This document shows, in pieces, positions 1 through 64,000 of a DNA stretch of 64,000 nt. The DNA lies in assembly GCF_003966655.1 (NCBI RefSeq), contig NZ_AP018795.1, forward strand, positions 868,001-932,000, given 5' to 3'. Within the stretch, counting starts at the first letter, position 1, and every line of letters begins with the position of its first letter. Both the position numbers and the translations under genes were made by a program. This stretch comes from Acidithiobacillus ferridurans. Lineage in GTDB: Bacteria; Pseudomonadota; Gammaproteobacteria; Acidithiobacillales; Acidithiobacillaceae. A model generated the notes under the pieces. That model searched no databases, had not been told where the DNA came from, and saw only the letters and a program-made list of their open reading frames with translations.

Positions 1-1
1 C

Positions 2-3000
2 TTCCGCGAGACGCTGCTTCTGGATGAGACCGATCTGCGCGACGACGCGGTGCGCGACTTCTGGCGGCAGGAGATCTATCCGCTGAGCGAACCCGTCCTC
101 GATGAGGTCCTCCAGCTCTTTTCCAGTCCCGACAAGATCCGGCAGGAAACAGAAGCCCTGTGCAAACTCGATCCGCCCCTGCCCGCCCCCGAATCGACAC
201 TGGCGGACTGGCTGTCCGCCGCCGTCGGTGCGCCCCGACGGCAGCTCGCCACCCTCAAGGCGCAATGGGCGGCGGAGCATGATGCTTTTGCGGAGTGGCT
301 GTTGGGGCTCGTAAACGGTCCCAAGGCAGACAATCCATTGAATGGTAAAAGCCTAAGCGCAGCGATTGTCAGTCGGGCCCTCGCCGCGCTGCGTGATTGG
401 GCCGACCATTCCGATATATTGATTCCCGACGAACCGGATAAATGCCAGCGCCTTGCTGCCAGCCAACTGCCCGAGTATTGCAAAAAAACACCGCCTCTCG
501 TCATCCACCCCGCTGCCGAGACACTGGATACCCTGTTCAGGGAGTTGGAAACCATCGCCCAACAGTTCGCCCAACTGCATGGTGAAATTCGCACCCACGC
601 CGCCGCCTGGATCAACGCCCGGCTGAGTCAGCTCAAGGCCCAGAGCGGGCAGGTCAGCTTTGCCGACTATCAGCAGCGCCTCGCCAGGGTACTGCACGAC
701 AAAACCCAGGGACCGGCACTCGCCGCCCGCCTGCGGCAGAAATATCCCGCCGCCCTCATCGACGAGTTTCAGGACACCTCCGCCCTGCAATACCAGATCT
801 TCGACGACATCTACCACGCCGCCGACAACGACCCCAATACCCTGCTTCTGCTCATCGGTGACCCCAAACAGTCCATCTACGCCTTTCGCGGCGCGGACAT
901 CGGCAGTTATCTGCAGGCACGTCGCCTGACCGAGGGCCGCCATTACGCCCTCGGCACCAATTATCGCTCCAGCCATGCGCTGGTCAGCGCCCTCAACGCC
1001 ATCTACACCGCCGCCGAACACGACGACCCCCAAGGCGCTTTTGCCTATGCGGCCCCCGGTGCCGACAACCCGCTCCCTTACCAGCCGGTGCAGGCCCATG
1101 GCCACCAAAAAGTCTGGCGGATCCATGGCAAAGCCGCCCCCGCGCTGACTTTCTGGAATGCCGGCGGGAAACTGAACAAAGGCGACTATCTGGAACGCTG
1201 CGCAGCACAGGCCGCAGAATGCATTGTCGGACTGCTCGACAACCCGGAAGCAGGATTCGCGCAGGAGGGAGAAATCACCCGACGGCTGGAGGCCAAGGAC
1301 ATCGCCATTCTCGTCCGCGATCATCATGAAGCCGCCAGCATCCGTCAGGCCCTCCACCACCGCCGATTACGCAGCGTCTTTCTCTCGGAGCGGGATTCCG
1401 TCTATGCCAGTGAGGAAGCCCGCGAACTGCTTCTCTGGCTGGAGGCGGTGGCCGAACCCGAAGATGCCCGCCGTCTGCGCGTCGCCCTCGCCCTGCCGCT
1501 GCTGGGACGGTCTTTCAGCGCCCTGGACGCCTTTCATCAGGACGAAGCGGCCTGGGAGGCGCAACTGGAGCAGTTCCAGGATCTGTCCCGGCAGTGGCGG
1601 CGGCAGGGCGTCCTGGCCATGCTCCACCACAGCATCCATCAGTTCGGCATTGCCGCCCGCTTGCTGACGCAGCCCGAAGGCGAACGTCGCCTCACCAACC
1701 TGCTCCACCTCGGTGAACTCTTGCAGCAGGCGAGCGCCACCCTCGACGGTCCCGAGGCCCTCATTCGCCACCTGCGCGAGGCCATCGCCGCCGGAAGCGA
1801 TCAGAGTGATGCCCACATCCTGCGTCTGGAGAGCGATGCCGGACTGCTGCGCGTGGTCACCATCCACGCCGCCAAAGGTCTGCAATATCCCCTGGTTTTT
1901 TTGCCCTTCATCGCCACCTGCAGGCCCGCCAGGGCCAACCCCTTTACGGTCATCCACAGCGCGGACGGACAGTCCGCCATCCACTGGGAAAGCGGCGACA
2001 CGGCAGCGGCAGAAAGGGCACGGTTGCAGGAAGATCTCCGCCTCCTCTATGTCGCCCTCACCCGCGCCGAACACGCCCTCTGGCTGGGCCTCGCCGAACG
2101 CCAGGACAGGAAATCCCATATCTTCACCGGCAGTGCCATCGCCCATCTGCTGGGTAGCGAACGCACCGCCCGCGATCTCGCCACCTTGCTCGAAGACTGC
2201 GCCCGCCGCTCTCCGGAGATTGTCGTCGAGACGCTACCGGACAGCATCCCCACGACGCTGTTCATGCGGCCCCTCGACAACGCCCACAACCCGCCTGCAG
2301 AGTACACCGCCAGCTTCGAGAAGCACTGGGGCGTTGCCAGCTTCTCCCATCTGGTGCGCGAACTCCCTGCCGACCCGGCGGCGCCACCGACGCCCCGGCG
2401 CGCCCAGGCTGGCGCGCCATGGCATCGCTACCCGCAAGGCATGAACGCCGGCACCTTTCTTCACGACCAACTGCAACGCCTCGCCCGGAACGGCTTTGCC
2501 CAAATCGGTCAGGACCACTTTGCCGAACAACTGCATAAGACCTGCGCCCAGGCCGGCCTGGGCGACTGGGTCGAGGAGACCGCCGAATGGCTGCAAGCCA
2601 TCGTCCATAGCCCCCTTGCCCCCCTCACGGCGACGCTCTGCGATCTCAGCGACACCCTGAGCGAAATGGCCTTCTGGTTTCCCAGCGACGCCTTGCGCAG
2701 CGACGACCTGGACAGGCTCTGCCAACAACATATTTTCCCCGACGCCGATCGCCCCAGGCTCCCCCAGCGGGTCATTCACGGCATGATGCGCGGCTTCATG
2801 GACCTCGTCTTCGAGCAGGGGGGGCGTTACTACGTCCTCGATTACAAATCCAACGTGCTCGGCAGCGAGGATGCCGATTACCACGCCAAAGCACTGCGCG
2901 ACGCCACCCTCGGTCATCGCTACGAACTGCAATCCAGCCTCTACCAACTGGCCCTGCACCGCCTGCTGCGCCAGCGCATGGGCAGCCGTTACCGGCCCGA

Positions 3001-3157
3001 GGCCCATCTCGGCGGCACCCTCTTCTTCTTCCTGCGCGGGCTGCAAGGACCGGAGCAAGGCATGCTCCATCTTCCCGCCGACCTCGCCCTGCTCGATGCC
3101 CTCGACGGCCTCTTCGGCGGACCGCAGCGAGCAACCCAGCCAGGAGTAAGCCCATGA
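2..3157 (+). CDS. recB: RecB, exodeoxyribonuclease V beta subunit (5'-truncated by window edge)
   Basis: Helicase-nuclease subunit of RecBCD, which processes double-strand DNA ends in the cytoplasm. The reading frame is open from base 2, so the true start and the Walker A segment lie upstream. Visible SF1 helicase motifs are DEFQDT (about residue 254 of the visible part), GDPKQSIYAFRG (about 287), TIHAAKGLQYP (about 622) and LYVALTRAEHAL. The C-terminal RecB nuclease domain has GFMDLVF followed by YYVLDYKSN (about residue 947), so the nuclease site looks intact. The stop overlaps the recD start (ATGA at 3154-3157), as expected for translational coupling. Confidence 0.95.
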   Translation, partial: FRETLLLDETDLRDDAVRDFWRQEIYPLSEPVLDEVLQLFSSPDKIRQETEALCKLDPPLPAPESTLADWLSAAVGAPRRQLATLKAQWAAEHDAFAEWLLGLVNGPKADNPLNGKSLSAAIVSRALAALRDWADHSDILIPDEPDKCQRLAASQLPEYCKKTPPLVIHPAAETLDTLFRELETIAQQFAQLHGEIRTHAAAWINARLSQLKAQSGQVSFADYQQRLARVLHDKTQGPALAARLRQKYPAALIDEFQDTSALQYQIFDDIYHAADNDPNTLLLLIGDPKQSIYAFRGADIGSYLQARRLTEGRHYALGTNYRSSHALVSALNAIYTAAEHDDPQGAFAYAAPGADNPLPYQPVQAHGHQKVWRIHGKAAPALTFWNAGGKLNKGDYLERCAAQAAECIVGLLDNPEAGFAQEGEITRRLEAKDIAILVRDHHEAASIRQALHHRRLRSVFLSERDSVYASEEARELLLWLEAVAEPEDARRLRVALALPLLGRSFSALDAFHQDEAAWEAQLEQFQDLSRQWRRQGVLAMLHHSIHQFGIAARLLTQPEGERRLTNLLHLGELLQQASATLDGPEALIRHLREAIAAGSDQSDAHILRLESDAGLLRVVTIHAAKGLQYPLVFLPFIATCRPARANPFTVIHSADGQSAIHWESGDTAAAERARLQEDLRLLYVALTRAEHALWLGLAERQDRKSHIFTGSAIAHLLGSERTARDLATLLEDCARRSPEIVVETLPDSIPTTLFMRPLDNAHNPPAEYTASFEKHWGVASFSHLVRELPADPAAPPTPRRAQAGAPWHRYPQGMNAGTFLHDQLQRLARNGFAQIGQDHFAEQLHKTCAQAGLGDWVEETAEWLQAIVHSPLAPLTATLCDLSDTLSEMAFWFPSDALRSDDLDRLCQQHIFPDADRPRLPQRVIHGMMRGFMDLVFEQGGRYYVLDYKSNVLGSEDADYHAKALRDATLGHRYELQSSLYQLALHRLLRQRMGSRYRPEAHLGGTLFFFLRGLQGPEQGMLHLPADLALLDALDGLFGGPQRATQPGVSP

Positions 3158-5092
3158 CCAGCCCCATGATCGACCAACTCCGCGCCTGGACCAGCGCCGG
3201 CTGGCTACGGCCCCTCGACCTTGCCTTCGCGCAGTTCCTCATCCGCCTGGACCCGCAGGCCCCGGCCCTCCTGCCCCTGGCGGGCGCCCTCCTCGCGCGG
3301 CTGGAGGGAGAAGGCCACACCTGCATCGCGCTGGAAGACTTCCTCGGCGCGCCCGAACGCTTCCTGGACTGGCCTGCGTCGGGGCACGCCATGCTGGCCA
3401 CCGCACTCGGTGACTGGCCCCATGCCGCCCAATGGACGGAAACCCTCGCCCGTAGCCTCTGCGTACAGGTCACCGAACGCAACGCCTCCGACCCGGCAAA
3501 CGGCGCAGAAACACCCCTGGTCCTCAGCGCCGCCCGCCTCTATTTGCGCCGCTACTGGCGCGACCAGCAATTCATCGCCGCGACCCTGCGCCAGCGCGCC
3601 CAACAGCGCGTCGCCGATGCCGCCAACCCCGAGGTCTTAAGGCCCTGGCTGGAGCAGCTTTTCCCGGCATCTGATGAACCCGACGATGCACTCCCCTGGC
3701 AAAAAATCGCCTGCGCCCTCGCCCTGCGCAGCCACTTCAGCATCATCACCGGCGGCCCCGGTACCGGCAAAACCTACACCGCCGCGCGCTTCATGGCCTT
3801 GCTCATGGCGACCAGCAGCACACCCCTGCGCATCGTGCTTGCCGCCCCCACCGGCAAGGCCGCCGTGCGCATCGACGAATCCCTGCAGAGCGCGGTCGGC
3901 ACCCTTCCGCAATTGAGCCGAATACCCGATATGACTGCCGCCTTCGCCCGCCTGCGTCCGGCGCGCACCCTGCACAGCCTGCTCGGCGCCCGCCCCGACA
4001 GTCGTCGCTTTCGCCACGATGCCGCCAACCCCTCGAACTGGACGTACTCGTGGTGGACGAAGCCTCCATGATTCATCAGGAGATGATGGCCGCCTTGCTC
4101 CGCGCCCTGCCGCCTGCGGCCCGCCTCATCCTCCTCGGCGATCAGGACCAGCTTGCCTCCGTCGAAGCGGGAGCGGTGCTGGCCGAACTCAGTCTCGGCA
4201 GCGGTAAATACGACGCCGAGACCTGCCGCTATATGCAGGCCAGTTGCGGTGCCGCGCCGCAGCCCGGCGACAACGGCCCCGGCCCCCTTGCCGCAAACAT
4301 CATCCGCCTGCAACGCAGCCATCGCTTCAATGCAGAAATCGGCGCGCTGGCGGACGCCGTGCATAGCGGCCACCCCGAAACCGCCATCCGTATCCTGCAA
4401 ACGGCGCACACTGGCACCCTCGCCTGGCAACCCGCCCCCGCCATCCACCAGATACTGGAACTCGCCCGCTCGGAAAGCGCCTATGGTCCGGTCTGGCAAA
4501 CTGCAGGCCAGCCGCCACCCAAAGACCGGCAACAACATAGCGCATGGGTTAAAACCATCCTCAACGACTACGCTGGTTTCCGCGTCCTCTGTGCCCTGCG
4601 CCAAGGCCCCTGGGGCGTTACCGGCGTCAACCGCGCCATCGAAGACTACTTGCAGCGCCAGGGCATCCTGCAGAGCCGCGGCCTTTGGTATGCCGGCCGC
4701 CCCACCCTCGTCACCCGCAATGATCCCAACCTCGGCCTCAGCAATGGCGACATCGGCATCGCCCTGCCCGACCTGGATAAACGCCTGCGCGTCTACTTCC
4801 CCAATGGCGAAGCCCCCCCCGCGCCATCCTCCCCAGCCGCCTCAACCACACCGAAAGCGCCTGGGCCATGACCGTCCACAAGGCACAGGGTTCTGAGTTT
4901 GCCCACACCGTCCTCATCATTCCCCCGGAAGACAGCCCCGTCCTCAGCCGCGAACTGCTCTACACGGCCATCACCCGCGCCCGCAAATGCTTCACCCTCA
5001 TCGCTCCCCGGGAGCGACTGGAAAACGCCATTCAGCGCCAGACACGGCGAATGAGCGGGTTACATGCGGCGTTAAATGATCCCAGGCGCTGA
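3154..5092 (+). pseudogene. recD: RecD, exodeoxyribonuclease V alpha subunit, interrupted by two frameshifts
   Basis: 5'-3' SF1 helicase of RecBCD. The coding capacity is split over three frames: 3154-about 4030 (GGPGTGKTYTAA Walker A, PTGKAA), about 4030-4818 (VVDEASM Walker B, LLGDQDQLASVEAGAV) and about 4818-5092 (TVHKAQGSEF, LYTAITRARK). Adding one C to the run at 4029-4032 and one C to the eight-C run at 4813-4820 restores a continuous protein of about 646 residues, normal for RecD. All motifs survive, so the gene is either a very recent pseudogene or intact with two homopolymer undercalls in the assembly. I favour the latter. Confidence 0.88.
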
Positions 5093-5164
5093 ATGTCACC
5101 GACATCAACTTTGTGACCAGGCTGGAGCGAATCTCCACAGGTCAGATTTCGACGGTTCGTTCTT

Positions 5165-5202
5165 GTCATAACATAGTCATGCAATCTTCATATTAGTGTC
5201 AC
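5165..5202 (+). promoter_or_regulatory. Operator array 1: four direct repeats at 11-bp steps
   Basis: GTCAT-like pentamers begin at 5165, 5176, 5187 (TTCAT) and 5198 (GTCAC), exactly 11 bp apart. A -10-like TTACGCTAA begins at 5212. The spacing and TGTCAT core match the layout of PhoB boxes and other OmpR-family sites, where tandem monomers occupy successive 11-bp units. The array lies before the short ORF at 5258 and the regulator gene, which suggests autoregulation. Regulator identity is inference. Confidence 0.75.
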
Positions 5203-5257
5203 ATAAGCCAGTTACGCTAAGGGGAGCCGCTATATCAGCCCCCATAAGGAGATCTGC

Positions 5258-5386
5258 ATGAGTCAACCCACGGGCACACACGTACCCCAACCGGGCGTCA
5301 TCGAATCCCTCAACCATGCCCTGATGAACTTCTTCCATTGGTTCGTCACCTTCACGGCAAGCATGAGATTTTTACCATGTTATTGA
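5258..5386 (+). CDS. Short 42-residue ORF between operator array and regulator
   Basis: An ATG preceded by AAGGAG at 5246-5251 opens a 42-codon frame ending TGA at 5384-5386. The product has a hydrophilic start (MSQPTGTH) and an aromatic, weakly hydrophobic middle (MNFFHWFVTF). It overlaps the possible regulator start at 5377. It could be a small membrane peptide, a leader whose translation opens the regulator start, or a remnant. I recognise no family. Confidence 0.4.
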   Translation: MSQPTGTHVPQPGVIESLNHALMNFFHWFVTFTASMRFLPCY

Positions 5387-6198
5387 TTTTACTAGATAGT
5401 GTTGTTGTACACAGCGTACATGTGCTACATGCGGCGATGCTGGCGCAGACGCGCGCGCCCCTGCCGATCCGGACCGAATCACCGCAAGGCCCACGAATCC
5501 TTCTGCTGGTGAATGCACGGACCAACGGTAAAACGATCGTCTCTGTCGAAATAGCTCTGGAACGCACCGGCGGCAGGGTAATGCGGGTCACCGAGCGTGC
5601 CGAAGCCGAACAGTTGGTGCGCCGCTGGGATCCTCAAGTAATGGTCCTGCTCGGGTGGTCTAGCAGTATGCGCGACTGGCTGCGGCATCTGCAATTCGCA
5701 TCGCGTCAGGGCGAATTGCCCTTCCTGGTGGTCGGCAATAGTGCGGGAGAAAACCACGAGGAAACAAACGCCGTAGCGGCTCTGGAAACAGGTGCACAGG
5801 CGTATATCCCTGCCGGTATGGGGCTGGGAATCTTAACCGCCCAGGTATGCGGTCTCCTCAAAAAGCTGCGCACACAAGCACCTGCCCGATTGGTTCAAGA
5901 GGAAAACCTCTGCATCGATCTGGTATCACTGCGTGTCTGGATATTGGGACAGGAAATTCATCTACCGCGACGACTTTTCTATCTGCTGTACTATTTCGCC
6001 ACCCATCCGGACGAAGTCGTTTCCAACGAGCAGATCGCCGATATCCTGTGGGGGGGCAAGAGCACCTATCTCGCTCCCAATACCCTGGTGGTCAAGATTT
6101 ATCGTCTACGCAAAATTCTGGAAAGTGCCGGCGCCAAAGGCTGGCTGGAAACAGTGCACAGTTTCGGATACCGCTTTTCACCACCAAAGAATGTGTGA
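5377..6198 (+). CDS. Orphan OmpR/PhoB-type winged-helix regulator with degenerate receiver domain
   Basis: The C-terminal half (about residues 175-270) is a typical Trans_reg_C winged helix: LCIDLVSLRVWILGQEI, then LPRRLFYLLYYFATHPDEVV, SNEQIADILWGG, LVVKIYRLRKIL and VHSFGYRF. The N-terminal half keeps the receiver pattern (ILLLVNART, DPQVMVLLGW, AYIPAGMG), but the acidic pair, the phospho-acceptor Asp and the conserved Lys are replaced by N/A, L/G and P. It therefore probably works without phosphorylation. No histidine kinase is adjacent. The start is uncertain: ATG 5377 is chosen, but TTG 5338 and ATG 5437 are in frame. It lies among three matching operator arrays and likely controls the two downstream TonB receptors. 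Confidence 0.82.
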   Translation: MLLILLDSVVVHSVHVLHAAMLAQTRAPLPIRTESPQGPRILLLVNARTNGKTIVSVEIALERTGGRVMRVTERAEAEQLVRRWDPQVMVLLGWSSSMRDWLRHLQFASRQGELPFLVVGNSAGENHEETNAVAALETGAQAYIPAGMGLGILTAQVCGLLKKLRTQAPARLVQEENLCIDLVSLRVWILGQEIHLPRRLFYLLYYFATHPDEVVSNEQIADILWGGKSTYLAPNTLVVKIYRLRKILESAGAKGWLETVHSFGYRFSPPKNV

Positions 6199-6201
6199 AA
6201 T

Positions 6202-6250
6202 GTCATAATAACGTCATAACAATGTCATATTAACGCCACCTCAGTGACAC
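6202..6250 (+). promoter_or_regulatory. Operator array 2: five units at 11-bp steps before TonB receptor 1
   Basis: GTCAT occurs at 6202, 6213 and 6224, followed by weaker units GCCAC at 6235 and GACAC at 6246, all 11 bp apart. A -10-like TATTCG follows at 6261-6266, the same offset as in the other arrays. The last unit sits in AGTGACACA, close to AGTGTCACA at the end of arrays 1 and 3. The array starts 3 bp after the regulator stop. Confidence 0.78.
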
Positions 6251-6311
6251 ATGGATGCAATATTCGGCCGTTAGTATAGGGGCCATTCCAAGAGGCAAGA
6301 GGCGTATATCC

Positions 6312-8717
6312 GTGAAACATCAGTATCGTTATCATCCTTTATTTAGTGCATTGATTGCTGCGGGTTTATGTGGGATGTCCAGCATGGCGCTCGCTACCGG
6401 TGTAACCGCTCCCACCACCTCGTCCAGTATTAGCGTTGGAGAAGTATCCTCTACCACCGGCGCTCTAAACACGCTGACCCATCTCCCCACTAAAAAACAG
6501 GTGTTCAATTCCACCCAGTCGGTAAAAGTCATCAATAAGCGTCAGATGGCTACCGCAGGGCCGGCGGGTGGGGCGGCACAAGCGCTGGCCGTGGCCCCGG
6601 GCATCAATGTCGCCACCGATGGCCCGAGTGGCGCGCCGCGCTCATCGATCAGCATCAACGGCATGAAGACCGGCTGGGGCAACATCGCGGGCAACGCGAA
6701 TGATGGCACGGTCATGGTCACTTTTGACGGTGTACCCATGGTGGATCCGGCTTACGGCGTCTGGCAGGGCTCAGAGCTGCCCCAGATGTCCATGATCAGG
6801 GGCATTACCGCAACCTACGGTCCAGGCTATCCGCTGAATCGCTGGTACAACAATATTGGCGGATCCATTAATTTTTCGCCGCTGCAACCGACCAGGAAGG
6901 CCGGGGCATCCATAGGCATGTACTATGGGAGTTTTGATTCCAAAGGTATCCACTTCAATATTCGCACTGGCCAGCACGACGGCTGGTCAGGGATCATTGC
7001 GGGTGGGGTAGGCAGCAGCGGAAACTATTTGAACGGGTATGGGTTCAACAATCCCGGTAATAATTATGCCTATTATGGAAAGGTCCGGAAAAGCTTTCGT
7101 GGCGGCCACATCAGTTTTGGTGGCTACGTCTCACGTTCTGTGGCCTACAGACCATTGCCAATCCCGGTAACCGCCAATCCCAATGTCACTATCTACGGGG
7201 TCAACCCAAATACCGGAACCGTGAATCCCGGACCCATCTACAGTCAACAAACCACGGGCTTTTATACCACCCTCCCATATTCTGTTTACTGGAAGGAAGC
7301 TTTTGTAAAGACCTATCTCATTTATTCTCGCTTCGAACAACATCTTACCCCCAGCATGGTGATCCATAACCTGCTATGGTATCGCTATGGCGACCGCGTG
7401 CATCTGCACTACAACAATACCGGCAATGCTGCCAACGTGCTGAATCAGCATTATAACGCCTCCGACCATACCTACGGGGACAAGCTTTATCTGACCGTAA
7501 ACGCACCATACAACAATATTTCACTCGGCGGGTATTTCCTGAACTCGAAATACAACTCCCTGTTGTATTTCTACAATCAGAACCAGATTGCGACTTATGA
7601 TTCGCTAAGCCCCAATGCCGGAAATAACGTAATCATCAATGGTTCTCCGGTATACAACAGCCCATCCTTGCCGAGCGCATTCCATAGCTCGTATCTCTAC
7701 ATGACAGACCTTGCGGCCTTTGTCCAAGACGTCATCCACCCTATCCATGGTCTGCGCATTACCCCCGGTATCCGCGTGGTTCAGTTTCAAACCAACTTTG
7801 TGAACAACTCTGCCGCCCAATTCCCCACGAGTGTGGCTAACCTGATCGGCCACAACGGCGATTATCAACCGAACTCATCGACGAATTTCACCGAGTTCGA
7901 ACCGTCCATCGGCATCAACTATAAGGTGACGCCCAATGTTGCGCTATATGGAAACTACGCCACCGGCTACAAGGCACCGGCGGGCGCTACCGGGACGTAT
8001 GCGCATGAATTGACATCCACGTTACAGCCGCAAAAGTCGACACAGTACCAGATTGGGGTAAAGGCGTATGTCAAAAGTTATGGACTGCTGCATCACGCCG
8101 TCTTCAATGCTAATTACTACCATCTGAATGATACCAATGAAATCATCCCCATCCCGGTTGTCAACCATCTTTACTCGCGCTTCGCATCGGGTTCGTCGGT
8201 ATTCAGCGGTGTCAATCTGTCGATGGACGACAATCCGCTCTACAATCTATACCTGTTCTCCAACGTGAGTTTCGAGAAGGCCACTTACTCAAACTACACC
8301 ACCGGTCATGGCGTATCCTACGCTGGCTTGCCTATTTCTAATGTGCCGGCGCAAACCGCCAACATCGGCGCCTACTATCAGCTTTATAATTCGGGCATTC
8401 TTTATGAGCCAAGAGTCTGGTGGCAGTATACCGGTGTCCAGAACATCTACAACAACAACACCGGAGCTCCCACAAGTCAGAAATTGCCCAGTTTTGGCAT
8501 ATTCAATGCCGCACTGCGGGTCAAGGTATCCAAAAGATATCTGTTTGCCGGGATGCATGATGCCTCGGTTAATGTAACAGTCCTTAATCTTCTGAATAAG
8601 CAATACAACAATTACGAGTATATTTCCGGTGGCGGCTATTATGGCGTGGCCGGCCAGATACTTGGGGAACCAGGTATGCCACGCTCGGTTTATCTTAGTA
8701 TCAACGCCTCATTCTAG
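6312..8717 (+). CDS. TonB-dependent outer-membrane receptor 1
   Basis: Predicted outer-membrane beta-barrel that imports a ligand, possibly an iron or other metal chelate, using TonB energy. From GTG 6312 the product has a signal peptide (ALIAAGLCGMSSMALA, about residues 13-28), a linker, a plug domain (GAAQALAVAPGINV, SISINGMK, VTFDGVPM, IRGITATYGPG, NNIGGSINF) and a barrel ending in aromatic Phe (VYLSINASF). An in-frame ATG at 6255 is rejected because it overlaps the -10 region behind array 2. Length of about 801 aa suits a receptor without an N-terminal signalling domain. The ligand cannot be told from sequence. Confidence 0.9.
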   Translation: MKHQYRYHPLFSALIAAGLCGMSSMALATGVTAPTTSSSISVGEVSSTTGALNTLTHLPTKKQVFNSTQSVKVINKRQMATAGPAGGAAQALAVAPGINVATDGPSGAPRSSISINGMKTGWGNIAGNANDGTVMVTFDGVPMVDPAYGVWQGSELPQMSMIRGITATYGPGYPLNRWYNNIGGSINFSPLQPTRKAGASIGMYYGSFDSKGIHFNIRTGQHDGWSGIIAGGVGSSGNYLNGYGFNNPGNNYAYYGKVRKSFRGGHISFGGYVSRSVAYRPLPIPVTANPNVTIYGVNPNTGTVNPGPIYSQQTTGFYTTLPYSVYWKEAFVKTYLIYSRFEQHLTPSMVIHNLLWYRYGDRVHLHYNNTGNAANVLNQHYNASDHTYGDKLYLTVNAPYNNISLGGYFLNSKYNSLLYFYNQNQIATYDSLSPNAGNNVIINGSPVYNSPSLPSAFHSSYLYMTDLAAFVQDVIHPIHGLRITPGIRVVQFQTNFVNNSAAQFPTSVANLIGHNGDYQPNSSTNFTEFEPSIGINYKVTPNVALYGNYATGYKAPAGATGTYAHELTSTLQPQKSTQYQIGVKAYVKSYGLLHHAVFNANYYHLNDTNEIIPIPVVNHLYSRFASGSSVFSGVNLSMDDNPLYNLYLFSNVSFEKATYSNYTTGHGVSYAGLPISNVPAQTANIGAYYQLYNSGILYEPRVWWQYTGVQNIYNNNTGAPTSQKLPSFGIFNAALRVKVSKRYLFAGMHDASVNVTVLNLLNKQYNNYEYISGGGYYGVAGQILGEPGMPRSVYLSINASF

Positions 8718-8783
8718 CATTACGAAGTAATACGGTTCGCCGGGGCGAGTCATTCCTTCGCCTCGGTTTTTAGCCGTATTATT

Positions 8784-8821
8784 GTCATATTATGGTCATT
8801 GTAACGTAATAATAGTGTCAC
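8784..8821 (+). promoter_or_regulatory. Operator array 3: four units at 11-bp steps before TonB receptor 2
   Basis: Units begin at 8784 (GTCAT), 8795 (GTCAT), 8806 (GTAAT) and 8817 (GTCAC), exactly 11 bp apart, with -10-like TATCGT at 8832-8837. Phase, unit number and the terminal AGTGTCACA are the same as in array 1. This is the third member of a local regulon. Confidence 0.78.
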
Positions 8822-8911
8822 AATTCTCCTGTATCGTTTTCCCCGTTGTTTGGGCAACATTAATGAAATCATGCAGCTTTATACGATCATATTCTTATAC
8901 AGGAGCCAGAA

Positions 8912-11274
8912 ATGAATAAGCGGACTCGTATGAACCCGTTATTGTTCGCAATGTGTACCGCAGGGCTTTGCACCTGGAATACCCTGACAGCCGCATATGG
9001 TGCCAATTCAGGCGGCCAATCCACCAGTGTCGGCGAGGTAAATGCTTCGGCCAGCGCACTTTCTAAATCTGCCAAGGCGCTGGCCAGCACCGACGGCAAG
9101 CTGACCAAGAAGAAAATCTTCCAATCCACCCAATCCCAGGCGGTTCTCGGGAAGCGTGAAATTCAGGGTGTAGGTCCCGCCGCGGGGGCGGCACAAGCGC
9201 TCTCTCTGGCACCCGGCATCGCTGTCCGTGGTTATGGCGGTATCTCCTCGACCGCGCGCTATGAAATCGCAGTGCGCGGCGTAAAGGTAGGCTGGTCATC
9301 CGTGAATGGTGACGTCGAGCGCAATGGCTTGACGGTGCTGTTTGACGGAATCCCCATGAACAACCTGATTTCCCATAACGGCGGCTGGGATTCCAACGAA
9401 ATCCCCATTCTCCAGATGATCCATGGCATCAACGTGACCTATGGCCCCGGAAATCCCGCCGGCCGGTGGTTCGACAGCGTCGGTGGCACCATCAACTTTG
9501 TGCCGCTGCAGCCATCCGTAAATCCGAGCGCTGAAATAGGTACCACCTTCGGCAGTAATGGCACCCTCGGCTACAACTTTGACCTCAAAACGGGAATGTA
9601 CGATGGCTGGTCCGCGGTTCTGGCCGGAGGTTATACGAAAAACAATACCTTCCGCACCGGTACGTTCAATGCGCCGTCCCAGTCTCTCGCCTATTTTGGC
9701 AAGGCGGTGAAGACCTTCCGGAGTGGCACCTTCAGCCTTGGCGGCTATGTCGACAGTTCGCGCGAGTTCAGGCCCAATTTCATACCGGTCACCCCGATAC
9801 CGGGCATCACCACCCAGGGCCTGAACGCCAATGCGCCTTTGTATAGCCAACAGACCAGCGGGTTTTATGCATCTCTGCCTGAGTCCATCTGGTTTAAGCA
9901 ATTGAAAGTACAAGGCTACATGTTGTACTCCAAGTTGAACCTCCAGCTCAGCAGGGACGTCACCCTGCACGAAATGGCCTGGTATCGCCATGGCCACCGG
10001 GTGCATTACCGCATTACCAACTTTGTACCAGGAAGCAGCGTGAATTCCGAGTATTACCATCCGAACTCGGAAACTTATGGCGACAAGCTGTATTTCGACT
10101 GGCGCCTGCCTATGAATCTCCTGAAGGCCGGAGGGTCGTGGATTCATCAGCAATACACCACGCCCTATGCAGGATACAATACACTCATGGGCACCAGCCC
10201 CTCCTTCCCCAGTCAGTACAATAGTGACGTTCTGTATAACAACTATCTGACGGGCTTCATTCAGGACACGTTCACCCCGTTCTCCGGCTTCAAGATTACT
10301 CCGGGCATTGCTGCCGTCCAGTATCAGACCCAGATGTATAATAATGGGGCCCAGGCATTCCCCAATCTTCCTGCCGGCGCCCAAAATCAGACGCTGATCA
10401 ACAGTGCTGCGGATACCATATCCGGTCTTGAACCTTCGGTTGGAGTTCGCTTTGCTCCGGTAAAGTGGGGCTCACTATATGCCCATTATGCCCGGTCTTA
10501 TCAAAATCCCACCGACAATAACTTTGGCGCCTACAACAGCCACGGAGGCAATATAGACTTCAACAGTTTAAAACCGGTAAAAAGCACGGATTATGAAGTC
10601 GGAGCCAAGTTTTTCGTGCACAACTGGATGTTGCTGCATAACTTCACGTTCAATATCAACTACTACTATGATCACTTGGCCAATGAGACCATAGCGACCT
10701 ATCTGACAAACATCGCACAAACCAAGTTTGCCGCGGCCAATGCAGTGGTGAACGGCGTCAATATCGCCATGGCCGACAACCCCTCCTGGAACTGGCATCT
10801 GTTCGCCAATCTGGCGCTCAATCATTCGTACTACACCTCGTATACGCCGCAGGGTGGGGGTACGACCTTATATGGCGCCAACGTATCTTATAGCCCGTAC
10901 CTCACCATGAGCGCGGGTATTGACTATCGCTACTACTACCATGGATTCCTGTTCTCCCCACAGTTCGTGGATCAATACACCAGTTCACAGTACCTCTTCA
11001 ATAATTTAACCGGTGCGCCATCGCACCAGAAGCAGCCGGGATACAATGTCTCCAACCTCAGTCTTGGATAAAAACGACCCGATTGAATCCATACATCCCG
11101 ACCCTGAAAGACGTGAAGCTCTCCGTGGGAATATACAATCTCTTTGATGCACACTATAACCCCATTGAGTACATCACCAGTGGTGGATACTTTGGCGGTA
11201 ACAGTACCGGTGCCATTCTGGCTGATCCGGGGGCACCACGGCAGTATTTTATGACGGTATCGGCGAAGTTCTAA
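8912..11274 (+). pseudogene. TonB-dependent outer-membrane receptor 2, frameshifted near the 3' end
   Basis: Paralogue of receptor 1 with the same layout: signal peptide, STSVGEVNAS linker, KKKIFQSTQS, plug (GAAQALSLAPGIAV, VLFDGIPM, IHGINVTYGPG, DSVGGTINF) and barrel. A stop occurs at 11069-11071 after VSNLSLG. The missing C-terminus continues in the -1 frame from about 11074 (KLSVGIYNLFDAHYNP, then YFMTVSAKF with terminal Phe). Adding one base at 11066-11071 restores about 787 residues. As called, the protein would lose its last three to four beta-strands and the C-terminal Phe needed for BAM recognition. Sequencing error is a real alternative. The start ATG 8912 follows CAGGAG. Confidence 0.85.
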
Positions 11275-11282
11275 GACTTTTT

Positions 11283-11313
11283 CGCGCTGCGTGGTGTCAC
11301 GCAGCGCGCTTTT
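11283..11313 (+). terminator. Rho-independent terminator after TonB receptor 2
   Basis: Perfect 10-bp stem GCGCTGCGTG / CACGCAGCGC (11284-11293 and 11298-11307) with a GTGT loop, closed by one further C-G pair and followed by CTTTTC. It begins 9 bp after the receptor stop. Confidence 0.8.
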
Positions 11314-11360
11314 CATTGATTTTGTTACACTAACGGATTTATCAAACTACGGAGTTTCAC

Positions 11361-11939
11361 ATGCCTGAAGAGATTCAAGAGTGGCCAAGAAGTACGCGAT
11401 GGATACATGCGGGATTTGCGTTGGCGGTAACGCTTCTGCTGTTCAGCGAACTTGACATGAAGGCCATATGGAAAAAAGTCGGCGAACTTCCATTCCGGCA
11501 TTTACTGTTTCATATGCATATGTGGATTGGCATGTTTGCAGCGATTATTGTTGTCGCATTCTGGGTGCAGGTTTTCTCCAACAAAAACCTGCGCTCACAC
11601 CTGTTCCCCTACAGCGGGCCCTACTTGGACAACGTCTGCACCGATATCAGGGGGCTGGCAAGCAGAAAGCTGCCGCCAAGCGGGATGCGCGGCGGGGTGC
11701 CGGGCATGGTACATGGTTTTGGTTTGGTTGCCGTGACCGGCATGGCCCTCCTGGGATTTATCATGTTTTTCCTGATTCCAAATTATGGAGTGGCTGCGCC
11801 CATAGGCTTCTACCAGCTTCCCAAGAAGATGCACGACTTTCTTTCTTCATTTGTCTGGTTGTACTGGTGGGGTCATATTGGCATGGCTACACTCCACGCA
11901 AGCAAATCTCCGGTCATTTTACGCATATTCAGACCGTAG
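11361..11939 (+). CDS. Cytochrome b561-like integral membrane protein
   Basis: 192 residues with four strongly hydrophobic segments (about 15-28, 52-72, 115-137 and 160-175). Histidines lie in or near them: HAGF at the start of TM1, HLLFHMHMW at TM2, MVHGFG at TM3 and GHIGMATLH at TM4. This resembles bacterial di-haem b561 or hydrogenase/formate-dehydrogenase b-type subunits, which move electrons across the inner membrane. ATG 11361 has GGAG 8 bp upstream. Position after two TonB receptors suggests a reductase for the imported ligand, but a terminator separates them and that link is inference. Confidence 0.6.
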   Translation: MPEEIQEWPRSTRWIHAGFALAVTLLLFSELDMKAIWKKVGELPFRHLLFHMHMWIGMFAAIIVVAFWVQVFSNKNLRSHLFPYSGPYLDNVCTDIRGLASRKLPPSGMRGGVPGMVHGFGLVAVTGMALLGFIMFFLIPNYGVAAPIGFYQLPKKMHDFLSSFVWLYWWGHIGMATLHASKSPVILRIFRP

Positions 11940-12088
11940 TAGCGCAACCCTGGGCTTGGTTTAGCGGCCCCGGAAGGCAGCTCCTGGAATACTCCAGGGG
12001 TACGCGCTTCCGGGGTTACCGGGTAGCATTAGTTCTCGGGATTTACGCTCCGTACCTTTAGCGGCCCGCGTGACCTCTCCGGAAATTC

Positions 12089-12334
12089 CTAGTGATCGGC
12101 ACGGTGATAGTCCCGATGCCGGTATTCCTGCCGCCGATTTTCCCGGTGCCACTCGTGATCCCGATATCTACGCTCATCCCGATACCTGTAGTGGTCCTCC
12201 CGTGGGCCATAGTAAGCCGGATACTTCATATAGTAATGATCCGCATAGCCCCTCTGGTCAGCAAATCCATCCTGGGCAACGGAAAACGTCAGCCCGAGGA
12301 TGACCAACGGCATCATAGCCAGTTTTTTTCTCAT
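12089..12334 (-). CDS. Small secreted protein rich in Tyr, His, Arg and Asp
   Basis: 81 residues. The N-terminus is a clear signal peptide (KKLAMMPLVILGLTFSVA) with probable cleavage before QDGFADQ. The mature part is highly charged and low complexity, with repeated YR, HR and RD pairs (HYRYRDERRYRDHEWHRENR). AGGTGA lies 6 bp before ATG 12334. The family is unknown to me. The composition suits a periplasmic or surface metal- or nucleic-acid-binding peptide, but no function is assigned. Confidence 0.6.
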   Translation of the reverse strand: MRKKLAMMPLVILGLTFSVAQDGFADQRGYADHYYMKYPAYYGPREDHYRYRDERRYRDHEWHRENRRQEYRHRDYHRADH

Positions 12335-12413
12335 ATGATTTCACCTATACCAAACATATACGGCAATAATATTTGACAGCCATCATGGATGCATTGACAT
12401 CGGACCGTTGCAA

Positions 12414-12590
12414 TCAGTGATCTTCACCATGATGCCACCCGCCTTCTCCCCTTCCTCCATAATAGCCGCCATAACCCCCATAATAGCCGCCATACGGGGG
12501 AGCTATTATGCATCCGGAAAGCATGGAAGCGCTCACAAAAACAAAAAGCGCCATATAAACCAGTCGCCTTACCTGCCTCAGCTTGTTCAT
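12414..12590 (-). CDS. Small Gly/Tyr-rich lipoprotein (58 aa)
   Basis: ATG at 12590 follows GGAGAG at good spacing. The product starts with a basic N-region, then LVYMALFVFVSASM and a lipobox LSGC (Cys at residue 27), so it is probably lipidated. The mature part is IIAPPYGGYYGGYGGYYGG followed by a His/Glu tail. Gly-Tyr repeats resemble those of small envelope lipoproteins. It shares strand with the Tyr/His-rich secreted gene at 12089-12334. Confidence 0.65.
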   Translation of the reverse strand: MNKLRQVRRLVYMALFVFVSASMLSGCIIAPPYGGYYGGYGGYYGGRGEGGWHHGEDH

Positions 12591-12688
12591 GATTTTCTCT
12601 CCAAAAAGGTTTGCGACACCAATCCGTAATACTTCCTGCTAATAAAGCATTCCGTGACATGCATGACCCATACGCCAATCATGACACA

Positions 12689-12702
12689 ATTAACCGGTTA
12701 AT
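12689..12702. promoter_or_regulatory. Perfect 14-bp palindrome ATTAACCGGTTAAT
   Basis: A perfect inverted repeat about 100 bp upstream of the small lipoprotein start and 30 bp after the ATPase stop. A symmetric AT-flanked CCGG centre suits a dimeric repressor site for the lipoprotein promoter. No adjacent regulator explains it. Confidence 0.4.
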
Positions 12703-12731
12703 CAGATAGAAAGTCAAGCTATCGAATGGCC

Positions 12732-15314
12732 TTACTTTTGCGTCCAGTGCAACCGTCGATTGTTTGTCCAGCGCACGGTTTGCAGCCACAGAACGCAGAG
12801 CACTACCAGCCCGCCGGCGATCAGCAGTGGCGGCATGCCGATGGCGGCGAAACCCATCACACCGCGCGTGAAAGGAATCGCCAGGACCGCGACGAGCACC
12901 GCGCCCACTCCCGCGAACATGGGCGCCAGCAAAGAATTGTTGCCACTCAGATTACGCAGAGCCGGACGCGTGAGGTCGCGGTTGGCGAGGATCAACAGAA
13001 ACAGTGCAAACACCAAGGCACTGAATATGCTGATACGAACGTCTTTTTCGGCCCAACCCAGGTGTTGCAACCATGCCGATCCCGCCAGAAGAATGGCCGC
13101 AATCCCCAGGCCTTGGGTCAAGGCAAAACCGATGTTACCCGCGGCAAATGGATTGGCATGGAGGGAACGCGGCGGCCGATGCATGATGTCGGCGGCTGCG
13201 GGTTCGGCCTCGAATACGATGGAACAGGCAGGATCGATGAGCAGCTCCAGCAGCACGATATGCACCGGCAGCAATAATACCGGCCAGCGCAAAAGCGCCG
13301 GAAGCAGCGCCAACGCGACGATGGGCATATGCACCGCAAACACGAAGCGTGTAGCTTTGGTGATGTTGTCGTAGATGCGCCGTCCACTGCGGATGGCACC
13401 GACGATGCTGGCAAAGCTATCGTCCAGCAGCACCAGCGCCGCAGCCTCCCGCGCCACATCGGTGCCATGTTCGCCCATGGCGATGCCGACATCGGCGGCC
13501 TTCAGCGCCGGGGCATCGTTGACGCCGTCACCGGTCATGGCGACCACCTCGCCGGCCTGTTGCAGTGCCCGCACCAGACGCAGCTTCTGTTCAGGCAACA
13601 GGCGGGCGCACAGATCGACCTGTTTCAAGCGCAGACGTAGCGCCTCGTCATCCAGTGCGGCGATTTCGGGGCCGGTAATGACCTCGGCACGCTCGGACAA
13701 CCCCACCTGCCCGGCGATCGCGCGCGCTGTGGCAGGATGATCGCCCGTGAGCATCAACACCCGTATACCAGCGTCGCGGCATTCGGCAACAGCGGCGGGA
13801 ACGTCGGGACGTGGCGGATCGAAAAAGCCTACCAGGCCAAGAAATCGGAAATCGAAATCGTGCTGGGTTTTGGGCCAGGGAGTATCGGGGTTGCCAGCCT
13901 CCCACAGGCCCCTGGCCACGCCCAGCACGCGCAGACCTCGTGCGGCCATGGCTTCCACCCGCTGCTGGATCGCCAACCTGTCCGCCGCGGACAAGTGGCA
14001 CAAATCGGCCACGGCTTCAGGCGCGCCTTTGGTCGCCAGCAGATGCGCATCGGGTCGCGCACCGGAAAACACCCGGGTCATCGCCAGAATGTCGGGGGAT
14101 AATTCATACTGAAACTCAGGCTGACGGTCGTCATGGACATGTTCGGTCCCGGCCAAACGCCCATGGCCGAATACCTGGATGGCCTTTTCCATCGGGTCGA
14201 AGGGATCGATGGGAGTGGCCAGCATCGCAAACTCGACCAGGGTATGGAAGGTCTCTGGGAGATCGGGTTGGGCCACCACGAATACGGCGTCGCCCACCGC
14301 AAGTTCCGCCACCTGCATGCGGTTCTGCGTCAGCGTGCCGGTCTTGTCCACCGCCAGCACGGTGATCGCACCCAACGCTTCCACCGCCGGCACGCGTCTG
14401 GTGAGTACCCTGGCTTTGGCGATACGCCAGGCGCCCAGCGCCAGGAACACGGTGAGAATGACCGGAATTTCCTCGGGCAGGATGGCCATCGCCAGGGCGA
14501 TACCGGACAGCAGGCTTTCCAGCAACGCGCGGCCATCCCACAACCAAGCCACCAGAACCAGCGACAGCGCCAGCAACAGCGCGATCGCCGTCAGATTACG
14601 GATGAGGGTGCGCGAGGACTGTTGCAGGCCGGAGGTCGCCTCTTGCGTTGTTGCCAGCGCCTGACCGATGCGGCCGACGGCGGTTGCGATCCCCGTAGCC
14701 TGCACCACCGCAAGGCCCACCCCCCTGGTGACCACGGTGCTGGCGAACAGCGCAGCGCCGTCAGCACCGCCCGACGTGGCCAGCGCGCCGAACTCCGGAT
14801 TGGGGAGCTTGTCCACCGGCACCGCCTCCCCAGTGAGCAGCGACTCGTCCACCGTGAGCTGGCCCTGCACCAGTTGCGCATCGGCGGCGATGCGATCCCC
14901 CTCATGCAGGACCAGGAGATCGCCGCGCACCACCTCGCGCCCGGCGATCCGCAACTCCCGACCGTCGCGGATCACCAGCGCCCGCGGCGCGGAGAGATCG
15001 CGCAACGACTCCAGCGCGCGCTGGGTCTTGCGCTCCTGGGCCAGGGAAATGCCGATGACCACGAACACGAAGGCCAGCAGAAACAGCGCTTCGGCATGGT
15101 CGCCCAGCAGCAGATAGATGCCGCCAGCCACCAGCAACATCACGAACATCGGCTCGGCCAGGACACCGAGCACGATGGCCAGCAGCGTTTTTGGCGTGCT
15201 TCCGGGCAGAAGGTTCGGGCCATCTTCGGCAAGGCGCCGGGCCGCGGTTGCGCCGTCAAGTCCCGTAAATGGACGGACGTCCGCTTGCGCCGCAGGGCGT
15301 GTATCCATATTCAT
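12732..15314 (-). CDS. P-type cation-transporting ATPase
   Basis: Inner-membrane ion pump of about 860 residues. Seen in order: an N-terminal cation-ATPase segment (GLDGATAARRLAEDGPNLLPG), TM pair, actuator loop ESLLTGEAVPVDK, TM with ILPEEIPV, phosphorylation motif VDKTGTLTQNRM, a nucleotide-binding domain (KGAPEAV), MLTGDHPATARAIA, hinge MTGDGVNDAPALKAADVGIAMG and four to six C-terminal TMs. PEEIP instead of PEGLP or CPC separates it from classical Ca2+ pumps and from heavy-metal P1B pumps. The ion is unknown. The frame stays open to 15500, but that overlaps msrB. ATG 15314 (or 15308) follows GGGGGAG and is preferred. Confidence 0.9.
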   Translation of the reverse strand: MNMDTRPAAQADVRPFTGLDGATAARRLAEDGPNLLPGSTPKTLLAIVLGVLAEPMFVMLLVAGGIYLLLGDHAEALFLLAFVFVVIGISLAQERKTQRALESLRDLSAPRALVIRDGRELRIAGREVVRGDLLVLHEGDRIAADAQLVQGQLTVDESLLTGEAVPVDKLPNPEFGALATSGGADGAALFASTVVTRGVGLAVVQATGIATAVGRIGQALATTQEATSGLQQSSRTLIRNLTAIALLLALSLVLVAWLWDGRALLESLLSGIALAMAILPEEIPVILTVFLALGAWRIAKARVLTRRVPAVEALGAITVLAVDKTGTLTQNRMQVAELAVGDAVFVVAQPDLPETFHTLVEFAMLATPIDPFDPMEKAIQVFGHGRLAGTEHVHDDRQPEFQYELSPDILAMTRVFSGARPDAHLLATKGAPEAVADLCHLSAADRLAIQQRVEAMAARGLRVLGVARGLWEAGNPDTPWPKTQHDFDFRFLGLVGFFDPPRPDVPAAVAECRDAGIRVLMLTGDHPATARAIAGQVGLSERAEVITGPEIAALDDEALRLRLKQVDLCARLLPEQKLRLVRALQQAGEVVAMTGDGVNDAPALKAADVGIAMGEHGTDVAREAAALVLLDDSFASIVGAIRSGRRIYDNITKATRFVFAVHMPIVALALLPALLRWPVLLLPVHIVLLELLIDPACSIVFEAEPAAADIMHRPPRSLHANPFAAGNIGFALTQGLGIAAILLAGSAWLQHLGWAEKDVRISIFSALVFALFLLILANRDLTRPALRNLSGNNSLLAPMFAGVGAVLVAVLAIPFTRGVMGFAAIGMPPLLIAGGLVVLCVLWLQTVRWTNNRRLHWTQK

Positions 15315-15397
15315 GCTCCCCCTGTCCGGTAACACGCCCCGCTCTTCGCCAGCAACAACCCCGTCGACGACGGAAACCAGGATGCCGCAGGGTCCTG

Positions 15398-15823
15398 CTA
15401 GGTGGCCCTTTGAAAGCGCAGCGCCGCCGAATTCAAACAGTAACGCCGCCCCGTCGGGGCCGGACCATCGGAAAACACATGCCCCAGGTGGCTGTCGCAA
15501 CGCGCGCAGCGGATTTCCGTGCGTACCATGCCATGACTGGCATCGCGGATCTCATGGATATGGTCGGGTGCAAAAGGCTCCCAAAAACTCGGCCAGCCCG
15601 TCCCCGACTCAAACTTGGCTGCCGAGCGAAACAACGGCAACCCACACAAAGCACAAACGAAAGTCCCGTCGCCCTGTTCGTGCAGCAGCCCACCGCAGAA
15701 GGGCGGCTCCGTGCCATGTTCAAACAGGACATGGCGCACCTCGGCAGACAATCCTTGCGCCATTTCTGCGCGCTTCCCGGCATCGATGGGGGTCAGATCA
15801 AAACCTGCGGATGAACGGATCAT
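15398..15823 (-). CDS. msrB: Peptide-methionine (R)-S-oxide reductase MsrB
   Basis: Reduces methionine-R-sulfoxide in oxidised proteins. About 141 residues with FESGTGWPSFW, two zinc CxxC pairs (CALC, CARC), GHVFSDGP and the catalytic Cys in RYCLNSAALRF. The start is placed at ATG 15823, 8 bp after a near-perfect GGAGGTGAT. ATG 15829, two codons earlier, is in frame but sits inside that ribosome site. It follows msrA directly. Confidence 0.93.
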   Translation of the reverse strand: MIRSSAGFDLTPIDAGKRAEMAQGLSAEVRHVLFEHGTEPPFCGGLLHEQGDGTFVCALCGLPLFRSAAKFESGTGWPSFWEPFAPDHIHEIRDASHGMVRTEIRCARCDSHLGHVFSDGPAPTGRRYCLNSAALRFQRAT

Positions 15824-15828
15824 CGTCA

Positions 15829-16425
15829 TCACCTCCGTTGATTCTCGCGCAACCATTGCGGAAAGCGCGTGCGCAGTTTTTCCACTTTCGGCAGCGCCAC
15901 CGCACATATATAGGGCTGATTCGGATGCTGGCGGGCATAATCCTGGTGATCGTCTTCCGCCGGATAAAAATGCGTCAGGGGCGTGATTTCGGTGGCGATG
16001 GGTCCGGCAAAAACCTTCGCCTGATCAAGCTGCGCCACATAGTCCCGCGCCAGCACCGTCTGAGCGTCATTCAGGGTGAATATCGCGGACCGGTATTGCG
16101 TCCCCACATCATTCCCCTGCCGATCGTGCTGCGTCGGATCGTGGGCCACCGCAAAAAAGACCTGTAACAGCCGGCCAAACGACAGCAACGCCGGGTCGTA
16201 GTGAATCTCTACCGCCTCGGCGTGGCCGGTCGTCCCCGTGCATACCGCCCGGTAATTGGCCGTTTCCGCCGCGCCGCCCGTATAACCGGACACGACCCGC
16301 GTCACTCCCGCGAGGCCCAGATACACCGCCTCCACGCACCAGAAGCACCCCGCCGCCAATACCGCCACACCCGGCGTATCGGCAGCGGCATCCTCGCGGT
16401 CGGGGGCGGGAATCGTCAACGCCAT
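15829..16425 (-). CDS. msrA: Peptide-methionine (S)-S-oxide reductase MsrA
   Basis: Reduces methionine-S-sulfoxide. The catalytic motif AAGCFWCVE is near residue 27. GYTGGAAETANYRAVCTGTTGHAEAVE, HDPTQHDRQGNDVGTQYRSAIF and FYPAEDDHQDY are all typical. ATG 16425 is chosen because it follows GGAG and begins the conserved region closely. The frame stays open to 16521 without conservation. It is transcribed before msrB and ends within that gene's ribosome site, so the pair is co-translated. Confidence 0.94.
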   Translation of the reverse strand: MALTIPAPDREDAAADTPGVAVLAAGCFWCVEAVYLGLAGVTRVVSGYTGGAAETANYRAVCTGTTGHAEAVEIHYDPALLSFGRLLQVFFAVAHDPTQHDRQGNDVGTQYRSAIFTLNDAQTVLARDYVAQLDQAKVFAGPIATEITPLTHFYPAEDDHQDYARQHPNQPYICAVALPKVEKLRTRFPQWLRENQRR

Positions 16426-16576
16426 GACCTGTACTCCATGTGAACGGACCCTGTCCAAAGCATAGCCGCAAAGCTCCGCCAGACCAACCGTCGGCAGACG
16501 ATGTGCCAGACTCCGGCACATTTGCTAGTATCCACGCTTCAATGAAATTCGTCCTGCAAAATTCTGGGGAAGGGCC

Positions 16577-17446
16577 ATGGAAACGGAAGATCGGAGCGGT
16601 GGAAAAAAGGCGCGCGTAGGATTCGGAAAGTCCGCAGGGGCGGCTTTGGGCGCATTGTTCTTCGGCCCGCTGCTGCTCGCCGGGTGCGCCACCAGCCCGA
16701 ATCTTCAATCCGCGGAGCATCTGGTGCAAGACAACTTCCACGGCAAGGCCCATGTGGTGAAGGTCTTTCCGGGCCCCACCCAAAAACTCACCGGCATCAT
16801 CGCCGAAAACAGCCAGCATCAGCAGGGGATACTCTGGATGTTGTCCAATCGCTACCTCCTGCTCGGCCCGGTGGTGAATGATAAGGGCCAGGATATCACC
16901 CAGGCGGCCACGGAAAAGTATCTGCCCCAACCCCGAAAGGTCCCCGCCGGACAGATTGCCCCGGCGGCCATGCAGGCACCGGGCTTCACGATCGGTCACG
17001 CGGGGCCACTCATGGTGGTGTTTGCCGACCCCAACTGCATCTACTGCCATCTGCTCTGGGAGGCATTGCAAAAACCCGTCGCCGACGGTCAACTCCGGGT
17101 AAAACTGATCCCCGTCGGTTTTCTGAAAGATTCCAGCGCCGCCAAGGCAGCCACGATTCTCGCCGCCCCCGACCCGGCGGCGGCATGGGCGGAAAACGAG
17201 ATGGGTTTTGACAAAAGCACCGAGGAGGGTGGCACCCGGCCCCTGGCGCAGATTCCCGCCGAAGATATGAAGGCGGTCCATGCCAACACCGCCTTGCTTC
17301 AGTCCAGCGGTGAAGAAGCGACGCCGACCCTGCTTTTCTGCCGGAAGAAGAGGATGGTGCTGGTCCATGGCATCGCCGTGCGCGGACTGCCCGCGCTCAT
17401 TCACTCGCTCCGTGGCGATGTCAGCGCGGAGGGCTGCACCCCCTGA
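16577..17446 (+). CDS. DsbC/DsbG-like thiol-disulfide lipoprotein
   Basis: 289 residues with a hydrophobic stretch ([15 protein letters not shown]) ending in lipobox LAGC. An N-terminal region of about 100 residues resembles the DsbC/G dimerisation part. The thioredoxin-fold domain has active site [11 protein letters not shown] (about residue 154) and a cis-Pro loop EEATPTLLF. DsbC and DsbG isomerise or reduce disulfides and sulfenic acids in the periplasm. A membrane-anchored form is unusual. It is divergent from msrAB, giving a local protein-oxidation repair theme. Exact subfamily is uncertain. Confidence 0.75.
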
Positions 17447-17505
17447 TCTCCGCCGGTTCTGCCGGACGACTTCCCCCGCAGGCGGCCCTTGGTTATATTC
17501 CACTA

Positions 17506-18162
17506 ATGCACAGTTCCACACATGATGATCTGGTCATCCTCGGCGGCACCTTCGACCCCATCCATTATGGGCACCTGCGCGCCGTGGAGGAGGTGCGGCA
17601 GGCCCTCGGCATTGCACAGGTGATGCTGATCCCGGCGGGGCACCCGCCCCACCGCCAAAGCCCCTGGGCCGACGCCCGCCACCGTCTGGCCATGACCCGC
17701 ATCGCCGTCGCGCACCATCCGCAATTCACGGTCAGTTCCTGGGAAGTGGAGCGGGAGGGGCCGTCCTACACCGTGGATACCCTCACCGCCCTGCGTCGGC
17801 AACGCCCGGATGCGGTACTCGCCACGGTCATCGGCATGGATGCCTTTCTGCGCTTCGACACCTGGCACCACTGGCAGCACATTCTCGATCTCACCCACCT
17901 CGTCGTTACCGGGCGCCCGGGCTGGCCTGCCGCCGAATTACCCGAAGCCCTGCGCCAGGCCCTCTATCAGCGCCGTTGCGAAGATGTCGGCGCCCTGCGC
18001 CAGACGCCCGCCGGCTGTATCCTGTTTCATACGGTCACAGCCCTGGAAATCTCCGCCAGCAGTATTCGCAGCCTGCTCGCCGGTCATCAGAGCCCGCGCT
18101 TTCTGTTACCGGACGAGGTATTGGATTATATTGACGCCGAAGGGCTCTACCAGAGCCCATAG
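17506..18162 (+). CDS. nadD: Nicotinate-nucleotide adenylyltransferase NadD
   Basis: Adenylates NaMN to deamido-NAD in NAD synthesis. 218 residues. The nucleotidyltransferase motif [13 protein letters not shown] is at the N-terminus, PPHRQ follows, and the C-terminal [10 protein letters not shown] motif is present. First gene of a run with rsfS and rlmH, a common bacterial order. Confidence 0.96.
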
Positions 18163-18186
18163 CCCGACAACAAAGGATCATAACAC

Positions 18187-18543
18187 TTGGCGACAGCAGA
18201 AACCCTTCGCGACCTGGCCATCTCCGTTCTGGATGAACACAAGGCGCTCGACATCAAGAGCATCGATGTCCGCAAACAGACCGACATCACCGACTATCTC
18301 ATCATCGCCTCCGGCACCTCCGACCGCCACTTGCGGGCGCTGGCCGACGCGGTGATGGCACGCATGCGCGAGGAAGGCGTAAAACCCATAGGCAAGGAAG
18401 GCCTCACCGTGGGCGACTGGGTGCTGGTCGACCTCGGTGATGTGGTCATCCATGTGATGCGTCCGGAAGTGCGCGATTTTTACCAACTGGAGCGGCTCTG
18501 GGGAGAACTTCCGCAGATGCGTAGCCAAAGCGAGGGGCACTGA
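18187..18543 (+). CDS. rsfS: Ribosomal silencing factor RsfS
   Basis: Binds uL14 on the 50S subunit and blocks subunit joining under starvation. 118 residues with the family core DITDYLIIASGTSDRHLRALAD, GLTVGDWVLVDLGDVVIHVM and FYQLERLW. TTG 18187 is used, preceded by AAAGGA 9 bp upstream. It lies 24 bp after nadD and 6 bp before rlmH. Confidence 0.95.
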   Translation: MATAETLRDLAISVLDEHKALDIKSIDVRKQTDITDYLIIASGTSDRHLRALADAVMARMREEGVKPIGKEGLTVGDWVLVDLGDVVIHVMRPEVRDFYQLERLWGELPQMRSQSEGH

Positions 18544-18549
18544 TCCGCG

Positions 18550-19023
18550 ATGCGCCTCTGGGTGCTGGCCATCGGCAGCAAAATGCCGGCTTGGGTAGAG
18601 GCGGGCGTCGCCGAATACAGTGCGCGGATGCCGCCGCAACTGCGCGTCGAGTGGCGGGGATTGCCGCTGGCACGACGCGGGCGCAGCGGGGACCCGGCCC
18701 GCTGGCGGCGCGAGGAAGGTGAACGGATACTGGCGGCAACCCCGGCCGGAGCCGAGCGGATCGCACTGGAAGTAGACGGCAGGAATCTGGACAGCGAGGC
18801 ACTGGCGCAGCGCATCGACACCTGGTTCCACGGCGGGCGCGATGTCGCTCTGTGGGTCGGCGGCCCCGACGGCCTCGACCCGGCCCTGCAACCAGACTGG
18901 CGCTGGTCCTTGTCGCCCCTGACCCTCGCCCACCCGGTGGTGCGTGTCGTGCTGGCCGAACAATTATACCGGGCCTGGAGCATTCAGGCCCGATTACCTT
19001 ATCATCGTGGCGGAGAGGAGTGA
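18550..19023 (+). CDS. rlmH: 23S rRNA pseudouridine-1915 N3-methyltransferase RlmH
   Basis: SPOUT methyltransferase acting on helix 69 of assembled ribosomes. 157 residues with LWVLAIGSKMPAWV at the N-terminus, the SAM knot ALWVGGPDGLDP, and the C-terminal SLSPLTLAHPVVRVVLAEQLYRAW plus YHRG. Full length for the family. Confidence 0.96.
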   Translation: MRLWVLAIGSKMPAWVEAGVAEYSARMPPQLRVEWRGLPLARRGRSGDPARWRREEGERILAATPAGAERIALEVDGRNLDSEALAQRIDTWFHGGRDVALWVGGPDGLDPALQPDWRWSLSPLTLAHPVVRVVLAEQLYRAWSIQARLPYHRGGEE

Positions 19024-19030
19024 CGCTGAA

Positions 19031-19468
19031 GTGAACATGCCATGGAACCGAAGTCTCCATCCCCGCCTGGGGATGGCCCTGGCCCTGAGTCTGGGCCTCA
19101 GCGCCTGCGCGCAGATGGTGCAGGTCAGCCCACAACAGAGCGTCTCCGACGCCGTTGCCGTGCAGGCGGGACGGGAACGCATCCTCGCCCTCTCCCCTGC
19201 GGTCAGCGCGCGGCGGCTCGCGCCGGTACGACAGGCGCTGAACGCCGCCAGGGACGCCGTGGCACGGAACGACTACGCCTATGCCGACCGGCAGACTCTC
19301 CTCGCCAGGGTACTGCTCGACAACATCCAGACCCGCCTCAATACCGCCCCAAGCAACAGTCGGCAAATGGCCCTGCGAAGTCAAATCGCCAATTTGCAGA
19401 GTCAGATCGCCACGACCCGCCAGCAGATCGCCACCACCAAAGCGCAGATCGCCCAGGAGGCACCATGA
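19031..19468 (+). CDS. Lipoprotein with DUF4398-like helical domain
   Basis: About 145 residues. GTG 19031 (ribosome site GAGGAG 11 bp upstream) or ATG 19037 opens a signal peptide MALALSLGLSAC with lipobox LSAC. The mature part is helical (RQALNAARDAVARNDYAYADRQ) and ends in a Gln/Ile heptad tail (SQIATTRQQIATTKAQIAQ), probably a coiled coil. Such proteins commonly pair with OmpA-like partners, and here the next gene, overlapping by ATGA, is one. Probable periplasmic face of the outer membrane. Confidence 0.75.
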   Translation: MNMPWNRSLHPRLGMALALSLGLSACAQMVQVSPQQSVSDAVAVQAGRERILALSPAVSARRLAPVRQALNAARDAVARNDYAYADRQTLLARVLLDNIQTRLNTAPSNSRQMALRSQIANLQSQIATTRQQIATTKAQIAQEAP

Positions 19469-20346
19469 TGCGCGTCCGTCACCTCATCGCCGCGGTCCTG
19501 CTCATTGCGCTGCCCGGTATGGCGGCAGCCGATCCCGCCACCACGCAGGCGCTGCAGCAGGCGATCCAGCGCCTGCGCGACGCACAGCGCGGCGCGCCGC
19601 CCATACCCGCCGCGACCTTGTCCGGCCTGCACAGCAGCCTGCAGATGATGACCCGCGACCAGGTCGACCCCGCGCTCTTCCGGGTCGATCAGGCCATTTT
19701 TAATGCGCGCCTCGCCGGGCTCCGTGAAATGCGGGAGCAGGCTGCAAAACAAGACCAGCTCAACAGTCTGCAGCGCCAGGTGCAGTCGTTGACCCGACAG
19801 CAACAGTCGCTGCAGACCGAGTATGGCAAACTGCGCGAACAACTGGCGAACAATACCATGAGCGGTGCCCGGACCCAGCACCTGCAAGCCGAAATCCAGC
19901 AACAGAAGCAAATGTTGCAGTCGGAAGAACAGCGCCTGGCCGGCATCGCCAAGCAGCAAGGCGCATCTGCCAGCCCCCTCGCGGCGCAGCCCGGCTCCGT
20001 CAAGGCCTTGACGGTATACGCCCAGGTCCGGGCCGCCAGCGACGGGGTGCATGTCACCATGCCGGTAGACAGCCTGTTCGGCAGCGACAACCAGCTTTCC
20101 GCCAGCGGCAAACAGCGCTTGCAGGCCATTTCCGGCATCCTCAAGCAGACGACAGCCAGTGAAATACTGGTGCGGGTGGCGCCACAGCCCCTGGGTGCCA
20201 ATGTTGCCACCCAACGTGCCGAAACCATCCTCCGCGCCCTGCGCCGCGATGGCGTTCCCGATCAGGTGCTCGCACTGGCTACCGGCGTCGGCCTCAGTGC
20301 TGGGAGCGCCGAACTGCTGTTGGTGAATGCCAGCCCGGCGCCGTGA
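19465..20346 (+). CDS. OmpA-like periplasmic protein with coiled-coil
   Basis: 293 residues from ATG 19465 (AGGAGG just upstream). Signal peptide (LIAAVLLIALPGMAAA), an N-terminal helical domain, a long Gln-rich coiled coil (about residues 95-165: LNSLQRQVQSLTRQQQSLQ, QAEIQQQKQMLQSEEQRL) and a C-terminal OmpA/MotB-like domain (SLFGSDNQLSASGKQRLQAI, ATQRAETILRALRRDGV). The canonical peptidoglycan-binding Asp/Arg pair is not obvious, so binding is uncertain. Coupled to the preceding lipoprotein and overlapping maf by GTGA. Confidence 0.75.
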   Translation: MMRVRHLIAAVLLIALPGMAAADPATTQALQQAIQRLRDAQRGAPPIPAATLSGLHSSLQMMTRDQVDPALFRVDQAIFNARLAGLREMREQAAKQDQLNSLQRQVQSLTRQQQSLQTEYGKLREQLANNTMSGARTQHLQAEIQQQKQMLQSEEQRLAGIAKQQGASASPLAAQPGSVKALTVYAQVRAASDGVHVTMPVDSLFGSDNQLSASGKQRLQAISGILKQTTASEILVRVAPQPLGANVATQRAETILRALRRDGVPDQVLALATGVGLSAGSAELLLVNASPAP

Positions 20347-20930
20347 CCAGCCTGATTCTCGCCTCGGCCTCGCCGCGCCGACTGGCCCTGCTCCACCAGT
20401 TGGGCTATGCGCCAGAGGTTATCGCCACCGACGTGGATGAATCCCCGCGGCCCGGAGAGAGTCCGGATACCCTCGCGCTGCGCCTTGCCCACAGCAAAGG
20501 CCTTGCTGCCGCGACGGCAAGGCCCGAAGCCGTCATCCTGGCGGCAGACACGGTCGTCGCGCTAGGTGATCGCACCTTCGGCAAGCCCAGCGACTACGAG
20601 GAAGCCGTGCGGATGTATACGGTGCTCGGTGGCGTCTGGCATCAGGTGCATACCGCTGTCGCCGTTCTCCATCGAGGCCGTGTAGACCAGCGCCTGTGCA
20701 GCAGCGCCGTCCGCCTGCGCCCCCTCAGCAGCGCGGAGATGCGCAGCTACTGGGACACCGGGGAACCGGTGGACAAGGCGGGGGCCTATGCGGTTCAGGG
20801 CATCGGCGCAGTCTTTGTCAGTGGCCTGCAAGGGTCCTACAGCGGCGTCATGGGCCTGCCCCTTTTTGAAACGGCAGAGATGCTTGCCGCTTGCGGCCTC
20901 TCCCCCCCTTGCCTCTCAGGACATCCATGA
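20343..20930 (+). CDS. maf: Maf-family nucleotide pyrophosphatase
   Basis: House-cleaning dNTP/UTP (or m7GTP) pyrophosphatase. 195 residues beginning LILASASPRRLALLHQLG, with VILAADTVVAL, FGKPSDYEEAVRMY and the C-terminal GAYAVQGIGAVFVSGLQGSYSGVMGLPL. GTG 20343 overlaps the preceding stop and the maf stop overlaps the rng start. Maf followed by RNase G is a common order. Confidence 0.93.
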   Translation: MTSLILASASPRRLALLHQLGYAPEVIATDVDESPRPGESPDTLALRLAHSKGLAAATARPEAVILAADTVVALGDRTFGKPSDYEEAVRMYTVLGGVWHQVHTAVAVLHRGRVDQRLCSSAVRLRPLSSAEMRSYWDTGEPVDKAGAYAVQGIGAVFVSGLQGSYSGVMGLPLFETAEMLAACGLSPPCLSGHP

Positions 20931-22420
20931 GCGAAGAACTGCTGATCAACGTCACCCCCCAGGAAATCCGTGTCGCGCTGGTGGACAACGGCGTCCTTCA
21001 GGAACTCCAGGTCGAACGTAGCGGCCACCGCGGTCTGGTGGGCAACATCTATAAGGGCGTCGTCCGCCGCGTCCTGCCCGGCATGCAGGCTGCGTTCGTC
21101 GATGTGGGTCTGGAACGTACAGCCTTCCTCCACGCCGCGGATATTCAGGACGACAGCGAGGAGATCCAGGGCGAAACCGACATCGAGCCCCGTGCCGGGC
21201 ACCACCACGAGGTCCGCAACGTCTGCACCCTGCTCCGCGAAGGACAGGAAGTGCTGGTGCAGGTCATCAAGGACCCCCTCGGCAGCAAAGGCGCGCGACT
21301 CTCCACCCGCATCACCCTGCCGGGACGTTATCTGGTATACATGCCCTTCGTGCCACGCATCGGCGTCTCCACCCGTATCGAATCAGCGGAAGAACGGATG
21401 CGTCTCAAGGAGCAGCTCAAATCGGCGATCCCCCCCGAAGAGGGCGGCGGCTATATCATCCGCACCCTCGCGGAAGGCGTGACGGAAACCGACTTCGCCG
21501 GAGATATCGATTTTCTCCGGCGCCTGTGGGACTCCATCCGCGCCCGGCTGGAGCGCAGCTCGGCGCCCAGCCAGATTCACAGCGACCTCAATCTAGCCTT
21601 ACGCGTGATGCGCGATGTGATGTCCGACAATATCCAGCGGGTGCGCATCGATTCACGGGAAACGGTCGATGCCGCTCTGACCTTCTGTCAGGGCGTCATC
21701 CCGGAAGTGGCCGACCGCATTGAACACTACAGTGGCGAACGTCCGCTCTTCGATCTCTACAACGTCGAGGACGAGATAGAGCGCGCCCTGCAAAGCCGGG
21801 TCACCCTCAAGTCCGGCGCCTACCTCATCATCGACCAGACGGAGGCCCTGACCACGGTGGACGTCAATACCGGCGGCTTCGTGGGGCGGCGCAATCAGGA
21901 AGAGACCATCTTCAAGACCAATCTGGAGGCCGCCGCCGCCATCGCCCGGCAGATGCGCCTGCGCAACATCGGCGGCATGATCATCATCGACTTCATCGAC
22001 ATGGAGGACGAAGAACATAAACGCCGGGTCCAGCGCGCGCTGGAAAAAAGCATCCAGAGTGACCGCACCCGCTGCAATATCACCCAGATATCCTCGCTCG
22101 GCCTGGTGGAGATGACCCGTAAACGCACCCGCGAAAGTCTCCGCCAGACCCTCTGCGAGCCCTGCCCCTATTGCCACGGCCGCGGCTTCATGAAAACCGC
22201 CGAAACCATCTGCTACGAAATCCTCCGCGAGATCGTCCGCGAAACCCGCGCCTACCCCGCCGAACGCTTTGTGGTTCTGGCTTCACCGCAGGTCATGGAC
22301 AAGCTGTTGGACGAAGAAAGCACCAGTCTGGCGGCGCTGGAGGAATTTATCGGCCGCCCCATCAAGGTGCAGGCGGAGGCGACCTATACCCAGGAGCAGT
22401 ACGACATCATCCTGATGTAA
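20927..22420 (+). CDS. rng: Ribonuclease G
   Basis: Endoribonuclease of the RNase E/G family, acting on 16S rRNA 5' maturation and mRNA. 497 residues: an S1-like domain (GNIYKGVVRRVLPGMQAAFVDVGLERTAFLH), then the catalytic core with TTVDVNTGGFVGRR and IIIDFIDMEDEEHK (metal-binding Asp residues), and the zinc-link CEPCPYCHGRG. No long C-terminal scaffold, so RNase G and not RNase E. ATG 20927 overlaps the maf stop (ATGA) and gives the usual N-terminus SEELLINVTPQEIRVAL. Confidence 0.97.
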   Translation: MSEELLINVTPQEIRVALVDNGVLQELQVERSGHRGLVGNIYKGVVRRVLPGMQAAFVDVGLERTAFLHAADIQDDSEEIQGETDIEPRAGHHHEVRNVCTLLREGQEVLVQVIKDPLGSKGARLSTRITLPGRYLVYMPFVPRIGVSTRIESAEERMRLKEQLKSAIPPEEGGGYIIRTLAEGVTETDFAGDIDFLRRLWDSIRARLERSSAPSQIHSDLNLALRVMRDVMSDNIQRVRIDSRETVDAALTFCQGVIPEVADRIEHYSGERPLFDLYNVEDEIERALQSRVTLKSGAYLIIDQTEALTTVDVNTGGFVGRRNQEETIFKTNLEAAAAIARQMRLRNIGGMIIIDFIDMEDEEHKRRVQRALEKSIQSDRTRCNITQISSLGLVEMTRKRTRESLRQTLCEPCPYCHGRGFMKTAETICYEILREIVRETRAYPAERFVVLASPQVMDKLLDEESTSLAALEEFIGRPIKVQAEATYTQEQYDIILM

Positions 22421-22440
22421 CCGGTCCGGCATCCACCCCC

Positions 22441-23814
22441 TTACTCCTCCTCCGCTTCGCCACCGGGTTCCTTGAAGGCGGCGGGATCGAGGTGGTAGCG
22501 GTGCAGGAGGCGGTAAAACTCGGTGCGGTTGCGCTGTGCGAGTTGTGCGGCCTGACTCACGTTGCCGCGGGTCATGCGCATGATCTGGATCAGATAATTC
22601 ATCTCGAAACGGCCCTTGGCATCGGCCAGAGGCATGACCTCCCCTTCCCGGTCGCGCAAGGCATGACGGATCAGGGGCGCCCCGATTCGCGGGGTAGTGG
22701 ACAGCACCACCGCCTGTTCAATGACGTTGGCGAGCTGCCGGACATTGCCCGGCCAGGGCGCCGACACCAGCAGCTCCATGGCCTCCGGCGCGATCCCGCG
22801 AACGTCCTTGCGATTCTTGGCCGCTGCATCCCGCAGGAAAAACTCGGCCAGCAGCGGGATATCCTCCGGGCGCTCCGCCAGGGCGGGAAGCTCCAGGGTC
22901 ACCACGCAAAGGCGATAGTAGAGATCATCCCGGAAACGCCGGGCAGCCATCTCCTGCTCCAAATCCCGGTGACTGGCGGAGATGATCCGCACGTCGACGG
23001 CAATGCTCTCGGTGGCGCCGACCGGACGAATCATCCGTTCCTGCAGGGCGCGCAACAGCTTGACCTGTAACGGGAGAGGCATATCGCCAATTTCGTCCAG
23101 AAAAAGCGTGCCGCCCTCCGCCGCCTGGAACAGGCCCTGATGACTGCTGGCCGCTCCGGTGAAGGCGCCCTTTTTGTGCCCGAAGAGTTCCGACTCCAGC
23201 AGTTGTTCGGGAAAGGCCGCGCAGTTGACCGCAATAAAGGCTTGGCTATGGCGCGGACTCGCCTGATGGATGGCCTGGGCCAGCAGTTCCTTACCGGTAC
23301 CACTGGCGCCATGGATGAAGACGCTGGCATCGGATGCCGCCACCAGACGCGCCTGATCCAGCACCGTCTGCATTTTGGGGCTGCGGGTGAGGATCCGGTC
23401 CCAACTGGAGTCCCGGCCCTTCTTGCCCGAAGAAGGGGGAACCGCCGCCGTCAGGTTGAAGGCACGCTCCACCTGCGCCATCAGGTCCTTGCCATCAAAG
23501 GGCTTGGTGAGGAAGGCAAAGACACCCTGGTCAGCGGCCAGCAGGGCATCGGGGATGGAACCGTGGGCGGTAAGGATGATGACCGGCAACGTCGGGTAGT
23601 CGCGGCGAATGGCGTCCAGCAGCGCCATACCGTCCATCTCATCCATCTTGAGATCGGTGATGACCAGGGACGGGTGCTCCATCGCCAGTACCGACAACGC
23701 TTCGCTACCGTTGGCCGCGGTACTGACCACATAGCCGGCCGCCTTCATGCGCAGGGACAACAGACGCAGGAGATCGGCGTCATCATCCACCAGTAAGATT
23801 CTGCCCTTTTCCAT
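22441..23814 (-). CDS. glrR: GlrR/QseF-type sigma-54-dependent response regulator
   Basis: 457 residues. Receiver domain with Asp10-12, phospho-acceptor Asp54 (VITDLKMDEMDG) and Lys104. AAA+ domain with GASGTGKELLAQAIH, the sigma-54 contact loop GAFTGA, GGTLFLDEIGD and PWPGNVRQL. C-terminal Fis-like helix-turn-helix (GNVSQAAQLAQRNRTEFYRLLHRY). Only 6 bp separate it from the lipoprotein gene upstream, and a histidine kinase precedes that, reproducing the glrK-qseG-glrR order. In enterics GlrR activates the glmY sRNA. No such sRNA is evident here. Confidence 0.92.
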   Translation of the reverse strand: MEKGRILLVDDDADLLRLLSLRMKAAGYVVSTAANGSEALSVLAMEHPSLVITDLKMDEMDGMALLDAIRRDYPTLPVIILTAHGSIPDALLAADQGVFAFLTKPFDGKDLMAQVERAFNLTAAVPPSSGKKGRDSSWDRILTRSPKMQTVLDQARLVAASDASVFIHGASGTGKELLAQAIHQASPRHSQAFIAVNCAAFPEQLLESELFGHKKGAFTGAASSHQGLFQAAEGGTLFLDEIGDMPLPLQVKLLRALQERMIRPVGATESIAVDVRIISASHRDLEQEMAARRFRDDLYYRLCVVTLELPALAERPEDIPLLAEFFLRDAAAKNRKDVRGIAPEAMELLVSAPWPGNVRQLANVIEQAVVLSTTPRIGAPLIRHALRDREGEVMPLADAKGRFEMNYLIQIMRMTRGNVSQAAQLAQRNRTEFYRLLHRYHLDPAAFKEPGGEAEEE

Positions 23815-23820
23815 TTCGGT

Positions 23821-24210
23821 TCAGTGCCCCTGGGGTAAACGTGCGTTTTTTTCGATCTGCACCAGCTCGTTCAGCTTCTTGCGCAACTCCGCCTCGCGCT
23901 GCTGGGACTGCGAGAGGCGGTTTTGCAGTTCGTTGACCCGCGTCTGTAGCTTCTGGTAGCCGGGATCACCCGCCCTGGCTTCGGCCAGTTGGCCGGACAG
24001 ACTCTCCGCCTCCGCCTTTTCGGAAACACAACTCGCAGTCACCGGAGCAGTCTTTTCCAGCGCCGCAATCTGATCCCGCAAAGCCATCAGGGTGCTGGTC
24101 TGTACCACCTGTTCACCGGGCTTGAGAGTCACTGTATTGGGCGGGGACGGCAACGGTGTGGTCGCGCAACCCGCCAGGGTCAGCACGATGAACACCATGG
24201 GGAGCGACAT
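23821..24210 (-). CDS. qseG: QseG-like outer-membrane lipoprotein
   Basis: About 129 residues from ATG 24210: short signal peptide MVFIVLTLAGC with lipobox LAGC, Pro-rich linker, then a long coiled coil (KLQTRVNELQNRLSQSQQREAELRKKL). QseG in enterics interacts with the kinase GlrK. Sequence similarity alone is weak, but position between kinase and GlrR supports the call. Its start lies inside the 3' end of the kinase gene (about 98 bp overlap). Confidence 0.7.
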   Translation of the reverse strand: MSLPMVFIVLTLAGCATTPLPSPPNTVTLKPGEQVVQTSTLMALRDQIAALEKTAPVTASCVSEKAEAESLSGQLAEARAGDPGYQKLQTRVNELQNRLSQSQQREAELRKKLNELVQIEKNARLPQGH

Positions 24211-25633
24211 GGTCGGTAAGGGGCAGGCGCAACTGGAACCATGCCCCCGGCGTTTCTTTATCCAGCAATTCAAGACTTCCCCCATAACTCAGTACATATT
24301 CTCTGGCGATGGCCAGTCCCAACCCGCTGCCCTCGATCTTTCCCGCATCGGAGGCCTCGCCCCGGTAGAGGATATCAAAAATCTTTTCACGCTCTTGGGG
24401 CGCCACACCGGGCCCCTCATCCTGAACATCGAGAACCGCCTGTTCGTCCTGTACCTGCAAATGCACCCGTATGGTAGCGTTTTGCGGCGAGAATTTCACG
24501 GCATTTGAGAGCAGGTTATCGCAAATGGTCCGCAAGCGATCTTCATGACCAGGCACCCGCACCTCCGCCAGATCCGTGACCAGGTGCAGGGATTTGCTAC
24601 GCAGGCTCGGCTTATAGCTCAACAACAGGTCCTGCACGACCACCGTCAGGGAGATTTCCTGCACCATGCCCGCCCCCACCGGCCCCTCGGCCAGGCTGAA
24701 ACGCAGCAGGTCTTCGATCAGGCGCTGCAAACGCAAGCTGTTATCGCGAACGATGTGCACGATCTCCCGCTGCTCGGCACCCAGTTCATGCCCCAGATCC
24801 TCCTGGAGCAACTCCGCGCCTTCGCGAATGGCCGTCAGCGGCGTCTTCAGCTCATGGGAAAGCTGCCGCAGGAAATGCAGCTTGGCGGCTTCCAACGCGT
24901 TGAGCCGGTTACGCAACCACTCCAGACGGTCACCCAGGCTGGCAATATCCCGCGGACCCTGCACGGCTATGGGCGTTTCCAGATCGCCGTCACCCAGGCC
25001 GGAAACCGCCTGATCGAGACGCCGGATGGGACGGGTGATCAACACGATAAACAGGATGGCGACGGCAATGGAGAGTGGCAGCACCAGCAATACTTCCGCA
25101 ATGGTCAGACGCTTGATGGCCAGCGCCCGGGTACCCAGTTTGGCCACTTCGGTGCTGATCCCCTCATTCACGTCGCTTTGGAGATGTTGCGCCTCACCGG
25201 TGGCAAGGCTGAAGTCGCTTTCCAGCGTACTGCGGTTGCCCCCCAGGGATACCAGCGGCAATAGTTGCCGCGCGCTGGTCAGATGAGCCGCCAGCCGTTC
25301 AAGATGCCGACGATCCACGGGAGAAGGCCCAGCGGCGGCAAACTGGGTGCTGGCTTTTTTGTACTCCGCGAAACTCTGATCATAGAGCACCAGCAGCGCC
25401 TGATCCTGCAGGACCGTATACTGCAGACCATAGCGTTCCATGGATCGCACCGCGTTATTCATCCGGTTGGCGGCATCACTCATGGCTACCGCGCGCAAAA
25501 TGCTCACCTGTCCTTGTTCGGCAAAGTGTGCGATGGAAAAGGTTACACTGACGATAACCAGCACCAGCGGCACAATGGCCAGACTAAAACCGATGACGAT
25601 GAGTTTGGAGATGGAACTCGGGCGTAATGCCAT
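24113..25633 (-). CDS. glrK: GlrK/QseE-type sensor histidine kinase
   Basis: About 506 residues from ATG 25633. TM1 (LIVIGFSLAIVPLVLVIVSVTF), a periplasmic helical sensor of about 140 residues, TM2 (VLLVLPLSIAVAILFIVLI), HAMP, H-box FLRQLSHELKTPLTAIREG, N-box TICDNLLSNAVKFSP, DVQDEGPGV and GSGLGLAIAREYV. It would phosphorylate GlrR. The C-terminal tail after WFQLRLPL is read in the region overlapping the lipoprotein gene and may not be conserved. Confidence 0.9.
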   Translation of the reverse strand: MALRPSSISKLIVIGFSLAIVPLVLVIVSVTFSIAHFAEQGQVSILRAVAMSDAANRMNNAVRSMERYGLQYTVLQDQALLVLYDQSFAEYKKASTQFAAAGPSPVDRRHLERLAAHLTSARQLLPLVSLGGNRSTLESDFSLATGEAQHLQSDVNEGISTEVAKLGTRALAIKRLTIAEVLLVLPLSIAVAILFIVLITRPIRRLDQAVSGLGDGDLETPIAVQGPRDIASLGDRLEWLRNRLNALEAAKLHFLRQLSHELKTPLTAIREGAELLQEDLGHELGAEQREIVHIVRDNSLRLQRLIEDLLRFSLAEGPVGAGMVQEISLTVVVQDLLLSYKPSLRSKSLHLVTDLAEVRVPGHEDRLRTICDNLLSNAVKFSPQNATIRVHLQVQDEQAVLDVQDEGPGVAPQEREKIFDILYRGEASDAGKIEGSGLGLAIAREYVLSYGGSLELLDKETPGAWFQLRLPLTDHVAPHGVHRADPGGLRDHTVAVPAQYSDSQAR

Positions 25634-25753
25634 GGACCTGCAAGCTCCGGCAAGGATCATGAAGAGCCTCAGCGTAGAATCGTGGGCTGGAAAGTGCAAG
25701 GACTTCGAGACATCCGGGCACCGCCCGCCGCGTCAGGGGGCAGCCGATCCAAC

Positions 25754-25785
25754 AAAAAAGCCTGGGGAGTTAGGCCCCCAGGCTT
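25754..25785 (-). terminator. Rho-independent terminator after basic periplasmic protein gene
   Basis: On the minus strand, stem AGCCTGGGG / CCCCAGGCT (25759-25767 with 25776-25784, extended by an A-T pair) followed by a T run (complement of A at 25754-25758). It lies 20 bp after the stop of the gene at 25806-26051. Confidence 0.8.
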
Positions 25786-25805
25786 GCACATCAGAACTCA
25801 ACAAG

Positions 25806-26051
25806 TCACGCCGCAGGCTTCTTCGCCGCAGGCTTCTTCTCCATAGCCTTCTTCTCCATCACTTTGTGCGCAGGAGCCTTCTTGACGATCTTCTTGTGCA
25901 CCGCCTTCTTTTCCATAACCTTATGCTCAGGGGCTTTATGCTCCATGGTCTTTGCCGGGGCCTTTGCGGCAGCGGCAGGGACTTCGGTGGCAAAAGCAGC
26001 AGTGGCCGTCAGGAAGGACAGGGCAGCCGTCAGGGCAATAATTTTCTTCAT
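25806..26051 (-). CDS. Small Lys/Ala/His-rich periplasmic protein with internal repeats
   Basis: 81 residues. ATG 26051 follows GAGGAGAG. Signal peptide KKIIALTAALSFLTATAAFA. The mature region consists of degenerate repeats around APxHKVMEKKA (APEHKVMEKKA, APAHKVMEKKA) and ends in KKPAAKKPAA. Highly basic with regular His and Met. Alternatives are a histone-like tail, an acid-stress or metal-binding protein; none can be chosen from sequence. Confidence 0.65.
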   Translation of the reverse strand: MKKIIALTAALSFLTATAAFATEVPAAAAKAPAKTMEHKAPEHKVMEKKAVHKKIVKKAPAHKVMEKKAMEKKPAAKKPAA

Positions 26052-26342
26052 GGGTAATCTCTCCTCAAAAGGTGGTTCCAGTTCCCGCATTCAGCGGTGC
26101 CGTCTTTCGACAGTGATCAGGCAATAGCATAAGTCATGCCATATAGTTATGTGCATGTTTTTCAGCGAAAACAGGAGGAAGCGACGTATTGCAAAGGCAA
26201 TATTACGTCACCCTCCGGCGACAGAATCTGACGGTTTTATGACGATTTCCTAAATATCAGAAGCTCCGGCGCGCCCTGGCCCTGTCGTTCGAGAACGACG
26301 TCGGAGGCCGACAGGCATTGCGGCGCGCCGCGGAGGCGCCCT

Positions 26343-26624
26343 TCAGGAGTCCTGCGGTGCCGGCGGCACATAGCCTTCCGGCGATTGGGCACCTTCGCCA
26401 AAGAAATATGCTTCCATCTGTTTTTCCAGAAATGTCCGTGACTTGGGATCAATGGGAGAAAGACGGTATTCGTTGATGAGCATGGTTTGATGTTTCAGCC
26501 AGCCCTGCCAGGCCTCCTTGGAAACCTCCTGATAAATTCGCGCGCCAAGGGCGCCAGGATAAGGCGGACGATCAAGACCTTCGGCCTCATGGCCGAGTTT
26601 TACGCACTGTACCATTCGTGACAT
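26343..26624 (-). CDS. yggX: YggX-type Fe(II)-trafficking protein
   Basis: 93 residues. The start [30 protein letters not shown], and [21 protein letters not shown] match the YggX family, with the conserved Cys7. YggX protects Fe-S clusters from oxidative damage. It lies alone on the minus strand. The roughly 290 bp down to the basic periplasmic gene hold imperfect inverted repeats and no further gene. Confidence 0.95.
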
Positions 26625-26708
26625 GACGGCAATTCCTTAATGATTCCGGGGTGGATGACATGGTGCCCCCTATATTACCTGAACTTGTCGCTCAGGAATA
26701 AGCCGCAC

Positions 26709-26976
26709 GGCAATAAATTTACTCTATTAACCAGCCCGACGCACCAGGGCGAAAAAGCCGGTTTATTCCTAGACACAACCCCCAGCCAACCCGGTGCCAC
26801 CCAGGTTACAGAAGTTGTAACTATTTGCTAATAAAGCGTGAATGGCCGTTAGAACGAGAATCGGCCCATACGAGGCCTCCTGAAGCCCGGCTGGCCCCTG
26901 CTGCATTATAAACTCACATCATTAGCTTGCATTATGGCCATGGGATGTTTCATACTTGAAACCATCCGCAAAATTT
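26709..26976 (+). repeat. Duplicated upstream region, copy 1 (before manC)
   Basis: About 270 bp, closely similar to 29764-30009 plus 31567-31586. Shared tracts include GTAACTATTTGCTAATAAAG, GGCCGTTAGAACGAGAATCG, TCATTAGCTTGCATTATGGC and CCATCCGCAAAATT. Inverted repeats are GTTAC...GTAAC and GGCCG...CGGCC. No gene is visible between yggX and manC (26625-27000), so this is a promoter/leader region. It ends 25 bp before manC. Confidence 0.8.
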
Positions 26977-27000
26977 GGGCAGACAAAAAGGGGATAACCA

Positions 27001-28472
27001 TGCGTTTAGTGCCTGTGATTTTGTCCGGCGGTACGGGTTCCCGCCTGTGGCCGCTCTCCCGCAAATCCTTTCCCAAACCTTTCGTCGCGCTGCCGGACGG
27101 CGAAAGCCTCATTCAAAAAACCCTGCATCGCATCATCAACCTGGGAGCCAAAGGCCCCATCCTCACGGTCACCAACCGCGACTACTATTTTCTGACGCGC
27201 GACGCCTATGCCGCCTGCGCCAAGACCCACCATTGCAAGATACCGGACGCGCACTACCTGCTGGAGCCGAAAGGCCGCAATACCACTCCCGCCATGGCCG
27301 CAGCGGCCCTCTGGGCGCGTGAGACCGAGCGGGATGACGCGGTTCTCCTCTTCCTGCCGGCGGACCATCTCATCGCGGACGAAGCGCGCTTCGGCGCCGC
27401 CGTACGGAGCGCGGCAGCCCTGGCCGGGCAAGGTTACCTCGTCACCTTTGGCGTGACCCCCACCGCGCCGGAAATTGGCTACGGCTATATTCAGGCGGGC
27501 GAATCACTGGGCGCGGGGCATCAGGTCGTGCGTTTCGTCGAAAAACCAAACACGGCAACCGCCCAAGACTATCTCGCCAGCGGCGACCACCTGTGGAACT
27601 CCGGCATGTTCTGCATGCAGGCGGGCAGCCTGCTGAAGGCGCTGGAAGAGCATGCACCCGCGACCCTCGCCGCCGCCAGCGCCGCGATGGCGTCCGCCGA
27701 GCGCAACGGCGACACCTGGGAGCTCGGTGAGGAATTTGCCGCAGCCCCGGACATTTCCATCGACTATGCCGTCATGGAAAAGGCCGCCAACGTCGCCGTG
27801 GTGCGCGCCGACTTCGACTGGAACGACCTCGGCGCCTGGACGAGTTACGGTGTACTGATGCCGGAAGATGAAAACGGCAACCAGGTCCACGCCTGCGACA
27901 GCCTCTTCGTCGATGCGCAGCGCTGCGTCGTGCATAGCCCGGACCGGCTGACCGCCGTACTCGGTCTGCGCGACGTGCTCATCATAGACACCCCGGATGC
28001 GCTATTGATTGCCGACCGGCACCGGGATCAGGAAGTCAAAACCATCGTCGAACGGCTTAAAGCCCGCAAACACGATAGCGTGGATATTCACACCACCGTC
28101 CACCGCCCCTGGGGTACCTACACCACGCTGGAAGAGGGCGACCGTTTCAAAATCAAGCGGATTATCGTCAAGCCCGGTGAAAAGCTCTCCTTGCAGATGC
28201 ACCACCATCGCAGCGAACACTGGATCGTGGTACGCGGCACCGCCCGGATCGTCAACGGCGATACGGAAAAGTTGATCCTGACCAACGAATCCACCTATAT
28301 CCCGGCTGGTCATTGCCATCGCCTGGAAAACCCCGGCATGATCGACCTGGTGCTGATCGAGGTGCAGAGCGGGGCTTATCTAGGTGAGGACGATATTGTA
28401 CGGTTCGACGATATCTATGGTCGCGCCCCGAAAAACGCGCCCGAATCTCCTAAAATGTCCGTAACCGGGTAA
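27001..28472 (+). CDS. manC: Mannose-1-phosphate guanylyltransferase / mannose-6-phosphate isomerase
   Basis: Bifunctional enzyme making GDP-mannose. 490 residues: nucleotidyltransferase motif ILSGGTGSRLWPLSRKSFPKPF, LFLPADHLI, VEKPN and a C-terminal cupin isomerase domain (HRPWGTYTTLEEGDRFKIKRI, KPGEKLSLQMHHHRSEHWIVV, IPAGHCHRLENPG). ATG 27001 follows AAGGGG. An in-frame ATG at 26934 lies within the duplicated promoter region and is rejected. It supplies Gmd at 41596. Confidence 0.95.
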
Positions 28473-28498
28473 CCCGCAAAAGGAACCCCGCGTTACCC

Positions 28499-29677
28499 CT
28501 ATGGAACCACACCGGCCGTCGTCAGACCCTGAATGGGGTAAACGACCTGTATGATCAAGCCCAGGAATTTCTGCAGATCGGTGATAGGCGCAGATGCCAC
28601 ATAAATCAGATCGTGATTCTGGATCGGGAACGTCTGCGCCGCAAAAAGCGTGGCCGGATTGCTGAAGTCGAAGCGGAACACCGTCGGCACCTGACCGTTG
28701 GCGGCCAGTTGCACGGGTTTTGGCCAGTGGGGGAGCAGAGAAGGCTTCTCGAAGCGGAAGACAAAGACCGCCTTGGCATCGGCCTGGGTGCCATCCAGTC
28801 CGCCGACGGTCGCCAGGGCTTGCGCCAGACTGATGCCCGACGCCTGGAAATCCACTTCCTTGGTCTGCTTGGTGGCGCCCATCACCGTCACATGCAAAGG
28901 CTGATACAGCGCGGTCAGAATATCGCCGCCGCGCAAGGAAACATTCTCGGCCGGATCACGGATGACATCCTCCAGCGGCAGTTGCAGCACCTTGCCGGCG
29001 CGGGACAACTGCAGGGTCACCTTGTTGACGGGTCTATTCACGCCACCCGCCGCAGCGATGGCCTGGAGTACGTTGACGCCGCCCGGGATCATGGGCACCA
29101 GGGCGCTCCGGGCCACATTGCCGACTACGGTAATGCTCTGCGCATGGTTGTTCACCAGCCGCACCACCACCTGCGGATCGTGGGCCATATGACTGAGCCG
29201 CTTGCGGATCTCGGCGCCAATCTCATTGAGGGTTTTGCCGGCACAAGGAATTTTGCCCGCGAAAGGCATCATGATATCCCCGTCGCTCCCCACCATCTGC
29301 TCCGGGATGGCGGTCATCATGGACCCCGACGGCTTGCTCATGGACTGGCTCGTCGAGGTAAAAAGCATGGCCGGCGGCGCCTCCCAGAGGTAGACCTGCA
29401 GGGTATCGCCGGGGCCGACGGTATAGGTGAGCGGGTCGGGATTGGTGAAGTCCTTCAGCAGATCCAGGCGCGGCCGTTCGATCTCGTTCTTGATGTAGCG
29501 GGACACGGCATAATTCACGTCCACCAGTTGAATCCCCGCCATGGTCTTGTTGCTGGCGACATCCTTCACACTGTCGGCGCGCGGCCCGGAATACGGCATG
29601 TAGCCGGCGCAACCCTCCAGGCCCAGCAGCAGGGCAGCCAGGACCCCCATGCGTATGGTCCAACTTTTCGTCACCAT
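28499..29677 (-). CDS. Wza/KpsD-type polysaccharide export lipoprotein
   Basis: About 392 residues from ATG 29677 (29701 also in frame). Lipobox LLLGLEGC. Poly_export domain YTVGPGDTLQVYLWE, GDIMMPFAGKI, then SLBB-type segments (ITVVGNVARSALVPM, NVLQAIAAAGGV, SLRGGDIL, VTVMGATKQ). It would form the outer-membrane polysaccharide channel. Convergent with manC (26 bp apart) and divergent from the kpsE-like gene. Its C-terminus (LGLIIQVVYPIQGLTTAGVVP) has a decayed copy at 49782-49868. Confidence 0.88.
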   Translation of the reverse strand: MVTKSWTIRMGVLAALLLGLEGCAGYMPYSGPRADSVKDVASNKTMAGIQLVDVNYAVSRYIKNEIERPRLDLLKDFTNPDPLTYTVGPGDTLQVYLWEAPPAMLFTSTSQSMSKPSGSMMTAIPEQMVGSDGDIMMPFAGKIPCAGKTLNEIGAEIRKRLSHMAHDPQVVVRLVNNHAQSITVVGNVARSALVPMIPGGVNVLQAIAAAGGVNRPVNKVTLQLSRAGKVLQLPLEDVIRDPAENVSLRGGDILTALYQPLHVTVMGATKQTKEVDFQASGISLAQALATVGGLDGTQADAKAVFVFRFEKPSLLPHWPKPVQLAANGQVPTVFRFDFSNPATLFAAQTFPIQNHDLIYVASAPITDLQKFLGLIIQVVYPIQGLTTAGVVP

Positions 29678-29763
29678 GACCACGTGCGGCCTCCCAACCA
29701 TCGATCAAGCGCATTTACCCGCGCACATCAGGCATCACAAGGCCGCCCTTCGCGACCCGAAGC

Positions 29764-30009
29764 GCTATAAATCTACTCTATAATCCAGCCCGGCGCAAAG
29801 GGGCGAAAAAGCCGGTTCATCCCTGGACACAATCCTCAGGCAACCCGGTGCCACCCTGATTACAGGATTTGTAACTATTTGCTAATAAAGCGGGCATGGC
29901 CGTTAGAACGAGAATCGGCCCATACGAGGACTCCTGAAGCGCGGCTTGCGCCGGCTGCATTATGAACCCACATCATTAGCTTGCATTATGGCCATGGAAT
30001 GTTTCATAC
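29764..30009 (+). repeat. Duplicated upstream region, copy 2 (before kpsE-like gene, split by IS)
   Basis: Second copy of the region before manC. It is cut by the IS after TTTCATAC, and its last 20 bp (TTGAAACCATCCGCAAAATT) resume at 31567-31586, directly before the kpsE-like ribosome site. Originally the same promoter/leader would have driven both manC and the export genes. Confidence 0.8.
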
Positions 30010-30087
30010 CTGAAGTTTAGACATGCAGCCTCCTCGCCAGCTTCTATGTGTGGCGATATGGCGTAGTAAATGTGGAGCAGGATTGAG

Positions 30088-31410
30088 TCAGGCGACCTTT
30101 TTGCGGGGTGGGTCATCGGTATCGGCCCAAAAGGCGGGGGCGGGGCACTGGAATTTCCCGGACTTCGGGTCGTAGCCCTTCCAGAATGGAACCCGCAGAA
30201 ATTGCAGATGAAGCCATTGGGCCATGAGTCCTGCGGTGACAGGAGTAGCGATACGCCAGGGCGCTACTGCAGTCATGGGGAAATCTTCGGATAGGGTTTC
30301 GGCGAGGAGTTGCACCATGGACCAAGCGATGCAGCGGATTTGCATCCAGCGTTCCAAGACGGTGCGTTTTTGCTGCCAGAGGTTATGGATGCCCCACCAG
30401 CGTTTGAGATTGTGGAAGATCGGTTCGATCTGCCAGCGGTTGCTGTAGAGGACGACGATTTCGCTGGCGGTGAGATCCGTCTCGGAAGCGAGATAGAGGC
30501 GGGTGGGAGACCACCGATGATGCTTTTCATCGTAGATCGCACTCCATACGGCACGGACCGGATGGCCGTTCAGGAATCGTGCATTGGCGATGATGGATTG
30601 AAGACGGACCTTCTGCCGTTTCCCATAGAGATCCAGAGAGACGATCTCGGTGGGCAGCGCAGCCATGTCTTCCACGGTGTACTTGTTTCCATATATCCGA
30701 GGACGCCCGCGTTGGGATGTCCTCGGCGGTGGGTCGCGGAGCAGTACAGTATCTTTGCGCACCTGGCCGATGAACTGGCCTGCCGGCTGCAGGCCGTGCT
30801 GACGCAACAGGGGCAAGAGCAGGCGCCGCCGCATGAACCAAGCATCGGTGAGCAACCGGACGGGTACGGGGATGTGGGGTATAAAGGCGCGCAGCAATGC
30901 TCCGGCGATTTTCAGCTTGTGGGTGTTGCCGGTACTGGGCACCAGGCGCAAGCGGATGGGAAAGGAAATGGCTTTGCCGGAACGGGTACGCAGGGTCAAC
31001 GCCAGACCCACCCAATTCTGGGCGAGGACATAACTGGGGCGGTTGTGCTTATGACTGTGGTCGAAGCGGATGGCCGCGCCTGGGGCCTTGGTAGAGTGCC
31101 GCAGGACCATCGTGTCGTCGACGACTAACTCGACGATCAGGGGCTTGGGCAAGGACTGCAGGAGCCAGCGTACCTGGGTTATGGCCAACGCCTGTGTACG
31201 CAAGGACGCACGCTCCAGGAGTTTGTAATAGGTGGTCCAGTGGCAGCGGAGGGAGATGCTGCTGAGGGCGCGGGTGACCCAGCCTTCGGGCGAGATCAGG
31301 CAACCGCAAAGCAGCTCCACAAAACTGCGCCGCGAGCGGGGCGGCACGACCGTCAGAAAGTAGGAAATCCACTCCGAGAGGCGGAGGGCAACGAGACGAT
31401 GAAAGGGCAT
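30088..31410 (-). CDS. IS4-family transposase (copy A)
   Basis: 440-residue DDE transposase. Catalytic Asp in VVDDTMVLRH (98/99), Asp189 in LLTDAWFM and Glu329 in the IS4 signature Y322-x2-R325-x3-E329-x6-K336 (YSNRWQIEPIFHNLK). Complete and presumably active. Identical to the copy at 34837-36159. Confidence 0.95.
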   Translation of the reverse strand: MPFHRLVALRLSEWISYFLTVVPPRSRRSFVELLCGCLISPEGWVTRALSSISLRCHWTTYYKLLERASLRTQALAITQVRWLLQSLPKPLIVELVVDDTMVLRHSTKAPGAAIRFDHSHKHNRPSYVLAQNWVGLALTLRTRSGKAISFPIRLRLVPSTGNTHKLKIAGALLRAFIPHIPVPVRLLTDAWFMRRRLLLPLLRQHGLQPAGQFIGQVRKDTVLLRDPPPRTSQRGRPRIYGNKYTVEDMAALPTEIVSLDLYGKRQKVRLQSIIANARFLNGHPVRAVWSAIYDEKHHRWSPTRLYLASETDLTASEIVVLYSNRWQIEPIFHNLKRWWGIHNLWQQKRTVLERWMQIRCIAWSMVQLLAETLSEDFPMTAVAPWRIATPVTAGLMAQWLHLQFLRVPFWKGYDPKSGKFQCPAPAFWADTDDPPRKKVA

Positions 31411-31518
31411 GACAGTGATTCCGAGAAGCCTAAAACGCTTCTCATTGGCCGACCCTTTTTTACAAGGGTCGGCCGCACGGCACTATCACTGTGTCAAGCA
31501 CTTTCGTAGCAAAAATAG

Positions 31519-31539
31519 AAAAAACCCGGCGGAGCCGGG
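31519..31539 (-). terminator. Terminator at the transposase-proximal end of IS copy A
   Basis: Minus-strand stem CCCGGC-TCC-GCCGGG followed by six T. It sits between the IS end and the transposase start, so it would stop transcription entering from outside, a usual way to insulate a transposase. Confidence 0.75.
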
Positions 31540-31598
31540 CTGTATGTCTAAACTTCAGTTTCATACTTGAAACCATCCGCAAAATTAAGGAATAGCGC

Positions 31599-32716
31599 GT
31601 GCTCAAGGCCCTCCGGACCAGGATCAGCAATCTCGGCAAACTGTTCATCTGGGTGGTATTGGTACCCACAGGCGTGTCCGCCCTCTATTTTGGCGTGATC
31701 GCCTCCCCGATATATATAAGTGAGGCGCGTTTCGTCGTTTACAGTCCCAACCAAAGCGTAAGCACCAGCGGACTCGCCTCCCTGCTCAGCAGCTTTGGGG
31801 GCAGCAACTCCACCAGCGCCGCCCAGACCATCAGTGCGTACATCTCGTCTTGGGACGGCATGATGGCGGTCAACAAGCCCTACCCGCTCAAGCAGATCTA
31901 CGGCAACAGTCATATCGACATCTTCAACCGCTTCGGCGGCATATTTCACCCCTACACCTCCTATGTGCGCCTGTGGCGCTACTATCAATCCATGGTGGGG
32001 GATGTGCTGGACTCCAGCAATGGCATCAGTGAACTCAAGGTCAACGCCTATACCCCGCAGGATGCCCAAAAGATCAATGACTTTCTCCTCGCCAAAAGCC
32101 AGGATATCGTCAATCAACTCAACGCGACGGCCCGGCATCGAGCCGTCTTTTACGCCAAGCAGGACGTGGAACAGGCCAAGCGCTCCCTGCGCGATGCCAC
32201 CCTGGCCCTGGCGGAATATCGGAACAGTCATCGCGTATTCAGCCCCCTGCACAGAGCAGCTTGCAGTTGGGTATGGTCAGCAAACTGCAGGATCAGTTGA
32301 TCACCCAGCAGACCGAACTGGACTCCATCCTCGCCCATGCCCCGGCCAACCCTCAGATACCCGTTCTCAAAAGCAGTATTCACGCACTGAAGGGACAAAT
32401 CACCAACGAGCAGGCCAAAGTCACGGGCGACCAGGAATCCTTGGCCAGCAAGGATATTGAGTTCGAACGCCTCACGGTCAATCAGCTCTTAGCGCAAAAA
32501 TTGCTGGAGGCCGCGGTAACCTCGCTGGAACAGGCAAGAGTGACAGCGCAGAAGCAGGAACTGTATCTGGAAACCATCAGCCGTCCGAACCTACCCGATG
32601 CGTCCCAGAAACCCAAGCGCTTTGAGGACATTCTAGCCGTGTTGATTGTATCCCTCATGGTCTGGGGTGTGCTGAGCATTCTTTACGCCGGGGTCAAGGA
32701 ACACCATGAGCGCTAA
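31599..32716 (+). pseudogene. KpsE/CtrB-like polysaccharide export inner-membrane protein, frameshifted
   Basis: Polysaccharide co-polymerase-type protein bridging the ABC exporter and Wza. GTG 31599 follows TAAGGA. N-terminal TM (LFIWVVLVPTGVSALYFGVI), SEARFVVYSPNQSVSTSGLASLL, coiled coil, C-terminal TM (ILAVLIVSLMVWGVLSILYAG). The frame breaks at 32243-32247, where five C follow AG. Adding one C joins the N-terminal part to LQLGMVSKLQDQL and gives about 372 residues, normal for the family. As called, the C-terminal TM is lost from the main product. Overlaps the permease start by 11 bp. Confidence 0.82.
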
Positions 32717-33506
32717 CGCCAGCCAAGAAAGCTTCTGGTTTCAGCTCCGCCTGCAACTGCGGGTGATCTGGGCGCTGATGCTGCGGGAAACCGTCACCCG
32801 CTTTGGGCGGGAAGGGCTGGGGATGCTGTGGATGATTGCGGAGCCGGCTATGTTTGTAGTGGGGGTGATGATTATTTTCTCGTTCATAGAGACTGGATAC
32901 CCTTATGGAATCAGTCCGGCGGAATATCTCGCAGTAAGCTATCCCACTTTGCTGTTCTGGAGAAACGGAACAGGGCGCGTGACCGGCGCGATCAATATTA
33001 ATCGTGCCCTTTTGCATCATCAGCCTATCAGGCCAATGGATATCATTTATTCGCGCATCCTTCTGGAGTTCTCCAGTAGTATGGCGGTTTTTCTGTTTTT
33101 ATTTCCGATTTTTATTGTGGTTGGAATTTGCCACGTTCCAGACAGTATCCTGACAATGGCATTGGGATACCTGCTTATCATCTGGTTTTCTTTTGGGTTT
33201 GTGCTGATTATGGCAGGTTTGGCGGAGTTGAGTGAGACTATAGAGAAAACCTCGCACATCATTCTTTACCTGATGCTCCCAATCAGCGGGGTATTCATAC
33301 CCACATTTTTGGTGCCAGAACCATATCGCAGCTATTTATTGTATTTTCCGCTAATCGATGCGGTGGATTATTTTCATCACGGATACTTTGGTAGCGGCGT
33401 GCCCAGTTATTATCACATAAGTTATACCCTCTTTGCACTCACTGGGATGACATTGTTTGGGTTAGCTATATCAGGTGTCGCGATTAAGCGAGTAAAAGTA
33501 TCATGA
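32706..33506 (+). CDS. ABC-2 type polysaccharide exporter permease (KpsM/Wzm-like)
   Basis: 266 residues with six hydrophobic segments. Starts LQLRVIWALMLRETVTRFGREGLGMLWMIAEP, the usual KpsM/Wzm opening. It would pair with the ATPase at 46220-46882, 13 kb away, an unusually wide gap for such a pair. The distal half of the gene is more AT-rich than the first 250 bp. Confidence 0.88.
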   Translation: MSANASQESFWFQLRLQLRVIWALMLRETVTRFGREGLGMLWMIAEPAMFVVGVMIIFSFIETGYPYGISPAEYLAVSYPTLLFWRNGTGRVTGAININRALLHHQPIRPMDIIYSRILLEFSSSMAVFLFLFPIFIVVGICHVPDSILTMALGYLLIIWFSFGFVLIMAGLAELSETIEKTSHIILYLMLPISGVFIPTFLVPEPYRSYLLYFPLIDAVDYFHHGYFGSGVPSYYHISYTLFALTGMTLFGLAISGVAIKRVKVS

Positions 33507-33530
33507 TTATGAGAAAAAAGGTTTCCGTAT

Positions 33531-34244
33531 ATGCTGGTCAATAATGTGTATGAATTGTTTGCACTGAACGGACGTGCGTTCATCATGGCGGCCTATGAAA
33601 ACCTTCTAATGCGTGATCCCGACGAACACGGTTTGCGCTATTATCTTGGGCGCTTGTCCGTGGGCTATAGCAAATCGGATATCATTGTACAACTTTCCAT
33701 GTCCACAGATTGTCGCCCGCTCGACGAACTTAACGGCTTGAAAAAGTTTATTGCTGATGAGCATCGCGCCCATCACTGGTTTTGGGGGTTCTTTAACCGA
33801 CGTGACCGGGTGGGCAGAAGTATGTTGTCTGCTTTGGTTCAAATTGATAACGGATTTGCTCGTATTGACCAGCGATTGGAGTCACTGCAAGACAGCTTGA
33901 AAGAGAGTATGGGTAGCCTGTCGAGTCTTTCACCTATTGAGGAACGTCTGGCGATTTTGCAGGAGGCATTACTTGCGCAAACACGTTTCTCCACCCAAAC
34001 CGAGGATGACGGCCCACACCTGTCCATGGAAGCGGTCCGCCAAGCTTTTTTAAGAGTGCTCGGACGAGAGCCTGAGAATGAAGATGTCTACAAATACCAT
34101 GCTCGGCTCGCTTCAGTGGATACGTTGCGAGGCACCTTGCTGAATTCCGAAGAATTTAGATTGAAGCTCAAGACCCTACCCGAACACGCACGCAACATTT
34201 TTATGCGCCAAATCCAACTACAACCCGCGCAACACGGAGAATAA
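33531..34244 (+). CDS. DUF4214-type protein in polysaccharide locus
   Basis: 237 residues, two copies of a DUF4214-like helical module: AYENLLMRDPDEHGLRYYLGRL near residue 22 and VRQAFLRVLGREPENEDVYKYHARL near residue 172, joined by a coiled-coil stretch (RIDQRLESLQDSLKESMGSL). No signal peptide. DUF4214 occurs beside or fused to glycosyltransferases and secreted surface proteins, and the FkbH-like protein at 47648 carries another. Role unknown. Confidence 0.7.
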   Translation: MLVNNVYELFALNGRAFIMAAYENLLMRDPDEHGLRYYLGRLSVGYSKSDIIVQLSMSTDCRPLDELNGLKKFIADEHRAHHWFWGFFNRRDRVGRSMLSALVQIDNGFARIDQRLESLQDSLKESMGSLSSLSPIEERLAILQEALLAQTRFSTQTEDDGPHLSMEAVRQAFLRVLGREPENEDVYKYHARLASVDTLRGTLLNSEEFRLKLKTLPEHARNIFMRQIQLQPAQHGE

Positions 34245-34247
34245 TTC

Positions 34248-34688
34248 ATGCGGTTAGTCATCGACATGCAAGGCGCGCAAAGCGCGAGCCGGTTTCGGGG
34301 GATTGGCCGTTACACACTATCTTTGGTCAAAGAAATGGCGCGGCAACACACCGGGCATGAAATCCTGCTCGTGCTCAATGCCGCCTACAGCGACACCATC
34401 GAACCGATTCGCGCCGCCTTTGCCGAATTGCTTCCTGCAGAGGCGATTCGGGTTTTCGACGTGGCGGGGCCTGTCGGTGGGCATGATGCGGCCAATGACG
34501 CGAGACGCAAAGCCGCTGAGGCGATGCTGGATGCGTTTTTTTACAGTCTGCAACCCGATGTGATTTTTATTCCTTCCTTGTTTGAGGAGTTTGGCGGTGA
34601 GGCCGTCACTAGCGTGCGGAGTTTGCACAACGCCATTCCCACTGCAGTGGTTGTCTATGACCTCATTCCGTTGATTCATCGCCAGATA
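34248..34688 (+). pseudogene. Multidomain glycosyltransferase, N-terminal fragment cut by IS copy B
   Basis: First 147 codons of a GT4-type enzyme (MRLVIDMQGAQS, FRGIGRYTLSLVKEMAR, DVIFIPSLFEEFGG, AVVVYDLIPLIHRQI). The IS interrupts after the codon for Ile147. Removing the IS and one 8-bp target copy joins this exactly in frame to 36246-39962, giving a 1,385-residue protein. Loss should be recent, since no other lesion is seen. Confidence 0.9.
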
Positions 34689-34707
34689 CTGAAGTTTAGA
34701 CATACAG

Positions 34708-34728
34708 CCCGGCTCCGCCGGGTTTTTT
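34708..34728 (+). terminator. Terminator at the transposase-proximal end of IS copy B
   Basis: Stem CCCGGC-TCC-GCCGGG then TTTTTT, read in the direction of the interrupted glycosyltransferase gene. It should make the insertion strongly polar on the downstream polysaccharide genes. Confidence 0.75.
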
Positions 34729-34836
34729 CTATTTTTGCTACGAAAGTGCTTGACACAGTGATAGTGCCGTGCGGCCGACCCTTGTAAAAAAGGGTCGGCC
34801 AATGAGAAGCGTTTTAGGCTTCTCGGAATCACTGTC

Positions 34837-36159
34837 ATGCCCTTTCATCGTCTCGTTGCCCTCCGCCTCTCGGAGTGGATTTCCTACTTTCTGACGGTCG
34901 TGCCGCCCCGCTCGCGGCGCAGTTTTGTGGAGCTGCTTTGCGGTTGCCTGATCTCGCCCGAAGGCTGGGTCACCCGCGCCCTCAGCAGCATCTCCCTCCG
35001 CTGCCACTGGACCACCTATTACAAACTCCTGGAGCGTGCGTCCTTGCGTACACAGGCGTTGGCCATAACCCAGGTACGCTGGCTCCTGCAGTCCTTGCCC
35101 AAGCCCCTGATCGTCGAGTTAGTCGTCGACGACACGATGGTCCTGCGGCACTCTACCAAGGCCCCAGGCGCGGCCATCCGCTTCGACCACAGTCATAAGC
35201 ACAACCGCCCCAGTTATGTCCTCGCCCAGAATTGGGTGGGTCTGGCGTTGACCCTGCGTACCCGTTCCGGCAAAGCCATTTCCTTTCCCATCCGCTTGCG
35301 CCTGGTGCCCAGTACCGGCAACACCCACAAGCTGAAAATCGCCGGAGCATTGCTGCGCGCCTTTATACCCCACATCCCCGTACCCGTCCGGTTGCTCACC
35401 GATGCTTGGTTCATGCGGCGGCGCCTGCTCTTGCCCCTGTTGCGTCAGCACGGCCTGCAGCCGGCAGGCCAGTTCATCGGCCAGGTGCGCAAAGATACTG
35501 TACTGCTCCGCGACCCACCGCCGAGGACATCCCAACGCGGGCGTCCTCGGATATATGGAAACAAGTACACCGTGGAAGACATGGCTGCGCTGCCCACCGA
35601 GATCGTCTCTCTGGATCTCTATGGGAAACGGCAGAAGGTCCGTCTTCAATCCATCATCGCCAATGCACGATTCCTGAACGGCCATCCGGTCCGTGCCGTA
35701 TGGAGTGCGATCTACGATGAAAAGCATCATCGGTGGTCTCCCACCCGCCTCTATCTCGCTTCCGAGACGGATCTCACCGCCAGCGAAATCGTCGTCCTCT
35801 ACAGCAACCGCTGGCAGATCGAACCGATCTTCCACAATCTCAAACGCTGGTGGGGCATCCATAACCTCTGGCAGCAAAAACGCACCGTCTTGGAACGCTG
35901 GATGCAAATCCGCTGCATCGCTTGGTCCATGGTGCAACTCCTCGCCGAAACCCTATCCGAAGATTTCCCCATGACTGCAGTAGCGCCCTGGCGTATCGCT
36001 ACTCCTGTCACCGCAGGACTCATGGCCCAATGGCTTCATCTGCAATTTCTGCGGGTTCCATTCTGGAAGGGCTACGACCCGAAGTCCGGGAAATTCCAGT
36101 GCCCCGCCCCCGCCTTTTGGGCCGATACCGATGACCCACCCCGCAAAAAGGTCGCCTGA
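34837..36159 (+). CDS. IS4-family transposase (copy B)
   Basis: 440 residues, identical to copy A, including DD98/99, Asp189, Glu329 and the Y-R-E-K signature. ATG 34837 lies 36 bp after the GGCCGACCCTT hairpin. Identity of the two copies points to recent transposition. Confidence 0.95.
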   Translation: MPFHRLVALRLSEWISYFLTVVPPRSRRSFVELLCGCLISPEGWVTRALSSISLRCHWTTYYKLLERASLRTQALAITQVRWLLQSLPKPLIVELVVDDTMVLRHSTKAPGAAIRFDHSHKHNRPSYVLAQNWVGLALTLRTRSGKAISFPIRLRLVPSTGNTHKLKIAGALLRAFIPHIPVPVRLLTDAWFMRRRLLLPLLRQHGLQPAGQFIGQVRKDTVLLRDPPPRTSQRGRPRIYGNKYTVEDMAALPTEIVSLDLYGKRQKVRLQSIIANARFLNGHPVRAVWSAIYDEKHHRWSPTRLYLASETDLTASEIVVLYSNRWQIEPIFHNLKRWWGIHNLWQQKRTVLERWMQIRCIAWSMVQLLAETLSEDFPMTAVAPWRIATPVTAGLMAQWLHLQFLRVPFWKGYDPKSGKFQCPAPAFWADTDDPPRKKVA

Positions 36160-36245
36160 CTCAATCCTGCTCCACATTTACTACGCCATATCGCCACACA
36201 TAGAAGCTGGCGAGGAGGCTGCATGTCTAAACTTCAGGCCAGATA

Positions 36246-39200
36246 TACCTTGCCTCAAATCCCGCGATGGAGCGCTGGTACTTCGGCAAGCTCAATCACT
36301 TAAAACGGGCTGACCTTCTGCTTTCTATTTCTGAATCTTCTGGGAGTGAGGCAAGGGAGCATCTCAATTTTCCAGAACATGCCGTTACCAATATCTCGAC
36401 CGCCTGCGGCGAGCAGTTTCGCGCCCTCGCTCTGAGCGAGGCGCAACAGACGCATCTCAAGAATGCCTATGGCATCAACCGCCCCTTTGTGATGAATACG
36501 GGCGGAACAGACCAGCGGAAAAACCTCGATGGCCTCTTCCGCGCTTTCGCCAGCCTGCCCGCCGAAATGCGCAAAGCGCATGCCCTCGTGCTTGTGGGGC
36601 GCGAAGTTGCAGACGAGAAACACCACTTCCTTGACCTAGCCAAACAGGCTGGATTGCGCGAAAGTGAACTGGTCTTTACCGGCTATGTGTCCGATTCTGA
36701 GCTGAACCTGCTCTACAACGCCTGCACCCTGTTCGTGCTCCCCTCGTGGCACGAGGACTCTGGTCTGCCGGCGTTGGAAGCCATGGCCTGTGGCACAGCG
36801 GTGATCGCCGCCAATTCCTCCAGCTTGCCTGAAGTGGTGGGGCGGCAGGATGTCCTGTTTGCCCCGGGTGACCATGCGGCCATGGCGGCCAAAATGGCCG
36901 AGGTACTGGCCAATGCCGAATTCCGCGAGGAATTGGAGCGCCACGGTGTGGAGCAGGCAAAAAAATTCTCATGGGTCGAGAGCGCCCAGCGGGCATGGTC
37001 TGCGCTGAGCAAGTTGCAGGCCCAATGGGCGTCAGTCAGCGAGGCGACACCCTCGCGTCTTCCTCACCGCCCCAAGCTGGCTTTTGTTTCGCCTTTGCCT
37101 CCTGAAAAGACCGGCATTGCCGATTACTCCGCCAAGCTTCTGCCCGAACTGGCACGGCATTACGACATCACGGTGATCGTGCAGCAAGATACGGTGAACG
37201 ATGCCTGGGTGCAGGCCAATGCCCCCGTGCATGATGTGGCATGGTTCTGCCAACATGTGAGTTTCTTTGACCGAGTGCTCTATCAATTTGGGAACTCGGC
37301 ATTTCATAGCTATATGTTCGACCTGCTTATTGATATTCCTGGTTTGGTTGTACTGCATGATTTTTATCTGAGCGATTTTTTTTGGCATCGAGATATTATA
37401 GATGCAAGGAGTGGTTCTTGGGCTCAAAATTTATTCCACAGTCATGGATGGACCGCTGTTCAGAAAAGATTTGAAGGAAATGATGCACAGCTCGTAATGG
37501 CATACCCATCAAATCTAAATGTCATAATTCCTGCGTTAAGCATAATTGTTCACTCAGATTTTTCTAGGCAACTGGCGCGACTCTTTTATGGTGCGCAGGC
37601 GGGAAAGGACTGGGCGCTGATACCTCTTTTGCGACAGCCCGTGAATGACATAGACAGGGCAGCCGCTCGCAAAAAACTCGGCTTAGCCGCCGAGGAATTC
37701 ATCGTCTGCAGTTTTGGCCTGCTGGGCGCCACAAAACTCAATCATCGCTTGCTGGAGGCTTGGCTTGCCTCGCCTTTATCGAAAGATAGACAGTGCCGCC
37801 TGATTTTCGTCGGCGAAAATACTGGAGGAGACTGCGGCAGGAAGCTGTTGGAAACCATCGCTCAAAGTACTGCAAAAAACAGCATCCAGATCACCGGTTG
37901 GGCGGATGCCGAGGCTTACCGCAACTGGCTGGCCGCTGCAGACATCGCCGTGCAGTTGCGCACTCTCTCTCGCGGCGAGACTTCCGCAGCCGTGCTGGAC
38001 TGTATGAATTACGGTCTGCCCGTTATCGTCAACGCCCACGGCAGCATGGCCGAACTCCCCAGTGACGCCCTTTGGCTGTTGCCCGATACGTTCAGCGAGG
38101 CGCAGCTCATCGACGCCCTCACCACCCTGTGGCGAGAGCCTGCACGCAGGTCAACGCTCGGTGCTCGGGCGCAGCAGCACATCCGGAGCCAGCACCAACC
38201 GCGCCGTTGTGCCGATCTGTACGCCGAGGCCATCGAAGGCGCGTATGCCCAGGCGGAAAATAGCCTGTACGGGCTTATGCAAGCATTGCCGCGGCTTGAG
38301 GCCTCCCTGCCGCCTGAGGAATATCCGCGCTTGGCAAATGCTCTTGCGACCAACTTTCCACCCCAACCAAGGCGGCGACAACTCTTGCTGGATGTTTCTG
38401 CATTGGCCCAGAATGATCTTAAAACGGGGATTGAGCGCGTCACCCGCGCCCTACTGGAGCAAATCGTCCTCAATCCACCTGCAGGCTGGGCTGTGGAGGC
38501 GGTATATGCCACCAGCGAGCAAGCAGGTTACCGCTATGCCCGGCAGTTCATGTGCCGTTTTTTTGGTATCCCGGGTGACTGGTCGGAAGATGCGCCGGTA
38601 CAGGTCTGGCAGGGCGATATATTTTTTGGTCTGGATTTCCATCCTCATGTTATTCCCGCGCAGGAAGGTACTTTTAATGCTTGGCGTAATCGGGGCGTTT
38701 CTGTCTATTTTATGGTCTACGATCTTTTGCCCGTGCTGATGCCCGAAGTATTCCCGGAGGGCGCAAAAGAGGGGCATCAGCGCTGGCTGCAAACCATCAC
38801 CCACATGGACGGTACTTTATGCATTTCCCGGGCGGTGGCCGATGAGTTGTATGACTGGCTGCAAACCTTTGGTGAAAAGCGGGAATGTCCCTTTGCGGTG
38901 GACTGGTTTCATTTGGGTGCGGATGTGGTGGATAACGGCAATCCAAGCCGTGGCCTGCCCAGCGATGCGCCACAAACCCTGCGCAGCCTGGCGGATCGGC
39001 CCAGTTTTCTGATGGTCGGCACCATCGAACCACGCAAGGGCGTGTTGCAAACCCTGCAAGCCTTCAATCAGCTTTGGGCGCAGGGCGTTGATAGCAATCT
39101 TGTCATTGTCGGCAAAGAAGGCTGGAAGCCTGTGCCCGACCACCAGCGTGGCGATATTCCGCAAACTGTGCGGGCGTTACGAACGCACCCTGAATTCGGC

Positions 39201-39962
39201 AAACGCCTGTTCTGGTTAGAGGCCATCAGCGATGAATATCTGGAGCAAGTCTATGGCACATCCACCTGCCTGATTGCTGCCAGTTACGGCGAGGGCTTCG
39301 GCCTGCCGCTCATCGAGGCTGCCAGCCATGGTTTGCCGCTGCTGGTACGCGACATTCCGGTATTCCGAGAAGTGACCGCTGGGAAAGCGCAGTTCTTTAC
39401 CGATAGCCACCAGCCGGAAGTGATTGCCGAAGCTACTCGCGATTGGCTGGCGCTGTACCGGCAAGGCAAACACCCGCACAGCGATGCCATCGCGCACCTG
39501 ACCTGGGTCGAAAGTGCCCGCATCGCTTTAGAAATCGTGCTAGGTAACACTCCACCCTACCGCACCTGGCTGCCCGATGGCGTGCGCCGCTACTGGGGCG
39601 CCGATCCGCGCTTGGGCACCGAGGTAGGCGAGGCCAAGGGCCGCTCAATGCAGACCACAGGCAAGGCAGGGTATCTTGTCCATGGGCCGTATGAGCGCTT
39701 TGAGCCAAGGCGCTATCGGGTTGCTATCCAAGGTAGCGCCGATCATTTGACGGGTGGAGAGTCTCTGGATATTGTCTGCAATAAAGGAGAGACAGTGCTG
39801 CAGCAATATACAAGCTGGATTAATGAATCTCTAGGAGCATGGCATGATTTAGAGTTCACTCTTGAAACCAAAGCTGATGACCTAGAGATACGCATATGGG
39901 TTGGCGAGCAATCACGCATTATTATTGATGGGATTAACTTCTGGCCTGAAGCGCTGCAATAG
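36246..39962 (+). pseudogene. Multidomain glycosyltransferase, C-terminal part (1.5 GT4 domains plus third GT and tail)
   Basis: Continuation of the gene at 34248. It holds the C-terminal half of GT domain 1 (MNTGGTDQRKNLDGLFRAF, LPSWHEDSGLPALEAMACG), GT domain 2 from about 37078 (LAFVSPLPPEKTGIADYSAKLLPEL) and GT domain 3 from about 38374 (LLLDVSALAQNDLKTGIERVTR, MVGTIEPRKG, AASYGEGFGLPLIEAASHGLP). A tail of about 100 residues looks like a beta-sandwich (LDIVCNKGETVLQQYTSWIN). ATG 36267 could restart translation and yield two intact GT domains. A stretch at about 37290-37570 is notably AT-rich. Confidence 0.88.
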
Positions 39963-39970
39963 GAATAATA

Positions 39971-41485
39971 ATGGAGAACTTTAATTTGGCTTACCATACC
40001 CGGCTAGATAATAATGGCATGCACTTGTCGTATGAGTATCTGCAATCGTTTATATCAGAAGATTTATTTCTAGTCAACTCATTGATAACTAAAAATAATA
40101 TAACTTTTGACGCGTATAAAACTTCAGTAATTGATAAGGCAAAAAAAGAACAATTTTTTTATTATTTATTCAATGATGCTGGCGATGTCATTAAAAAATC
40201 TGACAATGCCACAGAAGAATGGATAGAAACTCGCGCCAATATTTACCAGGACTTTCTAAGCAGCATAACCAGCATCACTAAACTCCCGGGATTTATTTTT
40301 GGTATCGAATACAAAGATATGACTCACGGTTCTGATCTTCCGCTCCTTTGTTTCCATAAAAATATAGATAATCAATCATATATACTGATACCTGACTTTG
40401 AAATAATTCAATACAATTATTATACGCAACTAAAAGACGGAACCGATCTTGAAAATAAAATTGATAAGGCTGTTTTTGTAGGGAGTACTACGGGCACAAA
40501 TTTCAAGGAAAATCGCAGTTGCTGGAATACTATCGATAACATACTGAACGATCCTAGCGTTCGCATCAGCGCAGCTCGTTTTTTTAATGACAAAGAAAAC
40601 GTCATTTTCAAATTACCTTCTATTGTCCAATGTGACAGCTCGCAAACCGAGAAATTCTTACGAAATCAGCCTTATATGCAGGCCCAAAGAATGACATGGG
40701 ATCAGCAGTACCTGAATAGGTATATCATTTCTGTTGATGGTAACGGTCCGACGTGTACCCGAGTAGCGCTTGCCTTACTTAGTAATTCGGTGTTAATGAA
40801 ATACAACAGCAATTGGACTGTTTACTATCATAGGATGTTGAAGCCATATTTCAATTATTTGCCGGTGGAGAATCATGTTGATATTGAACGCTTGATGGAG
40901 ACTTTTTCTCATGATTTAGACTTTCTTCGTTTTATAAATGGTAACGCAAAGCGCGAATTTCGATTGTTATTTAATCGGCGCAATGTGCAAAGAATGTTTG
41001 CTATTGCATTGAATGAGCTATACGCAATATTTTTTGGTCATAACACAATTTATCAAGAAAACAGGCGACGCATTAGTCAGGTTGCGCATTTAGATATAGA
41101 CGCACACCTATCTAATATTGGCGATAAACAATTCTGGCCGGACCATGAAGTTTACTGCGATGGCCAATTCATTGAAGGAATCACCATTTATCCCGCAAGC
41201 GCACTTATATACTGGTATAACATGGAATATCAGGCAAAGCTGGAAAATGGAACAATTACAGCATGTGCTAACGGGGGCGGTTTTGTTGGAACAAAAGATC
41301 ATTCCCTCAGGATGGTAGCCTTCAGATTTTTGGCAAAACCAAATATTCCATGTCATATCGAATATGAGGGTGTTTTTGAGAGCGGTTATAAGAAAACTGT
41401 TAAAAATGGAAACTGGCTGGAATACAATAATGAAATGCTTATACGTATCACCTTCAAATTTGGGGCAATCCAGAATGAAGGGTAA
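39971..41485 (+). CDS. GT90/CAP10-like glycosyltransferase with C-terminal extension
   Basis: 504 residues. The middle matches the GT90 (CAP10, LPS xylosyltransferase-type) pattern: AVFVGSTTGTNFKENRS, then RYIISVDGNGPTCTRVALALLSNSVLMKYNSNWTVYY and MLKPYFNYLPV. A C-terminal domain of about 120 residues is separate. Base use is far more AT-rich than in the flanking gmd and upstream GT domains, so the gene was probably acquired separately. The sugar is unknown. Cytoplasmic, no signal peptide. Confidence 0.7.
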   Translation: MENFNLAYHTRLDNNGMHLSYEYLQSFISEDLFLVNSLITKNNITFDAYKTSVIDKAKKEQFFYYLFNDAGDVIKKSDNATEEWIETRANIYQDFLSSITSITKLPGFIFGIEYKDMTHGSDLPLLCFHKNIDNQSYILIPDFEIIQYNYYTQLKDGTDLENKIDKAVFVGSTTGTNFKENRSCWNTIDNILNDPSVRISAARFFNDKENVIFKLPSIVQCDSSQTEKFLRNQPYMQAQRMTWDQQYLNRYIISVDGNGPTCTRVALALLSNSVLMKYNSNWTVYYHRMLKPYFNYLPVENHVDIERLMETFSHDLDFLRFINGNAKREFRLLFNRRNVQRMFAIALNELYAIFFGHNTIYQENRRRISQVAHLDIDAHLSNIGDKQFWPDHEVYCDGQFIEGITIYPASALIYWYNMEYQAKLENGTITACANGGGFVGTKDHSLRMVAFRFLAKPNIPCHIEYEGVFESGYKKTVKNGNWLEYNNEMLIRITFKFGAIQNEG

Positions 41486-41562
41486 GAGTCATAATTCGAA
41501 GCAACTGATTCAGGTGTTAGCTTCGCAATTGCACACACAAATCAGACACGACAAAGAATTAG

Positions 41563-42618
<1,056 letters not shown>

Positions 42619-42634
42619 GGATTCTGGAGGCCTG

Positions 42635-43474
42635 ATGTCTGATCCCGACTTTTACCGCGCCTTCGAAGACCGTCACCGGGGTTCCCGAGCACTCATCAAG
42701 TCGCGGGTAAAAGTCTATTTGCCATTCTTGTATCCCCTGAAAGATCTTTATCCCGATAGTTCCATACTGGATCTGGGTTGCGGGCGCGGGGAGTGGCTGG
42801 AACTGCTCCGTGAAGAAGGCTTTACCGCCCACGGCGTGGATCAGGATGCCGGTATGCTCTCGGCCTGCACGGCACTGGGCCTGTCCGTAGAGCAGGGCGA
42901 CGCGCTGGCCGCGTTGCAAAAGCTGCCCCGTGCCAGCCAGATTGTGGTCTCCGGTTTTCACATTGCCGAGCACGTGCCTTTCCCGATGTTGCAGGAGATG
43001 GTCCAGGAAGCCCTGCGCGTGCTCAAACCAGCGGGTTTGCTGATACTGGAAACCCCCAATGCCGAGAATCTGGTCGTGGGTTCTTCCAGCTTTTATCTGG
43101 ACCCTACCCATCAGCGGCCTCTGCCGCCCTTGCTGCTATCGTTTCTGACGGAATACACCGGCTTTCTGCGCAATAAAATAGTGCGTTTGCAGGAATCTCC
43201 CGAGCTTGCCGCCGGGAAAACCCCCGTATCTCTGCTTCAAGTGCTGGCGGGAGTGAGCCCGGATTACGCGGTGGTCGCGCAAAAAGAAGCCGCCGCAAAG
43301 AAGCTGAAAAGTTTTGATGCGCTCTTTGATCGGCAGTATGGGTTGACTCTGGAAGACCTAGCCATGCGCTATGAAGCCAGTCTGCGCGCGGAAACCATCC
43401 GTGAACTGAAGCCCAAGCGTAGAAAACCCACGGCAAAAGCTGCCAGCGATGCCCAGGACGCGCCTGGAAAGTAG
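42635..43474 (+). CDS. Class I SAM-dependent methyltransferase
   Basis: 279 residues. SAM motif I SILDLGCGRGEWLELLREEG, acidic VDQD, QGDALAAL and VVSGFHIAEHVPF, then LKPAGLLILETPN. Resembles methyltransferases that cap O-antigen or exopolysaccharide chains. It follows gmd by 16 bp. Its last codons AAG-TAG fall in the 20-bp repeat described at 43468. Confidence 0.85.
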   Translation: MSDPDFYRAFEDRHRGSRALIKSRVKVYLPFLYPLKDLYPDSSILDLGCGRGEWLELLREEGFTAHGVDQDAGMLSACTALGLSVEQGDALAALQKLPRASQIVVSGFHIAEHVPFPMLQEMVQEALRVLKPAGLLILETPNAENLVVGSSSFYLDPTHQRPLPPLLLSFLTEYTGFLRNKIVRLQESPELAAGKTPVSLLQVLAGVSPDYAVVAQKEAAAKKLKSFDALFDRQYGLTLEDLAMRYEASLRAETIRELKPKRRKPTAKAASDAQDAPGK

Positions 43475-43487
43475 CGGGAATATCGCC
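43468..43487 (+). repeat. Dispersed 20-bp repeat, copy R1
   Basis: AAAGTAGCGGGAATATCGCC. Identical to 44806-44825 and two mismatches from 49684-49703. Here it supplies the stop codon of the methyltransferase and is followed by a 19-bp exact copy (43488-43506) of an internal gmd segment at 42199-42217, so it marks a rearrangement junction. Confidence 0.7.
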
Positions 43488-43586
43488 AAAATCAAACTCG
43501 GCAAACGATGCTGCGCTGGGGACGGCTTGCAGCCCAAAGCAATTGAAATTATACTTAAATATAATTTAACGCACTGAAGGTGCATC

Positions 43587-43844
43587 ATGCACACAACCAA
43601 ACTGCGCAAGGTCGGCGGCTCGATCATGTTGGCCGTCCCACCCGCATTCCTTGAACAGCTGCACCTGCAAGCCGGTGCGACGGTCGGCTTGGTCGTCGAT
43701 CATGGTCTACTGGTGGTCAATCCCAGTCCACGCCCGCGCTACACACTTGCAGAGTTGCTGGCCGCGTCCGACTATTCCCAGCCGCAACCGGTCGAGGAGC
43801 GCGAATGGGTCGATGCGCCCGCCGTGGGCGGTGAGCTGCTATGA
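43587..43844 (+). CDS. mazE: MazE/ChpS-like antitoxin
   Basis: 85 residues with an AbrB/SpoVT swapped-hairpin N-terminus (KLRKVGGSIMLAVPPAFLEQLHLQAG) and an acidic tail that would bind the toxin. An AT-rich stretch (43546-43571) upstream can hold the autoregulated promoter. The stop overlaps the toxin start. Confidence 0.9.
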   Translation: MHTTKLRKVGGSIMLAVPPAFLEQLHLQAGATVGLVVDHGLLVVNPSPRPRYTLAELLAASDYSQPQPVEEREWVDAPAVGGELL

Positions 43845-44167
43845 AGCGAGGTGACATCTACCTCGTGTCGCTCGATCCCACCGCCGGGCATGAACAAAGC
43901 GGTAGCCGTCCTGTCCTGATCGTGTCGCCTGCGGAGTTTAATGAAACCACCAAGCTGCCGGTGATCCTACCGATCACCAATGGTGGTGAGTTCGCCCGTC
44001 GCCTTGGTTTCGCGGTGCCCGTGACCGGCATAAAGACCACCGGCGTCGTGCGCTGCGACCAGCCGCGCGTGATGGACTTGGCCGCCCGAAATGCCCGCAA
44101 GGTGGACACTCTGCCGGTACCGATCATGGACGAGGTGCTGGCCAGGGTCGCCACGATCTTCGAGTGA
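43841..44167 (+). CDS. mazF: MazF/ChpB-like endoribonuclease toxin
   Basis: 108 residues. KRGDIYLVSLDPTAGHEQSGSRPVLIVS, LPITNGGEFARRLGF, TTGVVRCDQPRVMDL match PemK/MazF family mRNA interferases, closest in pattern to ChpB. ATGA overlap with its antitoxin. It looks intact. Confidence 0.92.
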   Translation: MKRGDIYLVSLDPTAGHEQSGSRPVLIVSPAEFNETTKLPVILPITNGGEFARRLGFAVPVTGIKTTGVVRCDQPRVMDLAARNARKVDTLPVPIMDEVLARVATIFE

Positions 44168-44174
44168 GCACAGC

Positions 44175-44315
44175 ATGAGCATGAATGAATTTCGCCGCTT
44201 GGAGCCAATTATTTATCAATCCGTCACTCAAGAGGCATTTTTGAGCACAGCAACGCCACAAGAAACACCTGTAGATCAATCGCCCGCTCCTGCACAGATT
44301 GAATCTACCTCCTGA
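44175..44315 (+). CDS. Short ORF after mazF (46 aa), hypothetical
   Basis: ATG 44175 opens a 46-codon frame (MSMNEFRRLEPIIYQS at the start, Pro/Gln/Thr-rich end) 7 bp after mazF. No convincing ribosome site, no recognised family. It may be a remnant. Its 3' end enters the hairpin at 44303-44402. Confidence 0.3.
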   Translation: MSMNEFRRLEPIIYQSVTQEAFLSTATPQETPVDQSPAPAQIESTS

Positions 44316-44402
44316 GTTCAGCGGCGTTTGACGCGACGGCCGGTTTTGCGGCAGCAAAAATGGGTGCCGGGTCAAACGTCCGCTGCAACGATTTGTTAGC
44401 TG
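44303..44402. other. Long imperfect palindrome resembling an integron attC site
   Basis: Arms CAGCGGCGTTTGAC (44319-44332) and GTCAAACGTCCGCTG (44371-44385) pair except for one unpaired base. They enclose a second stem TTTTGC/GCAAAA and are followed by GTTAGC (44395-44400). The left counterpart ATCTACC (44303-44309) departs from the RYYYAAC consensus. One extrahelical base, a ~100-bp fold and terminal GTTAG suit attC. No integrase or second site is seen. A bidirectional terminator is the alternative. Confidence 0.4.
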
Positions 44403-44626
44403 CGGGCTTCACGCTCGCGCCCTTCGCGAACGGAGCTGACAATTTCGTCTCGGCTGAGATTCAACTTCACGCCCTTGACGTCCAGAGGAGACGGAGATTC
44501 CTGAACCGGGCGGATTAGGAATGCGCGACCATCTCGACGTGTGATTTTAACCGCCCCTTCAAGTTGGGCTGAATCGAGTACTGACGAGAACTTTTGACGA
44601 GCTTCAGAGAATGTGTAGACCTTCAT
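44396..44626 (-). CDS. Phd/YefM-like antitoxin
   Basis: 76 residues starting MKVYTFSEARQKFSSVLDSA, then GAVKITRRDGRAFLI, the Phd/YefM N-terminal DNA-binding fold, with a polar C-terminal tail. ATG 44626 follows GGAGG located in the end of the PIN remnant. Its stop codon lies in the right end of the attC-like palindrome. Confidence 0.82.
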   Translation of the reverse strand: MKVYTFSEARQKFSSVLDSAQLEGAVKITRRDGRAFLIRPVQESPSPLDVKGVKLNLSRDEIVSSVREGREREARS

Positions 44627-44629
44627 GAG

Positions 44630-44803
44630 CTAGACCTCCAGGACTTTGATGCCCAGGGACTCAGCCACCTGTTTAAGGGGTTGGTCGAGGGTAAGCAGTG
44701 GTGAATTGGATTGCATGGCACACACCAGCAAGTAGGCGTCGTAAGAAACATACAGCAACATTGCCATCACCTCCTCAAAGCCATCCAAATAACAAACGCG
44801 TCT
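44630..44803 (-). pseudogene. PIN-domain toxin, N-terminally truncated
   Basis: Only the C-terminal part of a VapC-type PIN domain remains: YDAYLLVCAMQSNSPLLTLDQPLKQVAESLGIKVLEV, carrying the last acidic motif (LLTLD). Coding homology stops at the R2 repeat (44806-44825), so the first two-thirds with the other catalytic acids are lost. Toxin-first order before the Phd-like gene. Confidence 0.7.
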
Positions 44804-45182
44804 AAAAAGTAGCGGGAATATCGCCCATGCGCCGGAAGGTGGCATTGAAGGGGTCCATATATTTGAGCAGGGTCAGCATGGAGCCACGAAACTGGAGCTG
44901 TTGGGTCAGAAAGGCCTTTTTGCCGCTGAGTTCCCGCTGGTGGATGCGCATCCAGGTTTCCCGGCTGGCATGGACGCGCAGTTGGGCTTTTTTAGGCAGG
45001 GTTTCTGTAACGCCATGCGGCAAGCCATTGACCAGGGTCAGGTAAACATTGGGGTAATCTGTGTCCAGCCAGCCGTATTCGATGCTGGCATTGAATCCTT
45101 TCAGTGCCGCCGCCAATGCCTCATCCGCGCTGCAATGCGCGGCATAGGCTTCCATCCAGGGAATACTCAGAAAACGTTCCAT
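44802..45182 (-). CDS. SCP2 sterol-carrier-like domain protein
   Basis: About 126 residues from ATG 45182 (GGA upstream). ASIEYGWLDTDYPNVYLTLVNG, LRVHASRETWMRIHQREL and QFRGSMLTLLKYMDPFNATF resemble small SCP2-fold proteins, which bind lipids. Its last residues DIPATF are encoded by the R2 repeat. It faces the other strand from the surrounding operon and sits in the toxin-antitoxin cluster, so it was probably inserted. Confidence 0.6.
   Translation of the reverse strand: MERFLSIPWMEAYAAHCSADEALAAALKGFNASIEYGWLDTDYPNVYLTLVNGLPHGVTETLPKKAQLRVHASRETWMRIHQRELSGKKAFLTQQLQFRGSMLTLLKYMDPFNATFRRMGDIPATF
44806..44825 (+). repeat. Dispersed 20-bp repeat, copy R2
   Basis: AAAGTAGCGGGAATATCGCC, identical to R1. 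On the minus strand it encodes the C-terminus of the SCP2-like protein. It also marks the point where the PIN toxin homology ends. Confidence 0.7.
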
Positions 45183-45259
45183 GATTTTTCCGAGGATACT
45201 GGAATGGGTCAATGATTGCCACGGCGTCGCGCAACGGCGCACGCGCTATATCTTGATGA

Positions 45260-45278
45260 GTACGGACAAATGGCGTAC
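45260..45278 (+). promoter_or_regulatory. Candidate operator of the DUF1778-GNAT toxin-antitoxin pair
   Basis: Inverted repeat GTACG-N9-CGTAC about 40 bp upstream of the antitoxin ATG. Ribbon-helix-helix antitoxins bind such short palindromes to repress their own operon. Position and symmetry are the only evidence. Confidence 0.45.
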
Positions 45279-45318
45279 GCTGAGCCTGTTGCCATACATC
45301 CATCCTAACGGGGCCGCC

Positions 45319-45615
45319 ATGCTGAACACGCCTGAAAAGCACGACAAGCCGCGCAATGCACGCCTGGAAGCGCGCGTCTCCAGCGACCAGAAAGACTTTT
45401 TCCAGCGGGCCGCCTCGCTGACAGGGCGCACCTTGAGCGAATTCGTCATCGACAGTACCCAGGAAGCGGCGGCCAAGATCGTGCAGGAGCACGAAGTCAT
45501 CCGCCTGTCCCGCGAGGAACAGGTCGCCTTTGTGAGCGCCTTGCTGGCGCCGTCCGAGCCGGGCGCGCGCATCGATAAGGCCGTCCGGAGCTACCGTCAA
45601 AAAACGAGGCCGTGA
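45319..45615 (+). CDS. tacA: DUF1778 (TacA-like) antitoxin
   Basis: 98 residues. Ribbon-helix-helix start NARLEARVSSDQKDFFQRAASLTGRTLSEFVIDS, followed by a C-terminal toxin-neutralising helix (LSREEQVAFVSALL). ATG 45319 is chosen over an in-frame upstream start at 45181, which would read through the operator. Stop directly precedes the TTG of the acetyltransferase toxin. Confidence 0.9.
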   Translation: MLNTPEKHDKPRNARLEARVSSDQKDFFQRAASLTGRTLSEFVIDSTQEAAAKIVQEHEVIRLSREEQVAFVSALLAPSEPGARIDKAVRSYRQKTRP

Positions 45616-46134
45616 TTGGCGCTCTCTTTAGTCCCTGAACATGTTGCTCCGCTTGAAAAGGCGCACGACCGCAAGTCCTTCGATTGCGGCAACGAGGAGC
45701 TGAATCGTTATCTGCGCGAGCAGGCGCGGCAAGACGCCGCGAAGCGCGTCGCCGCGCCTTTCGTATTCACGCAGCCTGGCAGGCCTGCGGTGCTCGGCTT
45801 CTACACCCTATCGTCATCCATCATCCCGGTGGCTGAACTACCGCCGGTCCTGATGAAACAACTGCCGCGCTACGGGCAACTGTCGGTCACGTTGCTCGGC
45901 AGGTTGGCGGTGGACCGCTCGGTCAGTGGCCAGGGGCTGGGGGAGTTCCTGCTCGTAGACGCCCTACGCCGCAGCCTGGAAGCTGTGCAACAGATCGCGG
46001 CCATGGCGGTGATTGTGGAGGCCAAGGATCAGCGGGCCGAGAGCTTCTATCGGCATTTCGACTTTCGGCCTTTCCAGCAAACCCCGTTGCGTCTGTTCCT
46101 GCCCATGGGGCAGATTGCGAAACTGTTCGCGTAG
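45616..46134 (+). CDS. tacT: GNAT acetyltransferase toxin (TacT-like)
   Basis: 172 residues. [29 protein letters not shown] at the N-terminus, [25 protein letters not shown] (acetyl-CoA loop) and [12 protein letters not shown] near the end are typical of TacT/AtaT toxins, which acetylate aminoacyl-tRNA. TTG 45616 abuts the antitoxin stop. Confidence 0.9.
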
Positions 46135-46219
46135 TGGCTTCCCCAGGCGAGGCCCCTGTATCATAGAGTCCAGGCAACATCGGAAAAGGCGAAAGGTGGC
46201 TGATGAAGAGTATCGATCC

Positions 46220-46882
46220 ATGAGTGAAAATAGCCTGATTCTTTCCCATATCAGTAAGTCCTTCCCCATCCACCATGGCCGGGATATGCGGCTGGTGCTG
46301 GATGATATTTCTCTGGACATTCATCCCGGTGAGCGCTGGGGGATTATGGGGCCAAACGGCGCGGGCAAATCGACCCTCATTCAGATTATCAGCGGCTCAC
46401 TGCGGGCGGATGCGGGAACGGTGCGTCGCGGTATGACGGTTTCCTGGCCCCTGGCTTTTGGGGGGGCTTTTCAGGGGGCGTTGACCGGTCGGGATAATGC
46501 CCGCCTCATCGCCCGAGTATACGGGGTGGATGTGAAAGAAACCGTGGCACAAGTGGAAGATTTTGCGGAGCTTGGTATTTACCTGGATGAACCGGTCAAA
46601 AGCTATTCTTCGGGTATGAATTCCCGCTTGAGTTTTGCCATCAGCATGGCGGTGGATTTCGACTGCTATCTGGTGGATGAGGTGATTTCGGTGGGCGATG
46701 CGCGTTTCAACCGCCGCTGTGAGGATGAATTAAAGCGCCGGGCCACCAAGGCGATGGTGCTGGTGTCTCACCATGCCGATCTGATCCGCAATAATTGTGA
46801 CCATGCGGCCATTCTCGAAAACGGGCGCTTGCGGGAGATTGATGACATCGACGAAGCCGTCCATTACTACACGAATATGTAA
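46220..46882 (+). CDS. ABC polysaccharide exporter ATPase (KpsT/Wzt-like)
   Basis: 220 residues. Walker [15 protein letters not shown]-loop region [24 protein letters not shown], signature [18 protein letters not shown], Walker [12 protein letters not shown], and H-loop VSHH. Short KpsT form without the Wzt carbohydrate-binding domain. Partner of the permease at 32706. ATG 46220 is chosen at the start of similarity. The toxin-antitoxin block ends just upstream. Confidence 0.92.
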
Positions 46883-47643
46883 TGGGAATGCTGCCAGACA
46901 GTAATGCCGATTGGCAAAAGATCGCACAAAATCGGCCTTATTATGGGGTGTTGAGCGAGGCGGCATATCAGGATTCTGCGCTTTCCGACGAACAGCGCGC
47001 GGCCTTTTTTGAATCGGGTCAGCGCTACGTCAATATGGTTCTGGATCAATGTACGCGGTTTTTCGGGCCGGACTGGCGGGCTGGTAAGGCGCTGGATTTT
47101 GGCTGTGGGGTTGGGCGGCTCGCCTTGCCCCTGTCGCGACGCTTTACCGAGGTAACGGGGCTGGATGTGGCTCCGGCTATGCTCAGTGAGGCCCGGTTCT
47201 TGGCCGAACAAGCGGGCGTTACCAATATCCGGTGGCGGCTCGGCGATGACGCATTGACCGCCATTGCGCAGGAACATTTTGATTTTATGTTATCTTTTAT
47301 CGTGTTTCAGCACATTCCCGAAGTGCGTGGGCAGGCGATATTAAAACGGCTTTTGCAACATCTGGCCCCTGGGGGTATGGGTGTGTTCCATTTTAAGTAT
47401 GCTCAGGTGAGCCCGCGTCATCCGGCGGCGACCTTCTTGAGTCACCGCATTCCGGGTGGGCGCATGCTCATCAATGCCCTGCGCGGCAAGCCGCTGCAAG
47501 AACCCCACATGCAAATGAACGCCTATAACCTCAACCGGTTGGTGCAGGCTTTTCAGGCTGCGGGTGCTCGGGAAATCCATACCCGTCTCGAAGATCACGG
47601 TGGGCATTGGGGAGTGGAAATGTATATTCGGCGGGGATACTGA
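46882..47643 (+). CDS. Class I SAM-dependent methyltransferase
   Basis: 253 residues. Motif I KALDFGCGVGRLALPLSRRF, VTGLDVAPAMLSEA, and IVFQHIPEVRGQAILKRLLQHLAPGG. ATG overlaps the ATPase stop by one base (TAATG), so it is translationally coupled. Likely decorates the exported polymer; acceptor unknown. Confidence 0.85.
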   Translation: MGMLPDSNADWQKIAQNRPYYGVLSEAAYQDSALSDEQRAAFFESGQRYVNMVLDQCTRFFGPDWRAGKALDFGCGVGRLALPLSRRFTEVTGLDVAPAMLSEARFLAEQAGVTNIRWRLGDDALTAIAQEHFDFMLSFIVFQHIPEVRGQAILKRLLQHLAPGGMGVFHFKYAQVSPRHPAATFLSHRIPGGRMLINALRGKPLQEPHMQMNAYNLNRLVQAFQAAGAREIHTRLEDHGGHWGVEMYIRRGY

Positions 47644-47647
47644 GGCG

Positions 47648-49690
47648 GTGTCGCGCAGGGAACAGACATCCTGGTGGCGGCGTTGGCGTGGCCGTAATGA
47701 ATCGACGGAAGACCCCGCCTGGGCGGCGCTGGATGATGAGGCGTTTCTGGACGCGATTTATCTCAAGTATCTGGGGCGTTCCACTGATCCAACGGGCAGG
47801 GACTTTTATCTCCGACGTCTGCAATCTCCACAGGCCCGCCGCCACGTCATGCGGACCCTCCAGAACTCCGAGGAAGGGCGGGCCTACCAGGAGCAGCAGC
47901 AACGGGTGGCCGTGCTGAACGCCTTGGAACAACAAGAGCAGCAATTCCCGCCGATACCCTCCATAGGCATTACCCCGGCAGCCGAACAGCCCCGCTTGGC
48001 CATTCTGGGCACCTGTCTGATGGAAGGCTTGTTGCGGACGGCGCTGGCAGCCCATTGGCCGGTGCGCCATTATCTGATGGATTCCGGTCCCCATGATCCG
48101 GTGCCCCCGCTGCCGGTCGGGGAACAGGATGCCGTTCTCGTGCAACTCACCCTGCGTTCCTTGCTGAGTCTGGTAACGGACGGCGGCGACGGGGATTTGT
48201 TCCACTTGCGCCCCGATCTCGACTGGAATCTGCTGCGGGAAAGTACCCGTCGTCCCCTGAGCGCCATGGTGGAACGGGTGCTGGCGGGGTTGCCCGAGGG
48301 GATTCCCGTATTTTTTCTGAGCTTTCTGGAACCCGCCCCGCAGATCAACGGAATCCTGGGCCGGAACCGGCAGAAGTCTCTCTATGCCCTGATCCGGGAC
48401 TTGAATGATGCCCTGGAGGAGCAACTGGCATCGCACCACCACGCTTTCTACCTGGAACTGAATGACCTGCGCCTGCACTATGGGGACAGTACCGCCTACG
48501 ATGGGCATGTTTCCCATTTTACCCACGGCGGCTTGCTCAGTAGTCGTCAGGGAGATTTGATCCACCTGGGGATTCTGGACAAGGTCCGCGCGGCCTTGCG
48601 GATTTTGCAGGGCGAACGTCCGGTGAAACTCATTATTACCGATCTCGATAATACGCTCTGGAAAGGCGTGCTCGCGGAAGCCGATGAGATTATCCCCCTG
48701 GAAGTCACGGAAGGTTGGCCCTTGGGTTACGCCGAAGCCTTGCTGGCGTGCAAGGCGCGGGGACTTTTACTTGCGATCTGCAGTAAAAACGATGCCGCGA
48801 GTACCCGGGAGAATTTCGTGCGGGTCTGGGGCCGACGCCTGCGCCTGGAGGATTTCTGCTCGGTGCAGATCGGTTGGGAACCCAAGCCCGCCGGTATTGC
48901 CCGGATTCTGGCCGAAACCAACATCCTCCCAGAGCATGTGCTGTTTATTGATGACAACCCCCTGGAGATTGCGGAAGTTTCCCATGCCTATCCGGCCATG
49001 CGTACCCTGAGCGGCGACCCGGAGCGCTGGCGCTACACTCTGCTCTATGCGGCGGAAACCCAGGTGGCCGAGGTTTCCGAGGAATCCGCCCGGCGCACGG
49101 AATTGATCCAGGCCAAAAAAGCGCGTGAAGAAGCGGCGGGGAGTCAGGATCGGGATGCCTGGCTGGCGTCCTTGCAATTGGCCTTGCGCATGGAGGTCAT
49201 GGCCGATGCCGCACACCCACGCTATGCGCGGGCCCTGGAGCTGCTCAATAAAACCAACCAGTTCAACACCACCGGCCAGCGCTGGAGTGGTGCTGAAATG
49301 CAAGACTGGCTGGCCTCGGGCGGGGCATTACTGGCCGCCAGCGCGGAAGACCGTTTTGCCCCCCACGGACTGATTGCTCTGGCTTTGCTGCGCAATAACG
49401 CCATAGAGCAGGTGGTGCTGTCTTGCCGGATATTTGGTCTGGGCATCGAAACCGCCCTGCTCGCCGCCGCGGTGCGGCAGATTCAGGCTGCTGGACACCC
49501 GGCGTATCTCGGGTATTACACGTCCACCGGCCGCAACGACGCCTGCCGGGATTTCTGGTCCAAGCATGGCTGTACTTGGGATGCGGAGGCGCAGGTATGG
49601 CGGGGCGACGTCGTGCCTGTTAGCCCTGCCTGGATTCATCTGAACGGTTCCAAAAGCGATGGGCTACATCACGCATCCGCCCAAAAGTAG
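47648..49690 (+). CDS. FkbH-like HAD protein with N-terminal DUF4214 module
   Basis: About 680 residues from GTG 47648. N-terminal DUF4214-like module (FLDAIYLKYLGRSTDPTGRDFYLRRLQ), an SGNH-like middle (RLAILGTCLMEGLL), then the FkbH HAD domain (LIITDLDNTLWKGVLAEAD, CSKNDAAS, FIDDNPLEIAEV) and a C-terminal GNAT-like domain (LLNKTNQFNTTGQRW). FkbH proteins load glyceryl units onto carriers in polyketide pathways, and relatives occur in glycan loci. The DUF4214 fusion is the unusual part. Its stop codon lies in repeat R3. Confidence 0.82.
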   Translation: MSRREQTSWWRRWRGRNESTEDPAWAALDDEAFLDAIYLKYLGRSTDPTGRDFYLRRLQSPQARRHVMRTLQNSEEGRAYQEQQQRVAVLNALEQQEQQFPPIPSIGITPAAEQPRLAILGTCLMEGLLRTALAAHWPVRHYLMDSGPHDPVPPLPVGEQDAVLVQLTLRSLLSLVTDGGDGDLFHLRPDLDWNLLRESTRRPLSAMVERVLAGLPEGIPVFFLSFLEPAPQINGILGRNRQKSLYALIRDLNDALEEQLASHHHAFYLELNDLRLHYGDSTAYDGHVSHFTHGGLLSSRQGDLIHLGILDKVRAALRILQGERPVKLIITDLDNTLWKGVLAEADEIIPLEVTEGWPLGYAEALLACKARGLLLAICSKNDAASTRENFVRVWGRRLRLEDFCSVQIGWEPKPAGIARILAETNILPEHVLFIDDNPLEIAEVSHAYPAMRTLSGDPERWRYTLLYAAETQVAEVSEESARRTELIQAKKAREEAAGSQDRDAWLASLQLALRMEVMADAAHPRYARALELLNKTNQFNTTGQRWSGAEMQDWLASGGALLAASAEDRFAPHGLIALALLRNNAIEQVVLSCRIFGLGIETALLAAAVRQIQAAGHPAYLGYYTSTGRNDACRDFWSKHGCTWDAEAQVWRGDVVPVSPAWIHLNGSKSDGLHHASAQK

Positions 49691-49703
49691 CGGGAACATC
49701 ACC
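49684..49703 (+). repeat. Dispersed 20-bp repeat, copy R3
   Basis: AAAGTAGCGGGAACATCACC, two mismatches from R1 and R2. It provides the stop codon of the FkbH-like gene, as R1 does for the methyltransferase, and is followed by the wza remnant. Confidence 0.65.
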
Positions 49704-49781
49704 CATGGGCGGAACGTCGCGCGGATGCGCCGCACAGTGCAGGTAACCGTGCTGATCCGGAAAAATGGGCGTTCGTTGCCG

Positions 49782-49868
49782 TCCGGCGGCATGATGAGGT
49801 TTCTGGGCTTGGTTGTGCAGATCGTCTATCCTACTCGCGGCCTGACCAACGCAGGAGTGCTCCCTTGA
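49782..49868 (+). pseudogene. Remnant of a second wza-like gene (C-terminal 25 codons)
   Basis: The frame reads RFLGLVVQIVYPTRGLTNAGVLP then TGA, closely matching the Wza C-terminus at 28499 (KFLGLIIQVVYPIQGLTTAGVVP). About 90 bp only; nothing upstream resembles the rest. A trace of an older duplication of the export gene. Confidence 0.75.
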
Positions 49869-49881
49869 GTGTTTGCGCCTT

Positions 49882-51051
49882 ATGAACCAGGGTGACCGCC
49901 CCTTATTGATCGATGTCACGCGCTTGATAGGGCGGGCGCGTAAAAAGCGGATGCCCACCGGGGTGGATCGCGTCTGCCTGGCGTATATCGCCTTTTTTCA
50001 CCATCGTGCCCAGGCCCTGATGCAACACGGAGCCATCGCCGTGGCGTTGTCGCCCACCGCGTCATCTGCCCTTTTCGCCTGGCTCCTGGCTTGGCGAGAT
50101 GGCCAGCCGCATCCCGCCCTGGGGACGACCATGGCCTGGCTGGCGAGGCTGCCCTTGCGCGCCGTGCCTATGGGAAGTTGGGTATTGAACATGGGGCACA
50201 GCGGCCTGGACCGGCGCGGCTACGGTGCATGGATGGCACGCAAACGGATTCGCTTGCTGGTAATGGCCCATGACCTGATCCCCCTCACCCACCCACAGTT
50301 CTGCCGTCCAGGGGAAGATGGTCGGCATGCCGCGCGTGTGCGGGTGATCCTGCGTCATGCGGCGGGTGTCGTCAGCAATTCTCAGCACACGGCGCGCGTT
50401 TTGCGACATTATGCCCAGCAATGGGGCGTAACCCTGCCGCCCATCTCGGTGATTCCTCTGGGTGCCAATCATTTTCACCACGCTCCACTTCCTGCAATCC
50501 ATGATCCCTTGCCGGCGTCTTATTTCCTCATGGTGGGCACCATAGAACCGCGTAAGAATCATCAGTTTGCCCTGGATCTGTGGCGGGAGTGGAAAAGCCG
50601 CCGGACGGATGTTCCGTTGCTGGTGGTGATTGGCCAGGTGGGATGGATGTGCGGTGATATTCAGGAACAGTTCCGTGCAGACGCGACCCTGAAGGATTCG
50701 GTGCGGGTGTTGCACCATTGCGGGAATGACTGTCTCCGGGCTTACCTGCAGGGCGCGCGTGCTTTATTGTTCCCTTCCCACGAGGAGGGTTACGGCCTGC
50801 CGCTGGTGGAGGCGTTGGCGGTGGGAATTCCCGTCATTGCCAGCCCGCTGCCCGTTTTCCGGGAGATCGCCGGAGACGTGCCCGATTATATCGAAACCTC
50901 GGATGCTTCGGCCTGGCTTGCTGCTTTGAGCGACTATAGCCGCCCCGATAGCTCCATGCGCCAGGGGCAACTGGAGCGCCTGCGGCATTTTTCGCCCCCT
51001 ACCTGGGAGCAGCACTTTGAGCAGTTCACCGAGTTCATGAACCGCTTATGA
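49882..51051 (+). CDS. GT4-family glycosyltransferase
   Basis: 389 residues from ATG 49882. N-terminal half with RPLLIDVTRLIGRARKKRMPTGVDRV and MAHDLIPLTHPQF; C-terminal GT-B half with LMVGTIEPRKNHQFAL and FPSHEEGYGLPLVEALAVGIPVIAS (the E-x7-E donor-site motif). Similar in style to domain 3 of the interrupted enzyme, suggesting a shared origin. Acceptor and sugar unknown. Confidence 0.9.
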   Translation: MNQGDRPLLIDVTRLIGRARKKRMPTGVDRVCLAYIAFFHHRAQALMQHGAIAVALSPTASSALFAWLLAWRDGQPHPALGTTMAWLARLPLRAVPMGSWVLNMGHSGLDRRGYGAWMARKRIRLLVMAHDLIPLTHPQFCRPGEDGRHAARVRVILRHAAGVVSNSQHTARVLRHYAQQWGVTLPPISVIPLGANHFHHAPLPAIHDPLPASYFLMVGTIEPRKNHQFALDLWREWKSRRTDVPLLVVIGQVGWMCGDIQEQFRADATLKDSVRVLHHCGNDCLRAYLQGARALLFPSHEEGYGLPLVEALAVGIPVIASPLPVFREIAGDVPDYIETSDASAWLAALSDYSRPDSSMRQGQLERLRHFSPPTWEQHFEQFTEFMNRL

Positions 51052-51090
51052 CCATTTCTTGAAACGTCTCTCCAATCTACTGGCTGAAAC

Positions 51091-51225
51091 TTGACCTATA
51101 AAGTATTGCGTGAAGCCGTGGTGCTTGGTATTGAAGACATCGAGGCCGGCCGTTACACCGCCATGAATTCGACTGCTGATTTGCGCGCCCACATCAGCAC
51201 CTTGACCAACGAGGACCTATGCTGA
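51091..51225 (+). pseudogene. Remnant of a ribbon-helix-helix-type antitoxin
   Basis: 44 codons, LREAVVLGIEDIEAGRYTAM and NSTADLRAHISTLTNEDL, resemble the C-terminal part of small type II antitoxins (ParD-like). No toxin or DNA-binding N-terminus remains. Lies between the polysaccharide locus and the convergent ABC exporter; the rest of 51052-51260 holds nothing recognisable. Confidence 0.4.
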
Positions 51226-51260
51226 GACTTTGAGCCTGGCAATTGCCAAAAATGCTCATA

Positions 51261-53126
51261 TTAACGATTCATGGGCTTGCTTTGCCTAGTCCATAATTCT
51301 GCATAGTGTCCGTTGGCCTGCAATAATTGCTGGTGATTACCCATTTCAGTAACCTGCCCATTTGCCATCACAATAATACGATCAAAATGGGCAATCGTGG
51401 AAATACGATGCGCAATAGAAATTACCGTACGTCCGGCCATGAGAGCATCCAACTCATGTTGAATTTCCTGCTCAGTAACAGAATCCAGAGCGGAAGTCGC
51501 TTCATCCAGGATCAATATGGGCGCATTTTTGAGGAACACTCGGGCAATGGCGATACGTTGACGTTGCCCGCCCGAGAGCTTGATGCCGCGTTCGCCCACC
51601 TGCGCATCAAGACCAACCCGCCCGTAGGAATCCGCCAGATCCAGCACAAAAGTATCTGCTCGTGCCTTGCGCAAAGCTTCTTCAACTTCTTCCCGAGTGG
51701 CACTTTGCCGCCCATAACGCACATTATCGAGAATGGATCGGTGGAGTAGAGAAGTATCCTGAGAAACAACGCCGATATACTGGCGAAAACTTTCTTGCTG
51801 CAAGTCCCTGACGTCCTGACCATCAATCAGGATACGTCCCTCATTCACATCGAAAAAGCGTAACAGCAAGCTGACCAACGTAGATTTACCGGACCCGGAA
51901 GGACCTACAATAGCTACTCGCTCGCCGGGGGCGATGGTAATGGACACATTATCAATGTGTTTGATTTCATCTACTGTGCCGTGCCGCTGATGGTAGCCGA
52001 ACGAGACCCTATCAAAATCAATGCGCCCGCCCTTGAAAACAAAGGGCTTGGCTGTAGGGGTATCTCCCATAATCCGAGGACGGTCTACAGAACGCATGCC
52101 ATCCTGGACAGTGCCGATATTTTCGAAGATGGCAGAAAGATTATTCGCGACCCAGCCCGACATATTCGCAATCTGCCAAACCAATGGAATGGCCGTGACC
52201 AATATCCCGACAGATATAGTGCCTTCATGCCATAACCAGAGTCCAACACCAGTCGTCGCACTGAGCAATAAGGCGTTCAGCACGGTCAAGGACGTCATCC
52301 AGGTGGTGACCATGCGCAGTGACGCTTTGAATGCAGAAGTATGACTGGTCAGCGCATCACGCACAAACTGATCTTCATCTTCTGATTTGGCAAACAGTTT
52401 TACGGTATGAATATTAGTATAGCTATCCACAATCGCTCCCGTCAGACCTGATCTCGCCTTGGACAGCATATTGGATCGCTGGGTCAATCGTGGAATAAAA
52501 AACCACATCAATGAACCATAAAATAAAAACCACAAAGATACCGGTACTGAAAGCGTCCAGCTTTGCTGTGCAAGAATAATGATGGAGCTGATTCCATACG
52601 TCAGTAAGTACCAGACGGCAGTTAGTGTTGCAACCGTGCTCTCCCGTAAGGAAGGGCCTGTTTGCATAACTCTATTGGCAATACGTCCGGCAAAATCATT
52701 TTGGAAAAATCCCCAGCCTTGACGAATCAGACCACGATGATTCTGCCAGCGGATCAAGTTGGTAAAATTTGCAGCAATCGTCTGGTTTGTCACCATGTCA
52801 TGGAAAAAATGAATCAACGGACGCAGCACTATGATCACAAAAGCCATGATCAAGATAGCGTGAACTTCATTTAATGGTAGTGCATCAGACTTTGCATGAG
52901 ACACGTATCCAGTGATTTTACCAATAAACAGGGGAATAGAAAGATCAACAATAGCTGTCACAAAACCTGCAACAAACAGCAATATCATTGATCCTTTAAC
53001 CTGGGAGACATAATTCCAATAAAAACTCCAGACAGATATTCTTTGATCATGATCTAAAATCTCATGGGTTTCGTGATCCCGAAATATGTCAATCATTTTT
53101 TCGAATGTCTTATACATTCTATTCAC
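51261..53126 (-). CDS. ABC exporter, fused permease-ATPase (MsbA-like)
   Basis: 621 residues. Five to six TMs in the first 330 residues (MILLFVAGFVTAIVDLSIPLFIG and others), then the ATPase: Walker A GPSGSGKSTLVSLLLRF, Q-loop VVSQDTSLLH, signature LSGGQRQRIAIAR, Walker B ILILDEATSALD, H-loop ISIAHRISTI. Half-transporter that dimerises. Substrate could be lipid, peptide or drug. It ends the minus-strand peptide-transport gene group and may export its products. Confidence 0.9.
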   Translation of the reverse strand: MNRMYKTFEKMIDIFRDHETHEILDHDQRISVWSFYWNYVSQVKGSMILLFVAGFVTAIVDLSIPLFIGKITGYVSHAKSDALPLNEVHAILIMAFVIIVLRPLIHFFHDMVTNQTIAANFTNLIRWQNHRGLIRQGWGFFQNDFAGRIANRVMQTGPSLRESTVATLTAVWYLLTYGISSIIILAQQSWTLSVPVSLWFLFYGSLMWFFIPRLTQRSNMLSKARSGLTGAIVDSYTNIHTVKLFAKSEDEDQFVRDALTSHTSAFKASLRMVTTWMTSLTVLNALLLSATTGVGLWLWHEGTISVGILVTAIPLVWQIANMSGWVANNLSAIFENIGTVQDGMRSVDRPRIMGDTPTAKPFVFKGGRIDFDRVSFGYHQRHGTVDEIKHIDNVSITIAPGERVAIVGPSGSGKSTLVSLLLRFFDVNEGRILIDGQDVRDLQQESFRQYIGVVSQDTSLLHRSILDNVRYGRQSATREEVEEALRKARADTFVLDLADSYGRVGLDAQVGERGIKLSGGQRQRIAIARVFLKNAPILILDEATSALDSVTEQEIQHELDALMAGRTVISIAHRISTIAHFDRIIVMANGQVTEMGNHQQLLQANGHYAELWTRQSKPMNR

Positions 53127-53179
53127 CCGGTTGATTTTAGCGGCTGCAATGGAAGAAACACTGCGTATAGAAAAAGACC

Positions 53180-53665
53180 TTACTTTACCATGGAGTAACG
53201 CATGGTGACATGATCAATCCCGGCTTCTTCAAAAATGCTTCCTTCTGCCTTATAACCCAACACACTGTAAAAGTTCTGGGCGGAAAGTTGGGCGTGACAC
53301 CAGATTTCTGACAAGCCCGCATCTCTCGCACTCTGGTGAAGCCGCTCTACCAATTGACGACCCGCCCCCCGCCGCCGATAAGGTTGGATCACCGCCAAGC
53401 GGCCCATCTTACCCTCTAGTTCCAGATCCAGACGAACCGTTCCAATCGCAATGCCATCACAACGCGCAAGAAAATGCTGACAATACATATCCCTTTCATC
53501 CATCTCTAGGTCCTCTGGTACGCCTTGTTCCCGAACAAACACGCGCACGCGCAACTCCTCAATGATCTCGCGTTCACGTATAAAGTCTGCAAGGTAAACT
53601 TCAAGATTGTCTGCCAAAAGACACCTATTCAGAAACTGGGTCAGTGTAAGGACTGGGGGGTGCAA
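53180..53665 (-). CDS. GNAT-family N-acetyltransferase
   Basis: Up to 161 residues. VRVFVREQGVPEDLEMDERD, GRLAVIQPYRRRGAGRQLVERLHQSA (acetyl-CoA loop), AQLSAQNFYSVLGYKAEG and IDHVTMRYSM match the ElaA/YjcF-like GNAT group. The ATG at 53665 overlaps the preceding gene by 25 bp; TTG 53617 after AGGTG is a plausible shorter start. Possibly co-transcribed with the peptide operon. Substrate unknown. Confidence 0.85.
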   Translation of the reverse strand: MHPPVLTLTQFLNRCLLADNLEVYLADFIREREIIEELRVRVFVREQGVPEDLEMDERDMYCQHFLARCDGIAIGTVRLDLELEGKMGRLAVIQPYRRRGAGRQLVERLHQSARDAGLSEIWCHAQLSAQNFYSVLGYKAEGSIFEEAGIDHVTMRYSMVK

Positions 53666-55272
53666 TCTACAGAATAAACACCTTCCATCAACTGTGCGTG
53701 CGTCACGTTCTGAGCATATTTCACAACATACTCAGGATAAGGTAGGAAAATCACCGGTTGCTGAGAGTATGCATAATTCTCATACCTATCCAGAAAGCGG
53801 GCGCCATTTTTTTCTGTAGTGTCGTAAATCATCTTGTCCATCATTGGGTTACTATAATCCCCATAATTACCGCCTCCCCCGGTATTAAACAAACCATCAC
53901 CGCTGGGGTAGTAATCCGGATCATAAGACCAGACGATCATGGACGCATCCCACTTCCCGTGGGGGTGCAATTTAGCTAGTTCCAGATTGAACGGCACGAC
54001 GCGCAGGCGCATATCTACACCAATAGCCTGCCAGTCTGCTTTCAACATTTCCGCGACCGCTATCAATGTCTGGCTGGTGTCAGGAACCATCATCGTAAAC
54101 TGAAGACGCTGTCCATCATGCATCCGTATACCATCCGGCCCTGGTTCCCATCCTGCCTCGGTCAGCAGCCGCTTTGCGGTGGAAGGATTGTAGGCAAGGG
54201 CGGGATTTGCCACGAGCTTCTTCATCTCAGGGGAAAGATAGGTATCTGGATTAGTGGGTACCGGATTAAAACTGGGTACGCCCAATCCATGAAATGCAAT
54301 TTGGATAATCTGTGTCTGGTCGATTGCCAGAGCAAGTGCTTGGCGCACTTTTACGTTACGAAAAAAAGCCACCCGGGGATTCGTGAAATTCAGTGTCACA
54401 TAATTAAAGCCATAACCACCGTTACTGACGCATGTTTTAAGATCTTTCACCATTCCACGTGCTGCATACAGGTAATGCGGAATCATTCCTGCCTGAATGG
54501 TGCCTGTTTTCAGGGCCCAAAAAGCAGTGGAATCGGAAGTATACATTTTAAAATGTAAGTGTTCCAAGGTAGCAGGTTTTCCAGAATAATGGGGATTCCG
54601 AACAAAACTGATTCCTCGGCCAAGGGTGAAATGTTGCAGCTTGTATGGACCATCAACGACGGAAACCATGGCCGGGTTATCCTGAAGCTTAAACAGCGTA
54701 TCAATGGAATACCGTTTCCAGCGCCATGCGGGTACCGGGAACAATTGTGATAATCCATTGAGCTCGAACCAGTCGGGATTCACACTGCGCTTGAGCGTTA
54801 TTTGCAAAGTCAGCGGATTGATCACTTTTGCATGGACAATGATATCGGGAATACCGCCCATTCCCGCATTGGGGTAACGTGATCCGTACTCACGAATGAG
54901 CTTCAGGCAGGCCAGCATATCTTCCGCTGTTACCGGCCTTCCGTCAGACCAGTACCAGTTTTTGAGATGAATGGTAAATTGCCGACGATCTGGCGATACG
55001 TTAATATTTTTGGCAATGGATTGCTGCCAGTTGATTTTCAGATTAGTACCAATCCACAAAAGAGGCCGAAACATCAAGCTGATTATCTGTGCATTGGCGC
55101 TGGAATCATTATTTACCACCGGCAGCAGCGAGTTGACATTCATGGGTGGAGACAAACCTACTGAGGTCACTGTAGTCATTGATGTGGCAGCGGTAACTGC
55201 GCTGCCAGGCAAAGCAAAACTGAACAAGACGATGCCAGCAAAAGCCGACAGCACGTGGGGGAGTCGATTCAT
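53641..55272 (-). CDS. Peptide ABC transporter substrate-binding protein (SBP_bac_5), second copy
   Basis: 543 residues with signal peptide (HVLSAFAGIVLFSFALPGSAVTA). Family 5 binding-protein hallmarks: FTIHLKNWYWSDGRPVTAEDMLACLKLI, KVRQALALAIDQTQII, AKRLLTEAGWEPGPDGI. Paralogous throughout to the protein at 62028-63671. Lies last after the TldDE pair, 17 bp downstream of the TldE-like gene. Periplasmic, captures oligopeptides or similar ligands. Confidence 0.9.
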   Translation of the reverse strand: MNRLPHVLSAFAGIVLFSFALPGSAVTAATSMTTVTSVGLSPPMNVNSLLPVVNNDSSANAQIISLMFRPLLWIGTNLKINWQQSIAKNINVSPDRRQFTIHLKNWYWSDGRPVTAEDMLACLKLIREYGSRYPNAGMGGIPDIIVHAKVINPLTLQITLKRSVNPDWFELNGLSQLFPVPAWRWKRYSIDTLFKLQDNPAMVSVVDGPYKLQHFTLGRGISFVRNPHYSGKPATLEHLHFKMYTSDSTAFWALKTGTIQAGMIPHYLYAARGMVKDLKTCVSNGGYGFNYVTLNFTNPRVAFFRNVKVRQALALAIDQTQIIQIAFHGLGVPSFNPVPTNPDTYLSPEMKKLVANPALAYNPSTAKRLLTEAGWEPGPDGIRMHDGQRLQFTMMVPDTSQTLIAVAEMLKADWQAIGVDMRLRVVPFNLELAKLHPHGKWDASMIVWSYDPDYYPSGDGLFNTGGGGNYGDYSNPMMDKMIYDTTEKNGARFLDRYENYAYSQQPVIFLPYPEYVVKYAQNVTHAQLMEGVYSVDCTPQSLH

Positions 55273-55288
55273 ATGTTAGATCATCATC

Positions 55289-56599
55289 CTATAGAGTTAT
55301 TTTCAGCGCAGTCATCACCCCTGGCAGGCTGGAAGACCCCCAACCCCTTTGCCCATAGCTTTGGGTTTCGGGAATCTGGTGTACATGCATCCCAAGAGCT
55401 TCCAGATCCTCCCCCAACAACTGATAAATACTGGAGTCCATACGTACTGGTGATAGTGGTCCCACTAAGGCGCCTCCTTCTACCCAGAAGCAGTCATATC
55501 TTGTCATGGCTGTCAGCCGACAACTGGCGGGGTCAGAAATATTTGTATACCATATCCGCCCAATATAAAGTCCGGTGCCAATTCTTTGTAACACTTCGCT
55601 ATCTGGCAAGTCACCTCCCCGCAGATAGAGAGCCGAAGGATATCCGCTGTCACTATTGATGGTCGTGTCAAACTCCTTCGCGGCACGGGGACTGCTTAAA
55701 TGATGTCTAGCTAGTCCATCTTGAATAAGCGGCACTTCGCCTGGCAATAAAAACCCCTCACCCGTGAACGAGGGCACCTCGCCCATCTGCCTATTTTCAT
55801 AGAGATGAATCCATTGGGACAATTGCTTTTCACCGTTGTATAACTTGTTTAGGGGGCTGCTGCCACTACGGATGGAATCTACGGAAAAGCCATTCCAGCT
55901 AATCGTGCTTAACAATTCTCCTAAAGCCTCTGCAGACAACCAGGCGCGGTAAATACCCGCCTTGATATTCACGGCAGGTTGCTGTAAGGCTTTCAGATCC
56001 TGAGACATGCCACTCATCAATGCCGGAATGTCCGCCAGATCAGGATCCCGTCGCACCCGCTTTACGGCATTGTAATCTGCATCAAAAAAGCTCACATCAA
56101 TACTGCTGCCACCACCCCGATGAATCAGGCAATGACCAAGACTGCTGCAAACAGCAAGCACCTGTGGGCCGCTCAACACCAGACCCACGAGGTCTTGCTT
56201 CCCCGCCGATTCACAAAGGGTATTCACCAATGCATCAAAATGCATGGACCCATGGGCATTCCCGGTTTCCAGTTGCTCAGGTGTTTCATTCAGGGTTAGC
56301 CAGGGATCCTGAGGGACATACGGCAAATCTTCCCTTAGTGCCTGTACCAGACCACGAATCTGGTCTGGAGATGGTAAATCACCTTCTACGGACATACTGA
56401 TCATAGATAGACCATTACTAAGGAATAAAGTCAGTTGTTCCTGAAATATGCCCCCGTTCTGGTTCACCCGCGCCTGGGTCAGGCGCGCATACTGGGTTTC
56501 TTCCTGGTAAACCTTGGCGTAAAGGCGCTCGTTACCTGAGACTAAAGCAGATAGAACGTCCGGTAAGGCTTTAATATAGTCATCTATCGTTGCCGTCAT
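55289..56599 (-). CDS. TldE/PmbA-like protein
   Basis: 436 residues. The C-terminal part (LSPVRMDSSIYQLLGEDLEALG, SLPGVMTALKITL) and overall layout match the TldE (PmbA) subunit, which lacks the metal-binding motif and pairs with TldD. In E. coli TldD/TldE mature microcin B17 and degrade the antitoxin CcdA. Start overlaps the TldD-like stop (ATGA), so the two are made together. The N-terminal half is divergent. Confidence 0.82.
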   Translation of the reverse strand: MTATIDDYIKALPDVLSALVSGNERLYAKVYQEETQYARLTQARVNQNGGIFQEQLTLFLSNGLSMISMSVEGDLPSPDQIRGLVQALREDLPYVPQDPWLTLNETPEQLETGNAHGSMHFDALVNTLCESAGKQDLVGLVLSGPQVLAVCSSLGHCLIHRGGGSSIDVSFFDADYNAVKRVRRDPDLADIPALMSGMSQDLKALQQPAVNIKAGIYRAWLSAEALGELLSTISWNGFSVDSIRSGSSPLNKLYNGEKQLSQWIHLYENRQMGEVPSFTGEGFLLPGEVPLIQDGLARHHLSSPRAAKEFDTTINSDSGYPSALYLRGGDLPDSEVLQRIGTGLYIGRIWYTNISDPASCRLTAMTRYDCFWVEGGALVGPLSPVRMDSSIYQLLGEDLEALGMHVHQIPETQSYGQRGWGSSSLPGVMTALKITL

Positions 56600-58053
56600 A
56601 CATCACCACCAAAAGTTTCAATATTACGAAACAGACAAACCGGAGAGGCATGCCCCACTGTAATAGCCTGATTGGGCTCGCCCTTACCGCAATATGGTGT
56701 TCCCGCAATCTGGTAAGTGTCACGATTGCCAACCGCCGCCAAAGAATTCCAGAAATTCAAGGTGCGGCCTCGATAGTTGGGGTTTTTAACCCAACCCCCA
56801 AGCATGCCATTTTCGATACGCCGCCCCCACTCGCAGCCAAACTGAAACTTGTCGCGACGCTGGTCGATGGACCAGGAGCGATTCTCGTCCATCCAGATGC
56901 CTTTTTCGACCTGAGAAATCATTTCCTGAAAACTGCTATGCCCCGGCTGTAAATTGACGTTTGCCATTCGGTCAATAGGTGGACGCAGAGGATCGCAGAC
57001 CCGCGCACAGGCTACGACTTCCATACCGGCTCTGGAGGCAGAACGAGCGCCACCCAAGGGTCTTTGCAAAATACCATTCTGGATCAGATAAATGGGCAAG
57101 GCTGGGGTACCTTCATCATCGTAGGCATATCCAGCAAGTTGTCCTTTTTCGGTGGGGTCAAATAATATATTCAGTAAGGGGGTACCATACCGAAGCGTGC
57201 CAAAGTCAGATTGCTTCACAAAACTCCAGCCCGCATAGTTTCGTTCATCTCCAAGAATACGGTCGAGCTCCAGTGGGTGGCCGATACTTTCATGAATCTG
57301 CAGCGTCATTTGCGCAGGAGATAAAACAACATCTGTCACTCCAGTCGGACACTCTGGTGCTTGCAACAGTTCCAGGGCTTCCGTCGCAATCCGCAGTGCA
57401 GTGTCCGGGGTAAAGTCCAGAGCCTTCAGCGTTTCTGCATTGAGCGATCCCTGCACATAAGGTCCATAACTACGCGACTGGGCCTCATGGCCATCGCTGG
57501 CAGTTGCTTCCATATGGGGAATGCACAACTGGGTTTCTTGAAACTGCTCTGCACCAGCGCTGTGCATAAAAAAACGATGTCGATCCATACTTGTCAGTAC
57601 CACTTGACGGTCCCGGATGCGCTCGTCTGTTGCCATCGCAGCATCCAGTGCGCGCATATAATCAAAGCGCTCCTTTAAGGACATCCCTGCACCCGTGGGA
57701 GATTGCCATTGCCCCTTCTGAACTGCTGCAGGCCAACAGGCCGTTTCCATCAACCGGAATGCAGCCAGTGCCTCTGCGCGACTTTTCGCGCTTGCGATAG
57801 CGCGACGCAAGCCGCCTTCCGAAAGATCCGTGGTAGAGGCATAGCTGACATTATTTCCGGAACCCAGCGTGATCAGTGCTGCTTTTAATACTTCTCGATC
57901 GGGCGCGTCAGCAACCCCTCTGCGCACGGAAGTCGTGAGTTGGGAGCGTTCCTCAATCAATACTGACCAATAACGAAACGCACGCAATAAATCGGCAGCC
58001 CTATAGGCAGTAACACGCATATGTTCCACAATCATTGGCCCACTATTCAGCAT
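56596..58053 (-). CDS. TldD-like zinc protease subunit
   Basis: 485 residues. The metal-site helix LQIHESIGHPLELDRILGDE (HExxxH) is present near residue 253, followed by PTEKGQLAGYAYDDEGTPA and IQNGILQRPLGGARSAS, both TldD features. Overlaps the DppF-like gene by 11 bp and the TldE-like gene by 4 bp. A cytoplasmic peptidase directly coded after an oligopeptide importer suggests it acts on the imported peptide. Confidence 0.88.
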   Translation of the reverse strand: MLNSGPMIVEHMRVTAYRAADLLRAFRYWSVLIEERSQLTTSVRRGVADAPDREVLKAALITLGSGNNVSYASTTDLSEGGLRRAIASAKSRAEALAAFRLMETACWPAAVQKGQWQSPTGAGMSLKERFDYMRALDAAMATDERIRDRQVVLTSMDRHRFFMHSAGAEQFQETQLCIPHMEATASDGHEAQSRSYGPYVQGSLNAETLKALDFTPDTALRIATEALELLQAPECPTGVTDVVLSPAQMTLQIHESIGHPLELDRILGDERNYAGWSFVKQSDFGTLRYGTPLLNILFDPTEKGQLAGYAYDDEGTPALPIYLIQNGILQRPLGGARSASRAGMEVVACARVCDPLRPPIDRMANVNLQPGHSSFQEMISQVEKGIWMDENRSWSIDQRRDKFQFGCEWGRRIENGMLGGWVKNPNYRGRTLNFWNSLAAVGNRDTYQIAGTPYCGKGEPNQAITVGHASPVCLFRNIETFGGDV

Positions 58054-59049
58054 GAACAGCCTCCTTCATCGGATAAACATCCCGTAACGGAAAGTGACAA
58101 GCCACCTGATGTCCTGATCCGACCGAGTTAAGCGAAGGCCTGTCACTACTGCAGATGGCCTCAGCTTGCGGACAACGGGTATGAAAGGCGCAGCCTGATG
58201 GCAGATTTACCGGTGAGGGCGGGTCACCGACCGGCTCCGGTAGATGTGGCCGCTCCCTCTGTCGGACCATGGGCGGCAGAGCATCCATCAACGACGCCGT
58301 ATAAGGGTGTGCCGGGCTGGAGATGAGCGTGGCGGTGGGGGCGATTTCCACCACACGCCCCAGGTAAAGCACGATGACATTTTGCGCGAGATAAGAAATC
58401 GCACCCAGATCATGGCTGATGAACACATAACTGAGGCCCATCTCCTTCTGTAGGTCCCGCAACAGATTCAGAATGCGCGCCTGCATGGAAACATCCAGTC
58501 CCGAGGTAGGTTCATCCAGCACCAACAGCTGTGGCTCCGTAGTGAGCGCACGGGCAATGGCAATGCGCTGGCGTTGCCCACCCGAATATTGCCCCGGGTA
58601 GCGGTTCATGGCACGCCGGTCCAGTCCCATTCGCTCCAGCAATGCCTCTGCCTTCTGCCACCGTTCACCGGGCGTGCCGATGCCCTGCAGTAACAAAGGC
58701 TCCATAATGATTTGTCCGACCGTCATGCGCGCATTCATGGAATCAAAGGGGTCCTGAAAAACCATCTGCATCTGCTGACGATAGGGACGCATCTGTTTTT
58801 CAGGGAGGGCCGTCAGATTGGTTCCTTTGAAATAAACCGCTCCGGCACTGGGACGTACCAGATGCAAGATAGCGCGGCCCAGTGTGCTCTTCCCGGAACC
58901 GGACTCGCCAATCAAACCCACCGTCTGCCCTTGTTCCAGACCAAAATGGATATCACTCAGCGCATGAATGGTGCCCTGGCTCTGGCGGAGCAGCCCGCCC
59001 TCACCCAGGTGAAAACGCACATCCAGATTTTTCACTTCCAACCAGGCGC

Positions 59050-59053
<4 letters not shown>
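58043..59053 (-). CDS. Peptide ABC transporter ATPase (DppF/OppF-like)
   Basis: 336 residues. Walker A GESGSGKSTLGRAIL, signature YSGGQRQRIAIARAL, Walker B LLVLDEPTSGLDVS, H-loop ISHD and the C-terminal oligopeptide/dipeptide motif with a Cys cluster (CAFHTRCPQAEAIC). ATG overlaps the DppD-like stop. Second ATPase of the importer. Confidence 0.93.
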
Positions 59054-60117
<1,064 letters not shown>

Positions 60118-60118
60118 C

Positions 60119-61030
60119 TTAGCGGCCCTCCAGACGGGCGAGGAGTCCTTGCCCCAGCACATTCATCGCCACAATCGCCAGAAAAATGGCCACACCCGGG
60201 AAAACAATCATCCACCATGGTCCGATAATCACCAACTGTAATCCATCATTCAGCAGTCCTCCCCAGGAAGCATGCGGCGGTTGTATCCCCAATCCCAGAA
60301 AAGACAAACCGGAAAGCGCCAGAATCAGATCCGCCACCATAAACGTGGCATTGACGATCAGAATCGGCAGCATGGAGCGCAGCAAATGGGTGCGAGCTAT
60401 ATAGAACGTACTGGCCCCAAACTGCCGGGCGGCCAGAACGTAGTCTTTTTCTTTGTAGGCCAGCGCCTCATTGCGCACGATCCGCGCCAGACCCGGCCAG
60501 GACAGACAACCCAGCACCAGGATCAGGCTCAAGGCATTGAGGGGGATGATGGCCGCGAAAAAAATCATCAACACGATGGCTGGCAGGGCGAGCAGAGCAT
60601 CCAGTAAGCGCATCAGCACTTTGTCCAGCCAACGCGGGCTCATGGCGGCAATCATGCCGTAGATGATTCCCAATGAAATGGCTATCAGCGCACCTAACAG
60701 CCCTACCTCCAAAGTGGCCTGCCCACCATCCATCATTCGCGCCAGCAGGTTCCGGCCCAGATTGTCCGTGCCAAAAGGAAATTGCCAGGAGGGCGCCAGT
60801 AATAAATGATTGGCATGGATGGCCAGAGGGCTGAGCGGATACAGCACTGGGCCGAGCCAGGAAAAGAGCATCAAAAAAACAAATAAACCCAGTCCGGTCC
60901 AGGTCATGGGATGACTGTATTGTCCTACCCAATGCCGCAGGGAATCCGTCCAGAGCCGGGTAAACATGCCGGGAATGGGACGTGCCACCAGGCTGTTATT
61001 CACATTCATATCGGTCGGACTACTACTCAT
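60119..61030 (-). CDS. Peptide ABC transporter permease (DppC/OppC-like)
   Basis: 303 residues. N-terminal TM (WTGLGLFVFLMLFSWLGPVLYPL), PFGTDNLGRNLLARMMDGG (OppC hallmark), EAA-type loop VRNEALAYKEKDYVLAARQFGAS, and LSFLGLGIQPPHASWGGLL. Overlaps the DppB-like gene by 8 bp. Confidence 0.94.
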   Translation of the reverse strand: MSSSPTDMNVNNSLVARPIPGMFTRLWTDSLRHWVGQYSHPMTWTGLGLFVFLMLFSWLGPVLYPLSPLAIHANHLLLAPSWQFPFGTDNLGRNLLARMMDGGQATLEVGLLGALIAISLGIIYGMIAAMSPRWLDKVLMRLLDALLALPAIVLMIFFAAIIPLNALSLILVLGCLSWPGLARIVRNEALAYKEKDYVLAARQFGASTFYIARTHLLRSMLPILIVNATFMVADLILALSGLSFLGLGIQPPHASWGGLLNDGLQLVIIGPWWMIVFPGVAIFLAIVAMNVLGQGLLARLEGR

Positions 61031-61991
61031 AGCGCACCCTTACGTCCAATATACTGTTGGTGAGATCGGCCGCCAGATTGCCGAGTATGGTCAACACCCC
61101 GATGAGCAGCACAATGGCAGACAGCGTGGGGTAATCCTGCTCCAGAGCTGAGCGCCATAATAACCAGCCCAATCCGGGATAGTTGAACACGCTCTCGGTC
61201 AGGATCCCGCCGACAAAAATTCCGGGGATCATCATGCCGATGACCGTGACCAGAGGCCGAATGGCGTTGCGCAGGACATGATTAACGGCGATACGCAGTG
61301 GCGGCACACCACGAGCTCGGGCGGTGCGGACATAATCCAGGCGATATTCACTCCGGGCCTGGTGCCCGAAATAGCGGGACAAACCGGCGGTCAGGGGCAA
61401 GGCAATGGTAATGGCCGGCAACACCATGTGGTGAAAATAACTGCCGATGTTCAGCACGCCACCGGCACTCTGATCACCGCCAATTCCACCAGGCGGAAAC
61501 CAGCTGACATAAATGGCAAAAAACAGGATCAGCATGACTCCAATGAAAAAAGTAGGGATGGAGTACACAATGATCTGCCCGGCGCCGATGAGCACGCCGG
61601 GAGTACGCTCGGCCCAGTACCCCTGGAACATGCCGATGAGTACCGAAAAAAGAACGGCGATGACCGTAGCCAACACGTAAAGGATGATGGAGTTGGCCAG
61701 ATAGGAGCCCATCAGAGAGGCAACGGGGGCATGCTGCGTAAAGGAATAACCCAGATTGCCTTCAAACAGATGCGCCCACCAGATGCCGTACTGCTGCCAG
61801 AGGGGATGATCCAGACCCATTTGTTTATTGAGCGCAGCAACAGCTTCCGGCGTTGCATGCATACCCAGAATACTGTAAGCAGGGCCACCGGGTGTCGCAT
61901 GAATCAAAAAAAACACGATGGTAACCAATAAAAATAAGGATAAAACTGATGTCCCCAAACGATTGAGAATCATGCGTCGCATCATCACCAA
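61023..61991 (-). CDS. Peptide ABC transporter permease (DppB/OppB-like)
   Basis: 322 residues. N-terminal TM with LVTIVFFLIHATPGGPAYS, the GLDHPLWQQYGIWW segment, EAA-type loop RSEYRLDYVRTARARGVPPLRIAVNHVLRNA and ESVFNYPGLGWLL. First permease gene, 36 bp after the binding-protein gene. Confidence 0.94.
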   Translation of the reverse strand: MVMMRRMILNRLGTSVLSLFLLVTIVFFLIHATPGGPAYSILGMHATPEAVAALNKQMGLDHPLWQQYGIWWAHLFEGNLGYSFTQHAPVASLMGSYLANSIILYVLATVIAVLFSVLIGMFQGYWAERTPGVLIGAGQIIVYSIPTFFIGVMLILFFAIYVSWFPPGGIGGDQSAGGVLNIGSYFHHMVLPAITIALPLTAGLSRYFGHQARSEYRLDYVRTARARGVPPLRIAVNHVLRNAIRPLVTVIGMMIPGIFVGGILTESVFNYPGLGWLLWRSALEQDYPTLSAIVLLIGVLTILGNLAADLTNSILDVRVRYE

Positions 61992-62027
61992 TTTCTCCTA
62001 AATCGCATTCCAGGGAAATAGAATCTG

Positions 62028-63671
62028 TTATTGATCATGGCTAACCCATAAAAACTGTGGATAAAAATTACCTCCCGGGGTGATAGCATGACTCACACCA
62101 TGAATATTTTTAGCAGCCATCACAAATAATTTCATGTTAGGAAGAACAATAACAGGCTGCTGATCTGTAAAATAGTTTTGAAATTTATACAAGGCATCAA
62201 GCCCTGATGTAATTCTTATTCTATCCATCATTGCATCCATTTCTTTGTTGCAGTAATGATAACCATTCTGAACGCCGCCGCACTTAAAAATAGAACCACC
62301 AGTAGGATACGCAGTTTGCGACCAGGCTAGATAAACTGCCTGCCAGTTTTTGCTATGTGGATCGATCATTTTTTCGTAAAGTTCGTTGAAAGGCATTTCA
62401 CGCATCCGCACTAAAATACCAACTTTGGCAAGCATCGTCGCCAACAAGGTGGGCCCACGAATCATGGATGGTGGAATATACAAAGTGAACGCCATTTTAT
62501 GTCCATCTTTTTCACGGATACCATCAGGTCCACGATGCCAGCCGGCTTCCTTCAACAATTTATTGGCAAGCGCAGGGTCGTAAGCGCCATGTTTTAATAA
62601 GGCCTTGGCCTCCGGCGACAAATATACTGGAGGATTTCCCGGCACTAGACCATAAGCACGTGCACCATGACCAAAACCTAATACTTTGATCATCAAATCC
62701 TGATTGATTGCATGCATCATGGCTTGGCGCACCAACAAGCTATTCACAAATGCAATTTTTGGATTAGAAAAGTTAAACCCCAGATAATTGAATCCCCAGT
62801 TTGGTCCACTGATCGTCAATCGGTCATTAGTCAGTTGTTTACGTGCTGGATACAGAGGATCCGGCAAATTACCCAACTGAACCGTACCGCTCTTCAAGGC
62901 AAAAAACACGCTGGCATTCGAATTAAGAAAACGGAATATCAAGCGACTGATATGCGGCTTGTCAGGACCGCTGTACGCTAGATTCGGGACCATACTGGCA
63001 TAGCGCCCCGCATGAAAGCTTTTCAGCCGAAAAGGCCCATCCACCACCGAAAAGAATTTGGGGTTAGTCATATTGTCATTCATCTGTTTGACTGTGTAAC
63101 GCTGCCAGCTCTGAGCTGGATAAGGATAGAAATCACTCAATCCAGACAGTTCAAACCAGGTGGGATTGACTGAGCGGGTCGTAACCACCCGAAATGCGTA
63201 CGGTCCAAGCACCGTAAATGAATGGATGTCCCCAGGAACTCCACCACTATCCCAACCGGGCCACAAGGGCCCTAACTTCATGAGCATGTGGTAGGTATAG
63301 GCGACATCGGCCGTAGTCACCGGAACCCCGTCGGACCATTTCCAGTGTCTGGACAAATAGACGGTAAAGCTACGATGCTTGGGACCCACCACAATTTTTT
63401 TCGCCACACTGAGCTTAAAATTGATCTTAAAATCACGGTTGACCCAGATTAGTGGCTGGTACATCAAATCTTCAGCCTCAGAATCATAAGCAGAAGAGGT
63501 AAGCAAAGGGTTGAAACCGTTCATAGCGGAAGGGGGAGCCAACCCTACTCCGGGAACGGTCACGATCGTGCCGCCATTCTGAATGTTGGGGCTGTCTGCC
63601 GCATGGGCGATAGCCCAGGTTCCTACCAAACTTAACACTAACAACGCCTCCTTCAACCTCTTTAGGTTCAC
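62028..63671 (-). CDS. Peptide ABC transporter substrate-binding protein (SBP_bac_5), first copy
   Basis: 547 residues, signal peptide ALLVLSLVGTWAIAHA. FTVYLSRHWKWSDGVPVTTADVAYTYHMLM, SLLVRQAMMHAINQDLMI, ANKLLKEAGWHRGPDGI. Same length and motif order as the copy at 53641. GTG 63671 overlaps the upstream stop (GTGA). Having two binding proteins around one permease/ATPase set suggests two ligands or ligand variants. Confidence 0.92.
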   Translation of the reverse strand: MNLKRLKEALLVLSLVGTWAIAHAADSPNIQNGGTIVTVPGVGLAPPSAMNGFNPLLTSSAYDSEAEDLMYQPLIWVNRDFKINFKLSVAKKIVVGPKHRSFTVYLSRHWKWSDGVPVTTADVAYTYHMLMKLGPLWPGWDSGGVPGDIHSFTVLGPYAFRVVTTRSVNPTWFELSGLSDFYPYPAQSWQRYTVKQMNDNMTNPKFFSVVDGPFRLKSFHAGRYASMVPNLAYSGPDKPHISRLIFRFLNSNASVFFALKSGTVQLGNLPDPLYPARKQLTNDRLTISGPNWGFNYLGFNFSNPKIAFVNSLLVRQAMMHAINQDLMIKVLGFGHGARAYGLVPGNPPVYLSPEAKALLKHGAYDPALANKLLKEAGWHRGPDGIREKDGHKMAFTLYIPPSMIRGPTLLATMLAKVGILVRMREMPFNELYEKMIDPHSKNWQAVYLAWSQTAYPTGGSIFKCGGVQNGYHYCNKEMDAMMDRIRITSGLDALYKFQNYFTDQQPVIVLPNMKLFVMAAKNIHGVSHAITPGGNFYPQFLWVSHDQ

Positions 63672-64000
63672 GCCGACTTCTCCAGCACCAAAGCCTGGTG
63701 ATCACTCTCCAGAGCCAGGGCAGCGATTTTGTGCAGTTCAGGAAACGCCTCAGGTGAAACAATGAAACGGTTGAGCACCAAAGATTTATTCTCCGTAAAA
63801 ACACTGTTTTTGAATGCAAAAGAAACCTTATAGTCACCGACAGATGTCTTTAGACTCTCACTATCGGGCAGGTACAAGGGGCGGTACTCCTCAGGAATCT
63901 TGATTTTCAGTGTGAAATTGAGGTTGACCGGCGTGGTTAGGCTAGGCGTGCTTCGCTGGATACTGCTCGCAAAAAGGACCAACGCTGCAGAAATCTGATG
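63668..64000 (-). CDS. DUF3857/transglutaminase-like protein, C-terminal part (runs off the window)
   Basis: The frame is open to base 64000, so only the last 110 codons are seen. NLNFTLKIKIPEEYRPLYLPDSESLKTSVGDYKVSFAF and SLVLNRFIVSPEAFPELHKIAALALESDHQALVL resemble the beta-rich C-terminal domain of DUF3857/transglutaminase-like proteins. It is the first visible gene of the peptide operon and overlaps the binding-protein start. Confidence 0.6.
   Translation of the reverse strand, partial: HQISAALVLFASSIQRSTPSLTTPVNLNFTLKIKIPEEYRPLYLPDSESLKTSVGDYKVSFAFKNSVFTENKSLVLNRFIVSPEAFPELHKIAALALESDHQALVLEKSA

What the first reader, a model, noticed from the sequence alone, without database searches (positions are those of the whole stretch)
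5165..8837. Three operator arrays with exact 11-bp phasing define a local TonB-receptor regulon
Arrays at 5165-5202, 6202-6250 and 8784-8821 each contain four or five GTCAT-like units at exactly 11-bp steps. Each ends in AGTG(T/A)CACA and is followed about 10 bp later by a -10-like hexamer. They precede the regulator (with a short ORF) and each of two paralogous TonB receptors. Established: OmpR-family proteins such as PhoB bind tandem 11-bp units with a TGTCA core. Inference: the orphan regulator at 5377-6198 binds all three. Four or five units is more than a typical two-unit Pho box, implying cooperative oligomer loading.
Basis: partly seen in the sequence, partly recalled or inferred. Interest (0 to 1): 0.8.

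Follow-up and report, generated by a model that had tools for sequence, protein, structure and literature searches.

The report
Phosphate-starvation boxes before TonB receptor genes
The three repeat arrays look like phosphate-starvation switches that recur across this acid-loving bacterium's genome and most likely respond to the ordinary regulator PhoB, while the neighbouring regulator is an unusual PhoB cousin that looks like one of the switched genes rather than the main reader.

Summary
The arrays are real (0.02 expected) but not a local regulon. The same four-unit array occurs at 10 places in the 2.92 Mb genome (reversed-pattern control 0), including before pstSCA, phosphoesterase, porin and TonB genes; a profile adds exbB and an olsBA-like pair. 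Leaving out array 2, TAnnnT sits 10 bp after the last unit in 9 of 9. E. coli K-12 pstS has the same layout, so four units are not new. A PhoB over the curated cut-off is present. Best reading: Pho boxes activated by PhoB-P. The neighbouring regulator belongs to a separate clade (46 members) that lacks the aligned phospho-aspartate, lysine and sigma-contact acid; it sits behind a Pho box and is probably a modulator. The 'short ORF' is the stump of a phosphate-symporter-like gene. Array 2 probably has six in-register units with its -10 at 6272. Against a pure PhoB reading: two sister-family genomes with PhoB show no such arrays, and many-site use is unusual in the class. Mixed PhoB-orphan arrays remain open.

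The parts
5165..5202 (+). Array 1: four 11-bp Pho units (GTCAT, GTCAT, TTCAT, GTCAC) before the symporter stump and regulator
   Evidence: found upstream in relatives
5213..5218 (+). -10 hexamer TACGCT, 10 bp after the last unit
5258..5386 (+). Short ORF: stump (residues 1-38) of an MFS phosphate:H+ symporter-like gene that is intact between array and regulator in some relatives
   Evidence: 63% identity over 38 aa to the L080 MFS
5377..6198 (+). PhoB-like pseudo-receiver regulator (273 aa), PF00486 DNA-binding domain, degenerate receiver
6202..6261 (+). Array 2: in-register units at 6202, 6213, 6224 (GTCAT), 6235 (GCCAC), 6246 (GACAC), 6257 (GCAAT, degenerate)
6237..6251 (+). Conserved stretch CACCTCAGTGACRCA inside array 2, also at related promoters of relatives; function unknown, candidate second-factor site
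   Evidence: weakened
6272..6277 (+). Probable true -10 of array 2, TAGTAT (10 bp after the sixth unit)
6312..8717 (+). TonB-dependent receptor 1 (ORF open from 6255; likely start GTG 6312)
   Evidence: start inferred from promoter position
8784..8821 (+). Array 3: four 11-bp Pho units (GTCAT, GTCAT, GTAAT, GTCAC)
8832..8837 (+). -10 hexamer TATCGT, 10 bp after the last unit
8912..11071 (+). TonB-dependent receptor 2, reading frame broken near the C-terminus (a further receptor match at 11095-11271 in another frame)

Best explanation
The three arrays are extended Pho boxes. When phosphate runs low, phosphorylated PhoB (encoded elsewhere, next to pst- and phoU-like ORFs) loads head-to-tail on the 11-bp units; the protomer on the last unit touches sigma-70 region 4 in place of a -35 element, and transcription starts from the -10 placed 10 bp further. 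The window locus is one branch of a genome-wide Pho regulon (pstSCA, olsBA-like, phosphoesterases, OprD-type porin, ExbB/TonB and TonB receptors), a phosphorus-acquisition locus. The local regulator is a PhoB-derived pseudo-receiver protein: a Pho target, most likely a phosphorylation-independent modulator, not the primary reader. Shown: sequence, spacing, gene context, conservation, residue losses. Inferred: PhoB binding, phosphate response, modulator role.
For: Ten distinct genome-wide arrays, control 0; targets include PstS/PstC/PstA over curated cut-offs, phosphoesterase PF04185, OprD, TBDR, ExbB, TonB, an OlsB/OlsA-like pair. The -10 spacing was not used to find the ten arrays: TA stands 10 bp after the last unit in 10 of 10 if array 2 is cut after GACAC, and TAnnnT in 9 of 9 without array 2; no other offset from 0 to 24 exceeds 3. 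E. coli K-12 pstS promoter: same four units, same 10-bp step to TATTTT. PhoB over the TIGR02154 cut-off in the own genome and in 27 of 29 family genomes, with every listed receiver and DNA-contact residue in the 12 of these 27 that I aligned. Profile matches in 29 of 29 family genomes; olsB promoter array with 5 or fewer mismatches at 24 of 28 loci. Orphan loci sit with arrays (40 of 46) and TonB-system genes (38 of 46). PhoB acting on TonB-system promoters through pho boxes is shown in P. aeruginosa (PMC4971064, passages).
Against: No binding or expression data. The genome's own phoB-pst region shows no four-unit array at 3 mismatches, only a two-unit match with 1 mismatch. Two genomes of the sister family (100% complete by estimate) have PhoB but no profile match at E 0.01 and no orphan at E 1e-25, though three family genomes with divergent orphans (G021, G022, G026) also miss that cut. 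In 367 class genomes outside the family none has more than 4 raw matches at 2 mismatches, against 9 here, 9 in G018 and 3 in G020, so many-site use goes with this family; orphans were not sought in the 367. The window orphan keeps three of four reported base contacts (T194, V197, R201), so it could bind the same units. Two of 10 arrays have no recognisable Pho target (L020, L021).
Confidence: 0.8

Rival explanations
1. PhoB and the orphan share the arrays: PhoB-P takes the canonical distal units and the orphan, induced by the same starvation, takes others (perhaps the conserved CACCTCAGTGACRCA stretch), so that array length sets a mixed occupancy that tunes or caps output.
For: Many-site four-unit arrays occur in the family that bears the orphans and not in the two sister-family genomes. 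R201 is kept in 45 of 46 orphans and the DNA-binding domain is strongly conserved in the 8 close relatives aligned, while an acid at the E191 position is absent in 46 of 46. The 16 sites with at most 1 mismatch to GTCACCTCAGTGACRCA all have in-register TAnnnT and lie in 7 of the 10 genomes with a window-type orphan (65% identity or more) and in 0 of the 19 others. Precedent: BldM-WhiI heterodimers (PMC12632262 section 19).
Against: Carriers of the stretch are close relatives, so co-occurrence is confounded by descent. A similar variant penultimate unit (GTCGC or GCCGC then ACTATT) is conserved at olsB with and without window-type orphans. GACAT units occur in ordinary arrays (L020, L024). A 9-member orphan subclade shares the window protein's N-T-V-V-K-Y contact residues, yet G001, G005, G010 and G016, which carry it, lack the stretch at 1 mismatch. 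The orphan cut misses divergent orphans, and orphans were not sought in the 367 class genomes.
Confidence: 0.2
2. One reading: the orphan regulator is the main activator of a local three-promoter TonB-receptor regulon.
For: Adjacency; array-regulator-array layout in relatives; OmpR-type DNA-binding domain; three of four reported base contacts kept.
Against: Arrays are genome-wide and precede general phosphate genes; canonical PhoB present with contacts that the orphans lack (R193N 46 of 46, R219 to H or P 45 of 46, no acid at E191 46 of 46); E. coli pstS has the same array.
Confidence: 0.06
3. The locus is mainly an iron-uptake cluster under Fur, with phosphate control secondary (cf. the published proposal of an iron-phosphate circuit).
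For: PMC2631029 (passages) treats Acidithiobacillus TonB receptors as ferri-siderophore transporters, notes PhoB-like regulators before TonB/phosphatase clusters and cites Fur control of one PhoB-family regulator. I did not match the window's receptors to its gene names.
Against: The promoters here carry in-register Pho arrays at a fixed distance from the -10. The receptors score far below the NCBIfam siderophore and heme receptor cut-offs. I did not scan for Fur boxes.
Confidence: 0.05

Closest known systems
E. coli pstS extended Pho box (two tandem Pho boxes read by PhoB)
   Same: Four 11-bp units with GTCAT/GTCAC cores and the -10 10 bp after the last unit
   Different: pstS is the one E. 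coli example I fetched; here about a dozen sites use it, including TonB receptor promoters, and array 2 runs to six units with degenerate proximal ones
P. aeruginosa PUMA3 (pdtA, phdA-pdtB-exbB2D2-tonB4; PhoB plus sigma VreI)
   Same: Phosphate-starvation TonB system with pho boxes bound by PhoB and a second local regulator (PMC4971064 passages)
   Different: There the second factor is an ECF sigma factor and the Pho box lies upstream of a -35; here it is a PhoB-like pseudo-receiver protein and the box stands in for the -35
Atypical OmpR/PhoB regulators with pseudo-receivers (e.g. ChxR, HP1043; PMC12632262 section 18)
   Same: Receiver homologue lacking the phosphorylation residues, intact winged-helix domain
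   Different: Gene sits behind Pho boxes beside TonB genes; the acid that faces sigma in PhoB is absent too
Acidithiobacillus PhoB-like regulator/TonB/phosphatase clusters (PMC2631029, 2008)
   Same: Same kind of locus; PhoB-like regulators upstream of TonB receptors and phosphatases already noted
   Different: The passages seen do not describe the arrays, the degenerate receivers, the symporter stump or genome-wide sites; I did not read the whole paper

Membership tests
Pho box (PhoB operator) | Head-to-tail 11-bp units with a TGTCA-like core | tested here: met
Pho box (PhoB operator) | Replaces the -35; -10 about 10 bp after the last unit | tested here: met
   TAnnnT at offset 10 in 9 of 9 arrays besides array 2; array 2 via its sixth unit; E. 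coli pstS the same
Pho box (PhoB operator) | Same operator before known phosphate genes in the genome | tested here: met
   PstSCA, phosphoesterase, olsBA-like
Pho box (PhoB operator) | Canonical PhoB present | tested here: met
   303.9 bits vs cut-off 296.2
Pho box (PhoB operator) | Bound by PhoB-P and induced by low phosphate | not testable with these tools
   needs footprint and expression data
PhoB equivalog (TIGR02154), for the regulator 5377-6198 | Score over curated cut-off 296.2 | tested here: not met
   100.7 bits
PhoB equivalog (TIGR02154), for the regulator 5377-6198 | Phosphoacceptor Asp, acidic pair, Lys | tested here: not met
   aligned E9, D10, D53 and K105 positions are V, N, L (Gly one column on) and A
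Pseudo-receiver (atypical) OmpR/PhoB-subfamily regulator | N-domain homologous to receivers but lacking catalytic residues | tested here: met
   HHalign 99.0%, E 8.8e-18, orphan profile against PhoB and other receivers; residues
Pseudo-receiver (atypical) OmpR/PhoB-subfamily regulator | Winged-helix Trans_reg_C domain | tested here: met
   PF00486 3.3e-17
Pseudo-receiver (atypical) OmpR/PhoB-subfamily regulator | Receiver fold in a structure | tested here: inconclusive
   AlphaFold mean pLDDT 39.3, not used
PUMA3-like PhoB + ECF sigma TonB system | ECF sigma and anti-sigma genes in the locus | not tested
   no search made for them

The most novel reading that the evidence does not exclude
A PhoB duplicate that gave up phosphorylation and the sigma-facing acid has become a starvation-induced structural subunit of long Pho arrays: PhoB-P and the orphan load the same 4-6 unit arrays, so that array length and unit sequence (including CACCTCAGTGACRCA) encode promoter-specific dampening or thresholds. 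This would explain why the family that bears the orphan clade uses four-unit arrays at many promoters.
Probability: 0.2. Interest if true: 0.72.

Novelty: new member of a known kind. Interest (0 to 1): 0.4.

Why it matters
It ties TonB receptors, of a kind that published annotation treats as siderophore receptors (PMC2631029, passages), to phosphorus acquisition in an acidophile, and it exposes a clade of PhoB-derived regulators in this family that kept a conserved DNA-binding domain but lost phosphorylation residues and the acid that faces sigma. How pseudo-receivers are switched is called a mystery in a 2025 review (PMC12632262, abstract); a clade whose supply seems to be set by its own parent regulator would be a clean test case.

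Tried and rejected
AlphaFold model of the regulator (8 sequences): mean pLDDT 39.3, not used and no fold search made.

The idea that CACCTCAGTGACRCA is simply the orphan's own site: kept only as a rival, since a similar variant unit is conserved at olsB without window-type orphans.

The idea that four units are unusual in themselves: rejected on E. coli pstS. One search points the same way (83 of 367 class genomes outside the family have at least one match at 2 mismatches; reversed-pattern control 8 raw matches in the 370), but those matches were not checked to be promoters, and some are simple tandem repeats.

Sister-family genomes as a natural test of PhoB alone: no arrays found there, so the test gave no support to my reading; two genomes only, the profile was built from this genome, and the orphan cut used (E 1e-25) also misses divergent orphans in G021, G022 and G026.

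Rows dropped or selected: the 19 'in-context' sites were chosen by eye before the count; the selection-free subset is the 16 sites with at most 1 mismatch. Of 32 rows, 30 were examined and 2 (both G002, no locus) were not. Array 2 counts as TA in 10 of 10 only through TATTCG, which I later set aside. Of 28 olsB loci, 24 have 5 or fewer mismatches, 2 have 7, 1 hit began inside the gene so its upstream was not reached, and 1 (second copy in G004) has none; the register there was picked as best-scoring with a bonus for the -10. Regulators: 46 orphan rows, 12 of the 27 PhoB found, and 5 other regulators picked up from the loci. In one search at most 150 candidates a genome were scored, so counts are lower bounds. 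E. coli PhoB numbering is recalled; its residues appear in the alignment.
Full report
OBSERVATION. The three arrays are present at the stated coordinates. A four-unit pattern (GTCAT, GTCAT, GTCAT, GTCAY at 11-bp steps, up to 3 mismatches) matches only at these three places in the 64 kb; 0.02 matches are expected and no shuffle of 100 reaches the observed 5 overlapping matches.

SOURCE.

GENOME-WIDE. In the window's own genome (one contig, 2,921,399 bp) the same pattern gives 13 matches at 10 distinct places, with 0 for the reversed pattern. Besides the three in the window these stand before: a third TonB receptor (L018); a second PhoB-like orphan followed by ExbB, TonB and a PF04185 phosphoesterase (L019); a 931-aa protein with a PF04185 segment (L023); an OprD-family porin (L022); PstS with PstC and PstA (L024, over curated cut-offs: 338.4 vs 205, 251.1 vs 196.45, 193.5 vs 193.45); a 327-aa protein without a Pfam match (L020); and one place with no clear gene (L021). 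A sequence profile of the ten sites adds two at E below 1e-4: before exbB (L019, 2.3e-7) and before an OlsB/OlsA-like pair (L113, 2.2e-5) (best named NCBIfam matches 165 and 107 bits, below their equivalog cut-offs of 350 and 300). The ten match the profile by construction.

ARCHITECTURE. The ten arrays were found without regard to the -10. Ten bp after the last unit stands TA in 10 of 10 if array 2 is cut after GACAC (there TATTCG), and TAnnnT in 9 of 9 if array 2 is left out; no other offset from 0 to 24 exceeds 3 of 10. The olsBA-like site has CATAAT at that place. The E. coli K-12 pstS promoter, fetched from NC_000913.3, has the same four units with 2 mismatches and TATTTT at the same 10 bp. 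A review defines the Pho box as two 11-nt direct repeats and notes multiple Pho boxes at E. coli ugp (PMC4415409, passages). So 'more than a typical Pho box' is not a novelty in itself.

ARRAY 2 RE-READ. In relatives the promoter after this regulator contains a near-invariant CACCTCAGTGACRCA. Searching GTCACCTCAGTGACRCA with up to 2 mismatches in 29 family genomes gave 32 rows. The 16 rows with at most 1 mismatch, plus 3 with 2 that I judged in context, have TAnnnT at +37, that is unit, unit, unit, 10 bp (19 of 19); 11 other 2-mismatch rows have none; 2 rows were not examined.

WHO READS THEM. A canonical PhoB lies at C1:2188031 (303.9 bits, cut-off 296.2); the ORFs beside it look like pst and phoU by eye (no family search on them). 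PhoB over the cut-off is found in 27 of 29 family genomes; the other two are 81% and 71% complete. In the 12 of these 27 that I aligned the receiver quartet and the DNA-contact positions are those of E. coli PhoB (E. coli DNA-binding residues, numbering and receiver residues recalled; roles from PMC3973317 passages: R201 to guanine, T194 and V197 to thymines, R219 between half-sites, E177/E191 towards sigma).

THE ORPHAN. The regulator at 5377-6198 is one of 46 related proteins collected from the family; they form one clade apart from PhoB (100/100, which warns of long branches). Its N-terminal part is a receiver homologue (HHalign 99.0%, E 8.8e-18), but no Asp or Lys stands at the aligned D53 and K105 positions in 46 of 46. 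Some members, including the second orphan in L019, have an Asp one column later, so its loss is alignment-dependent there; the window protein has Gly at that column. R193 is Asn in 46 of 46, R219 is His or Pro in 45 of 46, no acid stands at E191 in 46 of 46; R201 is kept in 45, T217 in 46, T194 in 32 and V197 in 25. The window protein keeps T194, V197 and R201. An array (4 or fewer mismatches plus TA) lies within 2 kb upstream in 37 of 46, up- or just downstream in 40 of 46; TonB-system genes lie in the fetched stretch in 38 of 46; some stretches end at contig edges. So it is a Pho-box-linked, apparently non-phosphorylatable PhoB relative. By analogy with pseudo-receivers whose supply is the control (PMC12632262 sections 18 and 19) I infer a modulator.

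THE SHORT ORF. In several relatives an intact MFS gene (L080: 485 aa, best NCBIfam match phosphate:H+ symporter TIGR00887, 305.6 bits, below its cut-off 610.3) stands between the array and the regulator; the window's 42-aa ORF matches its residues 1-38 at 63%. The second orphan appears to carry the first residues of such a symporter fused to its own start (inference).

RESULTS AGAINST. The phoB-pst region has no four-unit array at 3 mismatches, only a two-unit match. Two genomes of the sister family have PhoB but no array at E 0.01 and no orphan at E 1e-25; that orphan cut also misses G021, G022 and G026, which do have divergent orphans. Among 370 class genomes, 83 of 367 outside the family have at least one match at 2 mismatches and none has more than 4 raw matches, against 9, 9 and 3 in the three family genomes drawn; reversed-pattern control 8 raw matches in all. 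Orphans were not sought in those genomes. Many-site four-unit arrays therefore go with this family, which keeps a PhoB-plus-orphan array alive. On the other side, the olsB promoter array is conserved in genomes with and without window-type orphans (24 of 28 loci with 5 or fewer mismatches) and carries a similar variant penultimate unit, so the CACCTCAGTGACRCA stretch is not proof of a second factor.

PRINT. PMC2631029 (2008; passages) already places PhoB-like OmpR regulators upstream of TonB/phosphatase clusters in Acidithiobacillus and proposes an iron-phosphate circuit. PMC2621215 (passages) lists pst and PhoR/PhoB. No paper in the held library has both 'Acidithiobacillus' and 'Pho box'; 30 have 'Acidithiobacillus' and 'PhoB', 25 listed, of which I read passages of these two. 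In P. aeruginosa PhoB binds pho boxes of a TonB system together with a second regulator (PMC4971064, passages).

VERDICT. Confirmed observation, ordinary core explanation (Pho regulon), with a moderately interesting PhoB-derived pseudo-receiver clade whose role is open.

Noticed in passing
window 8912-11271: The second TonB receptor's frame breaks near 11071, leaving its C-terminus in another frame; relatives G007 and G013 have an open frame there, and in G006 the gene's matches are split by about 2.4 kb.
   Followed up: partly
window 3154-5092: A RecD-like gene appears as three ORFs in different frames (by eye, no family search), which may mean frame errors in this assembly or a decayed gene.
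   Followed up: no
L019:5187-5990: The second orphan regulator seems to carry the first residues of the lost phosphate symporter fused to its N-terminus.
   Followed up: partly
L113:5232-7004: A Pho array precedes an OlsB/OlsA-like pair (ornithine lipid synthesis), and that promoter array is conserved at most olsB loci of the family, mostly with CATAAT or CATACT as -10.
   Followed up: yes
L021:7323-7360 and L020:5434-5471: Two arrays with a correctly placed -10 have no recognisable Pho target (no clear gene; a 327-aa protein without Pfam match).
   Followed up: no
L105 and L107: In G020 and G004, further orphan regulators sit beside PstS-like genes, with no TonB-system gene found in the fetched stretch.
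   Followed up: no
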